Shown piece after piece: positions 1 to 64,000 of a stretch of DNA of 64,000 nt. The notes under the pieces were generated by a model, which saw only the letters and a program-made list of their open reading frames with translations, ran no database searches and was not told the DNA's origin. The position numbers and the translations under genes are program-made. Numbering within the stretch: the first letter of the stretch is position 1; each line of letters opens with the position of its first letter. Source of the DNA: Pseudomonadota bacterium (GTDB taxonomy: Bacteria > Desulfobacterota > Binatia > UBA9968); NCBI GenBank assembly GCA_021324155.1, contig JAJPJQ010000016.1, positions 62,001-126,000 on the forward strand, read 5' to 3'.

Positions 1-361
1 CGAGCACTTGAAAACAAGTCTCGTTTCTCCTGAAGCGGTAGCCTTGCGCCGCGGGAATGGTGATTTCATTGTCCCCCGGGCGTAGGACGCGCGTGACGCC
101 GCGCGCCACCACCGTGTCGCCGGGCTTCTCGCGGATCTCGAACAGCGTCTCGCACTCGCCCGAGCCGTCGACGTGGACTCTGATGCGCCAGTTCTCGATG
201 CGCTGGCCGCGATTCACGGGATCCGGCGACATGTCGAGGTCCTCGATTGAAATCCGATGATTTCCGCCGCAGTGAATCCGGCCGCGGTCCGCCGCGTGCG
301 CGAGGCCGAAACCGCCCAAGACCAGAGCCATGACCGGAACGATTATTGATATGATTTTCAT
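1..361 (-). CDS. Secreted CGG(N/A)HR-family hypothetical protein, 3' end cut by window edge
   Basis: Reading the minus strand from the ATG at 361 gives 120 codons that run off the window at base 1. A GGAGGAAG ribosome site sits just upstream. The product opens with a hydrophobic signal peptide ending near LAHAA, then a domain starting HCGGNHRISIEDLDMSPDP. A full-length paralogue lies at 59551-60018, with the same order of CGG-x-HR, DLDMSPDP, SGEC, IRE, LRPG, YRF and a late CF pair. The conserved cysteines suggest disulfides in an exported beta-rich domain. Function unknown. The divergent neighbour begins at 486. Confidence 0.85.
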   Translation of the reverse strand, partial: MKIISIIVPVMALVLGGFGLAHAADRGRIHCGGNHRISIEDLDMSPDPVNRGQRIENWRIRVHVDGSGECETLFEIREKPGDTVVARGVTRVLRPGDNEITIPAAQGYRFRRNETCFQVL

Positions 362-485
362 TCTTCCTCCTCCTTCGCCACTACAGGCACTAATCAGAGT
401 AGCGGTCTGTTTCCTTACCGCCAATAGAGTAAATACCTGAGTATTCTTTATGGAAAACCGGCCAAGCTTCGGATAAAACGGCAAA

Positions 486-1283
486 ATGTTTTTGCTGAAG
501 CAGTTCTTGAAGCCGCTTCTCTTGCCGCCGATGCCGTGGTTCGTGCTGCTCCTGCTGGCGGGCATTTTCTGGCGCAAACGCTGGGGACGGGCGCTTTTTT
601 GGACGGCCTTCGGCGCGGTTTTTCTTTTTCACAGTCCTTACTTCAGCAGAGTCCTGCGCGATCCGCTGGAGACGCGCTATGCCCCGTTGATCGACCCGGC
701 CGCCGCCGAGCCGTACGACGCGATCGTCGTCCTGATGGCCGGTGTTATTCCCGCGGGCGGGCTGGTTCCTTTTCCCACCGTAAGCGAGGCGCTGTTTCAC
801 CGTCTCGACGAGGCGTGGCGACTGTATCGCATTCGGCCGAAGCCGATCATCGTCTCCGGCGGCCACGTCAACCCGTTGACAAAGCCGCAGAACGAAAACC
901 AGATCGCCTGCGACTATCTGATTCTGTGGGGCGTCCCGCGCGCGCACATCGTTCCCGAGCCGTACTCGCGCGATACGTTCGAGAGCGCGATCGAGGTCGC
1001 CAAGATTCTTCGGCAGAAGGGCTGGAAGCGGTACCTGCTCGTCACGTCGGCAACGCATATGCCGCGCAGCATGCTTGCGTTCGGCTCGCTGGCGCCGGAG
1101 CCGCTGGCAGCCCCAGGCGATTTCAACTACGCCGGCGACGGCAGCGCCTGGGACTTGGCGGGCGAGGACGCCGCGTTTAAAATCGGCGAGGCGATCTACG
1201 AATATATCGGCCTGATCAATTATCGCTGGCGGATGTACTTCTATCTCAAGCGCAATGCGGCGGCTAGCGGTACAACGCAGTAA
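486..1283 (+). CDS. YdcF/ElyC-like DUF218 membrane protein
   Basis: 265 aa. Two hydrophobic segments occupy about residues 3-25 and 34-50, followed by a DUF218-type domain: YDAIVVLMAG start, a conserved SGG near residue 125, and a late TSATHMPRS block. SanA/ElyC/YdcF proteins are inner-membrane proteins linked to envelope integrity and polyisoprenoid carrier use; the exact reaction is not settled. It overlaps the convergent substrate-binding gene by 20 bp. An AATAC-CTGA-GTATT palindrome at 432-445 lies in the shared upstream region and could be an operator, but it is short. Confidence 0.8.
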   Translation: MFLLKQFLKPLLLPPMPWFVLLLLAGIFWRKRWGRALFWTAFGAVFLFHSPYFSRVLRDPLETRYAPLIDPAAAEPYDAIVVLMAGVIPAGGLVPFPTVSEALFHRLDEAWRLYRIRPKPIIVSGGHVNPLTKPQNENQIACDYLILWGVPRAHIVPEPYSRDTFESAIEVAKILRQKGWKRYLLVTSATHMPRSMLAFGSLAPEPLAAPGDFNYAGDGSAWDLAGEDAAFKIGEAIYEYIGLINYRWRMYFYLKRNAAASGTTQ

Positions 1284-2250
1284 CGAAGCCGCTCTTCTCG
1301 ATCTCGCGCAGCGGCCCGTTGTCGATGAACTGATCGGCCTTGGCACCCTTCGCGCGCGCGTCCGTTTGCGCCATCCAGCCGAGCAAGAGCTGCATGCCTT
1401 CCGGGGTCGAAAGCGGCAACGGCTGAAGAATGTTCTTGTAGAGATCGTAAATTTGCGCGAGCGCGTCCTTATCGTCGATCTTCAGATATTTCGAGAGTAT
1501 CGGAATCGTCTCGTCGCGGTTGGTTTTGAAGTAGTGGATCGCTTCCACGATCGCCTTCATGTATAAATTCACCGTCTCCGGATGCGCCTTCAACATCGCC
1601 CGCGAGGTGCCGATGGTATTCTGCGGAAAATCGATTTTCGCCGACAGCGGGTCGGCGAGCGTGGTCATGCCGGCTTTTTTCGCGAGGATGTAGAATTCCG
1701 GCGTGATCACCGTCGATTCGACGGCGCCCTTCGTAATCGCCGCGAGGCGCGTGCTCGTGCCGCCCACCTGAAGCAGCGTCACGTCTTTATCCGCGTTCAA
1801 CCCGAGCTTTTGGAGAATGAGCCGGGCGGCGAGATCCGACGCGCTCCCGAAGCGGGAGATCGCCAGGCGCTTGCCCTTGAGTTGTTCGGCGGTTTTGATT
1901 TCTTTCTGCGCGATGAGACTGAACGCCGAGCGGTTCTCGAGGCCCGAGATGCAGACGACGTCCGATCCGGCGAGACCGCTGCTGAGGATCACGCCGCCCG
2001 AAAGCTGCGCGATCTGGGTCTCGCCGGCGACCAGCGCCTGAATAGACGTCGTGCCGCTTTCGATGAGCACCATCTGCACGTCGAGGCGATGCTTCGCGAA
2101 GATGCCCTTGTCCTTTGCGATCCATACGGGGCTGTTGTTCGCCGTGATCGAGCTGTACGAGGTCTTGAGGCGGATCATCTGCGCCGGCGCGAGCGCCGGC
2201 AGGATGAAGCCTAGGGCCGCGACAAGAGTGAAGACGGTACGGCAACGCAT
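1264..2250 (-). CDS. NMT1/SsuA-type ABC substrate-binding protein
   Basis: 328 aa with a signal peptide (LGFILPALAPAQM) and a typical periplasmic type 2 binding fold: SPVWIAKDKGIFAKHRLDV, LAGSDVV, a LKGKRLAISRFGS hinge block and a C-terminal helical region. Family members bind nitrate, taurine, sulfonates, thiamine precursors or aromatics; the ligand cannot be read here. No permease or ATPase gene is adjacent. It lies 12 bp downstream of an SDR gene on the same strand, so the two are probably co-transcribed. Confidence 0.85.
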   Translation of the reverse strand: MRCRTVFTLVAALGFILPALAPAQMIRLKTSYSSITANNSPVWIAKDKGIFAKHRLDVQMVLIESGTTSIQALVAGETQIAQLSGGVILSSGLAGSDVVCISGLENRSAFSLIAQKEIKTAEQLKGKRLAISRFGSASDLAARLILQKLGLNADKDVTLLQVGGTSTRLAAITKGAVESTVITPEFYILAKKAGMTTLADPLSAKIDFPQNTIGTSRAMLKAHPETVNLYMKAIVEAIHYFKTNRDETIPILSKYLKIDDKDALAQIYDLYKNILQPLPLSTPEGMQLLLGWMAQTDARAKGAKADQFIDNGPLREIEKSGFVTALYR

Positions 2251-2262
2251 CGTCGTCTCGGC

Positions 2263-3033
2263 TTAGAGAAAGTTCTGGCCGCCGTCGATGGAGACGGTTT
2301 GCCCGGTCATGAAGTCGCTCAGCGGCGAGCAAAGAAAAAGCATCGCACCGACGAGATCCTCGGGTTTTTGCACGCGTTTGAGCGAGCGCCCCTGCACGGG
2401 CGCCTGGCGCATGCGGAGAATCTCTTCGGTCGGATTGTCTTCGGAGAGCGTCGAGCCCGGCGCGATGCAGTTGACCTGGATGTTGTCCCCGCCGACCTCG
2501 CGCGCCAGCGTCCGGGTGAAGCCGATGACCCCCGCCTTCGAGGTCACGTAGTGGATGCGCCCCAAGCTGCCGGAGAGCACCGTGCCGGAGGCGATGTTGA
2601 CGATCTTGCCGGATTTCTGCGCGCGCATCGTCGGCAGCACAGCGCGGCAGCAGAAGAATAGTCCCTTCAAGTTGACAGCCATCATGCGGTCCCATTCGGC
2701 CGGGTCGATGGTCTCGATGCCGCCGCGGTTCATTGGAATCGTCGCGAAAATGGCCGCGTTGTTAACCAGGATATCGATGCGGCCGAAGCGGTCGAGCACG
2801 GTCTTGGCCATCTGCTTGGTCGACGCCTCGTCCGCGACATCGACGCGCGCGGATATCGCGCGGCCCTCGGCCTTGCCGGAGATTTCGCTCGCGACTTTTT
2901 CTGCGGCCGGACCGTCGATGTCGGTAACCGCGACGCGCGCGCCCGCATCGGCGAAGCCGCGGGAATAGGCCCTGCCGATGCCGTGCCCTGCGCCCGTAAC
3001 GATGACTACTTTGTCTTTGAGTCCCTGGATCAT
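2263..3033 (-). CDS. SDR family NAD(P)-dependent oxidoreductase
   Basis: 256 aa from the ATG at 3033, chosen over an upstream ATG at 3072 because a GAGGT ribosome site precedes it by about seven bases and the protein then begins directly at the Rossmann strand. It shows the GAGHGIGRA cofactor loop, an NNAA segment and a YVTSKAG active-site block, with an acidic residue after beta-2 (TDIDG) favouring NAD. Classical short-chain dehydrogenase; substrate unknown. It leads the two-gene unit with the downstream substrate-binding protein. Confidence 0.88.
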   Translation of the reverse strand: MIQGLKDKVVIVTGAGHGIGRAYSRGFADAGARVAVTDIDGPAAEKVASEISGKAEGRAISARVDVADEASTKQMAKTVLDRFGRIDILVNNAAIFATIPMNRGGIETIDPAEWDRMMAVNLKGLFFCCRAVLPTMRAQKSGKIVNIASGTVLSGSLGRIHYVTSKAGVIGFTRTLAREVGGDNIQVNCIAPGSTLSEDNPTEEILRMRQAPVQGRSLKRVQKPEDLVGAMLFLCSPLSDFMTGQTVSIDGGQNFL

Positions 3034-3295
3034 TGCTGTACCTCGCTGGATATTCCCGATCGCGTTTACCATAGAAGTTATGCGCGTGGAGTGTCAAGCG
3101 GCGGCAATTGACGGCCATAAATGTTTGTTGTACACCCTTGGGCGGTTCGCAGGGTGACTATGCGCGTGTGCGTCAGGAGAGCACACCGGTTTCGCCATAC
3201 TGCCTGAGCCGATGCGGCCTTTCCGAGACCCGGAAGCTTGCTCCGATGACCTCGGCCTGATCGCCGGATTGATAATAAACGGATCGGAGACATTC

Positions 3296-4372
3296 ATGAA
3301 AATCACTTTGCGCGCGATTTTGTCGGCGACTTTCAGTTTGGCGTTTGCGGCCCTGGCTGTCGGCTCTTTCGCCGCCGAGCCGAAGCCCGCTTTCAATGAA
3401 AAGGCGGTCGGGGATTTCTACAAGGGAAAAACCGTCCGCATCATCGTGGGCTTCTCCGCCGGCGGCGGCTACGATCTTTACTCGCGCCTGATCGCGCGTT
3501 ATCTCGGGAAATACATTCCGGGTACCCCGAACGTCATCGTCGAGAACATGGCGGGCGCCGGGAGCATTCTCGCCGCCAACAACGTCGCCAACGCCGCTCC
3601 GAAAGACGGAACGGTCGTCGGCAATATCTCCGGGCCGATCATCCTGGAGCAGCTTTTCGGCACGCCGGCGGTACAGTTCGACATGGCAAAGCTGCGCTAC
3701 CTCGCCGTCCCGGTGGAGGAAACGTATCTTTTAATCGTCAGCAAAAAACCCGGCGTTTCGCGCTTCGACGACATTCTCGGGCCGAAGGGCAAGCAGGTCG
3801 TCCTCGGCGGCATTCCGGGCTCGACGGTGGAACACGCGCCGATCATCGTGCGCGACGTCCTCGGAGCGAACATTAAACTGGTGGCGGGGTACAAGGGCAC
3901 CGCCGACGTGCGGCTCGCGATCGACAGCGGCGAGGTCGACGGATTCTTCAACACCTGGACATCGAGCAAGGTAACTTCGATGGATAAATTCAAGACCGGC
4001 GAATGGACCATCCTGGCTCAGCTCGGCGACGAGCCGCTGCCGGATCTGCCGTCGGCTAACGTGCCGACGATTCCGATGCTCGCGAAAAGCGAGGAGCAGC
4101 GGCAGCTCCTGCGCTTCGGCACGAGCGTGCCCAATCAATTCGGCAAGGTCTATCTGCTCGCGACCGGCGTGCCGGCCGACCGCGCGACGGCGCTGGAGAT
4201 CGCGTTCGCGAAGGCGCTCGCGGACAAGGAGCTGCTGGCGGAAGCGGAGAAGGGGCGGCTCGAGATCAAGCCGCTGTCGGCGCAGCGCACGCAGAAGCTC
4301 GTCACGGAATTTTTGGGCATGTCGCCGGAGCTGAAGGCGAAGCTGCAAAAACTTATCCATCCGTCGAAATAG
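3296..4372 (+). CDS. TctC/Bug-type tripartite tricarboxylate receptor-like protein
   Basis: 358 aa from the ATG at 3296, which gives a clean signal peptide (MKITLRAILSATFSLAFAAL, cleavage after SFAA). Then come the FYKGKTVRIIVGFSAGGGYD strand-loop and a VIVENMAGAGSILAANNV block, the hallmarks of Bug/TctC periplasmic receptors that bind carboxylates. No TctA or TctB membrane partner is present, as is common in genomes with expanded Bug families. The gene is divergent from the SDR at 3033 across about 260 bp in which I see no further gene. Confidence 0.85.
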   Translation: MKITLRAILSATFSLAFAALAVGSFAAEPKPAFNEKAVGDFYKGKTVRIIVGFSAGGGYDLYSRLIARYLGKYIPGTPNVIVENMAGAGSILAANNVANAAPKDGTVVGNISGPIILEQLFGTPAVQFDMAKLRYLAVPVEETYLLIVSKKPGVSRFDDILGPKGKQVVLGGIPGSTVEHAPIIVRDVLGANIKLVAGYKGTADVRLAIDSGEVDGFFNTWTSSKVTSMDKFKTGEWTILAQLGDEPLPDLPSANVPTIPMLAKSEEQRQLLRFGTSVPNQFGKVYLLATGVPADRATALEIAFAKALADKELLAEAEKGRLEIKPLSAQRTQKLVTEFLGMSPELKAKLQKLIHPSK

Positions 4373-4435
4373 CGCCGCGCGCGCATCGACTGCGGCGATT
4401 GACCGTCCGGACGCTTTGTAGGAAGATTCCGGGTG

Positions 4436-5023
4436 ATGGTCGTCGCCGTCGTTCTTTCAGCGGGCGAATCGAGCCGCATGGGCCGCCCGAAGGCGCTGCT
4501 GCCTGTGGGCGATAGCTTTTTTCTCGAGCGCATCGTCAACGCCCTGCGACAGACGCGCGTCGAAAAAATCTTCGTCGTGCTCGGCCACAACGCCCAGGCG
4601 CTCGAAGCAAAGATTCGCCATCTGCCCGTGACGATTCTGGTGAACCCCGATTATTCGCGCGGCCAGCTTTCTTCGCTCCACGTCGCGCTGCGCGAGCTGG
4701 ACAAAGACACCGTCGACGGTATCGTGCTTCATCTGGTCGATCATCCGTTCATTGACGCAGCTCTCGTCGATCGCATGATCGAACGGTTTTATGCGTCGCA
4801 CCCGCTGATCGTCGTTCCGGTATGCGGCGGGCGCCGCGGCCATCCGGTGATTTTCTCCAGGAAATTGTTTCCGGAGCTGCTCGCAGCGCCGCTCGAGCAA
4901 GGCGCGAAGAGCGTCGTGCGCGCGCACGCGAATGAAACTATCGAGATACAGACCGAATACGAAGGCATCACCTACGACATCGACACGCCGGAGGAATACC
5001 GCCGGCGCATAGGAGGCAACTGA
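4436..5023 (+). CDS. MobA/MocA-like nucleotidyltransferase
   Basis: About 195 aa. The start is the ATG at 4436, or the GTG directly before it at 4433; a GGAAG site lies upstream. The N-terminus carries the nucleotide-binding signature LSAGESSRMGRPKALLPVG, and HLVDHPFID and GRRGHPVIF follow as in MocA/CoxI-type molybdenum cofactor cytidylyltransferases. A role in MCD formation would suit the two molybdenum hydroxylase operons at 21-31 kb. The gene abuts the next CDS (TGA followed by ATG), so the two are translationally coupled. Family-level call; the exact nucleotide is not visible. Confidence 0.8.
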   Translation: MVVAVVLSAGESSRMGRPKALLPVGDSFFLERIVNALRQTRVEKIFVVLGHNAQALEAKIRHLPVTILVNPDYSRGQLSSLHVALRELDKDTVDGIVLHLVDHPFIDAALVDRMIERFYASHPLIVVPVCGGRRGHPVIFSRKLFPELLAAPLEQGAKSVVRAHANETIEIQTEYEGITYDIDTPEEYRRRIGGN

Positions 5024-5995
5024 ATGTCACGACTGAAGCTGACGCTCGCGTGCGGCGCATACGACTTGCTGCGCCCCCTGATGGAAGGCACCGTGCAGCC
5101 GGCAGGCATCGATCTCAACGTAGTCACGATGGCGTCGCCGGAGCGGCACGGGCGCATGCTGCGCCACGAGGAGTTCGACGTCTGCGAGCTCTCGCTGATC
5201 GCCTATCTCGTCGCGCTCGACCAGGGGCGTACCTTTCGAGCCATTCCGGCGTTTCCGCACCGGCGCTTCCGCCATGGCTATATGGTGAAGCGGACCGACG
5301 CGGGCATCGAGCGGCCTTCGGATTTGAACCGCAAGCGCGTCGGCCTGGACACGCTGCAGAATTCCGCCGGGCTTTGGATGCGCGGAATTTTGCAGGATCA
5401 TTACGGCGTCGACTTGAAGACTGTCGAGTGGTGGTGCCAGGAGGAAGAAGACGTCGCGTTCGAGCCGGCGAAGTGGATGAAGCTCAAGCGCGTGCCGAAG
5501 GGAAAGGATATCGACCAGATGCTCGTCGACGGTGAATTGGAAGGCGCCCTCTATCCCGAGACGCTGCCGTCGATCAAGAAAGGCTCGCCGCGCGTCGCGC
5601 TGCTGTTTCCCGACCCGAAGGCGGCGGAGATCGAATATTACAAGAAGAGCGGCATCTATCCGATCATGCATACGGTAGTGGTCAAAGGGCACATCCTCGA
5701 AAAAAATCCCTGGGTCGCCGTCAGCCTGCTGCAGGCGCTCCAGCGGTCAAAAGAAATCTGCTACGAGCGCTACCAGGACCCGCGCAATTCGATCATCGTA
5801 TGGTTCAAGGAAGCGCTGCAGGAGCAGACGAAGATTTTCGGTCCCGACCCCTGGCCGTACAACCTCGAGCAAAACCGCAAGGCGCTCGAGGCGGCGGTGC
5901 GCTACGAGCACGAGCAGGGGATGATCAGAAAGAAGTTCGCGATCGAAGAGCTGTTCTTCCCGGCGAGCCTGCAGGAGATCCAGAGCTACCTCTGA
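5024..5995 (+). CDS. Substrate-binding-fold protein related to 4,5-dihydroxyphthalate decarboxylase (Pht5) family
   Basis: 323 aa, no signal peptide. It begins SRLKLTLACGAYDLLRPLMEGTV and has the MLRHEEFDVCELSL segment typical of proteins annotated as 4,5-dihydroxyphthalate decarboxylase, which share the periplasmic binding fold. The name comes from a plasmid-borne Pseudomonas gene; most relatives, including this one, have no demonstrated activity. It immediately follows the nucleotidyltransferase gene with no spacer. It may be a cytoplasmic enzyme or a binding protein exported by another route. Confidence 0.75.
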   Translation: MSRLKLTLACGAYDLLRPLMEGTVQPAGIDLNVVTMASPERHGRMLRHEEFDVCELSLIAYLVALDQGRTFRAIPAFPHRRFRHGYMVKRTDAGIERPSDLNRKRVGLDTLQNSAGLWMRGILQDHYGVDLKTVEWWCQEEEDVAFEPAKWMKLKRVPKGKDIDQMLVDGELEGALYPETLPSIKKGSPRVALLFPDPKAAEIEYYKKSGIYPIMHTVVVKGHILEKNPWVAVSLLQALQRSKEICYERYQDPRNSIIVWFKEALQEQTKIFGPDPWPYNLEQNRKALEAAVRYEHEQGMIRKKFAIEELFFPASLQEIQSYL

Positions 5996-6004
5996 GGCCA
6001 CTCC

Positions 6005-7162
6005 TCACGGAAAGCTGAATTCTTCGCACGCCGCTTCCGCGGCCCCCGTCTGAACGAGCGCCGCGATATCGAGGCGCGCCTCGGCCTTTTCCACGTCGGC
6101 GAGGCGCGACTTGGTCGCGGGATGCTTCGGAACGAAAAGCTGGCAGCAGTCCTGATCCGGCATCGAGGAAATCTCGAACGTCCCGATGCGCCGCGCCTGG
6201 TCGATGATCTCCTGCTTGTCCATGCCGACGAGCGGCCGCAGGATCGGCAGCGCCGCCGCCTGCTGGATCACCGACATATTTTCCAGCGTCTGTGAAGCCA
6301 CCTGAGCGAGGCTCTCGCCGGTCGCGAGCGCCAGCGCTTTCTCCTTGCGCGCGATCGCCTCGGCGATGCGCAGCATCATGCGGCGATAGAGCACGACGCG
6401 GAGCGGGCGCAGGACGCCGGCGACGATGGCGCGCTGAATCTCGCCGAACGGCACGAGGTATAACCGCGACTTGAACTGATGCCGCGTCAGCAGCCGCACC
6501 AGCTCGCGACATTTTTCCTGCGAAGTGCGGTCGAGGTAAGGCGCGCTGTGAAAGTGGACGAAAATCAGGCGGCAGCCGCGCTGCATCATGCGGTACGCGG
6601 CCACCGGCGAGTCGAAGCCGCCGGAGATGAGGGACACGACGCGGCCGCTCGCGCCGACCGGCAGGCCGCCGGGGCCTGGAACCTTCTCGAAGCCGAAGAA
6701 GGCGCATTCAGGCAGAATCTCGACATCGATCGTCACCTCGGCATTTTCGAGATCGACGCGCGCGCCGGTCTTCTCCTTGACCGCCGCGCCGAGAACCCGG
6801 TTGATCTCCGGAGAGGTTAACGGGAAGCTCTTATCGGCGCGGCGCGCATCGATGCGGAAGGACGCGAAGCGCCTGCCGTCGATGCTGCCGAGAACACGCT
6901 GGCGCAGCGCTTCGATATCCGCCTCGGTGCGCTCGACGAAGGAAAAATTCGCGACGCCGAAGACGCCTGTAAGCCGTCGCGCGACTTCTTCGCGCGCCGC
7001 GCCGCCGAGCGTGAGCAGAATGCGCGCCTGCAGCGTCTTCGCTTCCTTGACCTCAACGCCGCCAAGCGAAGCGACCAGATTGCGCCTCAAGAGATCGACG
7101 AAGTAAGGCCGGTTGCCTTTCTTCAACGCGATCTCGTGATATCGGATCAGAACCGAATCCAC
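6005..7162 (-). CDS. thiI: tRNA uridine 4-sulfurtransferase ThiI
   Basis: 385 aa from a GTG at 7162, where the conserved N-terminus SVLIRYHEIALKKGNRPYF begins; the longer in-frame extension upstream has no family similarity. Order: ferredoxin-like N-domain, THUMP domain, then a PP-loop ATPase with SGGFDS at about residues 180-185. The C-terminus holds MPDQDCCQLF (Cys339-Cys340) and no rhodanese domain, as in the short ThiI forms. It makes 4-thiouridine at tRNA position 8 and can supply sulfur for thiamine thiazole. Divergent from the cupin gene at 7241. Confidence 0.92.
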   Translation of the reverse strand: MDSVLIRYHEIALKKGNRPYFVDLLRRNLVASLGGVEVKEAKTLQARILLTLGGAAREEVARRLTGVFGVANFSFVERTEADIEALRQRVLGSIDGRRFASFRIDARRADKSFPLTSPEINRVLGAAVKEKTGARVDLENAEVTIDVEILPECAFFGFEKVPGPGGLPVGASGRVVSLISGGFDSPVAAYRMMQRGCRLIFVHFHSAPYLDRTSQEKCRELVRLLTRHQFKSRLYLVPFGEIQRAIVAGVLRPLRVVLYRRMMLRIAEAIARKEKALALATGESLAQVASQTLENMSVIQQAAALPILRPLVGMDKQEIIDQARRIGTFEISSMPDQDCCQLFVPKHPATKSRLADVEKAEARLDIAALVQTGAAEAACEEFSFP

Positions 7163-7240
7163 GCGGTCAAAATAGCAGATTCGTCCTTGATTTGCAGGGC
7201 GTCGCCGCTGTATGAAATTCTGAGAGCGGAGGAAGAATCG

Positions 7241-7567
7241 ATGGCGAATTTTCGGAAAATCTCCGAGGCGCTGGCGTTCGCCGGCGAGAAGATGAAAAAG
7301 AACGGCTTGTTCGAGACGCCGCGGCTTTTCTGCGATCTTTATTGCTTCGAGCCCGGACAGAGCCAGGCGCCGCACACGCACGATGGCTCGGACAAGATCT
7401 ACTACGTCGTCGACGGCAAAGGGCTCTTTCGCATCGGCGACGAGGAGCGCGAGCTCGGCGCGCGCGAGATCGCCATCGCGCCGTCAGGGCTGCGGCACGG
7501 CGTCGAGAACAAGGGACCCGAGCGATTGGTCCTGCTCGTATTCATGGCGCCGAAGCCGCACGGGTAA
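7241..7567 (+). CDS. Small single-domain cupin protein
   Basis: 108 aa from the ATG at 7241, preceded by GCGGAGGAAG. The middle shows cupin motif 1 (PHTHDGSDKIYYVVDGKG) and motif 2 (REIAIAPSGLRHGVEN), giving potential metal-binding histidines. Small cupins may be dioxygenases, isomerases or sensors; nothing here fixes the substrate. The next gene, an SDR, starts 30 bp downstream on the same strand, so the pair may form an operon. Confidence 0.8.
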   Translation: MANFRKISEALAFAGEKMKKNGLFETPRLFCDLYCFEPGQSQAPHTHDGSDKIYYVVDGKGLFRIGDEERELGAREIAIAPSGLRHGVENKGPERLVLLVFMAPKPHG

Positions 7568-7596
7568 TGGTTTCTTCCCAAGAGTAATTTGACAAA

Positions 7597-8319
7597 ATGG
7601 GTGTGGAGCTGAAAGGCAAGGTCGCGATCGTGACGGGCGCCGGGCGCGGCATCGGCCGCGCGATCGCGCTCGCGCTCGCCGAATCCGGCGCGCGCGTCGC
7701 GCTCGCGGCGCGCAGCGAAGGCGAAATCCGCTCGGTCGCGGACGAGATCCGCGGTAAACACGGCGACGCGCTCGCGATCGCGGCGGATCTCTCTCGCGAC
7801 GAGGAGATCGAGCGGCTGGTCAAGCAAACGACCAAGGAATGGGGTCCTGTCGATATCCTTGTCAACAACGCCGGCTGGGGGAAGACCGCGACGGTGGCCG
7901 ATAGCCGCGTCGAGGATTGGGACCGCACGCTGCAGATCAATCTGCGCGCGCCGATGGTGCTGACGCGTCTCGTGCTGCCGGGAATGATGGCGAAGAAGTC
8001 CGGCGCGGTCATCAACATCGGCTCGATCTCCAGCAAGGCGGGAACGGCGAACACCTCCGCCTATTCGGCGTCGAAGTTCGGCATCCTTGGATTCACGCAG
8101 TCGCTCTTCGAAGAGGTAAGGGAGTACGGCATCAAAGTATCGATCCTTCTGCCCGGCTTTGTCGACACGCCGCTGATTCCTCTGAACAAGCGCCTCGACC
8201 GCAGCAGGATGATCCAGCCGCGCGACATCGCTCAGGCGGTCCTGTTCGTGCTTTCGACGCCGCTGAATTCCTGCCCGGTCGAGATGACGATCCGCCCGCA
8301 GCAGACGCCGTATCGCTAA
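7597..8319 (+). CDS. SDR family oxidoreductase (FabG-like)
   Basis: 240 aa classical short-chain dehydrogenase. Visible: TGAGRGIGRA cofactor loop, an arginine after beta-2 (AARSEG) suggesting NADP, NNAGWG, catalytic Ser in INIGSISS and YSASK as the Tyr-Lys pair, and the LLPGFVDTP segment. The C-terminus is near-canonical but short of the usual GG-x-T end. It follows the cupin gene by 30 bp. Substrate not determinable. Confidence 0.88.
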   Translation: MGVELKGKVAIVTGAGRGIGRAIALALAESGARVALAARSEGEIRSVADEIRGKHGDALAIAADLSRDEEIERLVKQTTKEWGPVDILVNNAGWGKTATVADSRVEDWDRTLQINLRAPMVLTRLVLPGMMAKKSGAVINIGSISSKAGTANTSAYSASKFGILGFTQSLFEEVREYGIKVSILLPGFVDTPLIPLNKRLDRSRMIQPRDIAQAVLFVLSTPLNSCPVEMTIRPQQTPYR

Positions 8320-8329
8320 GATTAAAGTA

Positions 8330-9004
8330 TTACTTGAAGATAGTTTCGAGGAAGGGAATCGTCACTTTCTCGAGGCTGTCGACGACGGCTTCCGCCTCGA
8401 GCTCGGCGGCGGGGTACGAGTTCGTCACCGCGAGGCACTTGATGCCGGCGCGGTGTGCCGCGGTAAGGCCGTCTTTGGTATCTTCGATGACGAGACATTC
8501 GGAGGCGCGGATCGGGTCGCGCTGCTTCTCGTTCAAGCCGCGCAGCGCCTTGATGAAAACTTCCGGATGCGGCTTGCCGTGGTCCACATCCTCGGCGCTG
8601 GCGATGACCTGAAAACAATCCTTTAAGCCGGCGACCTGGAGAATCATCTCGATTTCCGCCCGCAATGCGCCGGAGGCGACCGCCAGCGGAAAGCGCGCGG
8701 CGAGCTCGGGCACGAGCCGCTTCACGCCGGGAAAGATGACGATGCGCTCGGCGATGGTGTCCCGATAATAGGCGGCCTTGCGCCGGATGAGCTGCGCGAC
8801 TTGCGCGTCGTCAAGCCCGCGGCCGTTGTCCTCGAACACCGCGCGAAAGCAGCCGCGGTCGTCCATGCCCATATATTTCGCGACGTATGCTTCCTTCGTC
8901 AGCGTCAAACCTTCTTCGGCCAGAACTTTACGGAAGAGCTCGAAGTGTATCGGCTCGTCGTCGACGAGGACGCCGTTGAAATCGAAGATGACCGCTTTCA
9001 GCAT
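8330..9004 (-). CDS. HAD-superfamily phosphatase (beta-phosphoglucomutase-like subfamily)
   Basis: 224 aa with helical cap domain. Motif I reads FDFNGVLVDDE: the nucleophile is Asp8, but the usual +2 Asp acid/base position is Asn10. Motif II is VASGALRAE, the Lys region reads HGKPHPEVF, and motif III is VIEDTKDGLTAA. Family members hydrolyse sugar phosphates or similar small phosphates. The +2 Asn may alter turnover; I have seen this variant written in other annotated phosphatases, so it need not mean loss of activity. Convergent with the SDR gene, 10 bp apart. Confidence 0.85.
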   Translation of the reverse strand: MLKAVIFDFNGVLVDDEPIHFELFRKVLAEEGLTLTKEAYVAKYMGMDDRGCFRAVFEDNGRGLDDAQVAQLIRRKAAYYRDTIAERIVIFPGVKRLVPELAARFPLAVASGALRAEIEMILQVAGLKDCFQVIASAEDVDHGKPHPEVFIKALRGLNEKQRDPIRASECLVIEDTKDGLTAAHRAGIKCLAVTNSYPAAELEAEAVVDSLEKVTIPFLETIFK

Positions 9005-9063
9005 CGGCTCACGCTATCCAATCGGCTCTTTTGTTTCAACCGAGTGTAAGATAGGAAGAAAAA

Positions 9064-9627
9064 ATGGCCCACGATAAAGAACATCACCACGGCCATGCGC
9101 ACGCGCACGGCGCGCCGGAGTACCGGTTTTGTCCGAAATGCGGCGGCGCGCTGGAGCGCCGCCTCGTGAAAAACGGCGAGCCCAAGCGGCTCGTGTGCGC
9201 CGGCTGCTCGTTTATTTTCTACCTCGATCCGAAAGTCGTCGCCGGGACGGTATTCACGATCGGCGGCGGCGTCGTTCTGTTGCGGCGCGGCGTCGAGCCG
9301 TCGCTCGGCAAATGGGTCTTTCCCGGCGGCTACGTCGATCGCGGCGAGAGCGTCGCCGACGCCGCGGTGCGCGAGACCAGGGAAGAGTCGTGCGTCGACG
9401 TGCGGCTCGGCCCGCTCGTGGGCGTTTACTCCTACGCAGGGTCGCCCAACGTCATCGTCGTCTACGCCGCGGAAGTGACCGGCGGCGCGCTCGCAGCGGG
9501 CGACGAGTCGGTCGAGGCGCGCGCTTTCGCGCCCGACGCCATTCCGTGGACGGAGCTCGGCTTCGACAGCACGCGCGACGCGCTCCGCGATTATCTCCGG
9601 CTTTACCTCAGACCGGGAATAGAGTAG
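9064..9627 (+). CDS. Nudix hydrolase with N-terminal zinc ribbon
   Basis: 187 aa. A histidine-rich leader (residues 7-15) precedes a zinc ribbon, Cys23-x2-Cys26 and Cys45-x2-Cys48, then a Nudix fold. The Nudix box spans 89-111 with Glu95, Arg103-Glu104 and Glu107-Glu108 intact; the usual Gly before the last hydrophobic is Cys110. This layout matches NADH pyrophosphatase-like and ADP-ribose-type hydrolases. The gene precedes the selenocysteine peroxiredoxin by about 30 bp on the same strand. Confidence 0.87.
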   Translation: MAHDKEHHHGHAHAHGAPEYRFCPKCGGALERRLVKNGEPKRLVCAGCSFIFYLDPKVVAGTVFTIGGGVVLLRRGVEPSLGKWVFPGGYVDRGESVADAAVRETREESCVDVRLGPLVGVYSYAGSPNVIVVYAAEVTGGALAAGDESVEARAFAPDAIPWTELGFDSTRDALRDYLRLYLRPGIE

Positions 9628-9656
9628 AGGATACTCAACGATCACCCGGAGGTCTC

Positions 9657-10124
9657 ATGTCCAATCTCGATATCGGCCAAAAAGCGCCCGACTTCTCGCT
9701 CCCGGTCTCGCGCGAGCAGAAACTCGGCTTGCAGGATTATCTCGGGAAAAAGAACATCGTCCTGGCATTTTATCCGCTCGATTTCACCGGCGGCTGAAGC
9801 CAGGAGCTCGCGAACCTCGAAGCCGACCGCAAGGAGTTCGAGGCGCGAGACGCTCAGGTCCTGAGCATCAGCGTCGATTCGGTTTTCTCGCACAAAGCGT
9901 TCGCGGAGAAGATCGGCGGCATCAATTTTCCGATGCTGTCGGACTTCTATCCGCACGGCGCGGTCTGCGACCTCTTCGGCGTGCTGCGCGCGGAGGGATA
10001 TCCCAGGCGCGCGGTCGTCATCATCGACAAAGAAGGCGTGATCCGCTACCGCAGGGAATACGACAAGGGAATTCCGGACGACAAAGAACTCCTAACGGAG
10101 CTGGATAAGATCAACCGAAAATAG
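9657..10124 (+). CDS. Selenocysteine-containing AhpC/TSA-family peroxiredoxin (TGA at codon 47)
   Basis: 155 codons if TGA 9795-9797 is read as selenocysteine. Codons 1-46 end FYPLDFTGG; after the TGA the same frame continues SQELANLEADRKEFEARD, then VLSISVDS, LSDFYPHG and RRAVVIIDKEG, ending TAG at 10124. TGA falls exactly where the family has its peroxidatic cysteine (FYPLDFTxxC). A CCCGGAGG ribosome site precedes ATG 9657. No resolving Cys is present, so it would act as a 1-Sec peroxiredoxin reducing peroxides. A nonsense mutation is less likely, since the downstream frame is intact and two other genes here show the same pattern. Confidence 0.88.
9791..9825 (+). promoter_or_regulatory. Candidate SECIS hairpin of the peroxiredoxin gene (weak)
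   Basis: CGGCT at 9791-9795, which includes the T of the TGA, is complementary to AGCCG at 9821-9825. Inside it AGG (9802-9804) can pair with CCT (9815-9817), leaving a roughly 10-base apical loop. The loop centre is about 12 bases after the TGA, a little nearer than usual for bacterial SECIS elements, so this fold is less convincing than the other two in the window. Drawn by eye, not folded by computer. Confidence 0.4.
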
Positions 10125-10143
10125 CGCTTAAGGCGGCTGACAA

Positions 10144-10187
10144 AGAAGAGCCTGGATCCCCTCTGGAATCCAGGCTCTTCTGTTTTT
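10144..10187. terminator. Intrinsic terminator between convergent genes
   Basis: Fourteen-base perfect arms AGAAGAGCCTGGAT (10144-10157) and ATCCAGGCTCTTCT (10168-10181) with a 10-base loop, followed by GTTTTT on the plus strand. It lies between the peroxiredoxin stop and the convergent Rieske gene stop and has an A-rich flank on the other side, so it may serve both directions. Confidence 0.88.
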
Positions 10188-10201
10188 CGCAGGAAAAACT
10201 T

Positions 10202-10504
10202 TTACCCGGCGACGAGCACGTCGTCGCCCTCGACCTTCACTTCGTAGGTCTTTATGGAGATCGCGGGATTGAGCTGATTGACGCCGTTGGTCACGTCCCA
10301 ACGCCAGCCGTGCCACGGACAGATCGCGATTTTGCCGTCGAGCTCGCCCTCGCCGAGCGGCCCGCCGCGATGGATGCAGGTATCATCGATCGCGTGAAAC
10401 GTGCCTTCGACGTTGAAGAGCGCGACCGGCTTGCCGTTCACGCTCACCGTTTTTCCCGTCCCCGCCGGAATATCGCTTTGTTTGCAGACTTTGACGAATG
10501 CCAT
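10202..10504 (-). CDS. Rieske [2Fe-2S] ferredoxin
   Basis: 100 aa, a stand-alone Rieske domain. Cluster ligands are visible as Cys43-x-His45 (DTCIHRGGPL) and Cys62-x2-His65 (CPWHGW). Such small soluble ferredoxins feed electrons to oxygenases or to NirD-like partners. No oxygenase large subunit is next to it. Its upstream same-strand neighbour is ygfZ, about 56 bp away. Confidence 0.93.
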   Translation of the reverse strand: MAFVKVCKQSDIPAGTGKTVSVNGKPVALFNVEGTFHAIDDTCIHRGGPLGEGELDGKIAICPWHGWRWDVTNGVNQLNPAISIKTYEVKVEGDDVLVAG

Positions 10505-10560
10505 TCAAATCCCCCTTGATCGCGAAGTCCGATATTTCTACCTCAGCAGCGAAGCCTTTT

Positions 10561-11655
10561 TCAAGGCGAGGTCTCGTACACGAACGGCAGCGCGGCGACG
10601 GTGCCCGCGATCTCTCCCGCCGCCGTTCGCACCTTCACGTCGATGGCGGGCGCGAGATAATCGCGATGTAAGTAAGCGAGCGCGATCGGATGGTTGAGCT
10701 TCGGCGAGAAAACCGAGCTCGTGACCCTGCCGGCTTCTTTGTCGCCGGCGAAAACCGCGGCGCCGCGCGCGGCCGGCTCTCGTCCGTCGAGCACCAGGCC
10801 GGCGAGCTTGCGGTTCACGTGGCCCCGCGAGTGAATGCGCTCGATGACTTCCTGGCCGAGGTAGCAGCCTTTGTTGAAGCTGACCGCGTGATCGATGCCG
10901 GTCTCGAGCAATATATTGTCCTCGCTCATGTCGACGCCGTAGCGCGGCAGTCCGGCCTCGACGCGGAGAATTTCCTGCGCCTCCAGGCCGACCCAGCGCC
11001 CGCCGAAAGCCGCGCCGGCGCGCTCCAATGTTTCAGTTACCGGCACGGTGTCCTTGATCTCCGCGACGATGTCGAAGCCTTCCTCGCCCGTGTGCGTCGT
11101 GCGTACGACCCGCGCCTCGCGGCCGTCCAGGCGCAACACTGCATGACTGTACATATGCAGCGGCGGGTCCTGATTCGGCGCCGCAGCGCTGAGCAGCAGC
11201 AGCGCGTGCGGCCCCTGAACCGAAATGATGCCGTAATTCGCTTCCGCATCCTCGATCGTAACGTCGTCGGCGACGAGATAACGGTTGAGCTGATCGATCA
11301 CTTTTTGCTTCAATGATGAATGGACGAGCAGAATGAAGCTATCTTCCGTGCAGAGTACGCGCAGGTCGGCGAGAATTTTGCCGTTCACGTCGAGCACCCC
11401 GGCATACACGCCCCCGCCGGGTTGAAGCTTCTTGACGTCATTGCTCACCATGCCTTGCAGAAACGAGACGCGGTCGGGCCCGGTGAGCCGGACGATCGCG
11501 TAATCACAAAAATCGAAAAAGCCGACGGCCGAGCGGACGGCGCGATATTCATCTTCGACTGAGCCGAAGCTCTGCGGCAAAAGCCGGCCGTCCTCGTCGA
11601 CCAGACGCGCTCCGCGCGCGCGGTGTTTATCGGTGAAGATCGTGGGCTGGGACAT
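10561..11655 (-). CDS. ygfZ: YgfZ/GcvT folate-binding protein
   Basis: 364 aa aminomethyltransferase-fold protein. The YgfZ signature KGCYLGQEV is at 262-270, with its essential cysteine, after an N-terminal FLQGMVSNDV segment. YgfZ/IBA57 proteins bind tetrahydrofolate and help build or repair [4Fe-4S] clusters, including those of MiaB-type radical SAM enzymes. Upstream of the Rieske gene on the same strand and divergent from the LysR gene, only 36 bp away across an AT-rich stretch. Confidence 0.9.
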   Translation of the reverse strand: MSQPTIFTDKHRARGARLVDEDGRLLPQSFGSVEDEYRAVRSAVGFFDFCDYAIVRLTGPDRVSFLQGMVSNDVKKLQPGGGVYAGVLDVNGKILADLRVLCTEDSFILLVHSSLKQKVIDQLNRYLVADDVTIEDAEANYGIISVQGPHALLLLSAAAPNQDPPLHMYSHAVLRLDGREARVVRTTHTGEEGFDIVAEIKDTVPVTETLERAGAAFGGRWVGLEAQEILRVEAGLPRYGVDMSEDNILLETGIDHAVSFNKGCYLGQEVIERIHSRGHVNRKLAGLVLDGREPAARGAAVFAGDKEAGRVTSSVFSPKLNHPIALAYLHRDYLAPAIDVKVRTAAGEIAGTVAALPFVYETSP

Positions 11656-11691
11656 GTTTAAATATATATAACGTGGCTATCGGAGTTGACA

Positions 11692-12639
11692 ATGATGTCG
11701 CGGCGGACCTTTAATATCCGCATGGCGGGCCCGAAGCGCGAACTCGATCTCCACAAGCTGGAGGTGTTTCACTGGGTCGCGGAGTATAAAAGCTTCTCCG
11801 CCGCTGCGCGGCGCCTGTCGCTGCGGCAGCCGACGGTGAGCGCCCACGTGCGCGAGCTGGAAGAGCAGCTCGGCGCCAAACTGTTCAATCGCTTCGGCGG
11901 CAAGGTGGCGCCGACATCGTGCGGCGAGCTGCTGCTGGAATCGGCGCGCAAGATGCTCGCGCTGAAGCAGGAAGCGCTCGCTTCGCTGGACCGCTTCCAG
12001 GGCAGGGTCGCGGGCGATTTGATCCTCGGTGGCAGCAATATTCCCGGCGAATACATCCTGCCGCCGAAGCTCGCGGCTTTCGCCGCCCGTTATCCCGAAG
12101 CGAAGCCGGCGCTCAAGATCGGCGACTCCGCGGGTATCGTCCAGGCGGTGCTCGACGGCGCGGTCGATATCGGTTATGTCGGATTCAAAACCAGCGACCG
12201 GCGGCTCGTTTTTCAAAAGCTGTGGAAAGACGAGATGGTGCTCGTCGTCGGCGCGCGGCACCCGTGGGCGCGGAGAAGAACCGTCAACGTCAAGGACCTC
12301 GCCGGCAGAGGATTTATCTCGCGGGAAGGCGGCTCCGGCACGCTGCGGTCATTTACGCGTCTGCTGGCGCGCAAAGGCCGGAGGTCGGAAAACGCACTGC
12401 GTGTGACCATGGAACTCGGCAGCACCGAAGCGATCAAGCAGGCGCTGCTTTCCGGCAGCGGCTTTTCTATTCTCTCGCGGCATGCGGTCGAGCGGGAGCT
12501 GCGCGATCGTGTCCTCGCCACCGTCCCGCTCCGCGGTCTCGGCCGACTGGAGCGCGACTTCTATCAGGTCGTCCATCGCCAGCGCGCGCTTTCTCCGGTC
12601 GCGCAGGCTTTCCTCCAGTTCCTGAAAAAAAACGCGTAG
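11692..12639 (+). CDS. LysR-family transcriptional regulator
   Basis: 315 aa from ATG 11692 (a second ATG follows immediately; a CGGAG site is upstream). The winged helix-turn-helix covers about residues 20-80 (FSAAARRLSLRQPTVSAHVR), then a coiled linker and a two-lobed effector domain (GGSNIPGEYILPPKLAAF). The effector domain looks CysB/CysL-like in its SNIPGEYILP opening, which hints at a sulfur-related signal, but the ligand is not provable. Divergent from ygfZ; the intergenic AT tract (TTTAAATATATATAA) probably holds overlapping promoters. Confidence 0.88.
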   Translation: MMSRRTFNIRMAGPKRELDLHKLEVFHWVAEYKSFSAAARRLSLRQPTVSAHVRELEEQLGAKLFNRFGGKVAPTSCGELLLESARKMLALKQEALASLDRFQGRVAGDLILGGSNIPGEYILPPKLAAFAARYPEAKPALKIGDSAGIVQAVLDGAVDIGYVGFKTSDRRLVFQKLWKDEMVLVVGARHPWARRRTVNVKDLAGRGFISREGGSGTLRSFTRLLARKGRRSENALRVTMELGSTEAIKQALLSGSGFSILSRHAVERELRDRVLATVPLRGLGRLERDFYQVVHRQRALSPVAQAFLQFLKKNA

Positions 12640-12708
12640 GCCGAATCCCATTCGACCGAGTCTCCCACCAAGCCGATAGAGGTATTCCCGATCATAGAGC
12701 TGGCCTAC

Positions 12709-12735
12709 TTGACATATAGTTTTTATCTCTAATAT
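12709..12735 (+). promoter_or_regulatory. Candidate sigma-70 promoter for bcp
   Basis: TTGACA at 12709-12714 and TAATAT at 12730-12735, spacing 15 bp, slightly short. An AGGAGGTGGAGG ribosome site follows before ATG 12758. The leader would be very short. Confidence 0.45.
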
Positions 12736-12757
12736 GAAACTAGAAGGAGGTGGAGGA

Positions 12758-13225
12758 ATGGACCTGGAAGGGAAGAAGGCCCCCGATTTCGATCTCGAAG
12801 GCAGCGACGGCAAGCGCCATCGGCTGCAAGATTACAAGGGCCGGACGGTCGTGCTCTATTTTTATCCGAAGGACAACACCCCGGGCTGCACGAAAGAAGC
12901 CTGCGGTTTCAGAGACCTGAACAAGGAAACGCAGAAAGCCGGCGCGGTCGTATTGGGCGTCAGCAAGGACAGCATCAAGTCGCACGAGAAATTCCGCGAC
13001 GGCTACCGGCTCAATTTCCCGCTGCTCTCGGACCCCGATACGAAGACGATGCGCGCTTACGGCGCGTGGGGGAAGAAGATGATGTACGGCAAGGAAGTCG
13101 AGGGCACGATCCGCTCGACCGTCGTCATCGGACCGGACGGCAAGGTGCGCAAGCACTGGCAGACGGTGAAAAACGCCGAGGCGCATCCGGAAGAGGTCTT
13201 GGAATACCTGCGCGCGGGCGCGTGA
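12758..13225 (+). CDS. bcp: Thioredoxin-dependent peroxiredoxin Bcp/PrxQ
   Basis: 155 aa from ATG 12758, which lies just behind a strong AGGAGGTGGAGG site. Peroxidatic Cys44 and resolving Cys49 are in DNTPGCTKEACGF, the atypical 2-Cys PrxQ arrangement, and LSDPDTKTMRAYG follows. It reduces hydrogen and organic peroxides with thioredoxin. Unlike the peroxiredoxin at 9657 this one uses an ordinary cysteine codon. The next gene starts 2 bp after its stop, so they form one transcript. Confidence 0.93.
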   Translation: MDLEGKKAPDFDLEGSDGKRHRLQDYKGRTVVLYFYPKDNTPGCTKEACGFRDLNKETQKAGAVVLGVSKDSIKSHEKFRDGYRLNFPLLSDPDTKTMRAYGAWGKKMMYGKEVEGTIRSTVVIGPDGKVRKHWQTVKNAEAHPEEVLEYLRAGA

Positions 13226-13227
13226 CG

Positions 13228-14544
13228 ATGAACATCTCTTATGACCGCGTCGAAGACGAGCTTCACGCTGCGTGGCGGCGCAGCGATGACATTTTCACGC
13301 TGTTGCGCCCCGAAGCGCTGCTATTCCGTCCCATCGTCTGGCGCCATCCGTTTATTTTTTATCTCGGACACCTCCCGGCGTTCGCCTGGAACCAGGTCCA
13401 TCGCGGACGGCCGTCGAGCAATCCGTACTTCGACGATATTTTCTCGCGCGGCATCGATCCGGACATCGATTCCGGCGCGTGCCACGCGCACCCGGAAGCG
13501 CCAGGCCGCTGGCCGGACGTCGAAGCGGTCGTACGATATCGCGACGGCGTGCGCGACTCCGTCCTGGAGGCATTGGACGGCGCGCGCGCGAACCCGCGCG
13601 ACGCGGAGCGGCGGCGCAGTTTTTATATCGCGCTCGAGCACGAGCTGATGCATCAGGAAACGCTTTTGTACATGGTCTACCATCTCGCGCCCGACCGGAA
13701 AGTTCGCCCGCGCGGCTTTCCCGAAGATATTTTTCACGATGCGCCCGCCGCCGCGGAAATCGCCGTTCCCGCAGGCCCGGCGCGGCAGGGCGCGGCCGAC
13801 GATGACCTCGAATACGGCTGGGACAACGAGTTCGAGGCGACGACGGTGGACGTGGCGGCATTCAAGATCGACTCGCTGCCGGTGACCATCGGGCAATATC
13901 ACGAGTTCGTCGCGAGCGGGGCTTACGGCAGCCGCCGCTATTGGACCGACGCCGACTGGGAGTGGAAGACGCGAGAGAATCTGCATCACCCGAACTTCTG
14001 GCTCTCCGAGCGCGGTTCTTGGTTTTATCGCGGAATGTTCGACATCCTACCGCTGGCGGCCGTGTTTTCGTGGCCGGCCTTCACGAGCCTCGCCGAGGCG
14101 CGCGCGTACGCGCGCTGGAAAGGCAAACGTCTGCTCACCGAGGCGGAATATCATCGTGCGGCGTTTTGCCGCGCCGACGGGTCGCTCGCGCCTTATCCAT
14201 GGGGAAAGGACGCGCCCGCCCCGCGCCACGGCAATTTTAATTTTAGCCACTGGTCGCCCGTTCCCGTCGGCTCGCATCCCGACGGTGTGAGCCCATGGGG
14301 CGTTCACGAGCTTTGCGGCAACGGGTGGGAGTGGACCGATACTCCCTTCGCGCCGTTCCCGGGTTTCGCGCCACAGGAAACGTATCCTGAATACTCGGCG
14401 GATTTTTTCGACGGAAAGCATTTCGTCCTCAAAGGCGCGTCGTGGGCCACGGCGGCGCGCCTCATACGTCCGAGCTTCCGCAACTGGTATCAGGCGCATT
14501 ACCCATACGTGTTCGCGAAATTCCGCTGCGTCTCGGCATCATAG
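13228..14544 (+). CDS. EgtB/SenA-like nonhaem iron enzyme (DinB + FGE-sulfatase domains)
   Basis: 438 aa. The N-terminal DinB-like four-helix domain carries His48 (GHLP), His138 and His142 in HELMHQE, spaced like the three iron ligands of EgtB. The C-terminal FGE-sulfatase/formylglycine-like domain has YPWGKD, GVHELCGNGWEW and LKGASW. Known relatives join a thiol (EgtB, OvoA) or a selenosugar (SenA) to a histidine derivative. In a genome that appears to make selenoproteins the SenA reading is attractive, but no EgtD, SenB or SenC gene is adjacent, so the substrate is open. Two bp after bcp. Confidence 0.8.
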   Translation: MNISYDRVEDELHAAWRRSDDIFTLLRPEALLFRPIVWRHPFIFYLGHLPAFAWNQVHRGRPSSNPYFDDIFSRGIDPDIDSGACHAHPEAPGRWPDVEAVVRYRDGVRDSVLEALDGARANPRDAERRRSFYIALEHELMHQETLLYMVYHLAPDRKVRPRGFPEDIFHDAPAAAEIAVPAGPARQGAADDDLEYGWDNEFEATTVDVAAFKIDSLPVTIGQYHEFVASGAYGSRRYWTDADWEWKTRENLHHPNFWLSERGSWFYRGMFDILPLAAVFSWPAFTSLAEARAYARWKGKRLLTEAEYHRAAFCRADGSLAPYPWGKDAPAPRHGNFNFSHWSPVPVGSHPDGVSPWGVHELCGNGWEWTDTPFAPFPGFAPQETYPEYSADFFDGKHFVLKGASWATAARLIRPSFRNWYQAHYPYVFAKFRCVSAS

Positions 14545-14730
14545 GAAGAAAGCGCGCAGCGAGCTGCTCTCCATGCATGAAAGCAAAGAGGGACGAGCGA
14601 TCCTCGCGCGCGGCAGGCTCACGCGTTTCGCGCCAGCATTGGACGGCGATGACGACGCCGATCCGCGAGATCGCGGGTTCAGCCGGGAAAATTTGCTTAT
14701 AGACATTTGTGATACGGCCTATCGGTCAGT

Positions 14731-14758
14731 TTGACTTGATTGACGTGAAATGTATAAG
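14731..14758 (+). promoter_or_regulatory. Candidate sigma-70 promoter for the transglutaminase gene
   Basis: TTGACT at 14731-14736 and TATAAG at 14753-14758 with 16 bp between. It lies 65 bp before ATG 14824 in the only sizeable gap (14545-14823) of this stretch, where I see no gene. A CGGAGGG ribosome site precedes the ATG. Confidence 0.5.
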
Positions 14759-14823
14759 ACTTAAATATCTTCCTGATCACCAAGCGTTGGGTATACACTC
14801 ATCGCCAAACTACCGGAGGGTTT

Positions 14824-15918
14824 ATGAATCGTCGGAGCTTTCTAAAGCAAAGCTTAACGGTGTCGACGGGTCTTTTGGTCGCGAGCCGCCTGCCCGCGCC
14901 GAAAGCGGCCGAAGCGTCGACCGAGAATTCCAAATGGCGCACGTTCGAGGTGACGACCAAGGTCGAAATCCTCGAACCGAAAGGGGCGTCGAAAACTTGG
15001 CTTCCAGTGCCGCTTTTAACCGACACCGATTATTTCAAGAGGATCGGCGATGATTGGACCGGCAACGCCGTCAACATGGGGAATTTTCGCAACGGGAAAT
15101 ACGGCGCGGGAATGGTGTATGCGGAGTGGAAAGAAGGCGAAAAGGCGCCCGTGCTCCAACTTACAAGCCGCTTCATGACCCGGGATCGTCAGATCGACTT
15201 CAAGAAGCCGAAGGCCGTCAAAGAAGATCCCGACGTCTTGAAGTACTACCTTCAGCCCTCGACATGGATCCCGACCGACGGCATAGTGGCCGATACGGCG
15301 CGCGTCGCGACGCTCGGAGCAAAGCGCGACGTCGACAAGGCGAGAGCGATTTACGAATGGATCGTGGACAACACGTTTCGAGACCCCAAGGTTAAAGGCT
15401 GCGGCATTGGCGATATCCGCGGGATGCTCGAATCGCGGAATCTCGGCGGGAAATGCGCCGATCTGAACGCGCTGTATGTCGGCCTTGCGCGCGCTTCGGG
15501 ATTGCCGGCGCGCGACGTCTATGGCGTGCGCGTGGCGAACTCGGCCGATTTCAAGAGCCTCGGAAAAGCCGGCGATATCTCGAAGGCGCAGCACTGCCGC
15601 GCCGAGGTTTATTTGAGCAATTACGGCTGGGTTCCCGTCGACCCTGCGGACGTACGCAAAGTCGTCCTCGAAGAGACGCCCGAGGGATTGCCGCTCACCG
15701 ATCCGCAGGTTAAGAAGGCACGTGCCAAGCTCTTCGGCGCATGGGAGATGAACTGGCTCGCTTTCAATTACGATCACGATGTGAAGCTGCCGAACTCGGC
15801 ATCGAAGCCGATCGCCTACTTCATGTACCCGCAGGGCGAGACTGCCGAGGGAAAGAAAGACAGCCTGGATCCCGAGTCGTTCCGCTATACGATGACCTCG
15901 AAAGAGCTCACAGTCTGA
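14824..15918 (+). CDS. Exported transglutaminase-like cysteine hydrolase (Tat-type signal)
   Basis: 364 aa. The N-terminus MNRRSFLKQSLTVSTGLLV looks like a twin-arginine signal. The transglutaminase core has catalytic Cys211 (GGKCADLNAL), His257 (AQHCRAEVY) and Asp273 (VPVDPADV). Bacterial transglutaminase-like proteins of this shape are usually proteases or amidases acting on peptides in the envelope, not cross-linkers. Target unknown. It stands alone with its own promoter and a strong terminator after it. Confidence 0.88.
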   Translation: MNRRSFLKQSLTVSTGLLVASRLPAPKAAEASTENSKWRTFEVTTKVEILEPKGASKTWLPVPLLTDTDYFKRIGDDWTGNAVNMGNFRNGKYGAGMVYAEWKEGEKAPVLQLTSRFMTRDRQIDFKKPKAVKEDPDVLKYYLQPSTWIPTDGIVADTARVATLGAKRDVDKARAIYEWIVDNTFRDPKVKGCGIGDIRGMLESRNLGGKCADLNALYVGLARASGLPARDVYGVRVANSADFKSLGKAGDISKAQHCRAEVYLSNYGWVPVDPADVRKVVLEETPEGLPLTDPQVKKARAKLFGAWEMNWLAFNYDHDVKLPNSASKPIAYFMYPQGETAEGKKDSLDPESFRYTMTSKELTV

Positions 15919-15941
15919 GGGAGATCGCCTCGCGTTCACCG

Positions 15942-15978
15942 AAAGAGGCCTCCGTCACAAGCGGAGGCCTCTTTTTTT
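15942..15978 (+). terminator. Intrinsic terminator of the transglutaminase gene
   Basis: AGAGGCCTCCG and CGGAGGCCTCT form an 11-bp perfect stem with a 7-base loop, followed by a run of seven T. It cleanly separates the transglutaminase gene from the arsS operon. Confidence 0.93.
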
Positions 15979-16025
15979 GTCTCCCGTGAGTTGGGCTTCA
16001 TTCCGTGATAGCCTGAGAATCGTTC

Positions 16026-16991
16026 ATGCAAGCCTTCTTCGACAGAGTCTGCGAAGCCGGCGGCTCGTTACGCAAGCGGTCCGTCAAGGTGCTGCAAGTC
16101 AACATGGGCAAGTATTGCAACCAAGCATGCATTCATTGCCACGTTGAGGCGGGACCGGGACGAAAGGAAATGATGACGCGCGACACTGTCGATCAAATCC
16201 TGAAATTCTTAGACGCATCTGATATTCCCACCGTCGATATCACGGGCGGCGCGCCCGAGCTCAACCCGAATTTCGATTATCTTGTCGAGTCGGCGTTGCG
16301 TCTTGAGCGGCATATTATGGACCGCTGCAACCTCACCGTCGTATTCGAGCCGGGTAAAGATTACCTGCCGGAGTTTTTTCGCGCCAACAAAGTCGAGGTC
16401 GTCTGCTCGCTGCCGTGCTACACGCCAGAAAACGTCGACCAACAGAGGGGAGACGGCACCTTCGAGCTGAGTATTCGCGCGCTAAAACACTTAAACAACC
16501 TAGGTTACGGCGATCCCGCGAGCGGGCTGTTGCTGAATCTAGTCTATAATCCGCTCGGCGCTTACCTGCCGCCGCCACAGGAGCGGCTTGAGCAAGACTA
16601 TAAAAGAATCCTGAAGGAGCAATACGGCATCGTCTTCAACCGGCTTTACTGTCTGGCGAATATGCCGATCACGCGTTTCGAGAAATTCCTTCGTCTTCGA
16701 GGCCAATACGAGTATTATGTCGAGCTGCTCGAATCGGCGTTCAATCCGGCGACGCTCGAAAGCGTCATGTGCCGAGAGCTGTTGAGTGTCGCTTGGGACG
16801 GCTTCGTCTACGATTGTGATTTCAATCAGATGCTCGACCTGCCGCTCGGTGGCGGCAACGGCCGCCGAGTTCACATATCCGACCTATCGCCCGATGCGCT
16901 GATGGAACGCCTCATACGTACCGGCGATCACTGCTACGGCTGCACCGCCGGAGCGGGCAGCAGCTGCGGCGGCGCGCTCGTATCCGGCTAG
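16026..16991 (+). CDS. arsS: Arsenosugar biosynthesis radical SAM protein ArsS
   Basis: 321 aa. Radical SAM cysteines Cys31, Cys35 and Cys38 in KYCNQACIHC, followed by VDITGGAPEL. The C-terminal DUF3641-type region ends in Cys303, Cys306 and Cys314 (CYGCTAGAGSSCGG), characteristic of ArsS. ArsS is implicated in adding the 5'-deoxyadenosyl group to dimethylarsenite on the route to arsenosugars. It starts a four-gene unit with TVP38 and two glycosyltransferases. The usual arsM methyltransferase is not in this window. Confidence 0.9.
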   Translation: MQAFFDRVCEAGGSLRKRSVKVLQVNMGKYCNQACIHCHVEAGPGRKEMMTRDTVDQILKFLDASDIPTVDITGGAPELNPNFDYLVESALRLERHIMDRCNLTVVFEPGKDYLPEFFRANKVEVVCSLPCYTPENVDQQRGDGTFELSIRALKHLNNLGYGDPASGLLLNLVYNPLGAYLPPPQERLEQDYKRILKEQYGIVFNRLYCLANMPITRFEKFLRLRGQYEYYVELLESAFNPATLESVMCRELLSVAWDGFVYDCDFNQMLDLPLGGGNGRRVHISDLSPDALMERLIRTGDHCYGCTAGAGSSCGGALVSG

Positions 16992-17001
16992 CTTTCTTTC
17001 A

Positions 17002-17688
17002 ATGACCGGTAGCGACGGCAAATCCCGAAGTCGGGCTCCAAGGAAAATTCTGGCGGCCGCTGGCCTGCTGCTGCTTTTCGCCATCGGCTGGCTGCTGCGC
17101 GATCGGTTCGGCGCGAGTTTTCTCGTCGACTGGCTTCGTCCGCTCGGGCCATGGGCGCCGATCGTTTACATGGTTATTTTTCTCGTCGCGCCGCCGCTCT
17201 TCATCCCCGGCGCGCCGATCACGATAGCGGGCGGCGCGCTCTTCGGGCCGGTCTGGGGAACGATTTACAGTCTTTTCGCGGCGACCGGCGGCGCAGCGCT
17301 CGCGTTTTTATTTTCTCGATATGCCGCCGGCGAGTGGGTCGAGCGCAGAGCCGGCGGTATCCTCCTCCGGCTGAAAGAGGGCGTCGAAGAGCAGGGCTGG
17401 CGCTTCGTCGCTTTCACGCGTCTCGTGCCGCTGTTTCCGTTCAATGCGCTCAACTACGGCTTCGGTCTGACGCGCATTAAATTCTCGCATTACGTGATGA
17501 CTTCCTTCGTTTGCATGGTGCCGGGAGCCGCCGCTTACAGCTTCATCGGCTACGCGGGACGCGAAGCGGTCCTCGGCGGCGATTGGCCCGTGCTCAAGCT
17601 CGCCGCGGCTCTCGGGGTGCTGCTGTTTGTCTTCATGCTGCCGCGACTGATCCTGAAGCTGAGGTCGTCGAGAGCCATCGAGGGCTGA
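17002..17688 (+). CDS. TVP38/TMEM64 (VTT/DedA-like) membrane protein
   Basis: 228 aa integral membrane protein with about five hydrophobic segments (residues 14-29, 48-70, 75-105, 165-185, 198-215). The VTT core shows IPGAPITIAGGALFGPVWG and a FTRLVPLFPFNALNY re-entrant region. These proteins move or scramble lipids or serve as ion-coupled transporters; members often sit with arsS. Ten bp after arsS and 2 bp before the next gene, so clearly one operon. Confidence 0.88.
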   Translation: MTGSDGKSRSRAPRKILAAAGLLLLFAIGWLLRDRFGASFLVDWLRPLGPWAPIVYMVIFLVAPPLFIPGAPITIAGGALFGPVWGTIYSLFAATGGAALAFLFSRYAAGEWVERRAGGILLRLKEGVEEQGWRFVAFTRLVPLFPFNALNYGFGLTRIKFSHYVMTSFVCMVPGAAAYSFIGYAGREAVLGGDWPVLKLAAALGVLLFVFMLPRLILKLRSSRAIEG

Positions 17689-17690
17689 GC

Positions 17691-18365
17691 ATGCGCGTAT
17701 CGATCGTCGTTCCGGTGCTGGATGAAGCAGGCGTCATCGCTTCAGTACTGGAAAGCCTGAGCCAACATGCCGCGGAGGTGATTGTCGTCGACGGCGGCAG
17801 TCGCGACAGGACGGCCGAGCTTGCCCGCGCTGCCGGCGCTCGCGTAATCGATACGCCGCGCGGACGAGCCCGGCAGATGAACGCGGGCGCAGCCGCATCA
17901 ACCGGCGATGTTATTTTGTTTCTCCATGCTGATACGCAGTTGCCGTCCTCGGCCGTAGAAGACATTCGCGCAGCGATGAACGATCCCGCGTGCGTGGGCG
18001 GGCGGTTCGATCTGGCGCTCGACGAGGACCGCGCGGTTTTCAAGATGATCGGGTTTTTGATCAGCCTGCGCTCGCGCCTGAGCAAAGTCGCCACCGGCGA
18101 TCAGGGCATGTTCGTCCGGCGGACGGCTTTCGAGGCGCTCGGAGGGTTCAAAGACATTCCCATTCTGGAGGACGTCGAATTGTCCATTCGCTTGAAGGCC
18201 GCTGGAAAGATCGCCTGCCTTAGAAGCCGCGTCGTCACTTCCGCGCGCCGCTGGCAGAAAGCCGGCGTCGGGCGAACAATCTTGAAAATGTGGCTGCTGA
18301 AGCTGCTATTTCTGCTTGGCGTCTCGCCTTTCAAGCTCAAGCGTTTCTATGCGGAAGTCCGCTGA
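17691..18365 (+). CDS. Family 2 glycosyltransferase of the arsenosugar cluster type (TIGR04283-like)
   Basis: 224 aa GT-A fold. It opens MRVSIVVPVLDEAGVI and has VIVVDGGSRDRT, the RARQMNAGA motif and LFLHADTQLP (HAD as the DxD equivalent), then GDQGMFVRR and LEDVELSIRLK. This short set matches the glycosyltransferases regularly found with arsS. Its sugar substrate is unknown. The downstream glycosyltransferase gene starts inside its last codons (17-bp overlap). Confidence 0.88.
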   Translation: MRVSIVVPVLDEAGVIASVLESLSQHAAEVIVVDGGSRDRTAELARAAGARVIDTPRGRARQMNAGAAASTGDVILFLHADTQLPSSAVEDIRAAMNDPACVGGRFDLALDEDRAVFKMIGFLISLRSRLSKVATGDQGMFVRRTAFEALGGFKDIPILEDVELSIRLKAAGKIACLRSRVVTSARRWQKAGVGRTILKMWLLKLLFLLGVSPFKLKRFYAEVR

Positions 18366-19014
18366 CGCGCTGGTGCTGATGGCGAAGGAGTCCGTGCCCG
18401 GCGCGGTTAAGACGCGCCTTGCCCCTCCGCTTTCGGCGCAACAGGCGGCGGAACTAAATCGCTGTCTGCTTCTCGATCTGTTGGAAGATGTGGCTTCATT
18501 CACGGTCGTCGATCGCTATATCGCCTTCACGCCGGAGAGCGGCGCTTCCTGGTTCGGCGACATCGCACCGAGCGGGTTCGAATGCTTCCCTCAACGCGGA
18601 AACGATCTCGGCGAGAGAATGGCGGCGATCTTTGCGAAACTGTTCGCCTCAGATTACAAAAGAATAGTCGTTGTCGGAAGCGATCTCCCGGTATTTCCCA
18701 CGGGGTATTTGAGCGAAGCGTTTCGCGCGCTAGAAACGTCGGATGTGGTTTTGGGGCCGACGCTCGACGGCGGCTACTGCCTGATCGGTCTCGAGCGGTT
18801 CATTCCTGAGCTCTTCACGAATATCGAATGGGGTACCGCAAACGTCTTTGAGCGATCGCGCGCGCGCCTGGTTCAACTCGGAATCGAGCCGGTATTATTG
18901 CCTGAATGGTTCGACATCGACACCGTCGACGATCTGAAGCGCTTGAAAGCGATGGATTTCACCGGCGGCGCGCAGACGCGCACGGCGGAGTTTCTCAAGC
19001 GGCTTTCGCTATGA
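18349..19014 (+). CDS. TIGR04282-type nucleotidyl/glycosyltransferase of the arsenosugar cluster
   Basis: 221 aa, starting at ATG 18349 inside the end of the preceding gene. It has LVLMAKESVPGAVKTRLAPP, GSDLPVFP and GPTLDGGYCLIGL, the signature of the CofC/MobA-like family that accompanies arsS and the previous gene. The fold is that of nucleotidyltransferases, though the family carries a glycosyltransferase name. Its stop overlaps the stop of the convergent selenocysteine redoxin by 6 bp. Confidence 0.88.
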   Translation: MRKSADALVLMAKESVPGAVKTRLAPPLSAQQAAELNRCLLLDLLEDVASFTVVDRYIAFTPESGASWFGDIAPSGFECFPQRGNDLGERMAAIFAKLFASDYKRIVVVGSDLPVFPTGYLSEAFRALETSDVVLGPTLDGGYCLIGLERFIPELFTNIEWGTANVFERSRARLVQLGIEPVLLPEWFDIDTVDDLKRLKAMDFTGGAQTRTAEFLKRLSL

Positions 19015-19620
19015 GAGCGCGCGGACCTCTTTGAGGATCTGCTCGTTCGTCGGGCGCTTGGTATAGTCGGTTTCGACGAACTTCCAGCGCACGACGCCCT
19101 GCTTGTCGAGCACAAAAGTGCCCGGGTGCGGCCAGCCCTGGGCTTCGGGGCTGGGATTGAGCAGGCCGTAGCGGTCGATGACCTTGTGGTTTTTGTCCTC
19201 GAGCAGCGGAAAATCAAATTCGCCGGGAAAGGCCTTGATCTTCTGCAGGAACTTCTTCGACTCGGCGTGGGTGTCGATGCTGACGGCGAGAATTTCCGTC
19301 TGTTTCTTTTCCTGCGGCGTAAAAATGGTTTTCAGCTTCCCGAGCTGAAGTGTGCAGTAGGTTCACCAGTAACCGCGGTAGAAAACCAGGACGACGTTTT
19401 TCTTGCCGCGGTAAGAGCTCAGCGTGATGCGCCGCCCGTCCATATTCTCAAGCGTGAAGTCGGGCGCTTGATCGCCGACTTTCACGCGCTCGATGTCCGT
19501 CGGCGGCAGCCCGGCGCCGTCTTTCGGCCCTAACTCGGTCGCTGCCGCGCCGGCGAGCAAAACGGCCGCGAGGAGCACACAAAAATATCGATGCGCAGGA
19601 ATCGCTGATCGTAGTAGCAT
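19009..19620 (-). CDS. Exported selenocysteine redoxin, U-x2-C active site (TGA at codon 86)
   Basis: 203 residues if TGA (19365-19363) encodes selenocysteine. A signal peptide (VLLAAVLLAGAAA) precedes VGDQAPDFTLENMDGRRITL. The active site reads FYRGYW-U-TYC; relatives have FYRGxWCPxC, so Sec86 replaces the first cysteine and Cys89 remains. After the TGA the frame runs on through LAVSIDTHAESKKF, FPLLEDKNHKVIDRYG, GWPHPGTFVLDKQG and ends TAG at 19009. Expected role: thiol-peroxide or disulfide chemistry in the periplasm. A 7-bp hairpin lies 14-32 bases after the TGA. Convergent with the arsenosugar operon. Confidence 0.9.
19331..19349 (-). promoter_or_regulatory. Candidate SECIS hairpin of the redoxin gene
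   Basis: On the minus strand TTCAGCT-CGGGA-AGCTGAA forms seven perfect pairs with a five-base loop containing G residues. The loop begins about 21 bases after the TGA, within the usual distance for a bacterial SECIS. Judged by eye. Confidence 0.65.
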
Positions 19621-19696
19621 CTTTTAGGGATAACATCCGCATTCGCTGCAAGCAAGTTCGCTTGCCTTCGGCGGAGCGCTCTTATATTCGATTAGC

Positions 19697-21154
19697 ATGA
19701 GCGATATCCATTTTATCGACACCACGCTGCGCGACGGGCAGCAGAGCCTCTGGGCGCTCAACATGCGCACGAGCGCGATGCTGGGCATCGCCGAGCAGAT
19801 GGACAAGTGCGGCTACGAGTCGATCGAGTTCTTCCTCTCGATGATGTTCAAGAAGTACGCGCGCGAGCACAAGGAGAACGCCTGGGAGTGGCTGCGCCAG
19901 GGGACCAAGCTCTTCAAGCGCACGCGGCTGCGCTACCACGGCGGGATGCACGGCGGCTTCGAGAAAATCCCGACCTGCATCATGCGCCTGCTGATGGAGC
20001 GCGTGCTCTCCTACGGCATCACGCTCACGCGCACGTCGAACTGCTGGAACGATTACTCGCTCTTCAAGCACGAGGTCGACGCGATGCGCGAGCTCGGCAT
20101 CGAATGCGTCGCGAACTTGATCTATTCCGTCTCGCCGCGACATACCGACGAATACTATGCCGAGCGCGCGCGGCAGGCGGCGGCGATGAAGCCCTACCGC
20201 GTCTGCTTCAAGGACGTCGGCGGGCTGCTCACACCGGAGCGCGCACGCACGCTGATTCCTATCGTGCAGAAAAACGTCGGCGACGTGCCGCTCGAATTCC
20301 ACGCGCACTGCAACAACAGCCTCGCGCCCTTAAACTACATGGAGGCGATCAAGCTGGGGCTGACGACGCTGCACACGGGCATTCCGCCGCTGGCGAACGG
20401 CTCGGCGCAGCCGTCGATCCTGAACGTTGCCAAGAACGCGCGCGCGCTGGGGCACACGCCGCTGATCAACGAGCGGGAGGTCGGGCCCGTGACCGAGCAT
20501 TTCACCGCGGTCGCGCAGCGAGACGGCCTGCCGATCGGCAAGCCGTTCGAGTACGACGAGAACCTCTACCGCCATCAGGTGCCCGGCGGCATGATTTCGA
20601 ACCTAAAGCATCAGTTGAAGTTGGTCGGCATGGAGAACAAGATCGAAGCGACATTGGAGGAAGCGGCGCTGGTCCGCAAAGAATTCGGCTATCCCATCAT
20701 GGTGACGCCGCTGTCGCAGTTCGTGGGCTCGCAGGCCGCGATCAACGTCATCACCGGCGAGCGCTACCGCGAGGTGACCGACCAGACGATCCAATACGCG
20801 CTCGGCATCTGGGGCAGAGAGGGCGCCGAGCTGATGGATCCTCAAGTGAAGGATAAGATTTTGAGCCGGCCGCGGGCGAAGAAATGGCAGAACTGGACGC
20901 CGCCCGACCCGTCGCTCAAAGAGGTGCGCGAGAAATTCGGCGGCCCGGGCGTCTCGGACGAAGAGCTGATTCTGCGCTTTTACGCCGGAGCCGACGCCGC
21001 GGACGAGGTCCTCAAGAAGGGCGCGCCGCAAGCGACGCTCGACGCGAATCAGCCGTTCACGAAGCTCGTGCAGGAGCTATCGTCGCGCAACGATTTGAGC
21101 TACGTACGGGTAGAGAAGGCGGGCTTCGCGGTGACGTTGGGTAAAGAAAAGTAG
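19697..21154 (+). CDS. Pyruvate/oxaloacetate-type biotin carboxyltransferase subunit
   Basis: 485 aa TIM-barrel enzyme of the PycB/OadA/HMGL family. It begins IHFIDTTLRDGQQSLWAL with the metal-binding Asp, carries FKDVGGLLTP with the lysine that is carbamylated in the family, and EFHAHCNNS with the metal-binding His pair. The C-terminal PYC/OADA helical region is present, but there is no biotinyl domain or MKM motif, and no biotin carboxylase or carrier gene is nearby. It may work with a carrier encoded elsewhere, or have an aldolase or lyase role. Divergent from the redoxin gene. Confidence 0.85.
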   Translation: MSDIHFIDTTLRDGQQSLWALNMRTSAMLGIAEQMDKCGYESIEFFLSMMFKKYAREHKENAWEWLRQGTKLFKRTRLRYHGGMHGGFEKIPTCIMRLLMERVLSYGITLTRTSNCWNDYSLFKHEVDAMRELGIECVANLIYSVSPRHTDEYYAERARQAAAMKPYRVCFKDVGGLLTPERARTLIPIVQKNVGDVPLEFHAHCNNSLAPLNYMEAIKLGLTTLHTGIPPLANGSAQPSILNVAKNARALGHTPLINEREVGPVTEHFTAVAQRDGLPIGKPFEYDENLYRHQVPGGMISNLKHQLKLVGMENKIEATLEEAALVRKEFGYPIMVTPLSQFVGSQAAINVITGERYREVTDQTIQYALGIWGREGAELMDPQVKDKILSRPRAKKWQNWTPPDPSLKEVREKFGGPGVSDEELILRFYAGADAADEVLKKGAPQATLDANQPFTKLVQELSSRNDLSYVRVEKAGFAVTLGKEK

Positions 21155-21163
21155 GGCGCGTCG

Positions 21164-22021
21164 CTACGACGCCAGCGCCGCCTTGATCGCGCGGGCGGTA
21201 TAGATTCTCGCCAGGTGGGCGCGGTAATCTTTGGAGCCGTTGATGTCTTCCAGGGGATCGATGCCGTCGACGACGCGATTCGCCGCGCGCTCGATCGGAT
21301 CGTCTTCGAGCCGCACTCCTTTTAGAACCTGCTCGACGTTCTTCGCGCGGTACGCCTTATCGGTCACTCCCGTAACGCCAACGGCGACCTCGTCGCAATT
21401 TCCGTTTGCTGCCAGCTTCAATCGCACGGCGACGCCGACGACGGCGAAGCCGGAGGCGCGCTGGGCCGCCTTCAAGTAAGCGCTCTTCTCGCCGCGCGTG
21501 ACCGGCAGCTTGATCTCCGTCAAGATCTCGTCCGCTTCCAGCGCGCTGGTAAGAAATCCGACGAAGAAATCCTCCGCCTTGATCCAACGTTCGCCCGACG
21601 GGCCGCTCGCCTTCATCTCCGCGTCGAGCGCGAAGATCGCGGCCGGCATGTCGCCGGCGGGATCGGCATGCGCGAGGCTGCCTCCGAGCGTGCCGCGGTT
21701 TCGCACCTGCGTGTCGGCGATGGTCGCCGCCGTCTGCGCGAGCAGGCGGCAGTCGCGGCGGACGAGTTCGGAGCGCTCGATCTCGCTGTGCGTCGCGAGC
21801 GCGCCGATGTGAATGGCGCCGTTCGCTGCGCGGATGTAATTCAAATCGCCGATGCGGTTCAAATCGATCACATACTTGGGCTTCGCCAGGCGGAGTTTCA
21901 TGAGCGGCACGAGGCTCTGCCCGCCTGCGAGAATCTTCACGTCGTCCTTGTAATTCGTCAGGAGCTCGACCGCTTCCTTGAGCGACGACGGCGCGAAATA
22001 TTCGAAGCCCGCCGGAATCAT
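21164..22021 (-). CDS. Molybdenum hydroxylase FAD subunit (CoxM/XdhB-like), first set
   Basis: 285 aa. FAD-binding PCMH segment KILAGGQSLVPLMKLRLAKP, then TIADTQVRNRGTLGGSLAHADPA and a CO-dehydrogenase-type flavoprotein C-domain. ATG 22021 overlaps the stop of the large subunit (ATGA), so the two are translationally coupled. Third gene of a small-large-medium operon on the minus strand; passes electrons from the iron-sulfur subunit to FAD. Confidence 0.92.
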   Translation of the reverse strand: MIPAGFEYFAPSSLKEAVELLTNYKDDVKILAGGQSLVPLMKLRLAKPKYVIDLNRIGDLNYIRAANGAIHIGALATHSEIERSELVRRDCRLLAQTAATIADTQVRNRGTLGGSLAHADPAGDMPAAIFALDAEMKASGPSGERWIKAEDFFVGFLTSALEADEILTEIKLPVTRGEKSAYLKAAQRASGFAVVGVAVRLKLAANGNCDEVAVGVTGVTDKAYRAKNVEQVLKGVRLEDDPIERAANRVVDGIDPLEDINGSKDYRAHLARIYTARAIKAALAS

Positions 22022-24429
22022 CGCCGCGCCTCTTGCATGAGATTCCACACGCGCTCCGGCGAGAGCGGCAGGTCGCGCACTTTGACGCCGAGCGGCCGGA
22101 GCGCATCTTCGACCGCTGCCGCGATCGCAGCGGGGGAGGGGATCGCGGCGCCTTCGCCCGCGGCTTTCTGTCCGAGCGTCGTGAACGGCGACGGCGAAGG
22201 CTTGTGGACGATCTCGACCTTGGGCGTCTCCTCGGTCGACGATTTGCCGTAATCCGTGAACGTGAGCGTGAGGAGCTGACCGTCGGAGTTGTAAACGAAG
22301 CCTTCGCCCAGAGCGACGGAGATGCCGTGCGCGGCGGAACCGTAGATTTGGCCGTTGACGACGTTCGGATGGATGATCGTGCCGTTGTCGCCGACGATGA
22401 GATAGCGCAGCACGTGGACTTTGCCGGTGTCCTTGTCGACTTCGACGACGGCCGCGTGCGCCGCGGCGGAGAAGGTGAACTGCGCGCGCACCTTGCGGTC
22501 GGGGCCGGGAACCATGTTCGGCTCGGCATGCGGGAAAGTATAGTAGAACGTCGCCTGCAAGCCGGCCTCGGCGCCCTTCGGCAGCAGCGCTTGGTTGCCG
22601 TAGACGATCTTCCCTAGCTCCGCCAGCGTGAGCTTTTTCACCGGCGAGCCGGGCGCGTGCACCGCCCCATCCTCGATCTTCAAATCGGCGGGATTCGCGC
22701 GCAGGACGTGCGCGGCGATCGCGAGCATCTTTTCTTTCAGCTTGGTCGCCGCGCCGTGCACGGCGCCGATATCGTAGAGATGAAAATTGTTGCCGCTGTT
22801 GGCAGCCGAGACGCCCCACGGCGCGAGGTCGCTGTCGAAGGGCGTCGAGATGCTGATCTTCTCCGGCGGAATGCCGAGGACGTCGGCGGCAACCTGGCTC
22901 GTCGTCGTCTCGTGCGATTGCCCGCAGTTGGGCGAGCCGAGATAAAGCGCGATCGTGCCGTTTTTCTCGAGCTTGATCGTCGCGCCGTTGACGCCGCCGG
23001 AGCCGGGGCTCTCCTTCATCTCGGGAAAGATCGCGATGTCGCGCGCGGCGTTACGCCCGCCGGGCTCGACACCGATGACGACGCTCACGCCGAGCAGGCG
23101 GCCGCTTTCGCGCGCGCGCTTCTGCTCCTCGCGCAGCTTGTCGTAGCCGATCTTCTCGAGCGCCGTTTCGAGCAGGCCGGGATAATCGCCGCTGTCGTAC
23201 ACGTTGCCGCTCGGCGTCGTGTACGGCATCTGCTCGGGCTGAATCAGATTGACACGCCGCACGTCGATCGGGCTCAAGCCCAGTTCCTCGGCGATGCGGT
23301 CCATCGTGCGCTCCCAGATGTAGCACATGCCGGGCTTGCCGATGCCGCGGTTGGGAATTACGGGACATTTATTGGTGAGGACCGACCAGCCTTCGAGCGC
23401 AATGTTCTGGACTTTGTAAGTGTTGGCGAGGTTGTTGAGCTTGTTGGTGAAGTGGATCGTGAGCGTGCTGGTCGTTCCGCCGACGTCGTCGATCTCGCGG
23501 AACTTGAGTCCGAGCACCGTGCCGTCTTTCTTCACCGCCGCTTCGACCTCGAATTCCTGCGCGCACGAATGGCCCCCGGCCATCATGTGCTCGCTGCGGT
23601 CCTCGATCCATTTGACGGGCCGGCCGCTTTGGATCGCGAGCAGGCTTACGATCACGACGTACTTGCGGATCAAATGGATCTTCTGCCCGAAGCCGCCGCC
23701 GATGTCGGGAATGATGACGCGGATGTCTTCGAGCTCGAGCGCCTCGCGCAGCGCGTCGTAGATCACCTCCGGCACCTGCGCGTTGACCCAGACGGTGAGC
23801 TTGCGGCTCGCGGCGTCGTAGTCCGCGATGATCGCGAAGGGCTCGAGCGGCGTCGAGCTGTAGCGGTGGATCTTCAAATGCTCCTTGACGATCTTATCGG
23901 CCGACTTGAACGCGCCGTCGATGTCGCCGTAGGTCAGGCTGCCTTTCCACGCGATATTCGATTCCAGCTCTTCGTAGAGCAGCGCCGAGCCCGGCTTCAT
24001 CGCGTCGCCGGTCTCGACGACGGCCGGCAGCGCGTCGTAATCGATCGTGATCAATTCCAGCGCATCCTCGGCGGTGCCGCGGTCGCGCGCGGCGACGGCG
24101 GCGACCGGCTCGCCCATGTAGCGGACTTTCTCGACGGCCGTCGCGTATTCCGCGATCGGTTTTCTCAGACCCGCGGCGTAGCGCCCGGGCTTGAACGGTT
24201 TCGTATGCTTGACAATGTCCGCCGGGACCACCGCTGCCATCACGCCGGGCAGCGCGAGCGCTTCGCGGGCGTCCCCGCCCAGGATGCGCGCGTGCGCGTG
24301 CGGACTGCGGAGAATCATCGCCTGCAGCATGCCCGGCATGACGATATCGTCGGTGAAGTGGCCGCCGCCGGTCGCGTGTCGCGGCCCTTCCTTGCTGCGC
24401 GTCGGTTTGCCGATGAACTTTTCAGCCAT
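22018..24429 (-). CDS. Molybdenum hydroxylase large subunit (molybdopterin-binding), first set
   Basis: 803 aa from ATG 24429 (FIGKPTRSKEGPRHATGGG). Contains the aldehyde oxidase/xanthine dehydrogenase a/b hammerhead and molybdopterin domains: DIGGGFGQK, PNRGIGKPG and a C-terminal GEGAAIPSPAAIAAAV with the candidate base Glu. The CO-dehydrogenase active-site loop AYRCSFR is absent, so CO oxidation is unlikely; hydroxylation of an aldehyde or N-heterocycle is the general expectation. The substrate cannot be named. Confidence 0.92.
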   Translation of the reverse strand: MAEKFIGKPTRSKEGPRHATGGGHFTDDIVMPGMLQAMILRSPHAHARILGGDAREALALPGVMAAVVPADIVKHTKPFKPGRYAAGLRKPIAEYATAVEKVRYMGEPVAAVAARDRGTAEDALELITIDYDALPAVVETGDAMKPGSALLYEELESNIAWKGSLTYGDIDGAFKSADKIVKEHLKIHRYSSTPLEPFAIIADYDAASRKLTVWVNAQVPEVIYDALREALELEDIRVIIPDIGGGFGQKIHLIRKYVVIVSLLAIQSGRPVKWIEDRSEHMMAGGHSCAQEFEVEAAVKKDGTVLGLKFREIDDVGGTTSTLTIHFTNKLNNLANTYKVQNIALEGWSVLTNKCPVIPNRGIGKPGMCYIWERTMDRIAEELGLSPIDVRRVNLIQPEQMPYTTPSGNVYDSGDYPGLLETALEKIGYDKLREEQKRARESGRLLGVSVVIGVEPGGRNAARDIAIFPEMKESPGSGGVNGATIKLEKNGTIALYLGSPNCGQSHETTTSQVAADVLGIPPEKISISTPFDSDLAPWGVSAANSGNNFHLYDIGAVHGAATKLKEKMLAIAAHVLRANPADLKIEDGAVHAPGSPVKKLTLAELGKIVYGNQALLPKGAEAGLQATFYYTFPHAEPNMVPGPDRKVRAQFTFSAAAHAAVVEVDKDTGKVHVLRYLIVGDNGTIIHPNVVNGQIYGSAAHGISVALGEGFVYNSDGQLLTLTFTDYGKSSTEETPKVEIVHKPSPSPFTTLGQKAAGEGAAIPSPAAIAAAVEDALRPLGVKVRDLPLSPERVWNLMQEARR

Positions 24430-24434
24430 TGCGC

Positions 24435-24905
24435 CTAGGATTTGATTTTTTTCGCCGCTTCTTTCACGGAGTCGATGATCTGCGCGTAGCCCGTGCACAT
24501 GCAGAGATTGCCCGCGAGGCCGCGGCGGATATCTTCCTCGCTGGGATCGGCGTTCTCTTGTATTAATGCGTGCGCGGCCATGATCATGCCCGGCGTGCAG
24601 TAGCCGCACTGAAAGCCGTACTTCTCGACGAACGCTTCCTGCACGGGATCGAGTACGCCGTTTTTCGCGAGCCCTTCGATCGTCGTGATTTCTTTGCCGT
24701 CCGCCTGCACTGCGAACAGCAGGCAGGACTTCACGAGCTTGCCGTCGACAAGCAGCGTGCAGGCGCCGCACTCGCCGATGACGCAGCCGACGTGCGTGCC
24801 GGTGAGACCGATCTGCTCGCGGAGAAAGTGGGGCAGAAGCTGGCGCGACTCGACATCTTCCTCGTAGCGCCGCCCGTTGATCGTCACGCTGATCGTCCGC
24901 TTCAT
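24435..24905 (-). CDS. Molybdenum hydroxylase [2Fe-2S] subunit, first set
   Basis: 156 aa from ATG 24905 (a TTG at 24917 is an alternative). Plant-type cluster cysteines in GCVIGECGACTLLVDGK plus a later KSC, and the second cluster in FQCGYCTPGM and NLCMCTGY. First gene of the operon, 5 bp before the large subunit. No strong ribosome site is visible before the ATG. Confidence 0.92.
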   Translation of the reverse strand: MKRTISVTINGRRYEEDVESRQLLPHFLREQIGLTGTHVGCVIGECGACTLLVDGKLVKSCLLFAVQADGKEITTIEGLAKNGVLDPVQEAFVEKYGFQCGYCTPGMIMAAHALIQENADPSEEDIRRGLAGNLCMCTGYAQIIDSVKEAAKKIKS

Positions 24906-25001
24906 GTAAATCGACAATATCTTTTGCCCTAATAAGGGTCAACCGCGAGGGACTGGCAAACAGCCCACCTTGCGGCGCTTGCTTCATGATAGTATGCGCT
25001 C

Positions 25002-25922
25002 GTGAAGCGCTACGTGGCGAGCGAGAAAAGAATATTCTGTTTTTGGGAGCCGCCGGCGTCGATGCCGGCATATCTCAAACTGTGCATGGAGACGTGGAAG
25101 CGCAATCTCGCCGGCTACGAGATCGTCGTGTTGAATCATGCCACCCTCGAAGAATACCTGCCGTCCAGGACGTATGACTTAACTGTTTTGAAGCGGCTTC
25201 CCTTTGCCTTGCAAAAGGACGCGCTGCTCGCGGCCGTCCTGTGCGAGCACGGCGGCATCTTCATGGACGTTGATACGATCGTGACCCGCGACATCGCGCC
25301 GGTCCTCGCCAATCTCAGCCGCGCTGAAATGGTTCTCTTCGACGTCCATATCGGTTTTGCCGCCGCGCAGCGCGGCGCACGCGTGCCGTGTCGATGGAAG
25401 GGTCGGGTGCAAGAGAGATTACTCCGTCTCGGCGAAAGCGGCTGCGGCGCGCCGGATTTCAATTATCTGGGTAACTCGCCGCTGGCGGAAGTGATGGAGG
25501 ATATGGCGAGTGCTTCCATCGCCGGGCGCGTATATCAACGAGCACGCAAAACCGCGGAGAACTGGCCGCGAGGCGCGCGTATAGCCTGGGATCGACTGGT
25601 CGAGCCCGTTTGGGCGCGGCGAAAGGGCCTGTTTTTTAGGACGGTGTATCGGAAGTATTTGACCATGCTCGATCGCAAGAAGTATGGCTTCATGGCCGAA
25701 CTCGCCCACTACGGCACGAGCGGCGCCGATCACATCGCGGACTATCGAAAATTCTGGTTCGAGGAGAAGCTCGATGTCCGGTACGTTTTGCATCCGAAGC
25801 AATATCTGATCGGATTGCACAACTCCTGGACGCCGGAATGGTACAAGGCGCTGTCGGAAAAAGAGGTGTTGGAGAACGATTGTCTTTTATCGAAAACGCT
25901 GCGGCACGTGCTCGGGCGTTAG
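25002..25922 (+). CDS. Capsular polysaccharide-type glycosyltransferase (GT32-like, DxD)
   Basis: 306 aa from a GTG. N-terminus KRIFCFWEPPASMPAYLKLC, then RLPFALQKDALLAAVLCEHGGIFMDVD-type block (written in part: GGIFMDVDTIVTRD) with the metal-binding DVD. C-terminus HNSWTPEWYK is typical of capsular synthesis proteins of this family. Probably transfers a sugar onto a surface glycan. It stands alone between a molybdenum hydroxylase operon and the caspase-like gene, without a recognisable glycan cluster. Confidence 0.82.
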   Translation: MKRYVASEKRIFCFWEPPASMPAYLKLCMETWKRNLAGYEIVVLNHATLEEYLPSRTYDLTVLKRLPFALQKDALLAAVLCEHGGIFMDVDTIVTRDIAPVLANLSRAEMVLFDVHIGFAAAQRGARVPCRWKGRVQERLLRLGESGCGAPDFNYLGNSPLAEVMEDMASASIAGRVYQRARKTAENWPRGARIAWDRLVEPVWARRKGLFFRTVYRKYLTMLDRKKYGFMAELAHYGTSGADHIADYRKFWFEEKLDVRYVLHPKQYLIGLHNSWTPEWYKALSEKEVLENDCLLSKTLRHVLGR

Positions 25923-25942
25923 CTCGTCATCCGTCGCGCGGC

Positions 25943-27088
25943 CTATGAAGAAAGCGACTGGCCGGTGGGCATGTAAATGCGAAATCCGGCAGATGCGTAA
26001 GGCGAGCCCGGCACGGCCTCGTCGCCGGCGTAGCGAATCAGACGCTTCACTTGCTCGGCCGCGTCGGCGGGAGTCAGGCCGCGGCAAAGCACCATGTCGA
26101 GGTAATGAAATTCGATCAGCGCGCTCGCGCTCCAGTCGACGCTGCGGTCGTAGCCGGAGATCGGAAACCGCACCGTCTGCTGCAGCGCGCGCGCGAGTCC
26201 GGCGGTAGGGCTGTCCTCGAGCATCAGGCACGAAGAGAAGTGCAGCAGAACAACGTTGTCGGCGTAGCGCAGGCTTTCCACCAAGCGCGCCGTGTCGAGC
26301 GCTTTTCCCTGGACGGTCAATCCTTCCGACGAGCCGTGGCTGGCGATCACCAACGCGACCGGATCGGGAATATACATTAATTCGCGGCACCACCGCTCGA
26401 GCCCGCTTTCATCCTCGAAAAACCGCTGGCGGATGTTGACGTGCTGCAGGCGGCTGAAAAACTCGCGCAGCATGTTGCCGAAGGCATACTCGCGTTCGAG
26501 GTACGAGCGCTGCCAGTAAGCCTCGATCACGACGAGCCACATGACGCCCTGCAACGGCGCCAGGCGGCGGCCGTCCCACACCGACCATTGCGGCTGGCGG
26601 TCCGCGCGCCAGCGGCCCTCGAAGCGCGCGTTGTCGGGCGCGAGCTCGAAGTAGCCTTCGCCTTGCGTCTTCGCCTCGCGGTAGCGGAAGACGAAGCGGT
26701 TGTTCTCGATCCGGCCCTCCAGCGATGCGGGTCCGGCGCCTTCATAAAAACCGAAGACGCGGTCCGGCTCTTGAATCAGCCGCAGCAGGCCGAACGAGCT
26801 TTCCCAAATGCCTTCATACTCCCGCTCGCCGGACCATGACGACCATCTCGCGGAATTATTCGGACGCCATTGACCGGAAAACTTGCCGTAGCGGATCAGG
26901 TCGAACCAGCCCTCGCCGTCGACGTTCGGCTCTTTGTAGCTGAACAGCAGGCGGCCGTTGGTGATCGCGCCCGCGATCGTGCAGCGGTTGCCCTGGAACT
27001 TATAGTGGCCCTTAACGTCGGCGCCGTCCTGCGTCAGCTCCATCGGGCCGAACGTCGTGTACCACTGCCCGGCAAAATTGGGCGTCAT
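25943..27088 (-). CDS. Protein with two beta-rich repeats and a caspase-like (CHAT-type) C-terminal domain
   Basis: 381 aa, no signal peptide. Residues 7-88 and 93-174 are two copies of one domain: each starts G-x-W-x2-(T/S)-FG, has a Gly-rich FxYxE/R strand block, then GEG(W/Y)F, F(S/E)G(Q/R)W and W-x3-W/W-SVW-x-G-x-R at the end. After a helical linker, residues 240-330 resemble clan CD peptidases: His251-Gly after the strand VALVIAS, and Cys287 in LLHFSSC after VVLLHF. This suggests a caspase-like His-Cys dyad. Activity and trigger are unknown; the repeats could be the sensor. The domain call rests on motif pattern only. Confidence 0.65.
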   Translation of the reverse strand: MTPNFAGQWYTTFGPMELTQDGADVKGHYKFQGNRCTIAGAITNGRLLFSYKEPNVDGEGWFDLIRYGKFSGQWRPNNSARWSSWSGEREYEGIWESSFGLLRLIQEPDRVFGFYEGAGPASLEGRIENNRFVFRYREAKTQGEGYFELAPDNARFEGRWRADRQPQWSVWDGRRLAPLQGVMWLVVIEAYWQRSYLEREYAFGNMLREFFSRLQHVNIRQRFFEDESGLERWCRELMYIPDPVALVIASHGSSEGLTVQGKALDTARLVESLRYADNVVLLHFSSCLMLEDSPTAGLARALQQTVRFPISGYDRSVDWSASALIEFHYLDMVLCRGLTPADAAEQVKRLIRYAGDEAVPGSPYASAGFRIYMPTGQSLSS

Positions 27089-27099
27089 CGAGGATGAGA

Positions 27100-27954
27100 C
27101 TAGCGCAGCGCCTGCGCCGCCGCGCGCCGCACCAGCACCTTGACCATTTCGCGTTTGTATTCGGGCGAGCCGCGGTTGTCGTCGATCGGATCGCTGTCGG
27201 CGGCGGCGGATTCCGCCATGTCGGCGATAAGCTTGTCGGTGATTTTCTGGCCACGCAAGATCGCCTCCGCTTTTTTGGTGCGGAAGATCGTCGGCGCGGC
27301 CGAGTTGAGCGCAAGGCGAATGTCGTCGCAGCTGCCGTCGGTTGTTCGCAGCGCGAGCGCGACGCCGATCGTGGCGAAGTCCTCCAGGCTGCGCGGCAGG
27401 AACTTGATATGCGTCCAGCGGAGATTCTTCACCGGCGGCGGCACGCGGATCTCCGTCATGATCTCGCCGGGCTCCGCGGCGGTCTGGTAGTAGTCGATGA
27501 AAAACTCATCGAGCGGAATGGTCCGCTCGCCCTTCGAAGAGCGGAGCACGACCGAGGCGTCGAGCGCCATGAGGCTCGCGCCGGGATCGGTCAGCGGGTC
27601 GCCCTGGCAGAGATTGCCGCCGAGCGTCGCCATGTTGCGGATGCGCGGTTGCGCGACTTTCTGAAAAGTCGCGTGGAGCAGGGGATAGTGCTCGCGCACT
27701 GCGGGATGCAGCTCGATGTCGCGGTGGCGCGCGCCGGCGCCGATCGTCAGGCCCGTTGTGGCGTCAAAGCGGATCGCTCCGAAGTCCGGCAGCTTGCCGA
27801 GGCTCACGACGACGCGCGGGTTCAATACCCTCAGGCGCATCATGATGAGCAGCGCGGTGCCGCCGGCGATGAGCCGCGCCTCTTCGCCGTGCTCGTCGAG
27901 CAGCGCGCAGGCGTCCTTCACCGACTGAGGCTCGTGATAGTCGAAGCGAATCAT
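27100..27954 (-). CDS. Molybdenum hydroxylase FAD subunit, second set
   Basis: 284 aa CoxM-like protein: RLIAGGTALLIMMRL FAD loop, VAQPRIRNMATLGGNLCQGDPLTD, then the flavoprotein C-domain. It belongs with the large and small subunits upstream on the same strand, but is separated from the large subunit by an 84-bp palindromic insert (27955-28045). The caspase-like gene follows 12 bp downstream. Confidence 0.9.
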   Translation of the reverse strand: MIRFDYHEPQSVKDACALLDEHGEEARLIAGGTALLIMMRLRVLNPRVVVSLGKLPDFGAIRFDATTGLTIGAGARHRDIELHPAVREHYPLLHATFQKVAQPRIRNMATLGGNLCQGDPLTDPGASLMALDASVVLRSSKGERTIPLDEFFIDYYQTAAEPGEIMTEIRVPPPVKNLRWTHIKFLPRSLEDFATIGVALALRTTDGSCDDIRLALNSAAPTIFRTKKAEAILRGQKITDKLIADMAESAAADSDPIDDNRGSPEYKREMVKVLVRRAAAQALR

Positions 27955-28045
27955 AAAATAGAATTCAGCATACAGAACCCAGGAGGCAGAAGCAGGAATT
28001 CCGGAAAATCCTGGATTCTGACTTCTGGGTCCTGGATTCTATTTT
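27955..28045. repeat. Imperfect palindromic repeat element between hydroxylase genes
   Basis: Outer arms AAAATAGAATTCAG (27955-27968) and CTGGATTCTATTTT (28032-28045) are complementary except for one base. The interior is built from AGAATCC-, CAGAAG- and CTTCTGG-like words and can extend the pairing. It includes the stop codon of the large subunit. A diverged relative lies at 57667-57733. Looks like a small hairpin-forming intergenic repeat or decayed miniature element. Confidence 0.6.
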
Positions 28046-30318
28046 CTTTCTTTCTCCTTCAGGCCCTTCAGCACCTTCTCCGGCGTGATCGGCAGCGTAT
28101 TGATCCGCACGCCGACCGCGTCGAAGATCGCGTTGCTGATGACCGCCGCGGTCGGATCCATGCCGAGCTCGCCGAGCCCCTTCGCGCCGAACGGACCGGT
28201 CGGCTCGTAGGAGTCGGCGAACGCGTGCTTCAGCGGCGGCATATCGCGCATCGACGGGATGCGGTAATCGGAAAAATTCGGATTCACGGGCCGCCCTTCG
28301 TCGAAGCGCAGCCCCTCGATGAGCGCGTAGCCGATGCCCTGCGACACCGCGCCTTCGACTTGTCCCTCCGCGCCGATCGGGTTTATGACGGTGCCGCAGT
28401 CGGACGCGGCGGCGTATTGCAGGATTTTTACCTGTCCGGTCTCGCGATCGACTTCGATCTCGACCGCCTGGCAGCCGTAATTGTACGCGCCGGATTCGTT
28501 GCCATAGCGCGTCGAGTCCTGCAGCACGGAATCGGCGTCGAATTTTCCCGAGGCGACGATCGGCGCGCCGCCGTTGCGGAATAATCTCGCGCGCGCGACG
28601 TCGGCGACCGGCAAGGCTTTCTGCTCCGCGCCTTTGACGAATATTTTTCCCTCGCGCGCGACGAGGTCGGCCGGGTTCGCTTCGAGCATGTCGGCCGCCT
28701 GCTCGAAGAGCTGCTGCTTGACTTTGGACGCGGCGTCGCGCACGGCGTTTCCGCTGATGTAGGTGAGGCGGCTCGCGAACGCGCCGAGACAGAAGGTCGT
28801 CAGATCGGTGTCGGCGTGCGACATCTCGACGTCTTCGATCGGGATGCCCAGTTCTTCCGCCGCGATGGCGCACATCGTCGTGTAGCAGCCCTGGCCCGAT
28901 TCGCCCTCGCCGCTCAGGATAAGCGCCTTACCGTCTTCGTTGAGCTTGATCGTCGCCGAGCTGCCGTCGTAGTCGCCGAAGTGCCGCTTGCCGCTCACAT
29001 GCACCGTGCAGGCGAGTCCGAGCCCGGTGTTCGGCTTTTTGCTGGCGCGCTTCTTTTTCCAGTCGATCAGCTCGCCGGCCTTATCGATGCACTGCTTCAA
29101 TTCGCAGCTGATCACGCGGTTGCCGTGCGGCGAGACGTAGCCGGGCTCGGCGGCGTTCATGCGCGCGATCTCGATCGGATCGATCCCGAGCTTGTGCGCG
29201 GCCTCGTCGATCGCCTGCTCGACCGCCCACTCCGCGGACGGGTTGCCGAAGCCGCGGAACGCGCCGGTGGGAATCTTGTTCGTATAGACGAGATACGCTT
29301 GCGTCTTGACGTCGGAGTACTTGTAGCAGGTATCGTGGCGCAGTGCGGCGACGCCGGTGATCGCCGGCGCTTTGGCGGAATAGGCGCCGTTGTCGGCGAC
29401 GACGCGGGTCTGCTTGGCGCGGATGCGGCCGTCTTTCTTGAAGCCCATCTTGACGTAAATCTTCATGAAGACGCGCGGGCGGCTGCCGGCGAGAAATTCC
29501 TCCTCGCGCGTGTTCACGAGTTTCACCGGCTTGCCGGCCTTGCGCGAGAGGATCGCGGCGACGATCGCGTTGTTGTCGTCGCACGACTTGCCGCCGAAGC
29601 CGCCGCCGACGGCGCTCTGGATGATGCGCACATCGGTCTCGCGCACGCCGATGGCGGCGGCGATGCGGTAGCGCGCGTTGAACAGCGTCTGCGTGTTCAT
29701 ATAGATCGTGTACTTGCCGGAAGGGGAGTAGTCCGCGACGCTGCCGATCGTCTCGATCGCGCAGTGCCACTGCGGCGCGCTTTGAAAGGTGTCCTCGACG
29801 ATGACGTCGGATTCGGCGAACGCCTTCTCGACGTTGCCGCGCTCGACGTCGATCACCATCGCGATGTTGCTCTCCTTGTCGTCGTGGACCAGCGGCGCGC
29901 CCGGCTGCATCGCCTCCTCGGCGTCGAAGACGCCGGGCAGCTCCTCCCAGTCGATGTCTATGAGATCGAGCGCCTCTTCGGCGGTGTCGCGGTCGACCGC
30001 GGCGACCGCGGCGACCTCTTCGCCGACGTAGCGCACTTTGCCGACCGACAGCGGATACTGATCCGCGAAGAAGGCGCCCCACGGTTTTTTGATCGTATCC
30101 TCGGCGGTCACGACGCAGCGCACGCCGCGCAGCTTCTCCGCCTTGCTCGTGTCGATGCTGCGAATGCGCGCGTGCGGCAAGGGGCTGCGCAGAATCTTGC
30201 CGTAGAGCATCCGCGGCAGCACGATGTCGGCGATGTAGCGCGACTCGCCGGTCGCTTTCTCATAGCCTTCGACGCGCTGCACGCGCTGCCCGACGACGGA
30301 AAAACTTTGCTTCGCCAT
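28039..30318 (-). CDS. Molybdenum hydroxylase large subunit, second set
   Basis: 759 aa. Opens AKQSFSVVGQRVQRVEGYEKATG, then GGGFGGK, TGAFRGFGNP (the substrate-channel loop typical of aromatic or N-heterocycle hydroxylases rather than CO dehydrogenase) and FGAKGLGELGMDPT with the catalytic-type Glu. Close in layout to 4-hydroxybenzoyl-CoA reductase and nicotinate/xanthine-type enzymes. The upstream [2Fe-2S] subunit ends 3 bp away. Pairing with a UbiD-type decarboxylase suggests aromatic or heteroaromatic acid turnover (inference). Confidence 0.92.
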   Translation of the reverse strand: MAKQSFSVVGQRVQRVEGYEKATGESRYIADIVLPRMLYGKILRSPLPHARIRSIDTSKAEKLRGVRCVVTAEDTIKKPWGAFFADQYPLSVGKVRYVGEEVAAVAAVDRDTAEEALDLIDIDWEELPGVFDAEEAMQPGAPLVHDDKESNIAMVIDVERGNVEKAFAESDVIVEDTFQSAPQWHCAIETIGSVADYSPSGKYTIYMNTQTLFNARYRIAAAIGVRETDVRIIQSAVGGGFGGKSCDDNNAIVAAILSRKAGKPVKLVNTREEEFLAGSRPRVFMKIYVKMGFKKDGRIRAKQTRVVADNGAYSAKAPAITGVAALRHDTCYKYSDVKTQAYLVYTNKIPTGAFRGFGNPSAEWAVEQAIDEAAHKLGIDPIEIARMNAAEPGYVSPHGNRVISCELKQCIDKAGELIDWKKKRASKKPNTGLGLACTVHVSGKRHFGDYDGSSATIKLNEDGKALILSGEGESGQGCYTTMCAIAAEELGIPIEDVEMSHADTDLTTFCLGAFASRLTYISGNAVRDAASKVKQQLFEQAADMLEANPADLVAREGKIFVKGAEQKALPVADVARARLFRNGGAPIVASGKFDADSVLQDSTRYGNESGAYNYGCQAVEIEVDRETGQVKILQYAAASDCGTVINPIGAEGQVEGAVSQGIGYALIEGLRFDEGRPVNPNFSDYRIPSMRDMPPLKHAFADSYEPTGPFGAKGLGELGMDPTAAVISNAIFDAVGVRINTLPITPEKVLKGLKEKERK

Positions 30319-30320
30319 AT

Positions 30321-30866
30321 TTACGTTTTCGACACCGGTTTATAGACCCCGAGGCTCTGGATCTTCGCTTCGTGCGCGGGCTTATGGGCTTGGGCCGCCG
30401 TGACTTTGCCGTGCATCACGGCGAGAATCGATTCCATGATCTTGTAATAGCCCGTGCAGCGACAGAGATTGCCAGCCATCCATTCCTTGATTTCGTCCTC
30501 CGTCGGATTGGGATTCTCGTCCAGCAGCGCCTTGGCGGCGATGATCTGCCCGGGAGTGCAGATGCCGCACTGGAGGCCGCCGTATTCGACGAATGCCTGC
30601 TGCAACGGATGCAGCGCGCCGTCTTTCGCCAGACCTTCGATGGTTTCGATCTGTTTGCCGTCGCAGGCGACCGCGAGCGTGAGGCACGAGCTTACGAGCC
30701 TGCCGTCGACGGTCACGCTGCACGCGCCGCATACGCCGATGCTGCAGCCTTCCTTCGTGCCGGTAAGACCGACGTCTTCGCGGATCGCGTGCAGCAGCAG
30801 GCGGTTCGGCTCGATCTCGATGTCGTAGCTCTCGCCGTTGACGATCAATGTGACGGGGCGCTTCAT
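30321..30866 (-). CDS. Molybdenum hydroxylase [2Fe-2S] subunit, second set
   Basis: 181 aa. Cluster motifs GCSIGVCGACSVTVDG with a later SSC, then LQCGICTPGQ and NLCRCTGYYK. The C-terminal tail of about 30 residues past CTGYYK is longer than in the first set. Its ATG overlaps the UbiD-family stop codon (TAATG), so it is translationally coupled to the decarboxylase gene. Confidence 0.92.
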   Translation of the reverse strand: MKRPVTLIVNGESYDIEIEPNRLLLHAIREDVGLTGTKEGCSIGVCGACSVTVDGRLVSSCLTLAVACDGKQIETIEGLAKDGALHPLQQAFVEYGGLQCGICTPGQIIAAKALLDENPNPTEDEIKEWMAGNLCRCTGYYKIMESILAVMHGKVTAAQAHKPAHEAKIQSLGVYKPVSKT

Positions 30867-32521
30867 TATTCGGATCTGCCGGAGTGCGTTTTACCCCATT
30901 TCGCGCGCATCGAGCCCAGAGTGTCGCCTTCGCCGACCGGCACGCGGGTCGCGCGGAGCTTCTCACCGACCTTGTCGGTGTCGCCTGCGGCGGCGAGGCG
31001 CGCCTCCTCGTCGAGCGCGTCGGGCCAGAGCCCAAGAAAATAGCCGTGCCAGGGCTCCTGCGGCTCCAGCTTCGGTAGTCCAAGCTCCTCCCAGATCGCC
31101 CGCGCGTTCTCCATATATTCTTTTTTCGGCAAAGAGAGCGGCGGGTAATCGGCTTTGCGCGTGGCGTCGATGAGGAGCGATGATTCCATGTTGTCGTACC
31201 GGCTCGACGGATGCTTCGCGACCATACCGATCGGCGTCGCGCCGAAGGGGCGGTCCTTCACGACTTTAATATCCTTGTGCGGCTGCGAGCGGTGCGTGAT
31301 GGCCCACGTGACCGCGACGGGATCGTTCGGGTTGATGTCTTCGTCGACCGCGATCACGAGCTTGCCGACGCGGTCGCCGTAGGCGAGCAGCGCGTCCATC
31401 GCGTTCCACGGATCCTGATCGTCGCGCTTTTTCATCCGCAGGACGACGTAGGGTCGGAGATTCACCAGCGGCTCCATGAGCGATACTTCGAGCACATTGT
31501 CGAAGCCTTTTTGCTTCATGTAGCGGAGAACCAGCGTCGCCATGCCCATCGCCTTGATCTTCGAGCTCTCGCTCGGCGTCACCTGGCTGATGATCGAGAC
31601 CCAGATGGGATCTTTCCGGTGCATCACGCCCGTCAATTCGAAGACGTTGCTCAGCGTGCGCGGGTCGACGTAGCCCATCGACTCGCCGAACGGCCCTTCC
31701 TCTTCGAGATATTTCGTCGGGATGATGCCTTCGAGGACGATCTCCGCCGTCGCCGGCACTTCGAGATCGACGGTTTTGCATTTCACGAGCTGGATCGGCG
31801 CGCCGACGAGACCGCCGGCGAGCGCGAGCTCGTCCATTTCCGGCGGAACCTTCTGCGTCGCCGCGAAAGAAACGGCGGGAACCGTGCCGACCGCAACAGC
31901 GACCTCCAGCGGGATGCCGCGCTGGCGGCATTTCTCCCAGTGGCGCGAGAGGTCCTGCGGCGTGCCGGACATTAGGCCGCTCCACCCCGCGCCCTTGATG
32001 AGGCCCCGGTAGTTGCCCACGTTGCGCTTTTTCGTTTCGGGATCTTTGGTGATCCAGTGGCCCGCGGTGATGTAGGGACCGTTGTCGAAGCCCGGTGTCG
32101 AGATCGGGATCGGGAATTCGTGGAAGCCGCCTTTGCTCAGAAGCTCGGCGCCGGAGTGAATCTCTTCCATCACCGGACCGTAGCCGACGATCTCAGGCGG
32201 GATCGGATGATCCATCGCGTAGAGCCAGCGATCGGCGACTTCGTCGGGAGCGCACTTGAGACCCATGCAATAAATTTCCGCCGACGCCGCGAGTCCTCCG
32301 ACGAGCACAGGGCTGCCGTACTTGCGGCCTTTCGAATCGACGACGTTCTCGAACAAGAACGCCTTGCGCTGATCTTCTTTCAAGCCGCGAAACTGCCAGC
32401 GCACCAGCGGATGCAGCTCGGTATCCTTGTTGATCGCGCGGCGAACGCGTACGAGCTTGTCCGCGGCCTCGAGCGCCGCGATCGATTCGCGCAAATCGTG
32501 ATGCGGTGGTGCGAAATTCAT
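30866..32521 (-). CDS. UbiD-family decarboxylase
   Basis: 551 aa, a little longer than typical UbiD. It has EGPFGESMGYVDPR with the conserved Glu of the active site, SRHWEKC, and TQVTPSESSKIKAMGMAT. UbiD enzymes use prenylated FMN to (de)carboxylate aromatic, heteroaromatic or alpha,beta-unsaturated acids. No ubiX-like prenyltransferase is in the window. First gene of a four-gene unit with molybdenum hydroxylase set 2, which suggests a shared pathway for an aromatic or N-heterocyclic acid (inference). Confidence 0.9.
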   Translation of the reverse strand: MNFAPPHHDLRESIAALEAADKLVRVRRAINKDTELHPLVRWQFRGLKEDQRKAFLFENVVDSKGRKYGSPVLVGGLAASAEIYCMGLKCAPDEVADRWLYAMDHPIPPEIVGYGPVMEEIHSGAELLSKGGFHEFPIPISTPGFDNGPYITAGHWITKDPETKKRNVGNYRGLIKGAGWSGLMSGTPQDLSRHWEKCRQRGIPLEVAVAVGTVPAVSFAATQKVPPEMDELALAGGLVGAPIQLVKCKTVDLEVPATAEIVLEGIIPTKYLEEEGPFGESMGYVDPRTLSNVFELTGVMHRKDPIWVSIISQVTPSESSKIKAMGMATLVLRYMKQKGFDNVLEVSLMEPLVNLRPYVVLRMKKRDDQDPWNAMDALLAYGDRVGKLVIAVDEDINPNDPVAVTWAITHRSQPHKDIKVVKDRPFGATPIGMVAKHPSSRYDNMESSLLIDATRKADYPPLSLPKKEYMENARAIWEELGLPKLEPQEPWHGYFLGLWPDALDEEARLAAAGDTDKVGEKLRATRVPVGEGDTLGSMRAKWGKTHSGRSE

Positions 32522-32642
32522 TAGTTTTTTTGTCTATGCTTTTTTGTCTTCCCGCGCAAGCGCCGCGAGGATTATCCCTGCAAAAAATCCGATCAATTTG
32601 CAAAGAGGACCCCAAATTCCGTACAATGAGGACGGGTAGTCT

Positions 32643-34058
32643 ATGAGCTTGCAGGTTTTTAACACCCTTTCAGGGAAGAAGGAGACCTTTGCGCCTCTGA
32701 ACGAGGGTGAGGCTCGCATCTACGTCTGCGGCGTCACGGTTTACGATTCGTCTCATATCGGACACGCGCGCTCCCTGCTGACATTCGATGTCGCCTATCG
32801 TTACCTAATGTTCCTCGGCTACCGCGTCGACTTCGTGCGCAATTTTACCGACGTGGACGACAAGATCATCCAGCGCGCGCGCGACGAGCGCTCGACGGCC
32901 GAGCAGATCGCCGGGAGATATATAGAGGAGTTCCATGGCGACAGCCGCGCGCTGGGCCTCCTGCCGCCGACGCACGAGCCCAAGGCGACCGAGCACATCG
33001 CCGAGATCGTCGCGCTCATCCGTCGCCTCGAGGAGAAGGGCGCCGCCTACCGCGTCGACGGCGACGTGTATTTCTCGGTCGCGAGCTTTCCCGGCTACGG
33101 CAAGCTTTCGCGAAAGAATATCGACGAGCTCGAAGCCGGCGCCCGCGTCGAGGTCGACGAGCGCAAAAAGGCGCCGATGGATTTCGCCTTGTGGAAGTCG
33201 AGCAAACCCGGCGAGCCGGCCTGGGACAGCCCGTGGGGAAAGGGCAGACCGGGGTGGCACATCGAGTGCTCGGCGATGAGCACGAAATATCTCGGCCAGC
33301 CGTTCGACATTCACGGCGGCGGCCGCGATCTCATATTCCCGCACCACGAGAACGAGATCGCCCAGTCGGAAGCGGCGTACGATCTGCCGCTGGCCCGCGT
33401 GTGGATGCACAACGGCTTTCTCAACATCAACCACGAAAAGATGTCGAAGTCGCTCGGCAATATTCTATCGGTGCGCGATATTCTCGCGCGTCATGAGCCG
33501 GCGGCGCTCAGGCACTACATGCTGTCGAGCCACTATCGCAGCCCGATGGATTTTTCGGAGCAGGGGCTCGACGAGGCGGAGAAGGCCATCGAGCGCATCA
33601 TCGAGACGATCGCCCGCTTCGACGAAGCGGCGCCCGAGAAGGCTACGGTTCCGGCGGATCCGGCGCTGCTCGACGACTTTCGCAAGGAAATGGATGACGA
33701 CTTCAATACGCCGCGCGCGCTGGCCCTCATCTTCGACGAGGTGCGCGCGCTCAACCGCCTGATGGACGAGGGCCGGGCCGCGGAGCTGGCTCCGCGCGTG
33801 GCCGCGCTCAAACAGTCGGCGGCGACGGTGGGACTGTTGCAGGAGGCGCCGGCGGCGTTCCTCGCACGAAAGAAAGAGCGCTGGCTGAAAGCGAAAAAGA
33901 ATATCTCACGGAAGGAAATCGAAGAGTGGATCGAGCGCCGGAACCAGGCGCGGGTTAAGAAAGACTGGCGCGAGGCCGACCGCATACGCGCCGAGCTTTT
34001 CGCAAAAGGGATTGTGCTGGAGGACAGTTCGGGAGGGACGATATGGAAGGTGAGATAG
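32643..34058 (+). CDS. cysS: Cysteinyl-tRNA synthetase
   Basis: 471 aa. HIGH-type motif SHIGHARS and KMSKS motif HEKMSKSLGN are both present; zinc ligands include Cys29 and the later GWHIECSAM. Length and domain order are canonical for class Ia CysRS. Divergent from the UbiD-family gene. The LysM gene starts 16 bp before its stop, giving a coupled pair. Confidence 0.97.
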   Translation: MSLQVFNTLSGKKETFAPLNEGEARIYVCGVTVYDSSHIGHARSLLTFDVAYRYLMFLGYRVDFVRNFTDVDDKIIQRARDERSTAEQIAGRYIEEFHGDSRALGLLPPTHEPKATEHIAEIVALIRRLEEKGAAYRVDGDVYFSVASFPGYGKLSRKNIDELEAGARVEVDERKKAPMDFALWKSSKPGEPAWDSPWGKGRPGWHIECSAMSTKYLGQPFDIHGGGRDLIFPHHENEIAQSEAAYDLPLARVWMHNGFLNINHEKMSKSLGNILSVRDILARHEPAALRHYMLSSHYRSPMDFSEQGLDEAEKAIERIIETIARFDEAAPEKATVPADPALLDDFRKEMDDDFNTPRALALIFDEVRALNRLMDEGRAAELAPRVAALKQSAATVGLLQEAPAAFLARKKERWLKAKKNISRKEIEEWIERRNQARVKKDWREADRIRAELFAKGIVLEDSSGGTIWKVR

Positions 34059-35770
34059 GGGTTACGCGCCGCGTCGCGGCGCTTGTTATGGCCGCGGCGA
34101 CCGCCGCATGGCCGATGAGTGTCGCGGCGCAAGAGAAGCAGGAGCAGGCGGAGCAGATCGAGATGCGCCGATCGCCAAAGACCCGGGACTATCAGGGCCA
34201 ATCCGTCGCAGGCGAGGAGCGCGTCGTCAAGCCGCGCGATACGCTGTGGCGTATTCTCGTCGTCGAGAAAGGCCTCTCAGACAAACGCTTCGCGCGCTAC
34301 GTGTTTCTGATGACGCAGCTCAACCCGGGTCTAAAGAAAGCCGACGTGCTGCAGGTCGGAGACACGCTTTTCATTCCGGTCCAGCCCGACGAGGTGCTCG
34401 GGTTGAAAACCGCGGCCGGCGCGGCGCCGCCCGCACCGGCTGTCGCCTCCGACAAGGACGCGGGGACAATCCTATACGAAGTCAAAACCGGCGATCAGCT
34501 CGTCAAAATCCTGCGCGACCAGGTCAAGGTCCCGCAGGCGGAGATCAAAGCCGCGGTCGAGCGCACGAAGGCGCTGAACCCGCAAAAGAAAAACTGGGAC
34601 GTGCTGTTGGTCGGCGAAAAACTGCGGATTCCCACGGGAGCCGGAGCGATGCCGGCCGCGCAGGCGGTCGCCATGCCCGCAGAGCGGCCTCTCGGCGTCG
34701 ACTACGGCAGGAAAATCAGCGCGCAGGAAAATCTCGAGGTTCTACAATCCGTGATGAGCGCCCTCGGGCGGCAGACGCAGCTCGACGGCGAAGAGATGGT
34801 GAAGCTGAAGGAAGGCACAGTGCACATTGACCGGAAAACCTATCCGATCGTCCAGTCGCCGGGCGGCCAGCGCGCGATTCTCGATGTGCAGAATCGAATC
34901 AATGCCGCTCTCAGAGCGCGGATGGAAGCCGATGCTCCGAATCTTCCGGTCGTCTCTGTGAAAAAGGGCGCGACGCTCCACGAGGCTGTCGCCGGCCTGC
35001 TGGCGAAGCTCGGATTTCAGAGCATGCCGTCCAATCAGCCGGTGGTGATACAGGACAGCGGCGTCGCGGTGCAAGTGAAAGGCGAATGGATGGTTACCGC
35101 GCCGGATGACGGCGCCGCAATGGCGCAGGTGATGGTGGTAAGCCTCAGCGACGCGCCGAGTCAGACACCGGATTATTTGAAAGATTATCTTTCGACGAAG
35201 GGCATGAACCTCAAGGAAGTCCTGCTGCCGCGCGCGAACACCCCGACTGCCGCGGCGGCACAGCCGGCCGTCGACGCGAACAAGTCCTTTCGCGTCGAGA
35301 AGTGGCCGAACAACGGACCGGCCTTGGTCGACGCCCTGCTGGCAGACTACGGCATCGCCGCGACGAGCGGCGCTTCGGTTTCCGTCATGCTGCGCGACGG
35401 CATCCGCATGGATACCAAGGCCGATCGGATGTTCGAGTACGGCGGCAAGAAAGTCGCGCTCTCCTTCCGGACGCTGGGCGAGGATATGACCAAGCCGCTG
35501 GAGCAGACAGACGGTCTCCGCGTCATCGAGCTCGATATGGGGAAATTGTCCTCGCGCGACCTCGTGGGCCGGCTGTTGGCCGCGCTCGGCGAGTCCGCCG
35601 CTTACCGCGAGCAGCGCTTCGCCGCCAACGATCGGGCGAAGGAAAAACTCTCGCTCGCGGTCTCGGGGTATTATCTGCCCGAGCGCTCGCTCCTGATCAC
35701 GGACCGCGACATTCCGAAAGATCTCGAGAGATTTTTCGGCGACAAAGGCATGCGCGTCGTGAAATTCTGA
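34043..35770 (+). CDS. Exported protein with two LysM domains
   Basis: 575 aa. Signal-type segment VAALVMAAATAAWPMSVAAQ, then a first LysM (about 65-115: VKPRDTLWRILVVEKGLSD to VGDTLFIP) and a second (about 150-200: YEVKTGDQLVKIL to VGEKLRIP). The remaining 370 residues are unrecognised, mixed alpha/beta, with a Pro/Ala-rich spacer after the second LysM. LysM domains bind peptidoglycan, so a cell-wall role is likely. Starts within cysS and precedes a small lipoprotein by 13 bp. Confidence 0.82.
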   Translation: MEGEIGVTRRVAALVMAAATAAWPMSVAAQEKQEQAEQIEMRRSPKTRDYQGQSVAGEERVVKPRDTLWRILVVEKGLSDKRFARYVFLMTQLNPGLKKADVLQVGDTLFIPVQPDEVLGLKTAAGAAPPAPAVASDKDAGTILYEVKTGDQLVKILRDQVKVPQAEIKAAVERTKALNPQKKNWDVLLVGEKLRIPTGAGAMPAAQAVAMPAERPLGVDYGRKISAQENLEVLQSVMSALGRQTQLDGEEMVKLKEGTVHIDRKTYPIVQSPGGQRAILDVQNRINAALRARMEADAPNLPVVSVKKGATLHEAVAGLLAKLGFQSMPSNQPVVIQDSGVAVQVKGEWMVTAPDDGAAMAQVMVVSLSDAPSQTPDYLKDYLSTKGMNLKEVLLPRANTPTAAAAQPAVDANKSFRVEKWPNNGPALVDALLADYGIAATSGASVSVMLRDGIRMDTKADRMFEYGGKKVALSFRTLGEDMTKPLEQTDGLRVIELDMGKLSSRDLVGRLLAALGESAAYREQRFAANDRAKEKLSLAVSGYYLPERSLLITDRDIPKDLERFFGDKGMRVVKF

Positions 35771-35783
35771 TAGCGGCTGGCGC

Positions 35784-36209
35784 GTGGGTGCGGTGAAGGT
35801 GGGGAAGAAAATAGCGGCCGTAGGCACGTTGTTCTGTCTCGTCTGGGCGGCCGGATGCTCGACGACGACGGGGCGCAAGGGATTGGGACCGCGTCCGGGC
35901 TCGCCGGAATATTACGCCGAGTTGAATTCCGGCGAGCCTAAGAAGCCGCCGCCGTGCTCGACGTGGCTGAACCGCGGCCGCGCGGGCGGAACGGTCGGCA
36001 GCGTCGTAGGCTTCATCGCGGCGAGCGCGATCGGAAGCCCGGTCCTAGGAATTCTCTTTCAGGTCGCCGGCTACGGCGCCGGCTTTGCCGCCGCCGACCC
36101 GTGCAAGAAAAACGGCGCAGCGACACAGACCGTGAAATCGGCCGACAGCGACACCAATATGCACGCTTCCGTGGCGTCTGCAAAAATAACCGAAGAAGAG
36201 TTAAAGTAG
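35784..36209 (+). CDS. Small glycine-rich lipoprotein
   Basis: 141 aa from a GTG. Lipobox VWAAGC places the lipidated cysteine at residue 25. A Gly/Ala-rich hydrophobic stretch (RAGGTVGSVVGFIAASAIG) lies in the middle, of the kind found in glycine-zipper proteins, with two further cysteines (about residues 57 and 107). No known function. Last gene of the cysS-LysM unit; the tRNA follows 8 bp after its stop. Confidence 0.75.
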   Translation: MGAVKVGKKIAAVGTLFCLVWAAGCSTTTGRKGLGPRPGSPEYYAELNSGEPKKPPPCSTWLNRGRAGGTVGSVVGFIAASAIGSPVLGILFQVAGYGAGFAAADPCKKNGAATQTVKSADSDTNMHASVASAKITEEELK

Positions 36210-36217
36210 GGGACGGA

Positions 36218-36294
36218 GCGCCCGTAGCTCAACTGGACAGAGCATCAGACTTCGGATCTGAGGGTTGGGGGTTCAAATCCCTCCGGGCGCGCCA
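36218..36294 (+). tRNA. tRNA-Arg (anticodon UCG), CCA encoded
   Basis: 77 nt cloverleaf: acceptor GCGCCCG pairs with CGGGCGC, D-stem GCTC/GAGC, anticodon stem TCAGA/TCTGA around loop CTTCGGA with anticodon TCG, T-stem GGGGG/CCCTC with loop TTCAAAT, discriminator G and genomic CCA. Reads CGA codons. Confidence 0.96.
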
Positions 36295-36322
36295 GAGACC
36301 GGAGACCGTGACGCCGCCACCG

Positions 36323-37504
36323 TCATGTAAGCTTGACGGTCAACGGATTGTAAGAATAGAGCCACGCGTTTCGCGCCGCGCCTTCTTCGCGGCCAGCGAA
36401 CTCCCGGCGAAGTTTCTCCTGATCGCGCATGTGAAACAACGTGCGGTTCGCGCTCGACCCGGCGACGATGCGCGAGGTCCGCTCGATTCGGTTGCGTTCG
36501 TACAAACGTAGCGCGTCGGCGACGGAGTCGGTCGATTGTAGAGCGCGAGTCAATACCGCGGCGTCCTCGATTGCCATCGCGGCGCCCTGCGCGAGGTAGG
36601 GCAGCGTGGCGTGGACCGCATCGCCAAGTAAAGTCGCGCGGCGCGTGCTCCACTGCTTGATCGGCGGCCGGTAGAACAGCGACCAACGGTAGCACGTGTC
36701 TTTGTCGGCCTTGTCGATGACCGCCTGGATGTCTTCGTGCCAGCCCGCGAAGTCCGCCTTCAGCCGCTCCCACGGAAATTTCGCCGTCCAGGATTCTTCG
36801 GACACCTCGTCGGTCTCGACGAGCCCGACGAAATTCAGCAAGTCGCCGCCTCTGAGATAATAACAAACGACATGTGCTCCGGGGCCCATCCAGACCGACA
36901 TGACCCGGCCCATGAAGCCCTCGGGCATGCGGCTCGAGGGCAGCGTCAAACGCCACGCGCCGTCGCCGGTATAAGTCGCCTGGTCCGCGCCCGCGATCTG
37001 GGCGCGGACGGCGGATTTGACGCCGTCCGCGCCGATGAGAAGGTCGCCCGCGGCCTTCGAGCCGTCGGCGAAGAAGACCTCGACGGCGCCCGCGGTTTCC
37101 TCGAAACCGACGGCGCGGCGGTTCAGTCGCACCACTCCGCTGTCGAAGTCCCGCGCCTTCGCGGCGAGCAGATCGTGGAGGTCGCCCCGGTGAAGCTGGT
37201 TGTAAGGCGCCCCGTTGAGCTTCTCGTGCTCGTCGGCGAGAGGAAATTGACCGATGATCTCGCCGGTATCGTACAGGCGAAAGACATAAGCGCCGGGACG
37301 GACCGAAAGTTTATCAATGGCTTCACCAAGGCCAAGATGGTTGAGAACATGCATCGCGTTGGCGCTGAGCTGTATGCCCGCGCCGATCTCGCTAAGTCGC
37401 GGCGCCTGCTCGTAGACCTCGACGTCGTAACCCGCCTTCATGAGGCAGGAGGCCGCCGTGAGGCCGCCGATTCCGGCGCCGGCTATCAGAACCTTCTTGG
37501 CCAT
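36323..37504 (-). CDS. FAD-dependent monooxygenase (salicylate hydroxylase-like)
   Basis: 393 aa group A flavoprotein monooxygenase. Dinucleotide fold VLIAGAGIGGLTAASCL, the DG motif LLIGADGVKSAVR and the second FAD block GDAVHATLPYLAQGAAMAIED. Members hydroxylate aromatic acids such as salicylate or 6-hydroxynicotinate with NAD(P)H. The substrate cannot be read. Its 3' end faces the tRNA, and upstream it is divergent from a substrate-binding protein. Confidence 0.92.
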   Translation of the reverse strand: MAKKVLIAGAGIGGLTAASCLMKAGYDVEVYEQAPRLSEIGAGIQLSANAMHVLNHLGLGEAIDKLSVRPGAYVFRLYDTGEIIGQFPLADEHEKLNGAPYNQLHRGDLHDLLAAKARDFDSGVVRLNRRAVGFEETAGAVEVFFADGSKAAGDLLIGADGVKSAVRAQIAGADQATYTGDGAWRLTLPSSRMPEGFMGRVMSVWMGPGAHVVCYYLRGGDLLNFVGLVETDEVSEESWTAKFPWERLKADFAGWHEDIQAVIDKADKDTCYRWSLFYRPPIKQWSTRRATLLGDAVHATLPYLAQGAAMAIEDAAVLTRALQSTDSVADALRLYERNRIERTSRIVAGSSANRTLFHMRDQEKLRREFAGREEGAARNAWLYSYNPLTVKLT

Positions 37505-37878
37505 GAACCAAATGCAGGGCCGTAACCGAAGAACATTGACTTGATAGCGCGCCCGTTCGCGGATGCGAATGCGCTCAGCGCATAATTGTGACGAGCGATA
37601 TTGAAGTTAGGTTTTTGCAGATACGCTATCTTATCAGAGGCGTGCTTAAACATTGTGGCGACCTATGGCGCAAGAGTACCCGGGCCGGCAAACCGACGCA
37701 AGCAGCGCGTCCTCGAATTTGTTCCCACGCTTTTTTCCTGACGCTATGGAACAACATGGAACAGCCAACCAGGAATTCTCGCGAAGTTAAAAACCGGGAT
37801 TTGCTTAATAGCTTTCCATGCTGGTATGGACAGGGACGCGAAATTGTCGCAAGAGGCGATAGGAGGAGATTTCTCAGG
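37505..37878. other. Non-coding stretch between divergent genes
   Basis: About 370 bases between the monooxygenase start and the next substrate-binding gene. One reading frame upstream of ATG 37879 stays open, but its residues show no family similarity and a signal peptide starts only at 37879. The tract is locally AT-rich near 37600-37660 and probably holds promoters. I see no operator or repeat I can support. Confidence 0.5.
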
Positions 37879-38865
37879 ATGAAAAATCTTTTGTTCATCG
37901 CCGGCGTATTGGTTTATTTATTGGCCGCTTCCAGCTCGCACGCGGCCGACTCGCTTCCCAAAGTCGTCACCGCCTTCGCCAGTTTCAGCGAGAAAGAGGC
38001 GGCGATTTTCGTCGCCGAAGACCAAGGGCTATTCCGTAAACATGGGCTGGACGTAAAACATGTCTATGTCTCCAGCGGTTCGCTGGCGATTTCCGCCCTT
38101 GTGTCAGGCGATGCGCAGTTCTACACAGGCTCACCGACCGGCGCGACCCTCGGCGCGGTGGCGGGAGGATTGGACGCGGTCTTCATCGCCGGTTTGATCA
38201 ATAAGCTCAACGGCGCATTCGTGGCGGACGCATCGATCAAGACCCCGGCCGATTTGAAAAATAAAACTCTCGGCGTGCAGAGCATCGGCGGCGGCGTGTG
38301 GGTGCTGACGATGCTGACGCTCAATCATTGGGGGCTCGATCCCAAGCGGGACAACATCAACTTTCGGGTTCTGGGAGATTTTACCGTACTGACGCAGGCG
38401 CTTTCGTCCCACGTCATCGACGGCACCTATTTGACGTATACCTACGCGACAAAAATGGAGCGCCAGGGATTCCGCATCCTCGCCGATTTATCGAAGCTGC
38501 CGGTGCCGTACCAGAACACCGGCGTTATCGCACGACGCAGTTTCATCAACGCCGCGCCGGAAGTCGGGGAGCGGTTCGTCAGGGCGCTGAGCGACGGTGT
38601 TGTCTTTGCGATGGATCCCGCCAACAAGGCCGCGGTGATGAAGAGCCTGGCCCGTGGCCTGCGTTTACCGCGAACCGAAGACGCGCTGGAAGGCTACGAG
38701 GGGATGCTGACGCTTTATCAGCGGCGGATCTATCCGACGATCGAAGGCATACGTAACGCCATTCAAGTCATCGGAACCACAAACGAGAAGATTCGCGCCT
38801 TAAAGGCGGAAAATCTCGTGGACGACAGATTTGTCAAAAAGTTGGAACAGGAAGGGCGCTTTTGA
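37879..38865 (+). CDS. NMT1/SsuA-type ABC substrate-binding protein
   Basis: 328 aa from ATG 37879, which gives a signal peptide (FIAGVLVYLLAASSSHAA). Binding-fold blocks: AAIFVAEDQGLFRKHGLDV, SGDAQFYTGSPTGAT, LKNKTLGVQSIGGG. The upstream open frame is ignored because the leader would be disrupted; an AGGAGGAG tract sits 10 bases before the ATG. No permease or ATPase adjacent. Divergent from the flavin monooxygenase, which may share its ligand (inference). Confidence 0.86.
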   Translation: MKNLLFIAGVLVYLLAASSSHAADSLPKVVTAFASFSEKEAAIFVAEDQGLFRKHGLDVKHVYVSSGSLAISALVSGDAQFYTGSPTGATLGAVAGGLDAVFIAGLINKLNGAFVADASIKTPADLKNKTLGVQSIGGGVWVLTMLTLNHWGLDPKRDNINFRVLGDFTVLTQALSSHVIDGTYLTYTYATKMERQGFRILADLSKLPVPYQNTGVIARRSFINAAPEVGERFVRALSDGVVFAMDPANKAAVMKSLARGLRLPRTEDALEGYEGMLTLYQRRIYPTIEGIRNAIQVIGTTNEKIRALKAENLVDDRFVKKLEQEGRF

Positions 38866-38924
38866 GCCGGGTTTGAGGCGTTCAATCTTCCGGGCGGACC
38901 GGCGAATCAAAGCTGAAAAATTTT

Positions 38925-39650
38925 TCAGCGCGGCGAAGCGAGGCGGAGCGACGGCTTGCCGATGTGAATGTGCGCGCCCGTCGCCGATCCGGCGATTTTG
39001 CCGCGGAAGGCGATGAACGGGATGCCGGATTGCTTGAGATACTGCATCACCGCGCGGCCCTCCTCGCTGTCCGGATAAAGGGCCACGTCCATTGCGTTGT
39101 GATGGTCGAAGCCCATGCGGTCGTGCGCGGCCGTCTGACCGCGGGCGCTGACGGGCAGCGCGCGGCCGAAACGCGCCAGGAAAAAACTCTCGATCTTTCC
39201 GGCATCGCTGACCGACCAAGCGGTCTGGCCGTTGTAGCGTACGAGCAAGGCGCTGTCTTCGTAGCCCCCCTTGCCGAGCGGCGGCGCGGTCCGAGCCACG
39301 GCTTCCGTCAACGCGAGGTCGTCTTCGAGTATCCACCGCTGGATTTCGGTAATATTCGTCCGTGTCCTGACTACGTCCCGCACTGCCATCCTGACATATA
39401 CCTCGGCAAGCTCCCCGTCCTGGTAGAGCTTTTTCCTGCGCGCGTACTCGGCGATCTGGATTTTCAACTGCTCCTCGTAGGCGGCGAGAAGCCGCTCGTA
39501 GCCTTCGCGCGATGTCTTCATGCGCTCGGCTATCTCGGTCGAAGCACGCCCGCGCGGATCGGCGGCCTGCGCCGGGATTACTGTGGCGAAGATAGCAGTT
39601 ATGACCGCAGCGATGCAGAAATATGCGGCGGCTGAAGACATGTCCCGCAA
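38925..39650 (-). CDS. Exported M15-like metallopeptidase domain protein
   Basis: 241 aa with a signal peptide (AAVITAIFATVIPAQAA) and a helical coiled region at about 40-120. The C-terminal part shows probable zinc ligands in the D-Ala-D-Ala peptidase pattern: His176, His183 or His184, Asp188 (FDHHNAMDV) and His227-x-His229 (GAHIHIG). This suggests action on peptidoglycan peptides. The spacing is not identical to VanY or DacA, so the family is assigned by pattern only. Confidence 0.6.
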   Translation of the reverse strand: MRDMSSAAAYFCIAAVITAIFATVIPAQAADPRGRASTEIAERMKTSREGYERLLAAYEEQLKIQIAEYARRKKLYQDGELAEVYVRMAVRDVVRTRTNITEIQRWILEDDLALTEAVARTAPPLGKGGYEDSALLVRYNGQTAWSVSDAGKIESFFLARFGRALPVSARGQTAAHDRMGFDHHNAMDVALYPDSEEGRAVMQYLKQSGIPFIAFRGKIAGSATGAHIHIGKPSLRLASPR

Positions 39651-39726
39651 GGCTACAATGTCATAGGACGCAATTCAACTAACGGCAAATCAGCGTTTTA
39701 CTACCGGTTTGCGCTATAAAAGCGAT

Positions 39727-39757
39727 GGCGGAGGCGGTATTTGCGACCGCCTCCGCC
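39727..39757 (-). terminator. Terminator-like hairpin after the propeller gene
   Basis: GGCGGAGGCGGT (39727-39738) and ACCGCCTCCGCC (39746-39757) form 12 perfect pairs with a 7-base loop, 34 bases past the stop of the minus-strand gene at 39791. The T tract after it is broken (ATCGCTTTTAT), so termination may be partial. Confidence 0.7.
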
Positions 39758-39790
39758 GCTTTCATTTCGCTTTAGAAGTTCTTGTAAACA

Positions 39791-41215
39791 CTATGGAATC
39801 TGTCCGTAAACACCGAAGCCTCCCGACTCCGGCGGATTGGTTGCCGTAAACGGCGCGTTCGTCGTCGTCAGCGGCACGTAGACCCGGTTGCGAACGATTC
39901 TGCAGTCCTCTCCGAAGTGATTGCCGTTGTCGGCACGGTGGCTGCTCTTACTATGTTCGTTGCTGTTTTCATTCCCGTTATCGTCGCCGTTGTCGCATTG
40001 TTGGGCATAAACGGCCGCGACCGAATGCGAAGTGCGCGTCGTCAGAATGTTCTGCACAAAAGTCGGCGCGCCGGGGCCGGTGTCGGCGGTTCCGGCATTG
40101 ATGATCCCGAGACTCGGTTTGGCCGGTCCGCCGGTCAGGCCCGTCGTAGTCCAGCTCGACATCGCGAGATAGTAGTGATTGTCCCCGATGTTGTACCAGA
40201 CCTCATCCGAGCCGCCGAGCTGCGTAAAGGTTTGCAGGATAGCGCCGGTAGTTGCTTTCATGATGATCGACTTCATCTGCGTACCGGCCGGCGCATCTCC
40301 ACTGCAACCCAGGAGCAAATTCTGACGCGGCCCAAGGGTTAGTCCGTGGGGAAAGCAGTTTGTGCCGTCGACCGGCAAGACGTTCTCGATTAGCATCGTA
40401 TGCGGATTGATAACGGCGATCTCGCCGCTGGCATGTACGGAAGTGTTGTGGTTCGCGGCGTTGATTGCACTCGTGCAAGGAATGGCAAGATAGAATCGAT
40501 TAGTGGAATGGTTATAGACCGGCTGCTCGATGCCGCAGCCGAGCGCCTCCGGAATTTGGATCTTGCCGAGAACGGTGGGTGTGGAAGAGACAGAGATGAA
40601 AGCCACGAACAGATCGGCGTCGTCGTCCCACGCAACGAGCACCACATGGTCGTCGGGATCGAAGGCCATCTCGTCGGCTCTCTTGACGCCGCCGGCATTC
40701 ACTACGGTCGGAACGGTCGTGGTGGGCACGCCGTTCGCGTTGAGCGGGTAAATCTTTACCGTGCCATCGCCGTCTCCCGCCCAGAGCTGGCGCGGGGAGC
40801 TCGTCGTCAGGACGCCATTCGGTCCCGAGGTATTTGAGCCCGGTTGGATGCCGACGAAGCCGCTCGCCGCGCCGATTATCGTATCGCTGTTCGTGTCCAC
40901 GATATCGACGCTGAAGTTATTGCGATCGGCCATATAGAACTTTTGTGTCGACGGATCGAACCAGCTGATGTCGACGCTCCAGCGTCCGCTCGGGCTCGCC
41001 GCGAGCGTCGGGACGGTCGGGCAATTGGGATCAGCCACCGTGGCCGGCGGCGGCACTTCCGGCAGCCCCGGAGTTCCCGGGAAACCCGCCGTGCAGAGGG
41101 ACGTGATTCGCACCGCGCGCACGCCATAGTTGGGCGCGTCGGCCGCGACGATCGTCGCGGTCGCTGCGATCATCGCCAACGACAAAACTAGCCTAACGTA
41201 TCTCTTGGTCTTCAT
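39791..41215 (-). CDS. Exported beta-propeller protein (YncE/NHL-like)
   Basis: 474 aa with a signal peptide (LVLSLAMIAATATIVAA). The body has repeated beta-propeller blades of the type F-D-P-x-D-x2-V-L-V-A-W and I-x2-A-x(n)-G, including FYMADRNNFSVDIVD and FYLAIPCTSAINA. A low-complexity Asn/Asp/His insert near residues 415-435 precedes the last strand. Propellers of this kind bind ligands or act as scaffolds; no enzyme motif is visible. Followed by a terminator hairpin. Confidence 0.78.
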   Translation of the reverse strand: MKTKRYVRLVLSLAMIAATATIVAADAPNYGVRAVRITSLCTAGFPGTPGLPEVPPPATVADPNCPTVPTLAASPSGRWSVDISWFDPSTQKFYMADRNNFSVDIVDTNSDTIIGAASGFVGIQPGSNTSGPNGVLTTSSPRQLWAGDGDGTVKIYPLNANGVPTTTVPTVVNAGGVKRADEMAFDPDDHVVLVAWDDDADLFVAFISVSSTPTVLGKIQIPEALGCGIEQPVYNHSTNRFYLAIPCTSAINAANHNTSVHASGEIAVINPHTMLIENVLPVDGTNCFPHGLTLGPRQNLLLGCSGDAPAGTQMKSIIMKATTGAILQTFTQLGGSDEVWYNIGDNHYYLAMSSWTTTGLTGGPAKPSLGIINAGTADTGPGAPTFVQNILTTRTSHSVAAVYAQQCDNGDDNGNENSNEHSKSSHRADNGNHFGEDCRIVRNRVYVPLTTTNAPFTATNPPESGGFGVYGQIP

Positions 41216-41275
41216 GATGCCTCCTTTGCAATCGGTCGAATTGTAAGCGAATCCAACGAGACCAATCGGAAGGAG

Positions 41276-41620
41276 TCAGTCCGGAATGGCGTCGCGCGGC
41301 AGGCCGACACGATAGCCGTGCGCGCGCGCGGAGATGAGAGGAGAAGACGGGAGTTTGTCCGAATTCTGGGGCTGGGCCCAGAGAGCTGTCGGCCCGGGAG
41401 CGATAAGCGCTGCGTCCCACAAATCCGCGCGCGCGGGGCGATGCGGGGCTTCTGCTTCGGCGGGCGTCTCCGCCGCAATCACCGCGCGCTCGGTCGGATT
41501 CAAGACCGCCGATAGGTTGGACCCGTCGAGATCGAGCACGTCGAAAAAAATATAGGAGAGGACGAACACCATGCAGACGGCGTGCAGGAAGGGAAGGAGA
41601 CGTGAGCGGTGAGAATGCAT
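41276..41620 (-). CDS. Small single-pass membrane protein, unrecognised
   Basis: 114 aa. One hydrophobic segment (about residues 9-27, LPFLHAVCMVFVLSYIFFDV), then an alanine- and proline-rich, probably disordered tail. It precedes the propeller gene by 60 bp on the same strand. No domain recognised. It could be real, or an open frame kept by high GC content; the consistent hydrophobic anchor makes me favour a gene. Confidence 0.5.
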   Translation of the reverse strand: MHSHRSRLLPFLHAVCMVFVLSYIFFDVLDLDGSNLSAVLNPTERAVIAAETPAEAEAPHRPARADLWDAALIAPGPTALWAQPQNSDKLPSSPLISARAHGYRVGLPRDAIPD

Positions 41621-41769
41621 GAGCCCCGCTTGTCTAAAAGTCGGCCCATGATAGTCACCCTTGCGTTTACAGCAACCGGGTAAACACCCTAATCCGCTAA
41701 ATGTAAATACCTGATGCGCCGCGCCGCCTTTGTAGCCAATCCGGCGTCGGCCGGTTATGATGAAAAGCG

Positions 41770-42984
41770 ATGATCGTTCTGCAGGACATTCAGCGTGCGC
41801 GCGAGCGCATTCGCGACCGCATTTACATATCTCCCTGCGCGGCTTCCGAGACGATTAGCCGAATGACCGGCGCGCGGGTTTTTTTCAAGCTGGAGAACCT
41901 GCAGGTGACGGGCTCCTTTAAGGAGCGCGGCGCGCTCAACAAGCTCGCGACACTTAGCGCCGATGAGCGGAGGCGCGGCGTTATCACCGCGAGCGCCGGC
42001 AATCACGGTATGGCGGTCGCGTTCCACACGCAGCGGCTCGGCATCAATGCTACGGTGGTGATGCCGACGCAGGCCCCGCTCATCAAGCTCACGCAGGTGC
42101 GCGGGTACGGCGCCGAGGCGCGATTGTTCGGCGCCGACTACGACGCGGCCTTCGCCGAGGCGGAAAAAATCGCGCGCGAGCGCGATCTTGCTTATATCCA
42201 TCCGTTCGACGATGAACTGATCGTCGCAGGGCAGGGGACGGTCGGGCTCGAGTTGCACGAGCAGAGTCCTGATCTCGATGCAGTCGTCGTCCCGGTCGGC
42301 GGAGGAGGTCTTATCGCCGGCATCGCGGTCGCGCTGAAAGCATTGCATCCTGAAATCCGGATAATCGGCGTGCAGTGCGAGCGCGTTCCGTCGATGCGGG
42401 CGGCGCTGGAAAACGGCCGGCCGGTGCAGGTTCCGCCGGCGACGACGATCGCGGACGGCATCTCGGTGCGCGCGGTCGGCGCGATACCGTTCGAGATCGC
42501 GCGCCGCAATGTTGACGAGATCGTGACTGTCAGCGAAGGCGAAATCGCTCAAGCCGTGCTGCAGTTATTGGAGATCGAGAAGACGGTCGCCGAGGGCGCC
42601 GCCGCCGTGAGCCTCGCGGCGCTCGTACATAAGAAAATATCCCTACCCGGGAAAAACGTCGTCTTGGTGATTTCGGGCGGCAACATCGACGTCAATCTCG
42701 TTTCCCGCATCATCGAGAGAGGCTTGGTCGAAGACGGCCGCCTAGCGGAGATATCGGTGATTCTCCCCGATCGTCCCGGGTCGCTCGCACGGCTCGCCGC
42801 ATGCGTCGCGGCGCAGGGCGCCAACGTCCTGAGCGCGGAGCACGGACGCGGATTCGCCGATGTCGCCATCGGCGAGACGGAGATCCGGTTCGTAATAGAG
42901 ACGACGGGAAGGGGACATATCGAGCAGATACGCGCGGCTCTCAAAAAGGAAGGCTTTCGCATCCCTTTGCCGACGGGGAAATAG
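41770..42984 (+). CDS. ilvA: Threonine ammonia-lyase with C-terminal ACT domain
   Basis: 404 aa PLP fold type II enzyme. The PLP lysine is Lys51 in GSFKERGA, the phosphate-cradle glycines are in VPVGGGGLIAG, and SAGNHGMAVAF matches the family. The C-terminal ACT domain (from about residue 325, EISVILPDRPGSLARLAACV) is a regulatory ligand site, probably for an amino acid such as isoleucine or valine. Makes 2-oxobutanoate from threonine. The AsnC-type ligand-domain gene follows 69 bp downstream. Confidence 0.9.
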   Translation: MIVLQDIQRARERIRDRIYISPCAASETISRMTGARVFFKLENLQVTGSFKERGALNKLATLSADERRRGVITASAGNHGMAVAFHTQRLGINATVVMPTQAPLIKLTQVRGYGAEARLFGADYDAAFAEAEKIARERDLAYIHPFDDELIVAGQGTVGLELHEQSPDLDAVVVPVGGGGLIAGIAVALKALHPEIRIIGVQCERVPSMRAALENGRPVQVPPATTIADGISVRAVGAIPFEIARRNVDEIVTVSEGEIAQAVLQLLEIEKTVAEGAAAVSLAALVHKKISLPGKNVVLVISGGNIDVNLVSRIIERGLVEDGRLAEISVILPDRPGSLARLAACVAAQGANVLSAEHGRGFADVAIGETEIRFVIETTGRGHIEQIRAALKKEGFRIPLPTGK

Positions 42985-42998
42985 CCGGCCCAAGCGTC

Positions 42999-43026
42999 TT
43001 GACAGTCTTGCATCCGCCGATATGGT
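42999..43026 (+). promoter_or_regulatory. Candidate sigma-70 promoter for the AsnC-domain gene
   Basis: TTGACA (42999-43004) and TATGGT (43021-43026) with 16 bp between, 27 bases before ATG 43054. It would let the small gene be transcribed apart from ilvA. Confidence 0.5.
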
Positions 43027-43053
43027 GAACTCAATTCGTCGGGAGGGGTTGCC

Positions 43054-43335
43054 ATGATGACCGCGATCGTCCTGCTCAACACCCATAGGGACAAGGTGAA
43101 CGACGTCGCCGAGCGTATCGCGGATCTCGACGGCGTAACCGAAGTTTATTCGGTCGCCGGCCGATATGATCTCGCCGCGATCGTGCGGGTGAAGGACGAC
43201 GAGCGGCTTGCCGAGGTCGTAACGCGTGACATTCGCAGGATCGAGGGCATCGAGAAATCCGAGTCGCTGATCGCCTTTCGCGTCTACTCCCGGCACGACC
43301 TGGAGCGGATGTTCTCGATCGGCTTCGAATCGTAA
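43054..43335 (+). CDS. Stand-alone Lrp/AsnC ligand-binding (RAM) domain protein
   Basis: 93 aa. The whole protein is the alpha-beta RAM domain of Lrp/AsnC regulators (DGVTEVYSVAGRYDLAAIV, then RRIEGIEKSESLIAF), with no DNA-binding helix-turn-helix. Single-domain relatives bind amino acids as octamers and may modulate full Lrp proteins or enzymes. Placement behind threonine ammonia-lyase suggests branched-chain amino acid sensing (inference). A CGGGAGGGG site precedes the ATG. Confidence 0.88.
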   Translation: MMTAIVLLNTHRDKVNDVAERIADLDGVTEVYSVAGRYDLAAIVRVKDDERLAEVVTRDIRRIEGIEKSESLIAFRVYSRHDLERMFSIGFES

Positions 43336-43507
43336 CGTTTTTCCTTCTTTTAACCCTTCGTGTCACGTTTTGCCCCTCGATTTCCCTAAACCATTTGTGA
43401 TAAGCAACCCGAAGTTTCACTAGCACCACCGGCTCCACCGGGGAGGGTCCACATGGCAGTAAGCAATTGTCCGGTCGGGTCACATTCGCCCGGAAAGCGG
43501 AATGGCA

Positions 43508-44002
43508 ATGTCGAAGAGCGCGCCTGGGCGCTGAAGCTGATATTTGTGTTTTGGCCTTGTTGCTTCCAGGCGCAAGCCTTGCCGCCGAAAGCAGGGCGAC
43601 GGCATCTGACAGCACTCCAGCGTGTTCGATAGTTCGCCGAAGACGGCTCGACCTTCCAGTGAAGCTGGGACAGCGCGGCGAAGTTTCACGCTGTGCAGCC
43701 CGTCAAGGCGTCGACAACGCGGCATCTCACTGATCTCGTCCAACGGTGGAGAGACTTTGCGCATAGGGACGAGCCAAATTATCCAGTGATACAGCAGCGG
43801 AATCACAGGAAGCGTCAAAATCGAACTCCTTCAAAACGGGACGTGGAAGACGATCATCAAGAAGACCCCGAATGACGGCATTTAAAAGTGGAAGGTCAAA
43901 AAGCCCGCCGGCAACAATGCGCAGATTCGCGTCTGTAGTATCGCCTCGCCCATCGTCTGCGCTACCAGTGCGGGCGTCTTCACCATCGCAGCTAAGAAGT
44001 AA
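43508..44002 (+). pseudogene. Decayed exported protein with a Kre9/KNH-like beta domain
   Basis: No intact frame, but remains are clear. Near 43508 a signal peptide can be pieced together over a frameshift (LKLIFV then VLALLLPGASLAAES). From about 43742 one frame reads NGGETLRIGTSQIIQ, stop TGA (43787), YSSGITGSVKIELLQNGTW, KTIIKKTPNDGI, stop TAA (43883), KWKV, then NNAQIRVCSIASPIV and VFTIAAKK to TAA at 44000. That is the pattern of Ser/Thr-rich Kre9/KNH-type secreted domains (NGGE, GSVKIELL, NDGxxKWKV). Two stops and a frameshift mark it as a pseudogene. 43336-43507 holds nothing else I can name. Confidence 0.75.
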
Positions 44003-44083
44003 CGCGATCGCTGGGGCAACCGACGTTTGCCTCGGTGTCACCATGTGATATGTGGTAACCAAGCCGTCCGCGGAGGAGAACAT

Positions 44084-44824
44084 ATGCCGCTTTCAAGCCA
44101 AGCCTTCGTCAAAGAGTTGCACGACATGGTGCGGAAGAAACATTCCAAAGACCATCCCGTCATCGGCATGGTCGAGCGCGGCGAGCTCGATCGCGATGCG
44201 CTGATGGGATTCGTGGGGCAGTTCTATCTTTTCTTTCCAAAGCCGTTTCCCAAGCCGATCGCCGCGATGCTCGGCCGCTGCCCTGAAGACGCGGAGCTCG
44301 AGCGCATGTGGATCGACAACGTCGTCGAAGAGGGCACCGGCGAGATCACCGGCACCGACAGCCACAAGGGACTCTACATCCGCTTCGCGCTCGCGTGCGG
44401 CTACACGCGCGAGCAGCTCGATGCCGTCAAGCCGCTGCCAGAGACCGAGGCGTTTCTAGACTGGCGCGAATTGTTGATGTACCAGCGCACCTGGCTCGAG
44501 CTCTACGCCGGCCAGGGGTTTTGCCTCGAAGGCACCGCGAGCGAGCGGATGACGCGGATCGTAAACGGCCTCACAAAGCACTACGGCTTCAAGCGTGAGT
44601 CGGAAGACATCCGCTACTGGACGCTGCACATGGGCGTCGACGAGGAGCACATGAAAGTAGGGCCGCTCGCCGTCGAGCGCTACGCCACGACGGATTTCCA
44701 GCAGAGCCAGGTGCGGCACGCGGTGCAGAAAACGCTCGACCAGTTCTGGCTCGCTTACGACGGCATCCAGCGCGCCTTCGTCGACAAGGATCCGATTTAC
44801 GCCGCCTGGCGCAACGGCAAGTAA
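44084..44824 (+). CDS. Haem-oxygenase-fold (PqqC/TenA-like) iron enzyme, copy 1
   Basis: 246 aa from ATG 44084 behind a CGGAGGAG site. All-helical protein of the iron-containing redox enzyme (HDO-like) type. Probable metal ligands: Glu residues in EEGTGEI with a following His (DSHKG), and the block HMGVDEEHMKVG near the end. Two more copies lie at 57740 and 61048, each with an H-x3-(D/N)-(E/D)-x-H block. Family members catalyse oxidative cleavage or ring chemistry of small molecules. First gene of a tight operon through 48227. Confidence 0.8.
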   Translation: MPLSSQAFVKELHDMVRKKHSKDHPVIGMVERGELDRDALMGFVGQFYLFFPKPFPKPIAAMLGRCPEDAELERMWIDNVVEEGTGEITGTDSHKGLYIRFALACGYTREQLDAVKPLPETEAFLDWRELLMYQRTWLELYAGQGFCLEGTASERMTRIVNGLTKHYGFKRESEDIRYWTLHMGVDEEHMKVGPLAVERYATTDFQQSQVRHAVQKTLDQFWLAYDGIQRAFVDKDPIYAAWRNGK

Positions 44825-44833
44825 GGACGCTTT

Positions 44834-45490
44834 ATGGAAATGGTCGATCTCTCGCGCGTGATTTACGACGGCATGCCGAAGATTCCGGTGCTGCCCGAAG
44901 TGCGCGTGAAAAAATTCTTCGATCTCGGCAAAGGCCATCCGCTGAACGTCACCGAGCTGTCGCTGCCGTGTCATGCCGGCACTCACGTCGACGCGCCGGT
45001 GCACATCGTGCCGAACGGGAAATCCATCGAGGAACTGCCGCTGGAGAGCTTCATCGGCCCCGGCGCGGCGATCTCGGTCAGGAAACAAGGCGGCGAAGAG
45101 GTAACGGCCGCCGATCTGGAGAAATCCGGCGTCGCAGTCAATCGCGGCGATATCGTCATGCTGCACACCGGCTGGGACGAGAAATTCGAAAGTCCAGACT
45201 ACAATCTCCATCCGTATTTATCGGTCGACGCCGCCGAGTGGCTGGTCAAAAAGGGAGTCAAGCTCTTCGGCATCGACTGCATCACCGTCGATCTGCCGAC
45301 GCCGCTGAGATCGAAGGGGTTCGATTTCCCGGTGCACAAAACGCTGCTCGGCAACGGCGTTCTCATCGCCGAGAACGTCGCCAACATCGGCCGCATCGTC
45401 GGGCGCAAGACCCGCATCATGGCGCTGCCGCTGCGCGTCAAAGGCAGCGACGCCGGCCACGCGCGTATCGTCGCCGAAGTCCTGAACTAA
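44834..45490 (+). CDS. Cyclase-family metal hydrolase (kynurenine formamidase-like)
   Basis: 218 aa. The family metal motif is present as CHAGTHVDAPVHIV (HxGTHxDxPxH), with a further DIVMLHTGWDEKF segment and FGIDCITVDLP. Cyclase-family enzymes hydrolyse amides or lactones (formylkynurenine, isatin) through a metal-bound water. Nine bp after the haem-oxygenase-fold gene and 3 bp before the aldolase gene, so it probably acts on a product of the former (inference). Confidence 0.88.
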   Translation: MEMVDLSRVIYDGMPKIPVLPEVRVKKFFDLGKGHPLNVTELSLPCHAGTHVDAPVHIVPNGKSIEELPLESFIGPGAAISVRKQGGEEVTAADLEKSGVAVNRGDIVMLHTGWDEKFESPDYNLHPYLSVDAAEWLVKKGVKLFGIDCITVDLPTPLRSKGFDFPVHKTLLGNGVLIAENVANIGRIVGRKTRIMALPLRVKGSDAGHARIVAEVLN

Positions 45491-45493
45491 CCC

Positions 45494-46462
45494 ATGCCAG
45501 CACAGCAGCCGGTCAAAGGGATTATCGGCGCGTGTCTCACGCCCTTCGGCGAGGACGAGCGCGTCGACTTCAAGGCGCTCGAAAAAGAGATCGACTTTCT
45601 CGTCGCCGATTGCGACGCAGTATCGATCGCGGCGGTCGAGGCCGCGGAGTACACCATGCTCTCGCGCCAGGAGCGGAAAGAACTGCTCCGGGTCGCGACC
45701 GAGATGGTCGCCAAGCGCAAGCCCGTGCTGCTCGGCGCGTCGAGCCCGTCGCCGCGCGAGGTGATCGAGCTCGCGGAATACGCCGCAAGCATCGGCGGCG
45801 ACTTCATTCAGGTGTTGATGCCGCTCCGACCGTGGGGCGGGCAGCCGACGATCGCCGAGCTGATGGAATTCTACACGCAGGTCGCTTCGGCCAGTCCGCT
45901 GCCGGTCGTCTGCTACCACAACCCTGGCCCCGGAGCCGACCCGCCGCAGGACGCGTTCGTCAAGATCAGCGAGATTCAGAACATCCGTTATTTCAAAGAG
46001 AGCTCGCGCGACATCACCAAGATCTCGCGGCTGATCGAGCAGATCGACCTCGCCGGCCGCGGGCATTATTTCACGACGATGCAGCCGCTGCTCGCGACGC
46101 TCATGATGGGCGGCTCCGGAGCGACGATGCCGCCGCCAGGCACGCGCATCGGCGCACAGGTGGTCCGCGCTTTCCGCGCCGGGAACTTGGAGCAGGCGCG
46201 ATACTGGCAGCGTTGCTTCGCGCTCTTTCCCGGCAAGTGGGCCGCCTACGGTCTGCCGCCGGTGATGAAGTCGGCGATGAAGCATTTCGGCGTCGATATC
46301 GGCGATCCGTCGAAGCCCTACGCACCGGTGAGCCCGCGCGACCACGCGCAGATCGGCCAGTTTCTCCGCCAGATCGGCATTCTCGGCGAAGGCGCGCCTT
46401 CCGAGACGACGCTCAAAGACGCCGCCGAGGCGCTCCGTCAGGAAGATACTTTCCTGCGCTGA
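45494..46462 (+). CDS. DapA/NanA-family aldolase (class I, Schiff base)
   Basis: 322 aa (beta/alpha)8 barrel of the dihydrodipicolinate synthase family. Visible: ACLTPFGEDERVDFKAL, the tyrosine block PVVCYHNPGP, and the Schiff-base lysine in YFKESSRD. It lacks the usual GTTGE loop (it reads SIAAVEAAEYTML), so lysine synthesis is doubtful; many such relatives act on hydroxy-oxo acids. Third gene of the 44-48 kb operon. Confidence 0.88.
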   Translation: MPAQQPVKGIIGACLTPFGEDERVDFKALEKEIDFLVADCDAVSIAAVEAAEYTMLSRQERKELLRVATEMVAKRKPVLLGASSPSPREVIELAEYAASIGGDFIQVLMPLRPWGGQPTIAELMEFYTQVASASPLPVVCYHNPGPGADPPQDAFVKISEIQNIRYFKESSRDITKISRLIEQIDLAGRGHYFTTMQPLLATLMMGGSGATMPPPGTRIGAQVVRAFRAGNLEQARYWQRCFALFPGKWAAYGLPPVMKSAMKHFGVDIGDPSKPYAPVSPRDHAQIGQFLRQIGILGEGAPSETTLKDAAEALRQEDTFLR

Positions 46463-46477
46463 CCCGCCGCGCGTGCG

Positions 46478-46786
46478 ATGATTCTCTTCCTCATCATTTT
46501 CGTCGCAATCATCGCGCTGCTCATCGTCGTTCCCGCGTGGCGCGAGCGCTTTGTCGAGGCCCTTAAAACTTTTTCCGACACGGCGATCGTGAGCTTTCTT
46601 CGCGCAACATCGCGCTTCGGCGCCGAGCTCACGGAGGAGGGCAAGGCGGAGCAGGTCCGCTGGCGCGAACAGCGGATGAGAAATCTGCGCGGCCTTTCGC
46701 TCCGCGCCCGAGAGCGCTCGCGCCGCTCGAACGGCGATCAGCCGGTGGACAACAAAAACAAGCCTCCTTCGGATCTGAGCTTCTAG
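46478..46786 (+). CDS. Small membrane-anchored hypothetical protein
   Basis: 102 aa. One N-terminal membrane segment (ILFLIIFVAIIALLIVVPAW), then a basic amphipathic region rich in Arg and Glu (residues 50-82), ending in a polar tail. No domain recognised. It lies between the aldolase (15 bp) and the flavoprotein (2 bp), so its presence in the operon is fairly secure even though its role is not. Confidence 0.7.
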   Translation: MILFLIIFVAIIALLIVVPAWRERFVEALKTFSDTAIVSFLRATSRFGAELTEEGKAEQVRWREQRMRNLRGLSLRARERSRRSNGDQPVDNKNKPPSDLSF

Positions 46787-46788
46787 CC

Positions 46789-47940
46789 ATGACCGGCCAG
46801 CGCAAACAGATCGTGATCCTCGGCGGCGGCAGCGGCGGCGTCGTCGCGGCGACCAAACTCGCGCGCGCGCTCGGCGACCGGCACGACGTCATTCTCGTCG
46901 ACCGGCGTCCGGAGCATGTGTTCATGCCCGGCTTTCTCTTTCTCCTGGTCGGACAGCGCGAGCCCGAGCAGATCATGCGGCGCCTGCGCCGCCTCGAGCG
47001 CCACGGCGTCAAGATTCTCCAGGACGAAGTGCTCGGCATCGACGCGGCGCGGCAGGAAGTCGCGCTGGTGGGGCATAAGGTTCACTACGACTATCTCATC
47101 GTCGCGCTCGGCTTCGATACGCGGCCCGATATGATTCCCGGCTACGCCGAAGGCGCGCACCACGCGTGGGAGCTCGACGCCGCCATGCGGGCGCGGCGCG
47201 CGCTCGATGAATTCGACGGCGGGCGCGTCGTCGTCGGCGTGCCGCTCGGGCCGTATCGGTGCCCGCCGGCGCCGTACGAGACGCAGTGGATGCTCGACGG
47301 CTACTTCAAGCGGCGCGGTATGCGGGACCGTGTCACGATCGAATATTTCACGCGCGAGGCCGAGCCCGCGGGCGAGGCGCGCGACCCGGTCGTATGGATG
47401 GACGCGGAGAGCCGCCGCCGCGGCATCAAGCAGCACTATGAATTCGTCGTGCAATCGATCGATGCCGAGCGCAAAACGGTGAACGGCCTCTACGGCTACA
47501 AGCTCGCGTACGATTTGCTCTTCATGATCCCGCCGCACCGGCCCGCGCGCGCGCTGATCGACTCGGGACTTGCGGACACGGAGACCGGCATCCGCGTGGA
47601 TTACGATACGCTCGCGACGAAATGGGACAACGTCTACGCGATCGGCGATTGCGCCGACATGCCGGCGTCGAAAGCCGGTGTCGTCGCGCATCAGGAAGCC
47701 GACGTCGTCGCGCATAACCTGACAGCGGAGATCACGGGCAGGGGAGAGCCGACTCCCCTGCGCCTGCATACGATATGACTGCTCGCGTACGGCGCCGGGC
47801 GCGCCGCGATGAACCGCACGATCTATCCCTCGGGCTGGCCGCCCTTCGCCGCGACCGAGGCCCGCACCTGGGGGCCTTCGCCGTTTATCTATTGGGCGAA
47901 GATCGGGTTTGAAAAGTGGTGGCTCTGGCGGTATTTTTAG
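46789..47940 (+). CDS. SQR/FCSD-like FAD oxidoreductase with selenocysteine at the catalytic Cys (TGA at codon 330)
   Basis: 383 residues if TGA (47776-47778) is read through. The N-terminus has VILGGGSGGVVAA (FAD) and the sulfide:quinone reductase signature Cys158 in GPYRCPPAPYE; AIGDCAD closes the FAD domain. After TGA the same frame continues LLAYGAGRAAM, NRTIYPSGWPPF and WAKIGFEKWWLWRYF to TAG at 47940, which is the C-terminal layout of SQR-type proteins. The TGA aligns with the second redox cysteine of SQR (Cys356 of the A. ferrooxidans enzyme; Cys158 aligns with its Cys160). Role: probable sulfide or persulfide oxidation at the membrane; electrons to quinone (inference). Confidence 0.85.
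47783..47809 (+). promoter_or_regulatory. Candidate SECIS hairpin of the SQR-like gene
   Basis: TCGC (47783-47786) pairs with GCGA (47806-47809); after a 4-base bulge, GGCGC (47791-47795) pairs with GCGCC (47801-47805), leaving loop CGGGC. The loop begins 18 bases after the TGA. The CGGG loop resembles that of the redoxin hairpin (CGGGA). Confidence 0.6.
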
Positions 47941-47948
47941 AGGAACAC

Positions 47949-48227
47949 ATGGCGCGCAGGATCGCAAAGAAGTCCGCCCTCGATTATGTTTGCGGATATT
48001 GCCTCTTCTTCCAGCCGCAGTCGGGAGACAACGGCAACCTTAAGTCCGGCAACTGCGCCTATCACAAGGAATGGATCGAGAACGCCTACCGCACGACCTG
48101 CAGCGACATGAGCAACCAAGCGCTCAGCGAAAAAGGCATCTATCGCCTCGTCTCCAATTCCGGTGCCGGCTGGGACTATATCCGGCGCACCGAGAAACTC
48201 CGCACCCGCCTTTACGCCGTCAAGTAG
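47949..48227 (+). CDS. Small cysteine-rich hypothetical protein
   Basis: 92 aa from ATG 47949, 8 bp after the SQR-like gene. Cysteines at CGYC (residues 15 and 18), NCAYH and TTCSDM give four Cys plus a His in a C-x2-C-x(n)-C-x(n)-C layout, suited to a zinc site or an iron-sulfur cluster. As the last gene of the operon it may carry electrons for the flavoprotein. No family recognised. Confidence 0.7.
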   Translation: MARRIAKKSALDYVCGYCLFFQPQSGDNGNLKSGNCAYHKEWIENAYRTTCSDMSNQALSEKGIYRLVSNSGAGWDYIRRTEKLRTRLYAVK

Positions 48228-48463
48228 CGATAATTTGACAAACAAAATGCGTAGCTAGTCGCCCCGATAGGGCGGGACGATTTCTTGTGTCCGAACGATG
48301 TCGACTTCCCCGTTGAAAACAAACTTTGAAAAGTTGACATAATATATCTTATCAGACGTTATACAGATGGCGTCCTTGAGCGGCTAAATCGTCAGCCCTC
48401 CAAGTCCGTCCTTATTTTTGTTCTGCATTGACAAGCTGCAGGTTTTGATGCGACCATTTCCGC

Positions 48464-48754
48464 GTGAGCCGCTCCTTTTTAGCGCGCGCGCGGCCGTTTC
48501 TAGCAGCGTCGGCGTTTTTGTTCTTGATACTCGCGAGCGCGCCGCACTCGGTCCATCACGTTTTCGAGCCGCATAAGACTCCCCAGAATTGCCTCGTTTA
48601 TTCGCTTGCCCAGGGCTGCCAGTTATCGGCGGTGTCAATCGCCGTTTTGACCGCCGCCCAGGTAGCCGTTGCATACATCACCCCTGGGCGTGATCAACCG
48701 CTCGTGCCACGGGCTTCAGCCCCGTTTTCACCCCGAGCTCCTCCCACGGCCTGA
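48464..48754 (+). CDS. Small exported His-rich hypothetical protein
   Basis: 96 aa from a GTG. A hydrophobic N-terminal segment (FLAASAFLFLILASAP) is followed by HSVHHVFEPHKT, two cysteines (NC, GC), and a second hydrophobic stretch. The His-rich motif and the downstream CopC-like gene suggest metal handling, but nothing is proven. The upstream gap (48228-48463) holds a TTGACA-like box near 48337 but no gene. Confidence 0.5.
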   Translation: MSRSFLARARPFLAASAFLFLILASAPHSVHHVFEPHKTPQNCLVYSLAQGCQLSAVSIAVLTAAQVAVAYITPGRDQPLVPRASAPFSPRAPPTA

Positions 48755-48859
48755 TCGGCCGTAGATTCTTCATCCAGCTAGCCGCGCGCGAGTCGTGCAG
48801 GCACGATCAGATCGTGGCTCCGGCCCGCCGGAGCCTTTTAAATGCATTCAGGAGGAGCG

Positions 48860-49786
48860 ATGAAACGCATCGCCGCTGTATTCGCATCGATTATGTTTCT
48901 GCCTCTTTTTTACGCCGCCCTGGCGCGTGCGCACGGGGTTATCGGCCAGAGATTCATCCCGTCCACGCTCGCCGTCGAAGACCCGTTCGCGTCCGACGAA
49001 ATGGACTTGCTCTCGATTAACCGCGGGCCGCGCACGTCTGAAGGCCGTGAGACCGGCTTCGGCTTTGAGATATCCAAGCGACTGCATCCCGACTTCGCCA
49101 TTTCCGTCGAGTGGGAATATGCGCTCCTCGACCCGAGCGACGGCCGCAAGATCGCCGGCGGCGCCAATCCCGAAATCGGCTTTAAATACGTCGCATTCCG
49201 GAGCCCTGCGCACGAGGCGATTTTCAGCGCTGGCCTGAACGTCGAACCGGGCGGCGTGGGCGCGAAAAAAGTCGCCGAGAAGGTAACGACGATCTCTCCC
49301 GCGCTTTATTTCGGTAAAGGGTTCGGCGACCTGCCCGAAGCGTTGAATTATCTCAAACCGCTCGCGCTCACCGGCACGGTCGAGTTCGGCATTCCGGCGA
49401 ACCGGCGGCTCGCCGGCGAAGAGGAAAAATTCAACACCACCGTCGGCTACGGATTCGCCTTTCAGTACAGCATTCCGTATCTCCAGCAGTTCGTGAAGGA
49501 CATCGGCATCGGCGCGCCGTTCAACCGTATGTTCCCGCTGCTCGAATTCAACTTCGAGACCAACGTGAACGGCCCCGACCGCGGCGCGACGACGGCGTAC
49601 GTCAATCCCGGGCTCCTCTGGGTCGGGCGTTACGTCGAGCTCGGCCTCGGCGCGCAGATCCCGCTGAACAATCGCTCCGGCGCGAACGCGGGCATCCGAA
49701 GCCTCGTGCATGTCTTTCTCGACGACCTCTGGCCGAATATTTTCACCTGGACGCCGTTCGGCACGATCGGCACGACGCAGAAATGA
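48860..49786 (+). CDS. Exported outer-membrane-type beta-barrel protein
   Basis: 308 aa from ATG 48860 (CAGGAGGAGCG ribosome site). Signal peptide ends ALARAHG. The body has alternating hydrophobic strands with many Phe/Tyr/Gly ends (FGFEISKRLHPDFAISVEWEY, GYGFAFQYSIPY), as in outer-membrane transporter-like barrels. Family not certain. It leads the CopC-like cluster, so a metal-related export or uptake role is plausible (inference). Confidence 0.7.
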   Translation: MKRIAAVFASIMFLPLFYAALARAHGVIGQRFIPSTLAVEDPFASDEMDLLSINRGPRTSEGRETGFGFEISKRLHPDFAISVEWEYALLDPSDGRKIAGGANPEIGFKYVAFRSPAHEAIFSAGLNVEPGGVGAKKVAEKVTTISPALYFGKGFGDLPEALNYLKPLALTGTVEFGIPANRRLAGEEEKFNTTVGYGFAFQYSIPYLQQFVKDIGIGAPFNRMFPLLEFNFETNVNGPDRGATTAYVNPGLLWVGRYVELGLGAQIPLNNRSGANAGIRSLVHVFLDDLWPNIFTWTPFGTIGTTQK

Positions 49787-49825
49787 AAATTGATATCCAT
49801 CGTCTAACGAAGGCGTGAGGTTATT

Positions 49826-50290
49826 TTGCGGAAGCGTGTGAGAACGCAAACCCTGCGGGAGAAGCACCGCCTCTGTTTTTCCCCCTTGCTAGGGCGGAAA
49901 CTAACAGGGGGTCTGTTCCCTGCTCGCCGCGCGCTGCCTGTCGCCCGTGCAGCGGTTGTCGCGCTCGTGCTGCTCGCCGCCGCGGTCGCTTATCCGCATG
50001 CGTTCCCCGTCCGCGCCGATCCGCGCGTGGGCTCGACGGTCGCCGCGGCACCCGCGAAGGTGACGATCTGGTTCGACGGTGAGATCGAGGGCGCGTTCAG
50101 CAAGATCGAGGTGTACGACGCCGCCGAGCGTCGCATGGACAAGAACGATCCGCGCATCGACGCCTCGCGCACGCGGCTCGAGGTCGATCTCCCTCCCCTG
50201 CCTCCCGGCAAATATCAGGTGCGCTGGACCGCCCTCTCGGTCGACACGCACGTAACCGAAGGGCGGTTTACATTCACCGTCGGCAGGTAG
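49826..50290 (+). CDS. CopC/YobA-like copper-binding domain protein
   Basis: 154 aa as drawn; the start is uncertain (TTG at 49826, or a later GTG) because the N-terminus is Arg-rich before the hydrophobic segment VVALVLLAAAVA. The mature part begins HAFPVRADPRVGSTV, with FDGEIEGAFSKIEVYDA and a final VDTHVTEGRFTFTV, the usual CopC fold with His residues at both ends. CopC proteins bind Cu(II) in the periplasm. The next gene, a membrane protein, follows 15 bp after its stop. Confidence 0.8.
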   Translation: MRKRVRTQTLREKHRLCFSPLLGRKLTGGLFPARRALPVARAAVVALVLLAAAVAYPHAFPVRADPRVGSTVAAAPAKVTIWFDGEIEGAFSKIEVYDAAERRMDKNDPRIDASRTRLEVDLPPLPPGKYQVRWTALSVDTHVTEGRFTFTVGR

Positions 50291-50305
50291 TAATCAAATA
50301 GAACC

Positions 50306-50848
50306 GTGCTTTCGCCCGAGTTCAAAAATCGGCTCGCGCATTCGCATGTATTTCTGCTAGCGCTCTGGGGCGTGCTGCTCGCGTTGTGCGCCGCCGCCGG
50401 CATGCTGCCGTCGCGCATTTTCGAGCACGCGCCCTTCACGGAAAGTTATCCGTACCTCGACGATCTCGACGAGATCATCTGGGGCATAGGAATCGGAACC
50501 GCCGCGCTGCTCCTGTGGTCGCGGTCGCGCTTCTACAGCGTCGAGCAGGTCTTCAGCGCGGCGCGCCGCCCGCGCGAAGTTCCCGTGATCGGCGAGTCGC
50601 CGACCGAGATGGCGGCGTCCCGGCTCGTTCACTTCTACCGATCGCGGATGATCAACGCCTTTGCCCTCGCAACCTCGCTTGCGCTCTACGGCGTACTGCT
50701 CGCCGTCGTCGAGGCGGACGACTACCAGTGGCGGCTTTTCTGCGTCACAGCCGTCGCGATGCTCGTCCTTTTCTATCCGTCGCGCGTCTTCTTCGACGCG
50801 CTGATCAAGGAATACGAACGAAGAGAGACGCTGCGGGAGTGGAGATGA
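50306..50848 (+). CDS. Membrane protein of the CopC-like cluster, unrecognised
   Basis: 180 aa from a GTG. Four likely membrane segments (about residues 17-35, 56-72, 117-133, 143-158). Sequence is hydrophobic with the signature FYRSRMINAFAL between helices 2 and 3. It shares the operon with the CopC-like gene and the beta-barrel gene. It is shorter than CopD, so I make no functional claim. Confidence 0.7.
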   Translation: MLSPEFKNRLAHSHVFLLALWGVLLALCAAAGMLPSRIFEHAPFTESYPYLDDLDEIIWGIGIGTAALLLWSRSRFYSVEQVFSAARRPREVPVIGESPTEMAASRLVHFYRSRMINAFALATSLALYGVLLAVVEADDYQWRLFCVTAVAMLVLFYPSRVFFDALIKEYERRETLREWR

Positions 50849-50852
50849 AGTG

Positions 50853-51764
50853 CTACTTGAGATTCGGCAAGTAAAGCTCTCTCAAGGTTTCTCTTGTCTC
50901 GCGGTAGTATGGTGCAAAACCGTCTTCCAGTTTCGTTGTAAGGTCGTCGAACCAGGCATCCCCTTCCGCCAATTTGCCGTTAGCGTACAGCGCCGCACCA
51001 TACGCTTCGGGGAAGTATACCACCGCCTCCAAAGCCAACGCTTTCTCCGCGTACGTGAAAGCGCGGTTTCGTAAGACCGAATTGCCGCGATACTCCGGAT
51101 ACATGCAGTAAACCCAGGCCAAAAGATTCAGCGCCTCAACATCGCTGGTATTTTCTCTAAGGCCTTTTTCGAGTTGCTCAATTTCGGTTTCACTTAAATG
51201 CCTCCCGGCTTGTGAAGGTATCCAAATGTACTCTTTGAGTCGTCCCGACCATCTTAAAAAGCTTACTGCATCACAGCCCATGCAGGTCCAGTATTCTAAA
51301 ATATCGTCTCTCATACGAAGTGCAGCGAATGCCGGCTTCTCTGATCCATATTCCAGGAACGACTTGCGCCATCCGCCGGAAGGCTCCTGCGTCAGGATCA
51401 TTATAAAATTTCCCCGCTCGCTCGCTTTCGATTCGTAAACCCCCACAATAGCGACATCCGGCAACCCGTCGTTGTTGAAATCACCACGAATCGAAAAATG
51501 AGTATCCTCCGCATCCATCGGGTCTATTCCGCCTGGGTAGAGTTCATCTGGAGGAATTTTACCCTTCGACAGCTCTGAGGCGCGGCGCCAATTTGGATCA
51601 AGTTTCTCTACGGGAATGCCGCGTATCGTCGAATGACGCGGCGTAAAGTCGAGCGTCATCCACCACGGCGGCTTATCCGCCCATTGGAAGTCCGAGGTTT
51701 GCCGCACCGTACAAGCGGAGAGGAGAAAGATAACTAGAAACGCTCCTGCTAAGAGTTTTCGCAT
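50853..51764 (-). CDS. Lipoprotein with FG-GAP/VCBS-like and TPR-like regions
   Basis: 303 aa. Lipobox LLSAC gives lipidated Cys18. An N-terminal half includes GDFNNDGLPDVAIVG, the calcium-binding D-x-N-x-DG-x-x-D pattern of FG-GAP/VCBS repeats. The second half (from about 190) has two or three TPR-like helices (LNLLAWVYCMYPEYRG, YAEKALALEAV). Base composition is visibly more AT-rich than the neighbours, which hints at later acquisition. Confidence 0.68.
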   Translation of the reverse strand: MRKLLAGAFLVIFLLSACTVRQTSDFQWADKPPWWMTLDFTPRHSTIRGIPVEKLDPNWRRASELSKGKIPPDELYPGGIDPMDAEDTHFSIRGDFNNDGLPDVAIVGVYESKASERGNFIMILTQEPSGGWRKSFLEYGSEKPAFAALRMRDDILEYWTCMGCDAVSFLRWSGRLKEYIWIPSQAGRHLSETEIEQLEKGLRENTSDVEALNLLAWVYCMYPEYRGNSVLRNRAFTYAEKALALEAVVYFPEAYGAALYANGKLAEGDAWFDDLTTKLEDGFAPYYRETRETLRELYLPNLK

Positions 51765-51848
51765 TTCCGTCGTTTGGACGAGTTAGACGATACAAGCTTC
51801 GAGTCATTCATGGACAATGACTTATGAACCGCCGCTTACACCGTTCTT

Positions 51849-52847
51849 TCAATTCCGCACCCAGCACACCGCCGCGATCTCGCTCAGCTCGCGGCGGAGC
51901 TTGGTCCACGAGGCTCCACCGTCGTCGCTTCGGTAGAGATAGCCGTAGCGGCTCGCGGCGAAGATCGTTTGGGGATCGTCCGAATTGGTACCGAAGGTCC
52001 ACATGGAGGAATTCGGCTCGGCGGGCAGCGGCAGAAGCTTCCAAGTTTTGCCCAAATCTTCGCTCGCGGCGACCGCGCCCGACGACCCGGGCGTGAAGTC
52101 GCCGAATCCGAGAAAGATTCTCTTGGGATTTCCCGGGTCGACCGCGACGGCACGGAGATAGTTCTCTTTTCTCGGATAATCCCACGGAAGCCGCTTCTGC
52201 ATCTCGCGCGGCTCCCAGGTTTGGCCGTTGTCCGTGCTCGCATAGATCTCGCGGTTGACGACGATGAAGACCGCGCGCGGCGGGCCCGCGGTCACCGCCA
52301 CGTTGTGAATATCGCGCCGCTCGGTCGCCTTGACGATGCTCCAGGTCTCGCCGCTGTCGCGGCTGTGGCGCGCGCCGTCGACTTCGAGGCCGGCCCAGAC
52401 GTTGTTCGGCTCGACCGGATCGACGGCGATGCCGGTGACGCGCGGCGTGCCGACCGCCTCGCAGGTCGCCGCGACCTCCACCGGGCGCTTCTCCCAGCTC
52501 CGGCCACCGTCCCTGGAGCGAAAAATCATCGCCGGCGTAGGCGTGCCGGTGCCGGCGAACATGACGTCGGGATTTTTGGGATCAATCGCGAGCGCCCAGA
52601 CGTAATACGGATTCAGCGCCGAATCGATGTAGCGCCAATTAGCGCCCGCATCCTCGCTTCGATAGAGCCCTCGCTCCGTGCCGGCGAAAAGAATGCTATG
52701 CTCGCGCGGATGCATCGCGATCGTACGCACGGAGGCTTCGTAAGCGAAACCGCGGCGCGGCCCGACGCGCATCCAGGTCCGGCCGCTGTCTTCGCTCCGC
52801 ATGATGCTCTGGCCGACGGTGCCGACGACGATCGTTAGGTCCTTCAT
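51849..52847 (-). CDS. BNR/sialidase-type beta-propeller protein, copy 1
   Basis: 332 aa from ATG 52847 (GGAGGAATCAG site). No signal peptide. Repeated BNR-box blades: RSEDSGRTWMRV, RSEDAGANWRYI, RSRDGGRSWEKR, HSRDSGETWSIV, ASTDNGQTWEPR, ASEDLGKTWKLL and RSDDGGASWTKL. Such propellers in glycosidases carry an active site; here no catalytic pattern is evident, so a binding or scaffolding role is equally likely. Related protein at 62926-63969. Confidence 0.85.
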   Translation of the reverse strand: MKDLTIVVGTVGQSIMRSEDSGRTWMRVGPRRGFAYEASVRTIAMHPREHSILFAGTERGLYRSEDAGANWRYIDSALNPYYVWALAIDPKNPDVMFAGTGTPTPAMIFRSRDGGRSWEKRPVEVAATCEAVGTPRVTGIAVDPVEPNNVWAGLEVDGARHSRDSGETWSIVKATERRDIHNVAVTAGPPRAVFIVVNREIYASTDNGQTWEPREMQKRLPWDYPRKENYLRAVAVDPGNPKRIFLGFGDFTPGSSGAVAASEDLGKTWKLLPLPAEPNSSMWTFGTNSDDPQTIFAASRYGYLYRSDDGGASWTKLRRELSEIAAVCWVRN

Positions 52848-53279
52848 TTCTGATTCCTCCGTCGATCGAAGGATTTTATAATGATGTGGACGCCGCGAAT
52901 GTTCGCCGATGGCATAATCGCCTCCCGGACGGACCATAGCGGCACGCGCGCGCCGGTTCAACAGGCGGCGAAAGCCGCCTCAAGTCTCGCCTTCAGTCGC
53001 ACGTCCGTGCGCAATCGGAGATGCCGTTTGATCCCATTTGGATATCCGCGGGAACAATCGCGTCCAGAATGGAACTCTGTGGATCGGTCGGCCGGGCGTC
53101 GTGCGACTCTCCTGCCACGTTCCCCTTGCCAGCGACGCGACATTGCTATATATCTGCCGGACTAATCTTTACGATGCCTTCCTCCCCCAGGCAGCGCGAT
53201 GAAGAGCGTCAGCGGCCAACCGCCGCTCGCGGCGAGTAAACATTCTCTTCCGTCGAACGTAGGAAGGATGCGAATTGCT
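52848..53279. other. Stretch without a recognised gene
   Basis: About 430 bases between the propeller start and the zinc-ribbon gene. Open frames here are short, compositionally ordinary and lack family similarity on both strands. I see no tRNA, repeat or terminator; some of it may be promoter for the propeller gene. Confidence 0.5.
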
Positions 53280-53513
53280 ATGACCGATGCTCCCCGCTCG
53301 CGGAGTCCGTTGACGAAATTCCCCGATATCACGTACCGCCGGGCCGCAGAGAACATGGTGTGGCACTTCTGTCAGAATTGCGGCAACTGGCCGATTGACG
53401 ACTTCGCCGAAGTCACCACAGCGCAGCATTTGTTGAAGGGCAGCCTCTGCCTCGAATGCATCGCCAAGCGCCATTTCGGCGAGTGTACGATGTCGACGAC
53501 ACGGGGGAAGTAG
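53280..53513 (+). CDS. Small zinc-ribbon protein
   Basis: 77 aa from ATG 53280 (GGAAGG upstream; ATG 53355 is an alternative start). The core is WHFCQNCGNWP and GSLCLECIAKR, two C-x2-C pairs about 31 residues apart, ending in a further Cys (GECT). This fits a compact zinc-binding domain of the type found in short uncharacterised bacterial proteins. Convergent with the substrate-binding gene at 53571. Confidence 0.7.
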   Translation: MTDAPRSRSPLTKFPDITYRRAAENMVWHFCQNCGNWPIDDFAEVTTAQHLLKGSLCLECIAKRHFGECTMSTTRGK

Positions 53514-53570
53514 TTGGATATGGCGCGCGCGGTCATTCGACACTGATCGCACAGCAATCTTTTTACAGCG

Positions 53571-54581
53571 TCATTTCCGAATCTCCCCTTTCACTTCTTG
53601 AAGGATGGAGAGATCGAAAATTTTTGCCATCGGGATATCTTTTTTAACCCCGGCTTTTTCCAGCTCCAACCGAACGCTGGCCGCCACTCCTTTCTCGCTC
53701 GGACTGCCGTCTTCGCTGTAGGCCTTGAGGCCCATCTGATAAGCCCGCGCGGCCGTCTCCTTGTCCAACGCGAGCCAGTCCATCATGATGCGCAGCGTCT
53801 CGTCGCGGTTTTGTCGAATAAAAGCGAGCCCGCGCGCGGCGGCCCGGACCGTTCTTTTGATTTGGTCCGGCTTTTCACGCAGCAGCCGGTCGCTCGTCCC
53901 AAGGCCCGGCGTCGACAGCTCCAGGTAATCGCCGGCGTTGGCGAGGATCTTAAACCCGAGATTCTCGGCCACGATGACGTAGGGGATCAAGATCACGGTC
54001 GCGTCGACGAGCCCTTTCTTCAGAGCCTCCAACCGCACCGTACTTTCCCCGAGCGCGACGACCTTGACGTCTTTCTTATCGGGATCGAGTCCGTGTGCGT
54101 TGAGCGTCGCGAAAGTAGTGAATTGCTCGGTGCTGCCGAAAGCGCTGATCGCCAGGGTCTTGCCCCGCAGATCGCGCACACTGTTGAATTCCGGGCGCGC
54201 CACCAGATAGTGCATGGGCTTATTCACGAAAGACATCAGACCTTTCAGCGGCAGACCTCGCGCCGATGCGCGGATGATCGAATCCAACGGCGCGCCATAA
54301 TCGATATCGCCGGTCGTCAATGCGGTCACGGTGACGGCGGCCCGCATCTGGATAATTTCCGGCTCGAGGCCCTCGGCTTTAAAAAAGCCTTTGACCTGCG
54401 CGGCTCGCAGCGGCAACACCGTGATTCCCCGGCTCGGATAGGCGATGGTGATCTTCTCGGTTCTCGCGCCTGATTGCGACGGAACCTGGGCGGCGCACGG
54501 GCGGGAGATTAAAGCCGCTAACACAAATGCCCATGCGAAAACCCGGAGTATTTTATCGCCCGCCACGGTCGAATATGTCAT
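53571..54581 (-). CDS. NMT1/SsuA-type ABC substrate-binding protein
   Basis: 336 aa from ATG 54581 (GCGGAGGAAGC site). Signal peptide ends SRPCAAQ. Binding-fold blocks: KITIAYPSRGITVLPLRAAQ, ALTTGDIDYGAPLDSII, LRGKTLAISAFGST. Ligand not readable. No permease or ATPase gene is adjacent; upstream neighbour on the other strand is the CmcJ-like gene. Confidence 0.86.
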   Translation of the reverse strand: MTYSTVAGDKILRVFAWAFVLAALISRPCAAQVPSQSGARTEKITIAYPSRGITVLPLRAAQVKGFFKAEGLEPEIIQMRAAVTVTALTTGDIDYGAPLDSIIRASARGLPLKGLMSFVNKPMHYLVARPEFNSVRDLRGKTLAISAFGSTEQFTTFATLNAHGLDPDKKDVKVVALGESTVRLEALKKGLVDATVILIPYVIVAENLGFKILANAGDYLELSTPGLGTSDRLLREKPDQIKRTVRAAARGLAFIRQNRDETLRIMMDWLALDKETAARAYQMGLKAYSEDGSPSEKGVAASVRLELEKAGVKKDIPMAKIFDLSILQEVKGEIRK

Positions 54582-54678
54582 GCTTCCTCCGCTGCCACTC
54601 AAAAATAGTCTTACACAGCGGGCCCGGTCAAGCTAAACGCATTGACACTCCCCTTCCCTGGAGCTATGGCTGAAGGCA

Positions 54679-55506
54679 ATGGCGCGAGCCGAAAAGCAGC
54701 ATATGCCCGAATCCGTCGACACGATCCTGATGTACATCGTCGACTCGGGCGAGAAGCCTGTGAGCAACTCTGCCGCGCACGGGGCGAAGCCCGTGCATAC
54801 GGGCACCTACGAGGACCGGCCGGCGACGATTCACAACGCGCGTCTGCTGCGCGAGCCACCGGCGCTCGAGCGCGAGGGCTTCACGCTCGTCGACCATGAG
54901 ACGAAGGTCACCGACTTTTATAACGAGGACGAGATCCGCGCATTGTACTATTCCGAGATGGAGCGGCTAATAGCGCAGCAGAGCGGCGCCAAGCGCGTCT
55001 TTATTTTCGACCACACGCTGCGCGCCGAGAACGACGCGACGCGCGCGGAGAAGCAGGTGCGCGAGCCGGTGCGCCGCGTGCACAACGACTACACGGAATG
55101 GTCGGGGCCCCAGCGCGTGCGCGATCTCCTGCCTGCGGAGGCGGAGGAGCTACTGAAGCGCCGTTTCGCGGTGATCCAGACGTGGCGCCCGATCCGAAAT
55201 CCAGTCGTAACCGCGCCGCTCGCGGTCGCGGACGCGCGCAGCCTGCCCAGGCAGGATATGATCCGGACCGAGCGACGCTATCCCGACCGCGTCGGCGAGA
55301 TCTATCACATCGCATACAACCCGGCGCACCGCTGGTATTACTTTCCGAATATGCGGCGGAACGAGGCGATCGTCTTTAAGACCTTCGATTCGGCCACGGA
55401 CGGCCGCGCGCGTTGGACCGCGCACGCCGCCTTCGACGATCCCACGAGCCCGCCCGACGCGCCGCAGCGCGAGAGCATCGAGATCCGCGCGCTGGCGTTC
55501 TTTTAG
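54679..55506 (+). CDS. CmcJ/NvfI-family (GA4-desaturase-like) oxidoreductase
   Basis: 275 aa; ATG 54703 is a possible later start. Matches the CmcJ/NvfI group: DRPATIHNARLL, FIFDHTLRAEN, and VHNDYTEWSGPQRVRDLLP with a His-x-Asp that may bind iron, ending NPAHRWYYFPNMRRNEAIVFKT (quoted in part). Members act in antibiotic and fungal secondary metabolism as 2-oxoglutarate- or Fe-dependent enzymes. Substrate unknown. Divergent from the substrate-binding gene. Confidence 0.78.
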   Translation: MARAEKQHMPESVDTILMYIVDSGEKPVSNSAAHGAKPVHTGTYEDRPATIHNARLLREPPALEREGFTLVDHETKVTDFYNEDEIRALYYSEMERLIAQQSGAKRVFIFDHTLRAENDATRAEKQVREPVRRVHNDYTEWSGPQRVRDLLPAEAEELLKRRFAVIQTWRPIRNPVVTAPLAVADARSLPRQDMIRTERRYPDRVGEIYHIAYNPAHRWYYFPNMRRNEAIVFKTFDSATDGRARWTAHAAFDDPTSPPDAPQRESIEIRALAFF

Positions 55507-55510
55507 TTCT

Positions 55511-55759
55511 TTACAGCTCGCCAAAAATACTGAACCACGGATCGAGAAGCCGCGCGTTTACGCGCGGGATAAAGAATCCTGCGACCGCGCCCAGCACCGC
55601 GGCGGCGAGCACCGCCCCGCGAATTTCGCGCACGCCGAACGTCGAGCGGCAGACGACCATCGCGACGACGATGATGACGAAGCAGACCACGCCGGCGCTC
55701 AAAAAACCCATGAGCGCGCCGAGAACACGGCGGAGGATTGAAATGATGACGCGCTTCAA
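55511..55759 (-). CDS. Small two-pass membrane protein
   Basis: 82 aa from a TTG at 55759, chosen because the frame above it runs through the flavin reductase gene. Two membrane segments (MGFLSAGVVCFVIIVVAMVV and AVLAAAVLGAVAGFFI). Four to ten bases after the flavin reductase stop, so translation may be coupled. No family assigned; the start is uncertain. Confidence 0.5.
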   Translation of the reverse strand: MKRVIISILRRVLGALMGFLSAGVVCFVIIVVAMVVCRSTFGVREIRGAVLAAAVLGAVAGFFIPRVNARLLDPWFSIFGEL

Positions 55760-55769
55760 GCCGGCCGCC

Positions 55770-56243
55770 TCACTCGGGCAGCTTGTGGTACTTCCCTTTG
55801 TAAAAGAGCAGCGGCTTGCCGTCCTCGGCGACCGTGGCGTGAAGAACTTCGCCGACATAGATCGTGTGGTCGCCGCCGTCGTAGGAGTAGACGATCTTGC
55901 ATTCGATGTGGCCGATCGCGCCGTCGATGAGCGCGAGGCCGCGCTCGCTCGCGCGCCAGCTTAGACCGTCGAACTTCGATGCGCTTTTGGTCGCGAAGCG
56001 GCGCGAGACCTCCTCCTGGTGTTCGGCGAGGACGTTCACGGCGAAGTGTCCCGAGCCGGCGAAGCAGGAATAGCAAGACGCACCCTTGTCGACGCAGACG
56101 AGCGCGAGCGGCGGATCGAGCGAGAGCGAGGCGAAGGCGTTGGCGGTGAGGCCGAACGGGGTTCCCGACGCGTCGCGGGTCGTCACGATCGTGACGCCGG
56201 TGGCGAAATGGCCCATGACGCGGCGGAGCTCTTTGGAGTCCAT
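55770..56243 (-). CDS. Flavin reductase-family protein
   Basis: 157 aa. Typical HpaC/RutF-type fold: LRRVMGHFATGVTIVTTRD, LTANAFASLSLDPPLALV and ERGLALIDGAIGHIEC. These supply reduced FMN to monooxygenases or act as FMN-binding proteins. It probably precedes the small membrane protein on the same transcript. Confidence 0.9.
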   Translation of the reverse strand: MDSKELRRVMGHFATGVTIVTTRDASGTPFGLTANAFASLSLDPPLALVCVDKGASCYSCFAGSGHFAVNVLAEHQEEVSRRFATKSASKFDGLSWRASERGLALIDGAIGHIECKIVYSYDGGDHTIYVGEVLHATVAEDGKPLLFYKGKYHKLPE

Positions 56244-56368
56244 AGCTAGGCGCCCGGGGCGGCGCGCCCGATTTTTCTATGGGTATCAAACGCCGCGGCC
56301 GGGTGTCAACGAACGGCTGGACTACGCCGCGGCGAAAGTGGTAAAACGAACAGCAAAGGAGAACTAAC

Positions 56369-56923
56369 ATGGCGATCAGCGTGCGTCATGAGGACAATTC
56401 CTTCGAACGGTACATCGCGGAGGTGCGCGCGGTGTGGGGCGACGGCAAAGACCCTCAGCTCCCCTTCAAGGTGCGGGCACTGATGGAAAAAATGCTAAAA
56501 TCGACCGCTCCCGAGGAGCCGTGGATGGCGGAGATTCTCCGCGATGGGAAGCCCTCGCGCGAGCTCTACCGCGATCCGCAGAACGGCTTCATCCAGATGG
56601 GCCACGTGCACAAGCAGGGCCACGGCAACACGCCGCACGACCACGGCCCCTGCTGGGTCGTTTACGGCGCGTATTCAGGAGTTACGGAGATCACGCTATA
56701 TGAGCGCACGGACGACGGCAAGGAGCCCGGACGCGCCGCAGTGCAGAAAAAAGAATTGCACCGTCTCTCTCCCGGCGTCGCATATGCGTACCTGCCCGGC
56801 GATATCCATTCCACGCACGCGGTCGACGGCCCGGCGATGGTCTTTCGGTTCCTGAGCTACGATCTCGAACAGATCGAGCGACACCGCTACAATCCCGAGA
56901 AAGGCACCGTCGTCCGCGTCTGA
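56369..56923 (+). CDS. Cysteine-dioxygenase-type cupin (thiol dioxygenase-like)
   Basis: 184 aa. Core GNTPHDHGPCWVVYGAYSG with the H-x-H iron pair and later GDIHSTHA with the third histidine, as in cysteine and mercaptopropionate dioxygenases. An AAAGGAG site precedes the ATG. Its stop overlaps the ATG of the metallo-hydrolase (TGATG), so the two enzymes are made together. Substrate class (thiol) is inferred from the cupin pattern and partner. Confidence 0.8.
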   Translation: MAISVRHEDNSFERYIAEVRAVWGDGKDPQLPFKVRALMEKMLKSTAPEEPWMAEILRDGKPSRELYRDPQNGFIQMGHVHKQGHGNTPHDHGPCWVVYGAYSGVTEITLYERTDDGKEPGRAAVQKKELHRLSPGVAYAYLPGDIHSTHAVDGPAMVFRFLSYDLEQIERHRYNPEKGTVVRV

Positions 56924-57636
56924 TGGCCGGGCAGGAAATTATTTTCGAGCAGATCCGCTCGAGCGGCTGTCTCTCCTACTTTCTCGGCTGCAAGCGCGAC
57001 AAAGTCGCGCTCGTGATCGACCCCGAAGAGGCGAAGATCGAGGAGTATCTCGGTCTCGCGGAGTTTTTCGACACAAAGCTTGTGTACGCGGTCGACACGC
57101 ATACGCATGCCGACCACGTCTCGGCCTGCAAGATGCTGCGCGACAGCGCGGATTTGAAAGTCGTGATGCACGCGGCGACCGACGCGCCGTATGTGGACTT
57201 GAGAGTGAACGACGGCGATGCGATTCGCTGCGGCACGGTCGAGCTCCGCGTTATTCATACGCCCGGCCACACGGAAGACGGCATGTGCCTGCTCGCCGGC
57301 GAGCGGCTTTTCACCGGCGACACGCTGTTGATCGGCGGCTGCGGACGCACCGATCTCCCCGGCGGCGACGCCGAGAAGCAGTTCGAGAGTCTAAAGAAGC
57401 TCGCCGCGCTCGGCGACTCGATACAAGTCTTTCCCGCGCACGACTATCGCCTCGCCGCTTCCACCATCGGAGAGGAGAGAAAAAGCAACGCCAGGATGCT
57501 GATCGCCGCGAAAGAGGAATTCGTCCGCTTCATGACTTCGCGCAAGCCGCCCCTTCCGCGGAAGTTCCAGAAGTCGCTCGAAGAGAACCGCAGCCCGTCG
57601 CACGGCACGCAGCGCGGACTGGGCGAGGGAATCTAA
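56923..57636 (+). CDS. ETHE1/persulfide-dioxygenase-like MBL-fold hydrolase
   Basis: 237 aa. Metal motif THTHADHVSACKML, then HTPGHTEDGMCLL, FTGDTLLIGGCGRTDLPGGD and FPAHDYR. The GRTD block is the signature of persulfide dioxygenases. These convert glutathione persulfide to sulfite. Paired with the thiol dioxygenase and, elsewhere in the window, an SQR-like selenoprotein, this fits sulfide detoxification (inference). Confidence 0.87.
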   Translation: MAGQEIIFEQIRSSGCLSYFLGCKRDKVALVIDPEEAKIEEYLGLAEFFDTKLVYAVDTHTHADHVSACKMLRDSADLKVVMHAATDAPYVDLRVNDGDAIRCGTVELRVIHTPGHTEDGMCLLAGERLFTGDTLLIGGCGRTDLPGGDAEKQFESLKKLAALGDSIQVFPAHDYRLAASTIGEERKSNARMLIAAKEEFVRFMTSRKPPLPRKFQKSLEENRSPSHGTQRGLGEGI

Positions 57637-57666
57637 GGTGTGGATAAGAATCTTGAAGTTAAGATC

Positions 57667-57733
57667 TAGAATTTAGAAGCCGGAAGTCTTTCAGTCTTTC
57701 TTCTAACTCCTCAGTTCTATCTTCTATATTCTG
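57667..57733. repeat. Second copy of the palindromic AGAAT-rich element
   Basis: TAGAATTTAGAAG (57667-57679) is complementary to CTTCTATATTCTG (57721-57733) at 11 of 13 positions. The interior has the same AGAA/TTCT word mix as the element at 27955. It lies between convergent genes. Confidence 0.5.
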
Positions 57734-57739
57734 GCATTT

Positions 57740-58441
57740 TCATCCTTCCGGTGTATCGTCCAGTTTTCCGTGCAGCGCGTACCAGTAGATGCTGTTCATG
57801 TAGCGCCAGCGCCGGACCGTCGCCTCTTCCACCGTCTTGAACGCAATCTCCTGAAGCTCCGGCGTATTGCAGTATTTCTCGACGATCGCGAAGCCTTTGC
57901 CGGCGTGGATCTCGTCCGCGCCGATGTGCTCCTCGAAGAAGCGGATCTCGCGCTGCCCGGGCTTGTAGCCGTAGTGCTTGTGCAGCGCCGGCACGAGCTT
58001 TTTGCAGATATCCAGGAACTGCGATTCGAGACCGATGAACATGCCGGCGAGCGTCGCTTGCCAGGGCTTTTGATACATCATGCGCCAGCCCCAGTTCTGC
58101 AGTCCCTCGGTGCCGACGAGGACGGGCGAAGCGTCGACGCTCTCGCGCGGCAGGCCGGCGGATACGACATAATCCTTCAGCATGTCGAGGTGGCGGTCGT
58201 CGGGATTTTCCTCGTCGCCGAGGTTCTCGAAGAGGTACGTTTTGACGTCGCGGTGCGGAATCTGGGACGCCTGATATGCCATCCAGTTGAGATATTCGCC
58301 GACGAAATGAAAATGCTGCTGGCAATAGAGCGCGGTCTGCTCTTTGGTAAGCTCGCCCGCCGCCCATTTGTTGAAGAACGGATGATCCTTGCTGTGCTTC
58401 TGGTTGCGCCGGGCGGTCAGCTGCTCGCGGAAAGTCGCCAT
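57740..58441 (-). CDS. Haem-oxygenase-fold (PqqC/TenA-like) iron enzyme, copy 2
   Basis: 233 aa from ATG 58441 (GAGGTGATGCC site). All-helical; ENLGDEENPDDRH and EEHIGADEIHAGKG carry likely metal ligands, and the late block matches copy 1 (HMGVDEEH) and copy 3 (HSDANDEH). Downstream of a substrate-binding protein on the same strand, 4 bp apart. Substrate unknown; cofactor assignment is by pattern. Confidence 0.78.
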   Translation of the reverse strand: MATFREQLTARRNQKHSKDHPFFNKWAAGELTKEQTALYCQQHFHFVGEYLNWMAYQASQIPHRDVKTYLFENLGDEENPDDRHLDMLKDYVVSAGLPRESVDASPVLVGTEGLQNWGWRMMYQKPWQATLAGMFIGLESQFLDICKKLVPALHKHYGYKPGQREIRFFEEHIGADEIHAGKGFAIVEKYCNTPELQEIAFKTVEEATVRRWRYMNSIYWYALHGKLDDTPEG

Positions 58442-58445
58442 GGCA

Positions 58446-59444
58446 TCACCTCTTGCCTTCCCAGAGCTTGTCAAAAAAGCCGCTCTTTGCAAAGTCGTTG
58501 AGATAGCGCCGGTCGATGAGATCGTCCGCCTTAATGCTCTTCGCGCGCGCGTCGGTCTTCGCGATCTCGTCGAGAATCGACTGCAATGCCTCGGGGCGGA
58601 TGTCGAGGCGCTTCTCGAGCGCCTTTATCTCCGTGCTGTACGATGCGTCAAGTATCTTCCGGTCGGTGACGCGCAGATATTTGCTCATCACCTTATAGGT
58701 GAACTCGCGGTCCTCGTGCAGAATCTTCGACGCCTCGGCCATCGCTTTCATGAATTCGCCGATTACGGGCGCGCGCTTCGCAAGGACCGTCTTGCGCGTG
58801 ACGAACGCCGTCGCGGCGTAAGGAATCTTCTGGTCGGGGCCGTAGATGACGTAGTGAAAGCCCTGCGCGAGCGCCAGCGTGTCGGAGGGCGGATTGAGGC
58901 ACGCGGCGTCGAGGTTGCCTGAGACGAGCGCGGCCAGCGTCTCCGGCGAGCCGCCGGACTGGATCAATTGCACGTCCTTGACGGGGTCGAGTCCTTTTTG
59001 CCTGAGCGCCTGGACGGTAAAGAAGTGCGGGTTGCTGCCGATGCGGTTGATGCCGATTTTTTTCCCGCGCAGGTCCTCCGGCGATTTCACCACCGTTCCG
59101 GCGAGAATGCTGTGAGTGAAGACGTTCTTGACCGCGCCGATGAAAATGAAGTCGGTCGCGCCCTGGACATAGGCGCGGATGTTGCCCTCGCCGCCGGTGA
59201 GCGCGATCTCGGCGTCGCCGCCCAGCATGGCGGCGGTGACCGCGGGCGATGAGGCGATGTAAACGAGCTGAAAGTCGAGATTATATTTCTTGAATAGACC
59301 CGCCTCGGCGGCAACCCACGGCATCGCCTGCGAGATCACGCGTGCGGAGTGAATGCCGACGAGCCTATCGGCGGCGACGGCGCGAGTGGCGGCGGAGACC
59401 GTTACGATTGCCAGCAAGGCGAAAATTTTCGCGTGGCGTCGCAT
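58446..59444 (-). CDS. NMT1/SsuA-type ABC substrate-binding protein
   Basis: 332 aa with a signal peptide (ILALLAIVTVSAATRAVAA-like, cleavage after VAA). Binding-fold blocks: MPWVAAEAGLFKKYNLDFQ, LGGDAEIALTGGEGN, LRGKKIGINRIGS. Four bp before the haem-oxygenase-fold gene copy 2, so they are one transcript; the binding protein may deliver the enzyme's substrate (inference). No permease or ATPase nearby. Confidence 0.86.
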   Translation of the reverse strand: MRRHAKIFALLAIVTVSAATRAVAADRLVGIHSARVISQAMPWVAAEAGLFKKYNLDFQLVYIASSPAVTAAMLGGDAEIALTGGEGNIRAYVQGATDFIFIGAVKNVFTHSILAGTVVKSPEDLRGKKIGINRIGSNPHFFTVQALRQKGLDPVKDVQLIQSGGSPETLAALVSGNLDAACLNPPSDTLALAQGFHYVIYGPDQKIPYAATAFVTRKTVLAKRAPVIGEFMKAMAEASKILHEDREFTYKVMSKYLRVTDRKILDASYSTEIKALEKRLDIRPEALQSILDEIAKTDARAKSIKADDLIDRRYLNDFAKSGFFDKLWEGKR

Positions 59445-59550
59445 GCGCGCGAGCCTAACGAAGCGTTCCGGCTATGTCAACTTGCGGGATTGACACGGCG
59501 CGCCGCGATGCGTAAGCTCGGCGAAATCGGTTCGTAGGGAGAAAGGCACC

Positions 59551-60018
59551 ATGAAAAGAGTTTTACTCCTCGGAATTGTGGCCGCGTCGGCGCTTGCCGG
59601 CTGCGTTGTTCAACAACCCGGCGGCGGAGGCGGCTCTGGCGGCGGAGGGTACGCATATTGCGGCGGCGCCCACCGCCTTTCCATTTCCGATCTCGATATG
59701 TCACCCGATCCTATCGCGCAGGGCGAGCGCGTGCGTATGTGGCGCGTGCGCGTTCGCAGCGACGCGAGCGGCGAATGCCAGACGACGCTTCGAATCCGCG
59801 AGCGCAGCGACGGCGACATTGTCGGCCGCGCGCGCGTCTATTATCTGCGTCCGGGCGTAAACACCATCGAGTTCGACCCGCTGGAAAGCTACCGCTTTCA
59901 CCGCCGCGAGCACTGCTTCGATGTAATCGCCGATATCGGCGGCACCGCCCGCACGGTCGACGCGGCGCGGGCTTTCTGCGCGCGTCAGGTCGCCGGGAAC
60001 CGCTGGAGCCTGCGATAG
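59551..60018 (+). CDS. CGG(N/A)HR-family lipoprotein
   Basis: 155 aa with lipobox ALAGC (Cys18) and a Gly-rich linker (residues 23-32). The domain begins YCGGAHRLSISDLDMSPDP and continues WRVRVRSDASGEC, LRIRERSDG, YYLRPGVNTIEF and YRFHRREHCF, closely matching the product of 1-361, which has a signal peptide without a lipobox. Conserved cysteines in CGG, SGEC and CF. Function unknown; the two forms may act in different envelope layers. Confidence 0.85.
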   Translation: MKRVLLLGIVAASALAGCVVQQPGGGGGSGGGGYAYCGGAHRLSISDLDMSPDPIAQGERVRMWRVRVRSDASGECQTTLRIRERSDGDIVGRARVYYLRPGVNTIEFDPLESYRFHRREHCFDVIADIGGTARTVDAARAFCARQVAGNRWSLR

Positions 60019-60032
60019 TGCACGCAGCGAAG

Positions 60033-61040
60033 TTATTTGTAGAGCCGCGCGAAGAAGCCTTCGTCCTCGAGCTCCGCGAGTAAAGTCTTGTCAATAAAGT
60101 CAGCCGGTCTCTTGCCGCGGAGCTCCGGGATCGTCGGGGTCAAGTTGTCGATGTCGCCCTGGATCGCCTCTTCCATCGGGTAGGGTTTTTCCGGCAGTAA
60201 ATCCTCAACGTAATTTTTATACAGCACATCGAGGCGCTTCGGATCGCTCTCGCGCATGTATTTGCGGAAGCTCGCGAGAGCGACGGTCCGGTTCGTCTTC
60301 CCCAGCCGGATCGCCTCGCAATAGGCGGCGAGAAAGGCGCGCACCTTGGCGCGATTGTTCTTGATGAACTCGCGCCGCGCGGAAAGGTCGCTCGCGCTCG
60401 TGTAGATCCCCAGGTCTTTCAGGTCGACCAAAACCGATAGCCTGATGCCGCGCGTTTCCGCTTCGTACAGGTTATCGGGGCTCACGAGCGTCGCGTCGAT
60501 ATTTCCCTGCTGCATGATCATGACTCTCTTGATCGATTCCGCGAGACCGGTCTGGAGAATTTGCACGTCTTTTCCCGGGACGAGACCGAGCTTGAGGAGA
60601 GCGCGGCGGAGAGAAAAGTCGATCGTCGTTCCCGGGCGGCTCGTACCCACGACCTTGCCGCGTAGCTGCTCGACGGACGTGATCGACGGCCGCGCGGCGA
60701 GCTTCCAAGCACCGGCGCCGAAGGTGCCGATAACGGCGACCGGTAGGCCCTTCGCGGCCGAAACCACGGTCGTCGTGCCCGGCGCGCCGAGGATGTCGAC
60801 GTCGCCGCCCATCAGCGCGCCTATCGCGGCGTTGCCCGCGGCGATCACGATAAGATTGACGTTGAGGCCGTGCTTTTCGAACAGCCCCGCCTCTTTCGCG
60901 ATCCAGAGCGGAATGCGGCTGCCGGTGATCGACGCGTAAGACACGTTGAGCGGTTGAAGCTGCTTGGAGCTTTCCGCCGCGACGGCATGCGACGAGAGGA
61001 AAAAGCACAACGCGGCAGAGATGAACGAAGCGCTAAACAA
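60033..61040 (-). CDS. NMT1/SsuA-type ABC substrate-binding protein
   Basis: 335 aa with a signal peptide (FISAALCFFLSSHAVAA). Binding-fold blocks: IPLWIAKEAGLFEKHGLNV, MGGDVDILGAPGTTTVVS, LRGKVVGTSRPGTT. Directly after the haem-oxygenase-fold gene copy 3 (7 bp), the same pairing as at 57740-59444 but in reverse gene order. No permease or ATPase gene nearby. Confidence 0.86.
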   Translation of the reverse strand: MFSASFISAALCFFLSSHAVAAESSKQLQPLNVSYASITGSRIPLWIAKEAGLFEKHGLNVNLIVIAAGNAAIGALMGGDVDILGAPGTTTVVSAAKGLPVAVIGTFGAGAWKLAARPSITSVEQLRGKVVGTSRPGTTIDFSLRRALLKLGLVPGKDVQILQTGLAESIKRVMIMQQGNIDATLVSPDNLYEAETRGIRLSVLVDLKDLGIYTSASDLSARREFIKNNRAKVRAFLAAYCEAIRLGKTNRTVALASFRKYMRESDPKRLDVLYKNYVEDLLPEKPYPMEEAIQGDIDNLTPTIPELRGKRPADFIDKTLLAELEDEGFFARLYK

Positions 61041-61047
61041 AAGGCGC

Positions 61048-61833
61048 TCAGGAGTTCTCGGCGAAGTATCGGTAGGCGATGTCGTGGCGCGTCTCCTGAT
61101 TGTCCCAGCGGAAGCGAGCGGCTTCCAGCGCTTTGCGCTGGAACTCTCTGGTGGTGCAGAACTGCTTTAGAATTTGTTCATTGATGTCGCCGTGCTCGTC
61201 GTTGGCGTCGCTATGGACGTGATAGAATTGTAGCGCCGTCTCCGGCACGCCGTAATAGCGCTTCAGCGCTTCGCCTTCGCCTAGGAAATCGTCGCGCCCG
61301 TGCTCTGCTTTGGGGGTGTAGCGCTTCCACATGCCGCCTTCGGTCGCGTAAGTCGCGGCGACGCCTTCGATCCAGCTGCGATTCTTCGCGAAATCGAAGA
61401 CCGCGTCGACCGTGAAGCGGTACACCGGCAGAACGTCGGCGAAGCCGTTCATCGTTGCGCGTGAGACGCCGAGCGCCTCGGCAACCTTCAGCCACATCTC
61501 GTAGTGCGCTCCGAGCCCGCCCCCGACGACATCCTGCCCCTCTTCATCGATATACTTTCGCAAAAGCATGCGGCGGGCTTCGGGAAACGGGCAGTTAGCG
61601 ATGATCTGCGCGTCCTTGCGATTGATGTTGACGAGAAAATAGTAGCGGTTCTTGATGTACTCGACGACGCCGGCCCGCGGCGCCTTGCCCGTGCCGACCG
61701 CGATGCGCCACGGATGCGGCTGTTTTATGCGCCCGGCCTTAACGTAATCGCGCCGCGCCTGCCAGATCGCGGCTATGAATTCGTCCGGAGCGAGTCCCGG
61801 CTCGTCGGCGCCGATCGTTTCCCCTCCCGCCAT
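61048..61833 (-). CDS. Haem-oxygenase-fold (PqqC/TenA-like) iron enzyme, copy 3
   Basis: 261 aa, longer N-terminus than the other copies. Possible ligands: KYIDEEGQDVV, GAHYEMW and the block FYHVHSDANDEHGDINEQ. The helical order matches copies 1 and 2. Precedes the substrate-binding gene by 7 bp. Divergent from the 2-hydroxyacid dehydrogenase-like gene at 61917. Confidence 0.77.
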   Translation of the reverse strand: MAGGETIGADEPGLAPDEFIAAIWQARRDYVKAGRIKQPHPWRIAVGTGKAPRAGVVEYIKNRYYFLVNINRKDAQIIANCPFPEARRMLLRKYIDEEGQDVVGGGLGAHYEMWLKVAEALGVSRATMNGFADVLPVYRFTVDAVFDFAKNRSWIEGVAATYATEGGMWKRYTPKAEHGRDDFLGEGEALKRYYGVPETALQFYHVHSDANDEHGDINEQILKQFCTTREFQRKALEAARFRWDNQETRHDIAYRYFAENS

Positions 61834-61878
61834 AGAAATTGTTTCTACACACGCCTAAGACACTTGTAAAGGCGATCG

Positions 61879-61906
61879 TTGACAAGTGCGCGCGGCGCTT
61901 TATATC
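61879..61906 (+). promoter_or_regulatory. Candidate sigma-70 promoter for the 2-hydroxyacid dehydrogenase-like gene
   Basis: TTGACA (61879-61884) and TATATC (61901-61906), spacing 16 bp. The ATG at 61917 follows only 10 bases later, so the transcript would be close to leaderless. Confidence 0.5.
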
Positions 61907-61916
61907 TTTGTAGCGC

Positions 61917-62861
61917 ATGGAAAAATGCCGCATCTGGATACGGGTGCCGATTCCCGCCGAAGATATGCAGGTCCTACGCCGCGATTTTCCCCACGTGCAC
62001 TTCATGATGGACGACGGCGAGATGCGGAACGTGGAAGATATCGACGGTGTTTTTACCGACGACCCCGTCCCCGAGAATCTTTTAGCTCACATGCAAAAGC
62101 TCCGCTGGCTTCACGTCACGCGCGGCGGCGCAAATGCATATCTTACACGCGAGGTGAAGCGCCGGCCGATTCAGGTAACAGGCTCGAAAGGCATCCACGG
62201 CCGCTCGTTCTCCGAGTTCGCGATCGCGTGTATCTTCGTGCTGGCGAAGCGCCTGCCTGAATGTTGGGAAAATCAAAAAGAGAAAAAATGGCAGCGCGTG
62301 GAGCCTGAAGATGTCGCCGGCAAGACCCTCGGCATCGTCGGCCTCGGCACTGTCGGCAGCGAGCTGGCGCAAAAGGCCAAGGCGCTCGATATGCGTGTCG
62401 TCGCGACCAAGCGCACCGCGGGCGATAAGCCGCCTTTCGTCGACGAGCTCGGCGGACCGGAATATCTGCCGCGGCTGCTCGAGCAGTCGGATTTCAACGT
62501 GCTCTCGCTCGCGTCGATTCCGTCGACCGAAAAAATGATCGGCGAAAAAGAGCTGCGCATGATGAAACCGGGCGCTTACTTCATCAATCTCACCGGCGGC
62601 AAGGCCGTCGAGGAGAAAGCGCTCGTCCGCGCGCTTAAAGAGAAATGGATCGCAGGCGCGGCGCTCGACGCGTTCGCGAAGCAGCCGCTGCCGCCGGAGT
62701 CGGAGCTTTGGACTCTGCCGAACGTCATCATCAGCGCGCGCGCCGCCGGCGCGACGGCGCAAAAATGGGAGCTCATGCTGCCGATCTTCGCCGACAATCT
62801 GCGGCGCTTCACGACCGGAGCGCCGCTGAGAAACGTCGTCGACAAAGAGCTGGGGTATTGA
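61917..62861 (+). CDS. D-2-hydroxyacid dehydrogenase-like protein lacking the catalytic triad
   Basis: 314 aa. The NAD fold is intact (LGIVGLGTVGSELAQKAKAL) and the domain order is normal. The three residues that make the family active are changed: the Arg of the RGG loop is Gly227 (NLTGGKAVEE), the Glu before the Pro is Gln256 (FAKQPLP), and the His of the PHVAG block is Arg275 (ISARAAGAT). It may be a non-canonical enzyme or a binding protein. A strong promoter candidate lies just upstream. Confidence 0.85.
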   Translation: MEKCRIWIRVPIPAEDMQVLRRDFPHVHFMMDDGEMRNVEDIDGVFTDDPVPENLLAHMQKLRWLHVTRGGANAYLTREVKRRPIQVTGSKGIHGRSFSEFAIACIFVLAKRLPECWENQKEKKWQRVEPEDVAGKTLGIVGLGTVGSELAQKAKALDMRVVATKRTAGDKPPFVDELGGPEYLPRLLEQSDFNVLSLASIPSTEKMIGEKELRMMKPGAYFINLTGGKAVEEKALVRALKEKWIAGAALDAFAKQPLPPESELWTLPNVIISARAAGATAQKWELMLPIFADNLRRFTTGAPLRNVVDKELGY

Positions 62862-62925
62862 GGCGCGGACGCTTGTAGCGCTTCCGCGCGATGTGCTAGG
62901 GAGTTGATCGAAGGAAGGAGACGTT

Positions 62926-63969
62926 ATGGCCTCTTTTATTTATCTCGCCACGGGCGAAGGCGTGGTCACTCTGAAAAGTCAGGACGGGCGCGCGTGGAAC
63001 GCCGAGCACCACGGGCTGAAAGATTGGGAAGTACCGAAGATCGCCGTCTCCCCTTCCCGTCCGAATGTCGTCTTCGCCGGCACACGCGGCGACGGGGTCT
63101 GGGTGAGCGAAGACGCCGGCCAGAGCTGGAAGAAGCCGTGCTACGGCAAGCGCGGGCCGGGCAAGGTGCGCTGCGTAACGATCGCGCCGCGCGAGCCGAA
63201 CACCGTTTACGCCGGAACGGAGCCGATCGACATCTTCGTCAGCCGCGACGGCGCGAAGAATTGGGAGCGCATCGACTCGATCTGGAACATCCCTTACGTC
63301 GCTTCCGTCGTGTATCCGGTCTCCACCGTGGAGCCGCACGTGCGCGACATCACGATCGATCCGGAAAATCCGCAGACGATGTACGCCGCGCTCCAGGTCG
63401 GCTACATGGTGAAGAGCACCGACGGCGGCAAGAGCTGGAAGCTGCTGAATAAAGGCCTCGACGCCGACGTGCACACGATCGTCGTCGACCCGCGCGACCC
63501 GAAGTCGCTGTTCATCGCGACCGGCGGGCACGATTACCGCCAGGGTACCGCGCCCGGCCGCGCGCTCTATCGGAGCCGAGACGGCGGTGAGAGCTGGGAG
63601 CCGACGGCGATGGACTTCCCGCTGGAATATTCAGTTCCGCTGGCGATGAACCCTAAGAATCCTTCCGTCATCTATTCCGCGCTCGCGAAGAGCCAGCCCG
63701 GCGCGTGGAAAAAACGGCCGAGCGGCGCCGAGTCCGTCGTGATCCGCACGAAAGACGGCGGAAAATCATGGCAGAAGCTCAACGGCAGGATGTCGGAGAT
63801 CAACAAAGATTTCGCCGAGGCGATCGCCATCGACCCGAGCGATCCGAACCGGGTCTATGCGGCGCTCCGTGGCGGCGAGGTCTACGCCAGCGCCGACGCC
63901 GGTGACAATTGGGACAAGATCGGCGTCAAGGTAAGCTCGGTCTCGGACATGAAGTGCGTGAGCGCGTAG
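62926..63969 (+). CDS. BNR/sialidase-type beta-propeller protein, copy 2
   Basis: 347 aa, no signal peptide. Blades: SQDGRAWNAEHH, SEDAGQSWKKP, SRDGAKNWERI, STDGGKSWKLL, SRDGGESWEPT, TKDGGKSWQKL and SADAGDNWDKI. Same type as 51849-52847. A GGAAGGAGACG site precedes the ATG. 63970-64000 after the stop holds nothing identifiable. Confidence 0.85.
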   Translation: MASFIYLATGEGVVTLKSQDGRAWNAEHHGLKDWEVPKIAVSPSRPNVVFAGTRGDGVWVSEDAGQSWKKPCYGKRGPGKVRCVTIAPREPNTVYAGTEPIDIFVSRDGAKNWERIDSIWNIPYVASVVYPVSTVEPHVRDITIDPENPQTMYAALQVGYMVKSTDGGKSWKLLNKGLDADVHTIVVDPRDPKSLFIATGGHDYRQGTAPGRALYRSRDGGESWEPTAMDFPLEYSVPLAMNPKNPSVIYSALAKSQPGAWKKRPSGAESVVIRTKDGGKSWQKLNGRMSEINKDFAEAIAIDPSDPNRVYAALRGGEVYASADAGDNWDKIGVKVSSVSDMKCVSA

Positions 63970-64000
63970 CGCTCAGCGCCACTCCGCGAAGCCCATCGCG

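Follow-up and report, generated by a model that had tools for sequence, protein, structure and literature searches.

A predicted selenocysteine-containing SQR-like flavoprotein encoded in a conserved gene cluster

The locus

The window (the whole 64,000-nucleotide stretch that was analysed) carries a gene for a sulfide:quinone reductase (SQR)-like flavoprotein with an in-frame TGA, preceded by genes for a small protein, a DHDPS-family enzyme, a cyclase and a PF14518 protein (Table 1). Conventional reading gives an ORF of 329 aa (46789-47778) that is terminated by TGA 47776-47778; ordinary gene calling ends the gene there, and the enzyme would thus be overlooked or mistaken for a truncated SQR. 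Beyond the TGA the frame stays open for a further 53 codons, and the C-terminal end of the extended product reads ...IYWAKIGFEKWWLWRYF.

Table 1. Coordinates of the features discussed, numbered from the first base of the window.
Feature	Position	Strand	Remarks
PF14518/TENA-PqqC-like iron-containing redox enzyme gene	44084-44824	+	compared by tblastn
PF04199 cyclase (formamidase-like) gene	44834-45490	+	compared by tblastn
DHDPS-family (DapA-like) gene	45494-46462	+	precedes the SQR-like gene in 23 of the 24 loci with sufficient DNA
Small protein gene	46478-46786	+	102 aa, hydrophobic helix at the N-terminus; separated by 2 nt from the SQR-like gene downstream
Predicted Sec-containing SQR-like flavoprotein gene	46789-47940	+	383 aa via TGA readthrough; stop TAG 47938-47940
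Cys158 codon	47260-47262	+	first redox cysteine, RCPPAPYE; place of human SQOR Cys201
ATA codon (Ile329)	47773-47775	+	just before the TGA; ATA in 27 of 27 Ile codons there
In-frame TGA, predicted Sec330	47776-47778	+	at the column of the second SQR redox cysteine (Cys379 in human SQOR)
SECIS-type hairpin	47791-47805	+	GGCGC 47791-47795, loop CGGGC 47796-47800, GCGCC 47801-47805; extra pair 47790-47806

Conservation of the in-frame TGA

With the protein as query we searched 35 genomes from the window's order, ignoring the codon at residue 330. Some match was found in 29 genomes, 26 of which each hold one close homologue that reaches this residue; three contain distant relatives only, and the remaining six gave no match. 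All 26 close homologues have an in-frame TGA at residue 330, after HTI and before LL...G[AV]GRAA, and the full pattern that follows the TGA is LL...G[AV]GRAAxNRT...WWLWR[YF]F. Some are fragments, either because the gene lies at a contig end (e.g. G001, G030 and G033) or because it is broken upstream (G012, G018 and G023). The initial annotation had claimed that a TGA at 47776 splits an SQR-like gene whose frame continues past it; the shared TGA and the same kind of protein sequence behind it in all 26 homologues bear this out.

From a search of genome contigs the best 80 of 482 loci were kept, and 47 of the 80 were read for the codon. Of the 26 closest named loci in this set (L051-L076), 23 have the TGA. 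L072 stops short of the residue; L070 and L074 are broken upstream and have the TGA in their 3' parts. By their match ranges L077 and L078 also end short of residue 330, and L079 has the TGA. Close loci among these best 80 are 61-81% identical to the window protein and are titled Deltaproteobacteria or Candidatus Binatia (one Syntrophobacter), Acidobacteria or Chloroflexi; since every named close relative among them is titled as a MAG, the record titles and gene content may be wrong. Below this group identity falls to the thirties, and the loci read there have no TGA at this position, with the exception of L094. A plasmid search returned 231 records, all below 60% identity, with no close copy among them.

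Aligned with Cys-bearing SQR/FCSD homologues, as had been proposed, the residue falls on a column that is Cys in all 23 rows without the TGA (38-row alignment); the Cys158 column of this wide alignment is Cys in 38 of 38 rows. The gene thus has its in-frame UGA where homologues have a conserved Cys, the pattern by which a bacterial selenoprotein is recognized. Across 33 distinct TGA-bearing sequences, codons after the TGA differ mostly at third positions while the encoded protein is conserved, the behaviour of a translated region. Because these 33 were chosen for having the TGA, we did not use them to judge its universality, for which we relied on the order search and the 47-locus reading. The window lineage is tightly conserved (mean column identity 83% over 11 rows) and, by its sequences, is a separate Sec lineage with a predicted Sec in every row read, under Deltaproteobacteria/Binatia, Acidobacteria and Chloroflexi titles.

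Selenocysteine machinery and the SECIS-type hairpin

The genes selA, selB, selC and selD had been named as the ones to look for, and all four products are found in the window's genome: SelA (519.7 bits), SelB (412.3), tRNA-Sec (74.8) and SelD (391.6). SelB was over the cut-off in 29 of the 35 genomes of the order and in 22 of the 26 that carry the gene. Three of the other four gene-bearing genomes (G001, G032 and G033) have tRNA-Sec over the cut-off; the fourth, G024 (94% complete, 790 contigs), has neither SelB nor tRNA-Sec over it. SelB occurs without the SQR-like Sec gene in seven genomes of the order, and in G020 and G031 neither SelB nor tRNA-Sec is over the cut-off and the gene is also absent. 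Eight named genomes with the TGA-bearing gene were tested, and SelB was over the cut-off in all except that of L067.

The selD gene of the window's genome (L143, G000:C16:68287-69216) adjoins selB and selA and has an in-frame TGA of its own, so SelD is probably a selenoprotein itself. Many SelD proteins are known with such a TGA.

Within 47779-47830, the segment whose folding the initial annotation had suggested, we found a hairpin that conforms to the bSECIS limits of PMC13188914 (section 5), with 17 nt from the TGA to the loop and 12 nt to the stem. Across the 33 sequences it consists of GGCGC (GGCGT in two), a five-nucleotide loop NGGN(C/A) and GCGCC; the last stem base differs in three sequences, giving a G-U pair in two and an unpaired base in one. 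The hairpin has no advantage in stability over shuffled versions of its GC-rich sequence (z +1.26; 182 of 200 shuffles as good), and we rejected its MFE as evidence. Pairs that vary on both sides hardly occur, the first and second codon positions being fixed. As the hairpin energy is unremarkable for the composition, we tested for coding constraint instead, and the case for a SECIS rests on third positions.

Fourfold third-position variability was scored over 31 codon-aligned sequences, with 137 scorable columns. The three least variable columns are codons 335, 338 and 339, exactly the third positions within the stem: codon 335 is GGC in 31 of 31 sequences, codon 338 CGC in 28 of 28 and codon 339 GCC in 30 of 31. 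The remaining three sequences have Ser AGC at codon 338, which retains the pairing bases. Loop codons 336 and 337 are free to vary (1.61 and 1.69 bits at the third position versus a median of 1.48). The Ile codon just before the TGA is ATA in all 27 cases, unlike the gene's ten further scored Ile columns, which are mostly ATC; this is possibly a codon-context effect and may reflect a requirement for UGA decoding. Read from the sequence, residue 330 of the 46789-47940 product is almost certainly selenocysteine.

Fold, redox residues and enzyme class

Pyr_redox_2 and the FCSD central domain (PF21706; 37.6 bits versus a cut-off of 27) are the Pfam matches over their cut-offs. Among solved structures, those closest to the family profile are human SQOR, FCSD and bacterial SQRs. 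In the profile alignment Cys158 falls on the first redox cysteine of human SQOR and Sec330 on the second, in agreement with the assignment of the initial annotation. The predicted structure (pLDDT 92.2, pTM 0.91) superposes on A. ferrooxidans SQR 3sxi over 368 residues at 2.5 Å (Z 44.2), on A. aeolicus SQR and FCSD 3vrd (Z 43.4 each) and on human SQOR 6oi5 (Z 43.0); NDH-2-type chains score lower (Z about 38 and less). This fold, together with both redox positions, upholds the original identification as SQR-like. FCSD flavoprotein chains match the model nearly as well as SQR does, and no cytochrome family, as would be expected of an FCSD partner gene, was found among the ten neighbours scanned, four of which have no Pfam match at all. 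According to the model, the protein has an SQR/FCSD fold with an FAD site and would be expected to bind FAD; by alignment, Cys158 and the predicted Sec330 are the redox pair near the flavin, at the two SQR columns.

Besides both redox positions, the window protein shares the GDC and SK motifs with human SQOR, and the fold is shared with human SQOR and A. ferrooxidans SQR (PDB 6oi5, 8dhk, 3sxi; Z 43-44). Identity to these enzymes is only 22-26%, the window model has a single C-terminal helix, and Sec330 stands where human SQOR has Cys379. The quinone site described in PMC9666304 comprises apolar residues on either side of the C-terminal cysteine and a Phe and Trp three apart in a single C-terminal helix, a text that Ile329, Leu331, Phe374 and Trp377 match by sequence. 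Compared by text, the type VI SQR TrSqrF of that paper is alike in its one C-terminal helix, its apolar-Cys-apolar arrangement and its Phe...Trp (i, i+3). Its Val331/Ile333 and Phe366/Trp369 correspond to Ile329/Leu331 and Phe374/Trp377, and its Cys332 to Sec330; this likeness to type VI is one of description. We infer a quinone site and a reaction of this kind from these residues, with sulfide as the putative substrate, and consider that SQR-type chemistry with quinone is probably what the protein performs.

Relationship to known selenoproteins

The initial annotation had not counted this as an established selenoprotein family, and here it has to be corrected. Under NF049943, with motif HxxU, Table 1 of PMC13188914, a 2026 review, lists a 'Type III sulfide quinone reductase, selenoprotein subtype' and names deep-Sep as its source, and deep-Sep (2025) reports an NAD(P)/FAD-dependent oxidoreductase selenoprotein in two Desulfosediminicola (PMC12013277). 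According to these sources the Sec SQR as a kind is already known as a prediction; the open-access literature searched yielded none beyond the NF049943 case. What is new here is a well-supported Sec lineage with an unusual conserved cluster, the Sec form of the enzyme having been predicted elsewhere.

NF049943 is the best NCBIfam match of the window protein (255.6 bits, E 7e-76), but the score lies below the curated cut-off of 525 and the last 64 model positions are unmatched. The protein thus falls outside the family by score, and it does not group with the family's Sec members. A sample of 198 genomes from the window's phylum, in the grouping of the search tool, gave 13 matches over the cut-off; two of these have a TGA, at the same column as Sec330. 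The other 11 have no internal stop, and the six that were read (L131, L133, L138, L140, L141 and L142) have Cys, so the model tracks a mostly-Cys clade.

The window protein and the NF049943 selenoproteins are both SQR-type flavoproteins with Cys-type relatives, a predicted Sec at the same SQR column and HxxU spacing. The motif is HTIU in the window protein and HATU in the NF049943 sequences L134 and L136, to which it is 31-33% identical, and its C-terminus (WWLWRYF) differs from the NF049943 tail. Every close homologue of the window protein that was read and reaches the residue has the TGA, whereas only 2 of 13 over-cut-off NF049943 matches do. These two come from another family of the window's phylum in the tool's grouping, and the deep-Sep cases from Desulfosediminicola. 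Within the short flanks available, the window's neighbours were not found beside the NF049943, L094 or L153 genes. The FAD-dependent CoA-disulfide reductase selenoprotein (TIGR03385) listed in PMC13188914 is likewise a pyridine-nucleotide-disulfide-type flavoprotein with Sec; its motif there is UGxP, as against HTIU, and the window protein matches the model weakly (39.6 of 578.8 bits).

Origins of selenocysteine at the SQR column

A tree of 34 rows, built with the Sec column removed, placed the 11 rows of the window lineage together at 100/100 and required three changes of the Sec label, two of them forced by starred branches. A single clade of all Sec rows was rejected (p 1e-7), as were clades joining L094 (p 0.0097) or the NF049943 Sec rows (p 1e-41) to the window lineage. 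An origin of the window lineage separate from NF049943 is thus very likely.

We sampled 245 genomes from the class of L066's genome with a match threshold of E 1e-40. Among the 52 that matched, an internal TGA was present only in G342 (L066's own genome) and G376 (L153). Ten of the 52 loci were fetched, of which L152 is from the genome of L066 and the other nine (L153-L161) were added to the tree; L097, L113, L048, L049 and L096 were dropped for a short C-terminus, long branches or far relationship. The resulting 38-row tree, which carried a long-branch warning, required four changes of the label, three of them forced. Because tree changes do not separate gain from loss, an old Sec with many reversions to Cys is also possible. 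In our judgement the chances are about even that Sec was recruited independently three to four times at the outgoing-sulfur residue of SQR-like enzymes (window lineage, NF049943, the Clostridia locus L094 and L153, from another Chloroflexota-class genome) and that it is obligate in the window-lineage cluster, where it would form, with the DHDPS-like enzyme and the small membrane partner, an undescribed Sec-dependent sulfur/selenium module. If this is true, the repeated change from Cys to Sec singles out the outgoing-sulfur step as one under chemical pressure, and natural Sec/Cys pairs would make it possible to measure what each residue contributes to the SQR cycle.

The SQR-like gene L153:1501-2643 (G376) has its TGA at the same column among Cys-type relatives and, at the same distance from the TGA as in the window, a hairpin with a 7-bp stem and the loop CGGGA.

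L094:4345-5352 (Clostridia bacterium AS08sgBPME_346) is also SQR-like with a TGA at this column; its N-terminus looks cut, and by eye the gene has an IscR/IscS/IscU-like run on one side and a second NifU-like gene on the other. SelB is present in its genome (352.6 bits). The fold after the TGA is less stable (MFE -8.0 over 42 nt) and depends on the length of sequence folded; together with the long branch on the tree, this makes Sec in L094 less sure.

Gene neighbourhood

The window's neighbours were compared by tblastn against L051-L095. Of the 25 loci whose DNA covers this place, 22 have a relative of the small protein next to the SQR-like gene, and all three title groups are represented; the exceptions are L063, in which a similar ORF was seen, L069 and L078. 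ORF extraction recovered it in 2 of 15 loci only, so its conservation rests on tblastn. The protein has no Pfam or NCBIfam match and is possibly a membrane-type anchor or partner of the SQR-like enzyme. The DHDPS-like gene also lies upstream under all three title groups, the exception being L069 with a 50% relative on the other strand. Among L051-L095 the cyclase gene accompanies the SQR-like gene only in Deltaproteobacteria/Binatia-titled loci and L055, and the PF14518 gene in these and in Chloroflexi L066, where it lies 4 kb downstream. ORF clustering of 20 loci added a further family present in 12, whose member in L066 is a PF04909 amidohydrolase. The conserved neighbour set argues for an enzyme that serves a fixed partner reaction, and the cluster is a lead to the cellular substrate. 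These neighbours have no known link with sulfide, and a pathway cannot be written from them.

Alternative readings

A true stop at the TGA, with the downstream frame a decaying remnant or a second short protein, agrees with the standard reading and would leave a 329-residue product that retains the FAD domain and Cys158. It is exceedingly improbable given that the TGA and the protein sequence behind it are kept in 26 of 26 genes, given the third-position constraint and the hairpin, and given the Sec machinery. We give scarcely any credence to a selenium-free product with an ordinary amino acid (e.g. Trp, or Cys by misreading) at the TGA: TGA is the normal terminator of the adjacent DHDPS-family gene and of several SQR-like homologues, which argues against its general recoding, rows without TGA have Cys and not Trp at the column, and the Sec machinery is complete. 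It is quite unlikely that the gene is a divergent member of the described NF049943 type III SQR selenoprotein, with nothing new about it; the best NCBIfam match, the same column and the same HxxU spacing speak for this, but the score is about half the cut-off with the model's end unmatched, the joint Sec clade is rejected, the model's clade is mostly Cys, the C-terminus differs and the short flanks have no neighbours in common. On this evidence all three readings were rejected.

The nature of the substrate is a closer matter. An SQR-fold Sec flavoprotein that passes electrons to quinone might act not on sulfide but on a product of the neighbouring catabolic enzymes, such as an organic thiol, a thiocarboxylate or a selenium compound. 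The DHDPS-like, small-protein and SQR-like genes stay together in all three title groups, the ORF cluster with the PF04909 member and the PF14518 gene recur, and the lineage is tightly conserved, all of which would fit; however, the protein retains both redox positions of true SQRs and also, judged by sequence, their quinone-site pattern, and the neighbours suggest no writable pathway. We regard such a substrate as rather unlikely, though worth keeping in mind.

Proposed mechanism

We think it likely that 46789-47940, taken as a whole, encodes a 383-residue Sec flavoprotein of the SQR/FCSD group in which UGA is decoded at a SECIS and the chemistry resembles that of SQOR. The comparative evidence suggests that SelB and tRNA-Sec would decode the UGA at the 5-6 bp, GG-loop hairpin 17 nt downstream, so that selenocysteine 330 would substitute for the second redox cysteine. 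In human SQOR, sulfide attacks the Cys379-Cys201 trisulfide; Cys379 then becomes a persulfide and donates its sulfur to the acceptor, and the Cys201 persulfide engages FAD (PMC11039317). As Sec330 aligns with Cys379, we modelled the chemistry on this enzyme. Sulfide or a similar small sulfur nucleophile would attack the bridge between Cys158 and residue 330, and the latter would hold the outgoing sulfane sulfur as the selenium analogue of a Cys persulfide. The Cys158 persulfide would hand electrons to FAD and thence to quinone through a channel formed by Ile329, Leu331, Phe374 and Trp377. Sec at residue 330 may be the better leaving group and the faster acceptor; judging by the fold and the conserved residues, a Sec-Cys pair may alter sulfide or persulfide reactivity, as suggested at the outset. 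As a guess, the cellular substrate may be sulfur released or handled by the neighbouring DHDPS-like, cyclase-like, PF14518 and amidohydrolase enzymes.

Flanking genes

Directly downstream of the SQR-like gene, 47949-48227 encodes a 92-aa Cys-rich protein with no Pfam family. Relatives with 43-58% identity follow the SQR-like gene directly in L052, L057 and L070 and at a distance of some hundreds to 1,500 bases in L059, L060, L062, L071, L073 and L079. Upstream of the cluster, 41770-43335 holds a PALP/ACT-domain (threonine dehydratase-like) gene and, behind it, a short gene whose sole domain is an AsnC ligand-binding domain.
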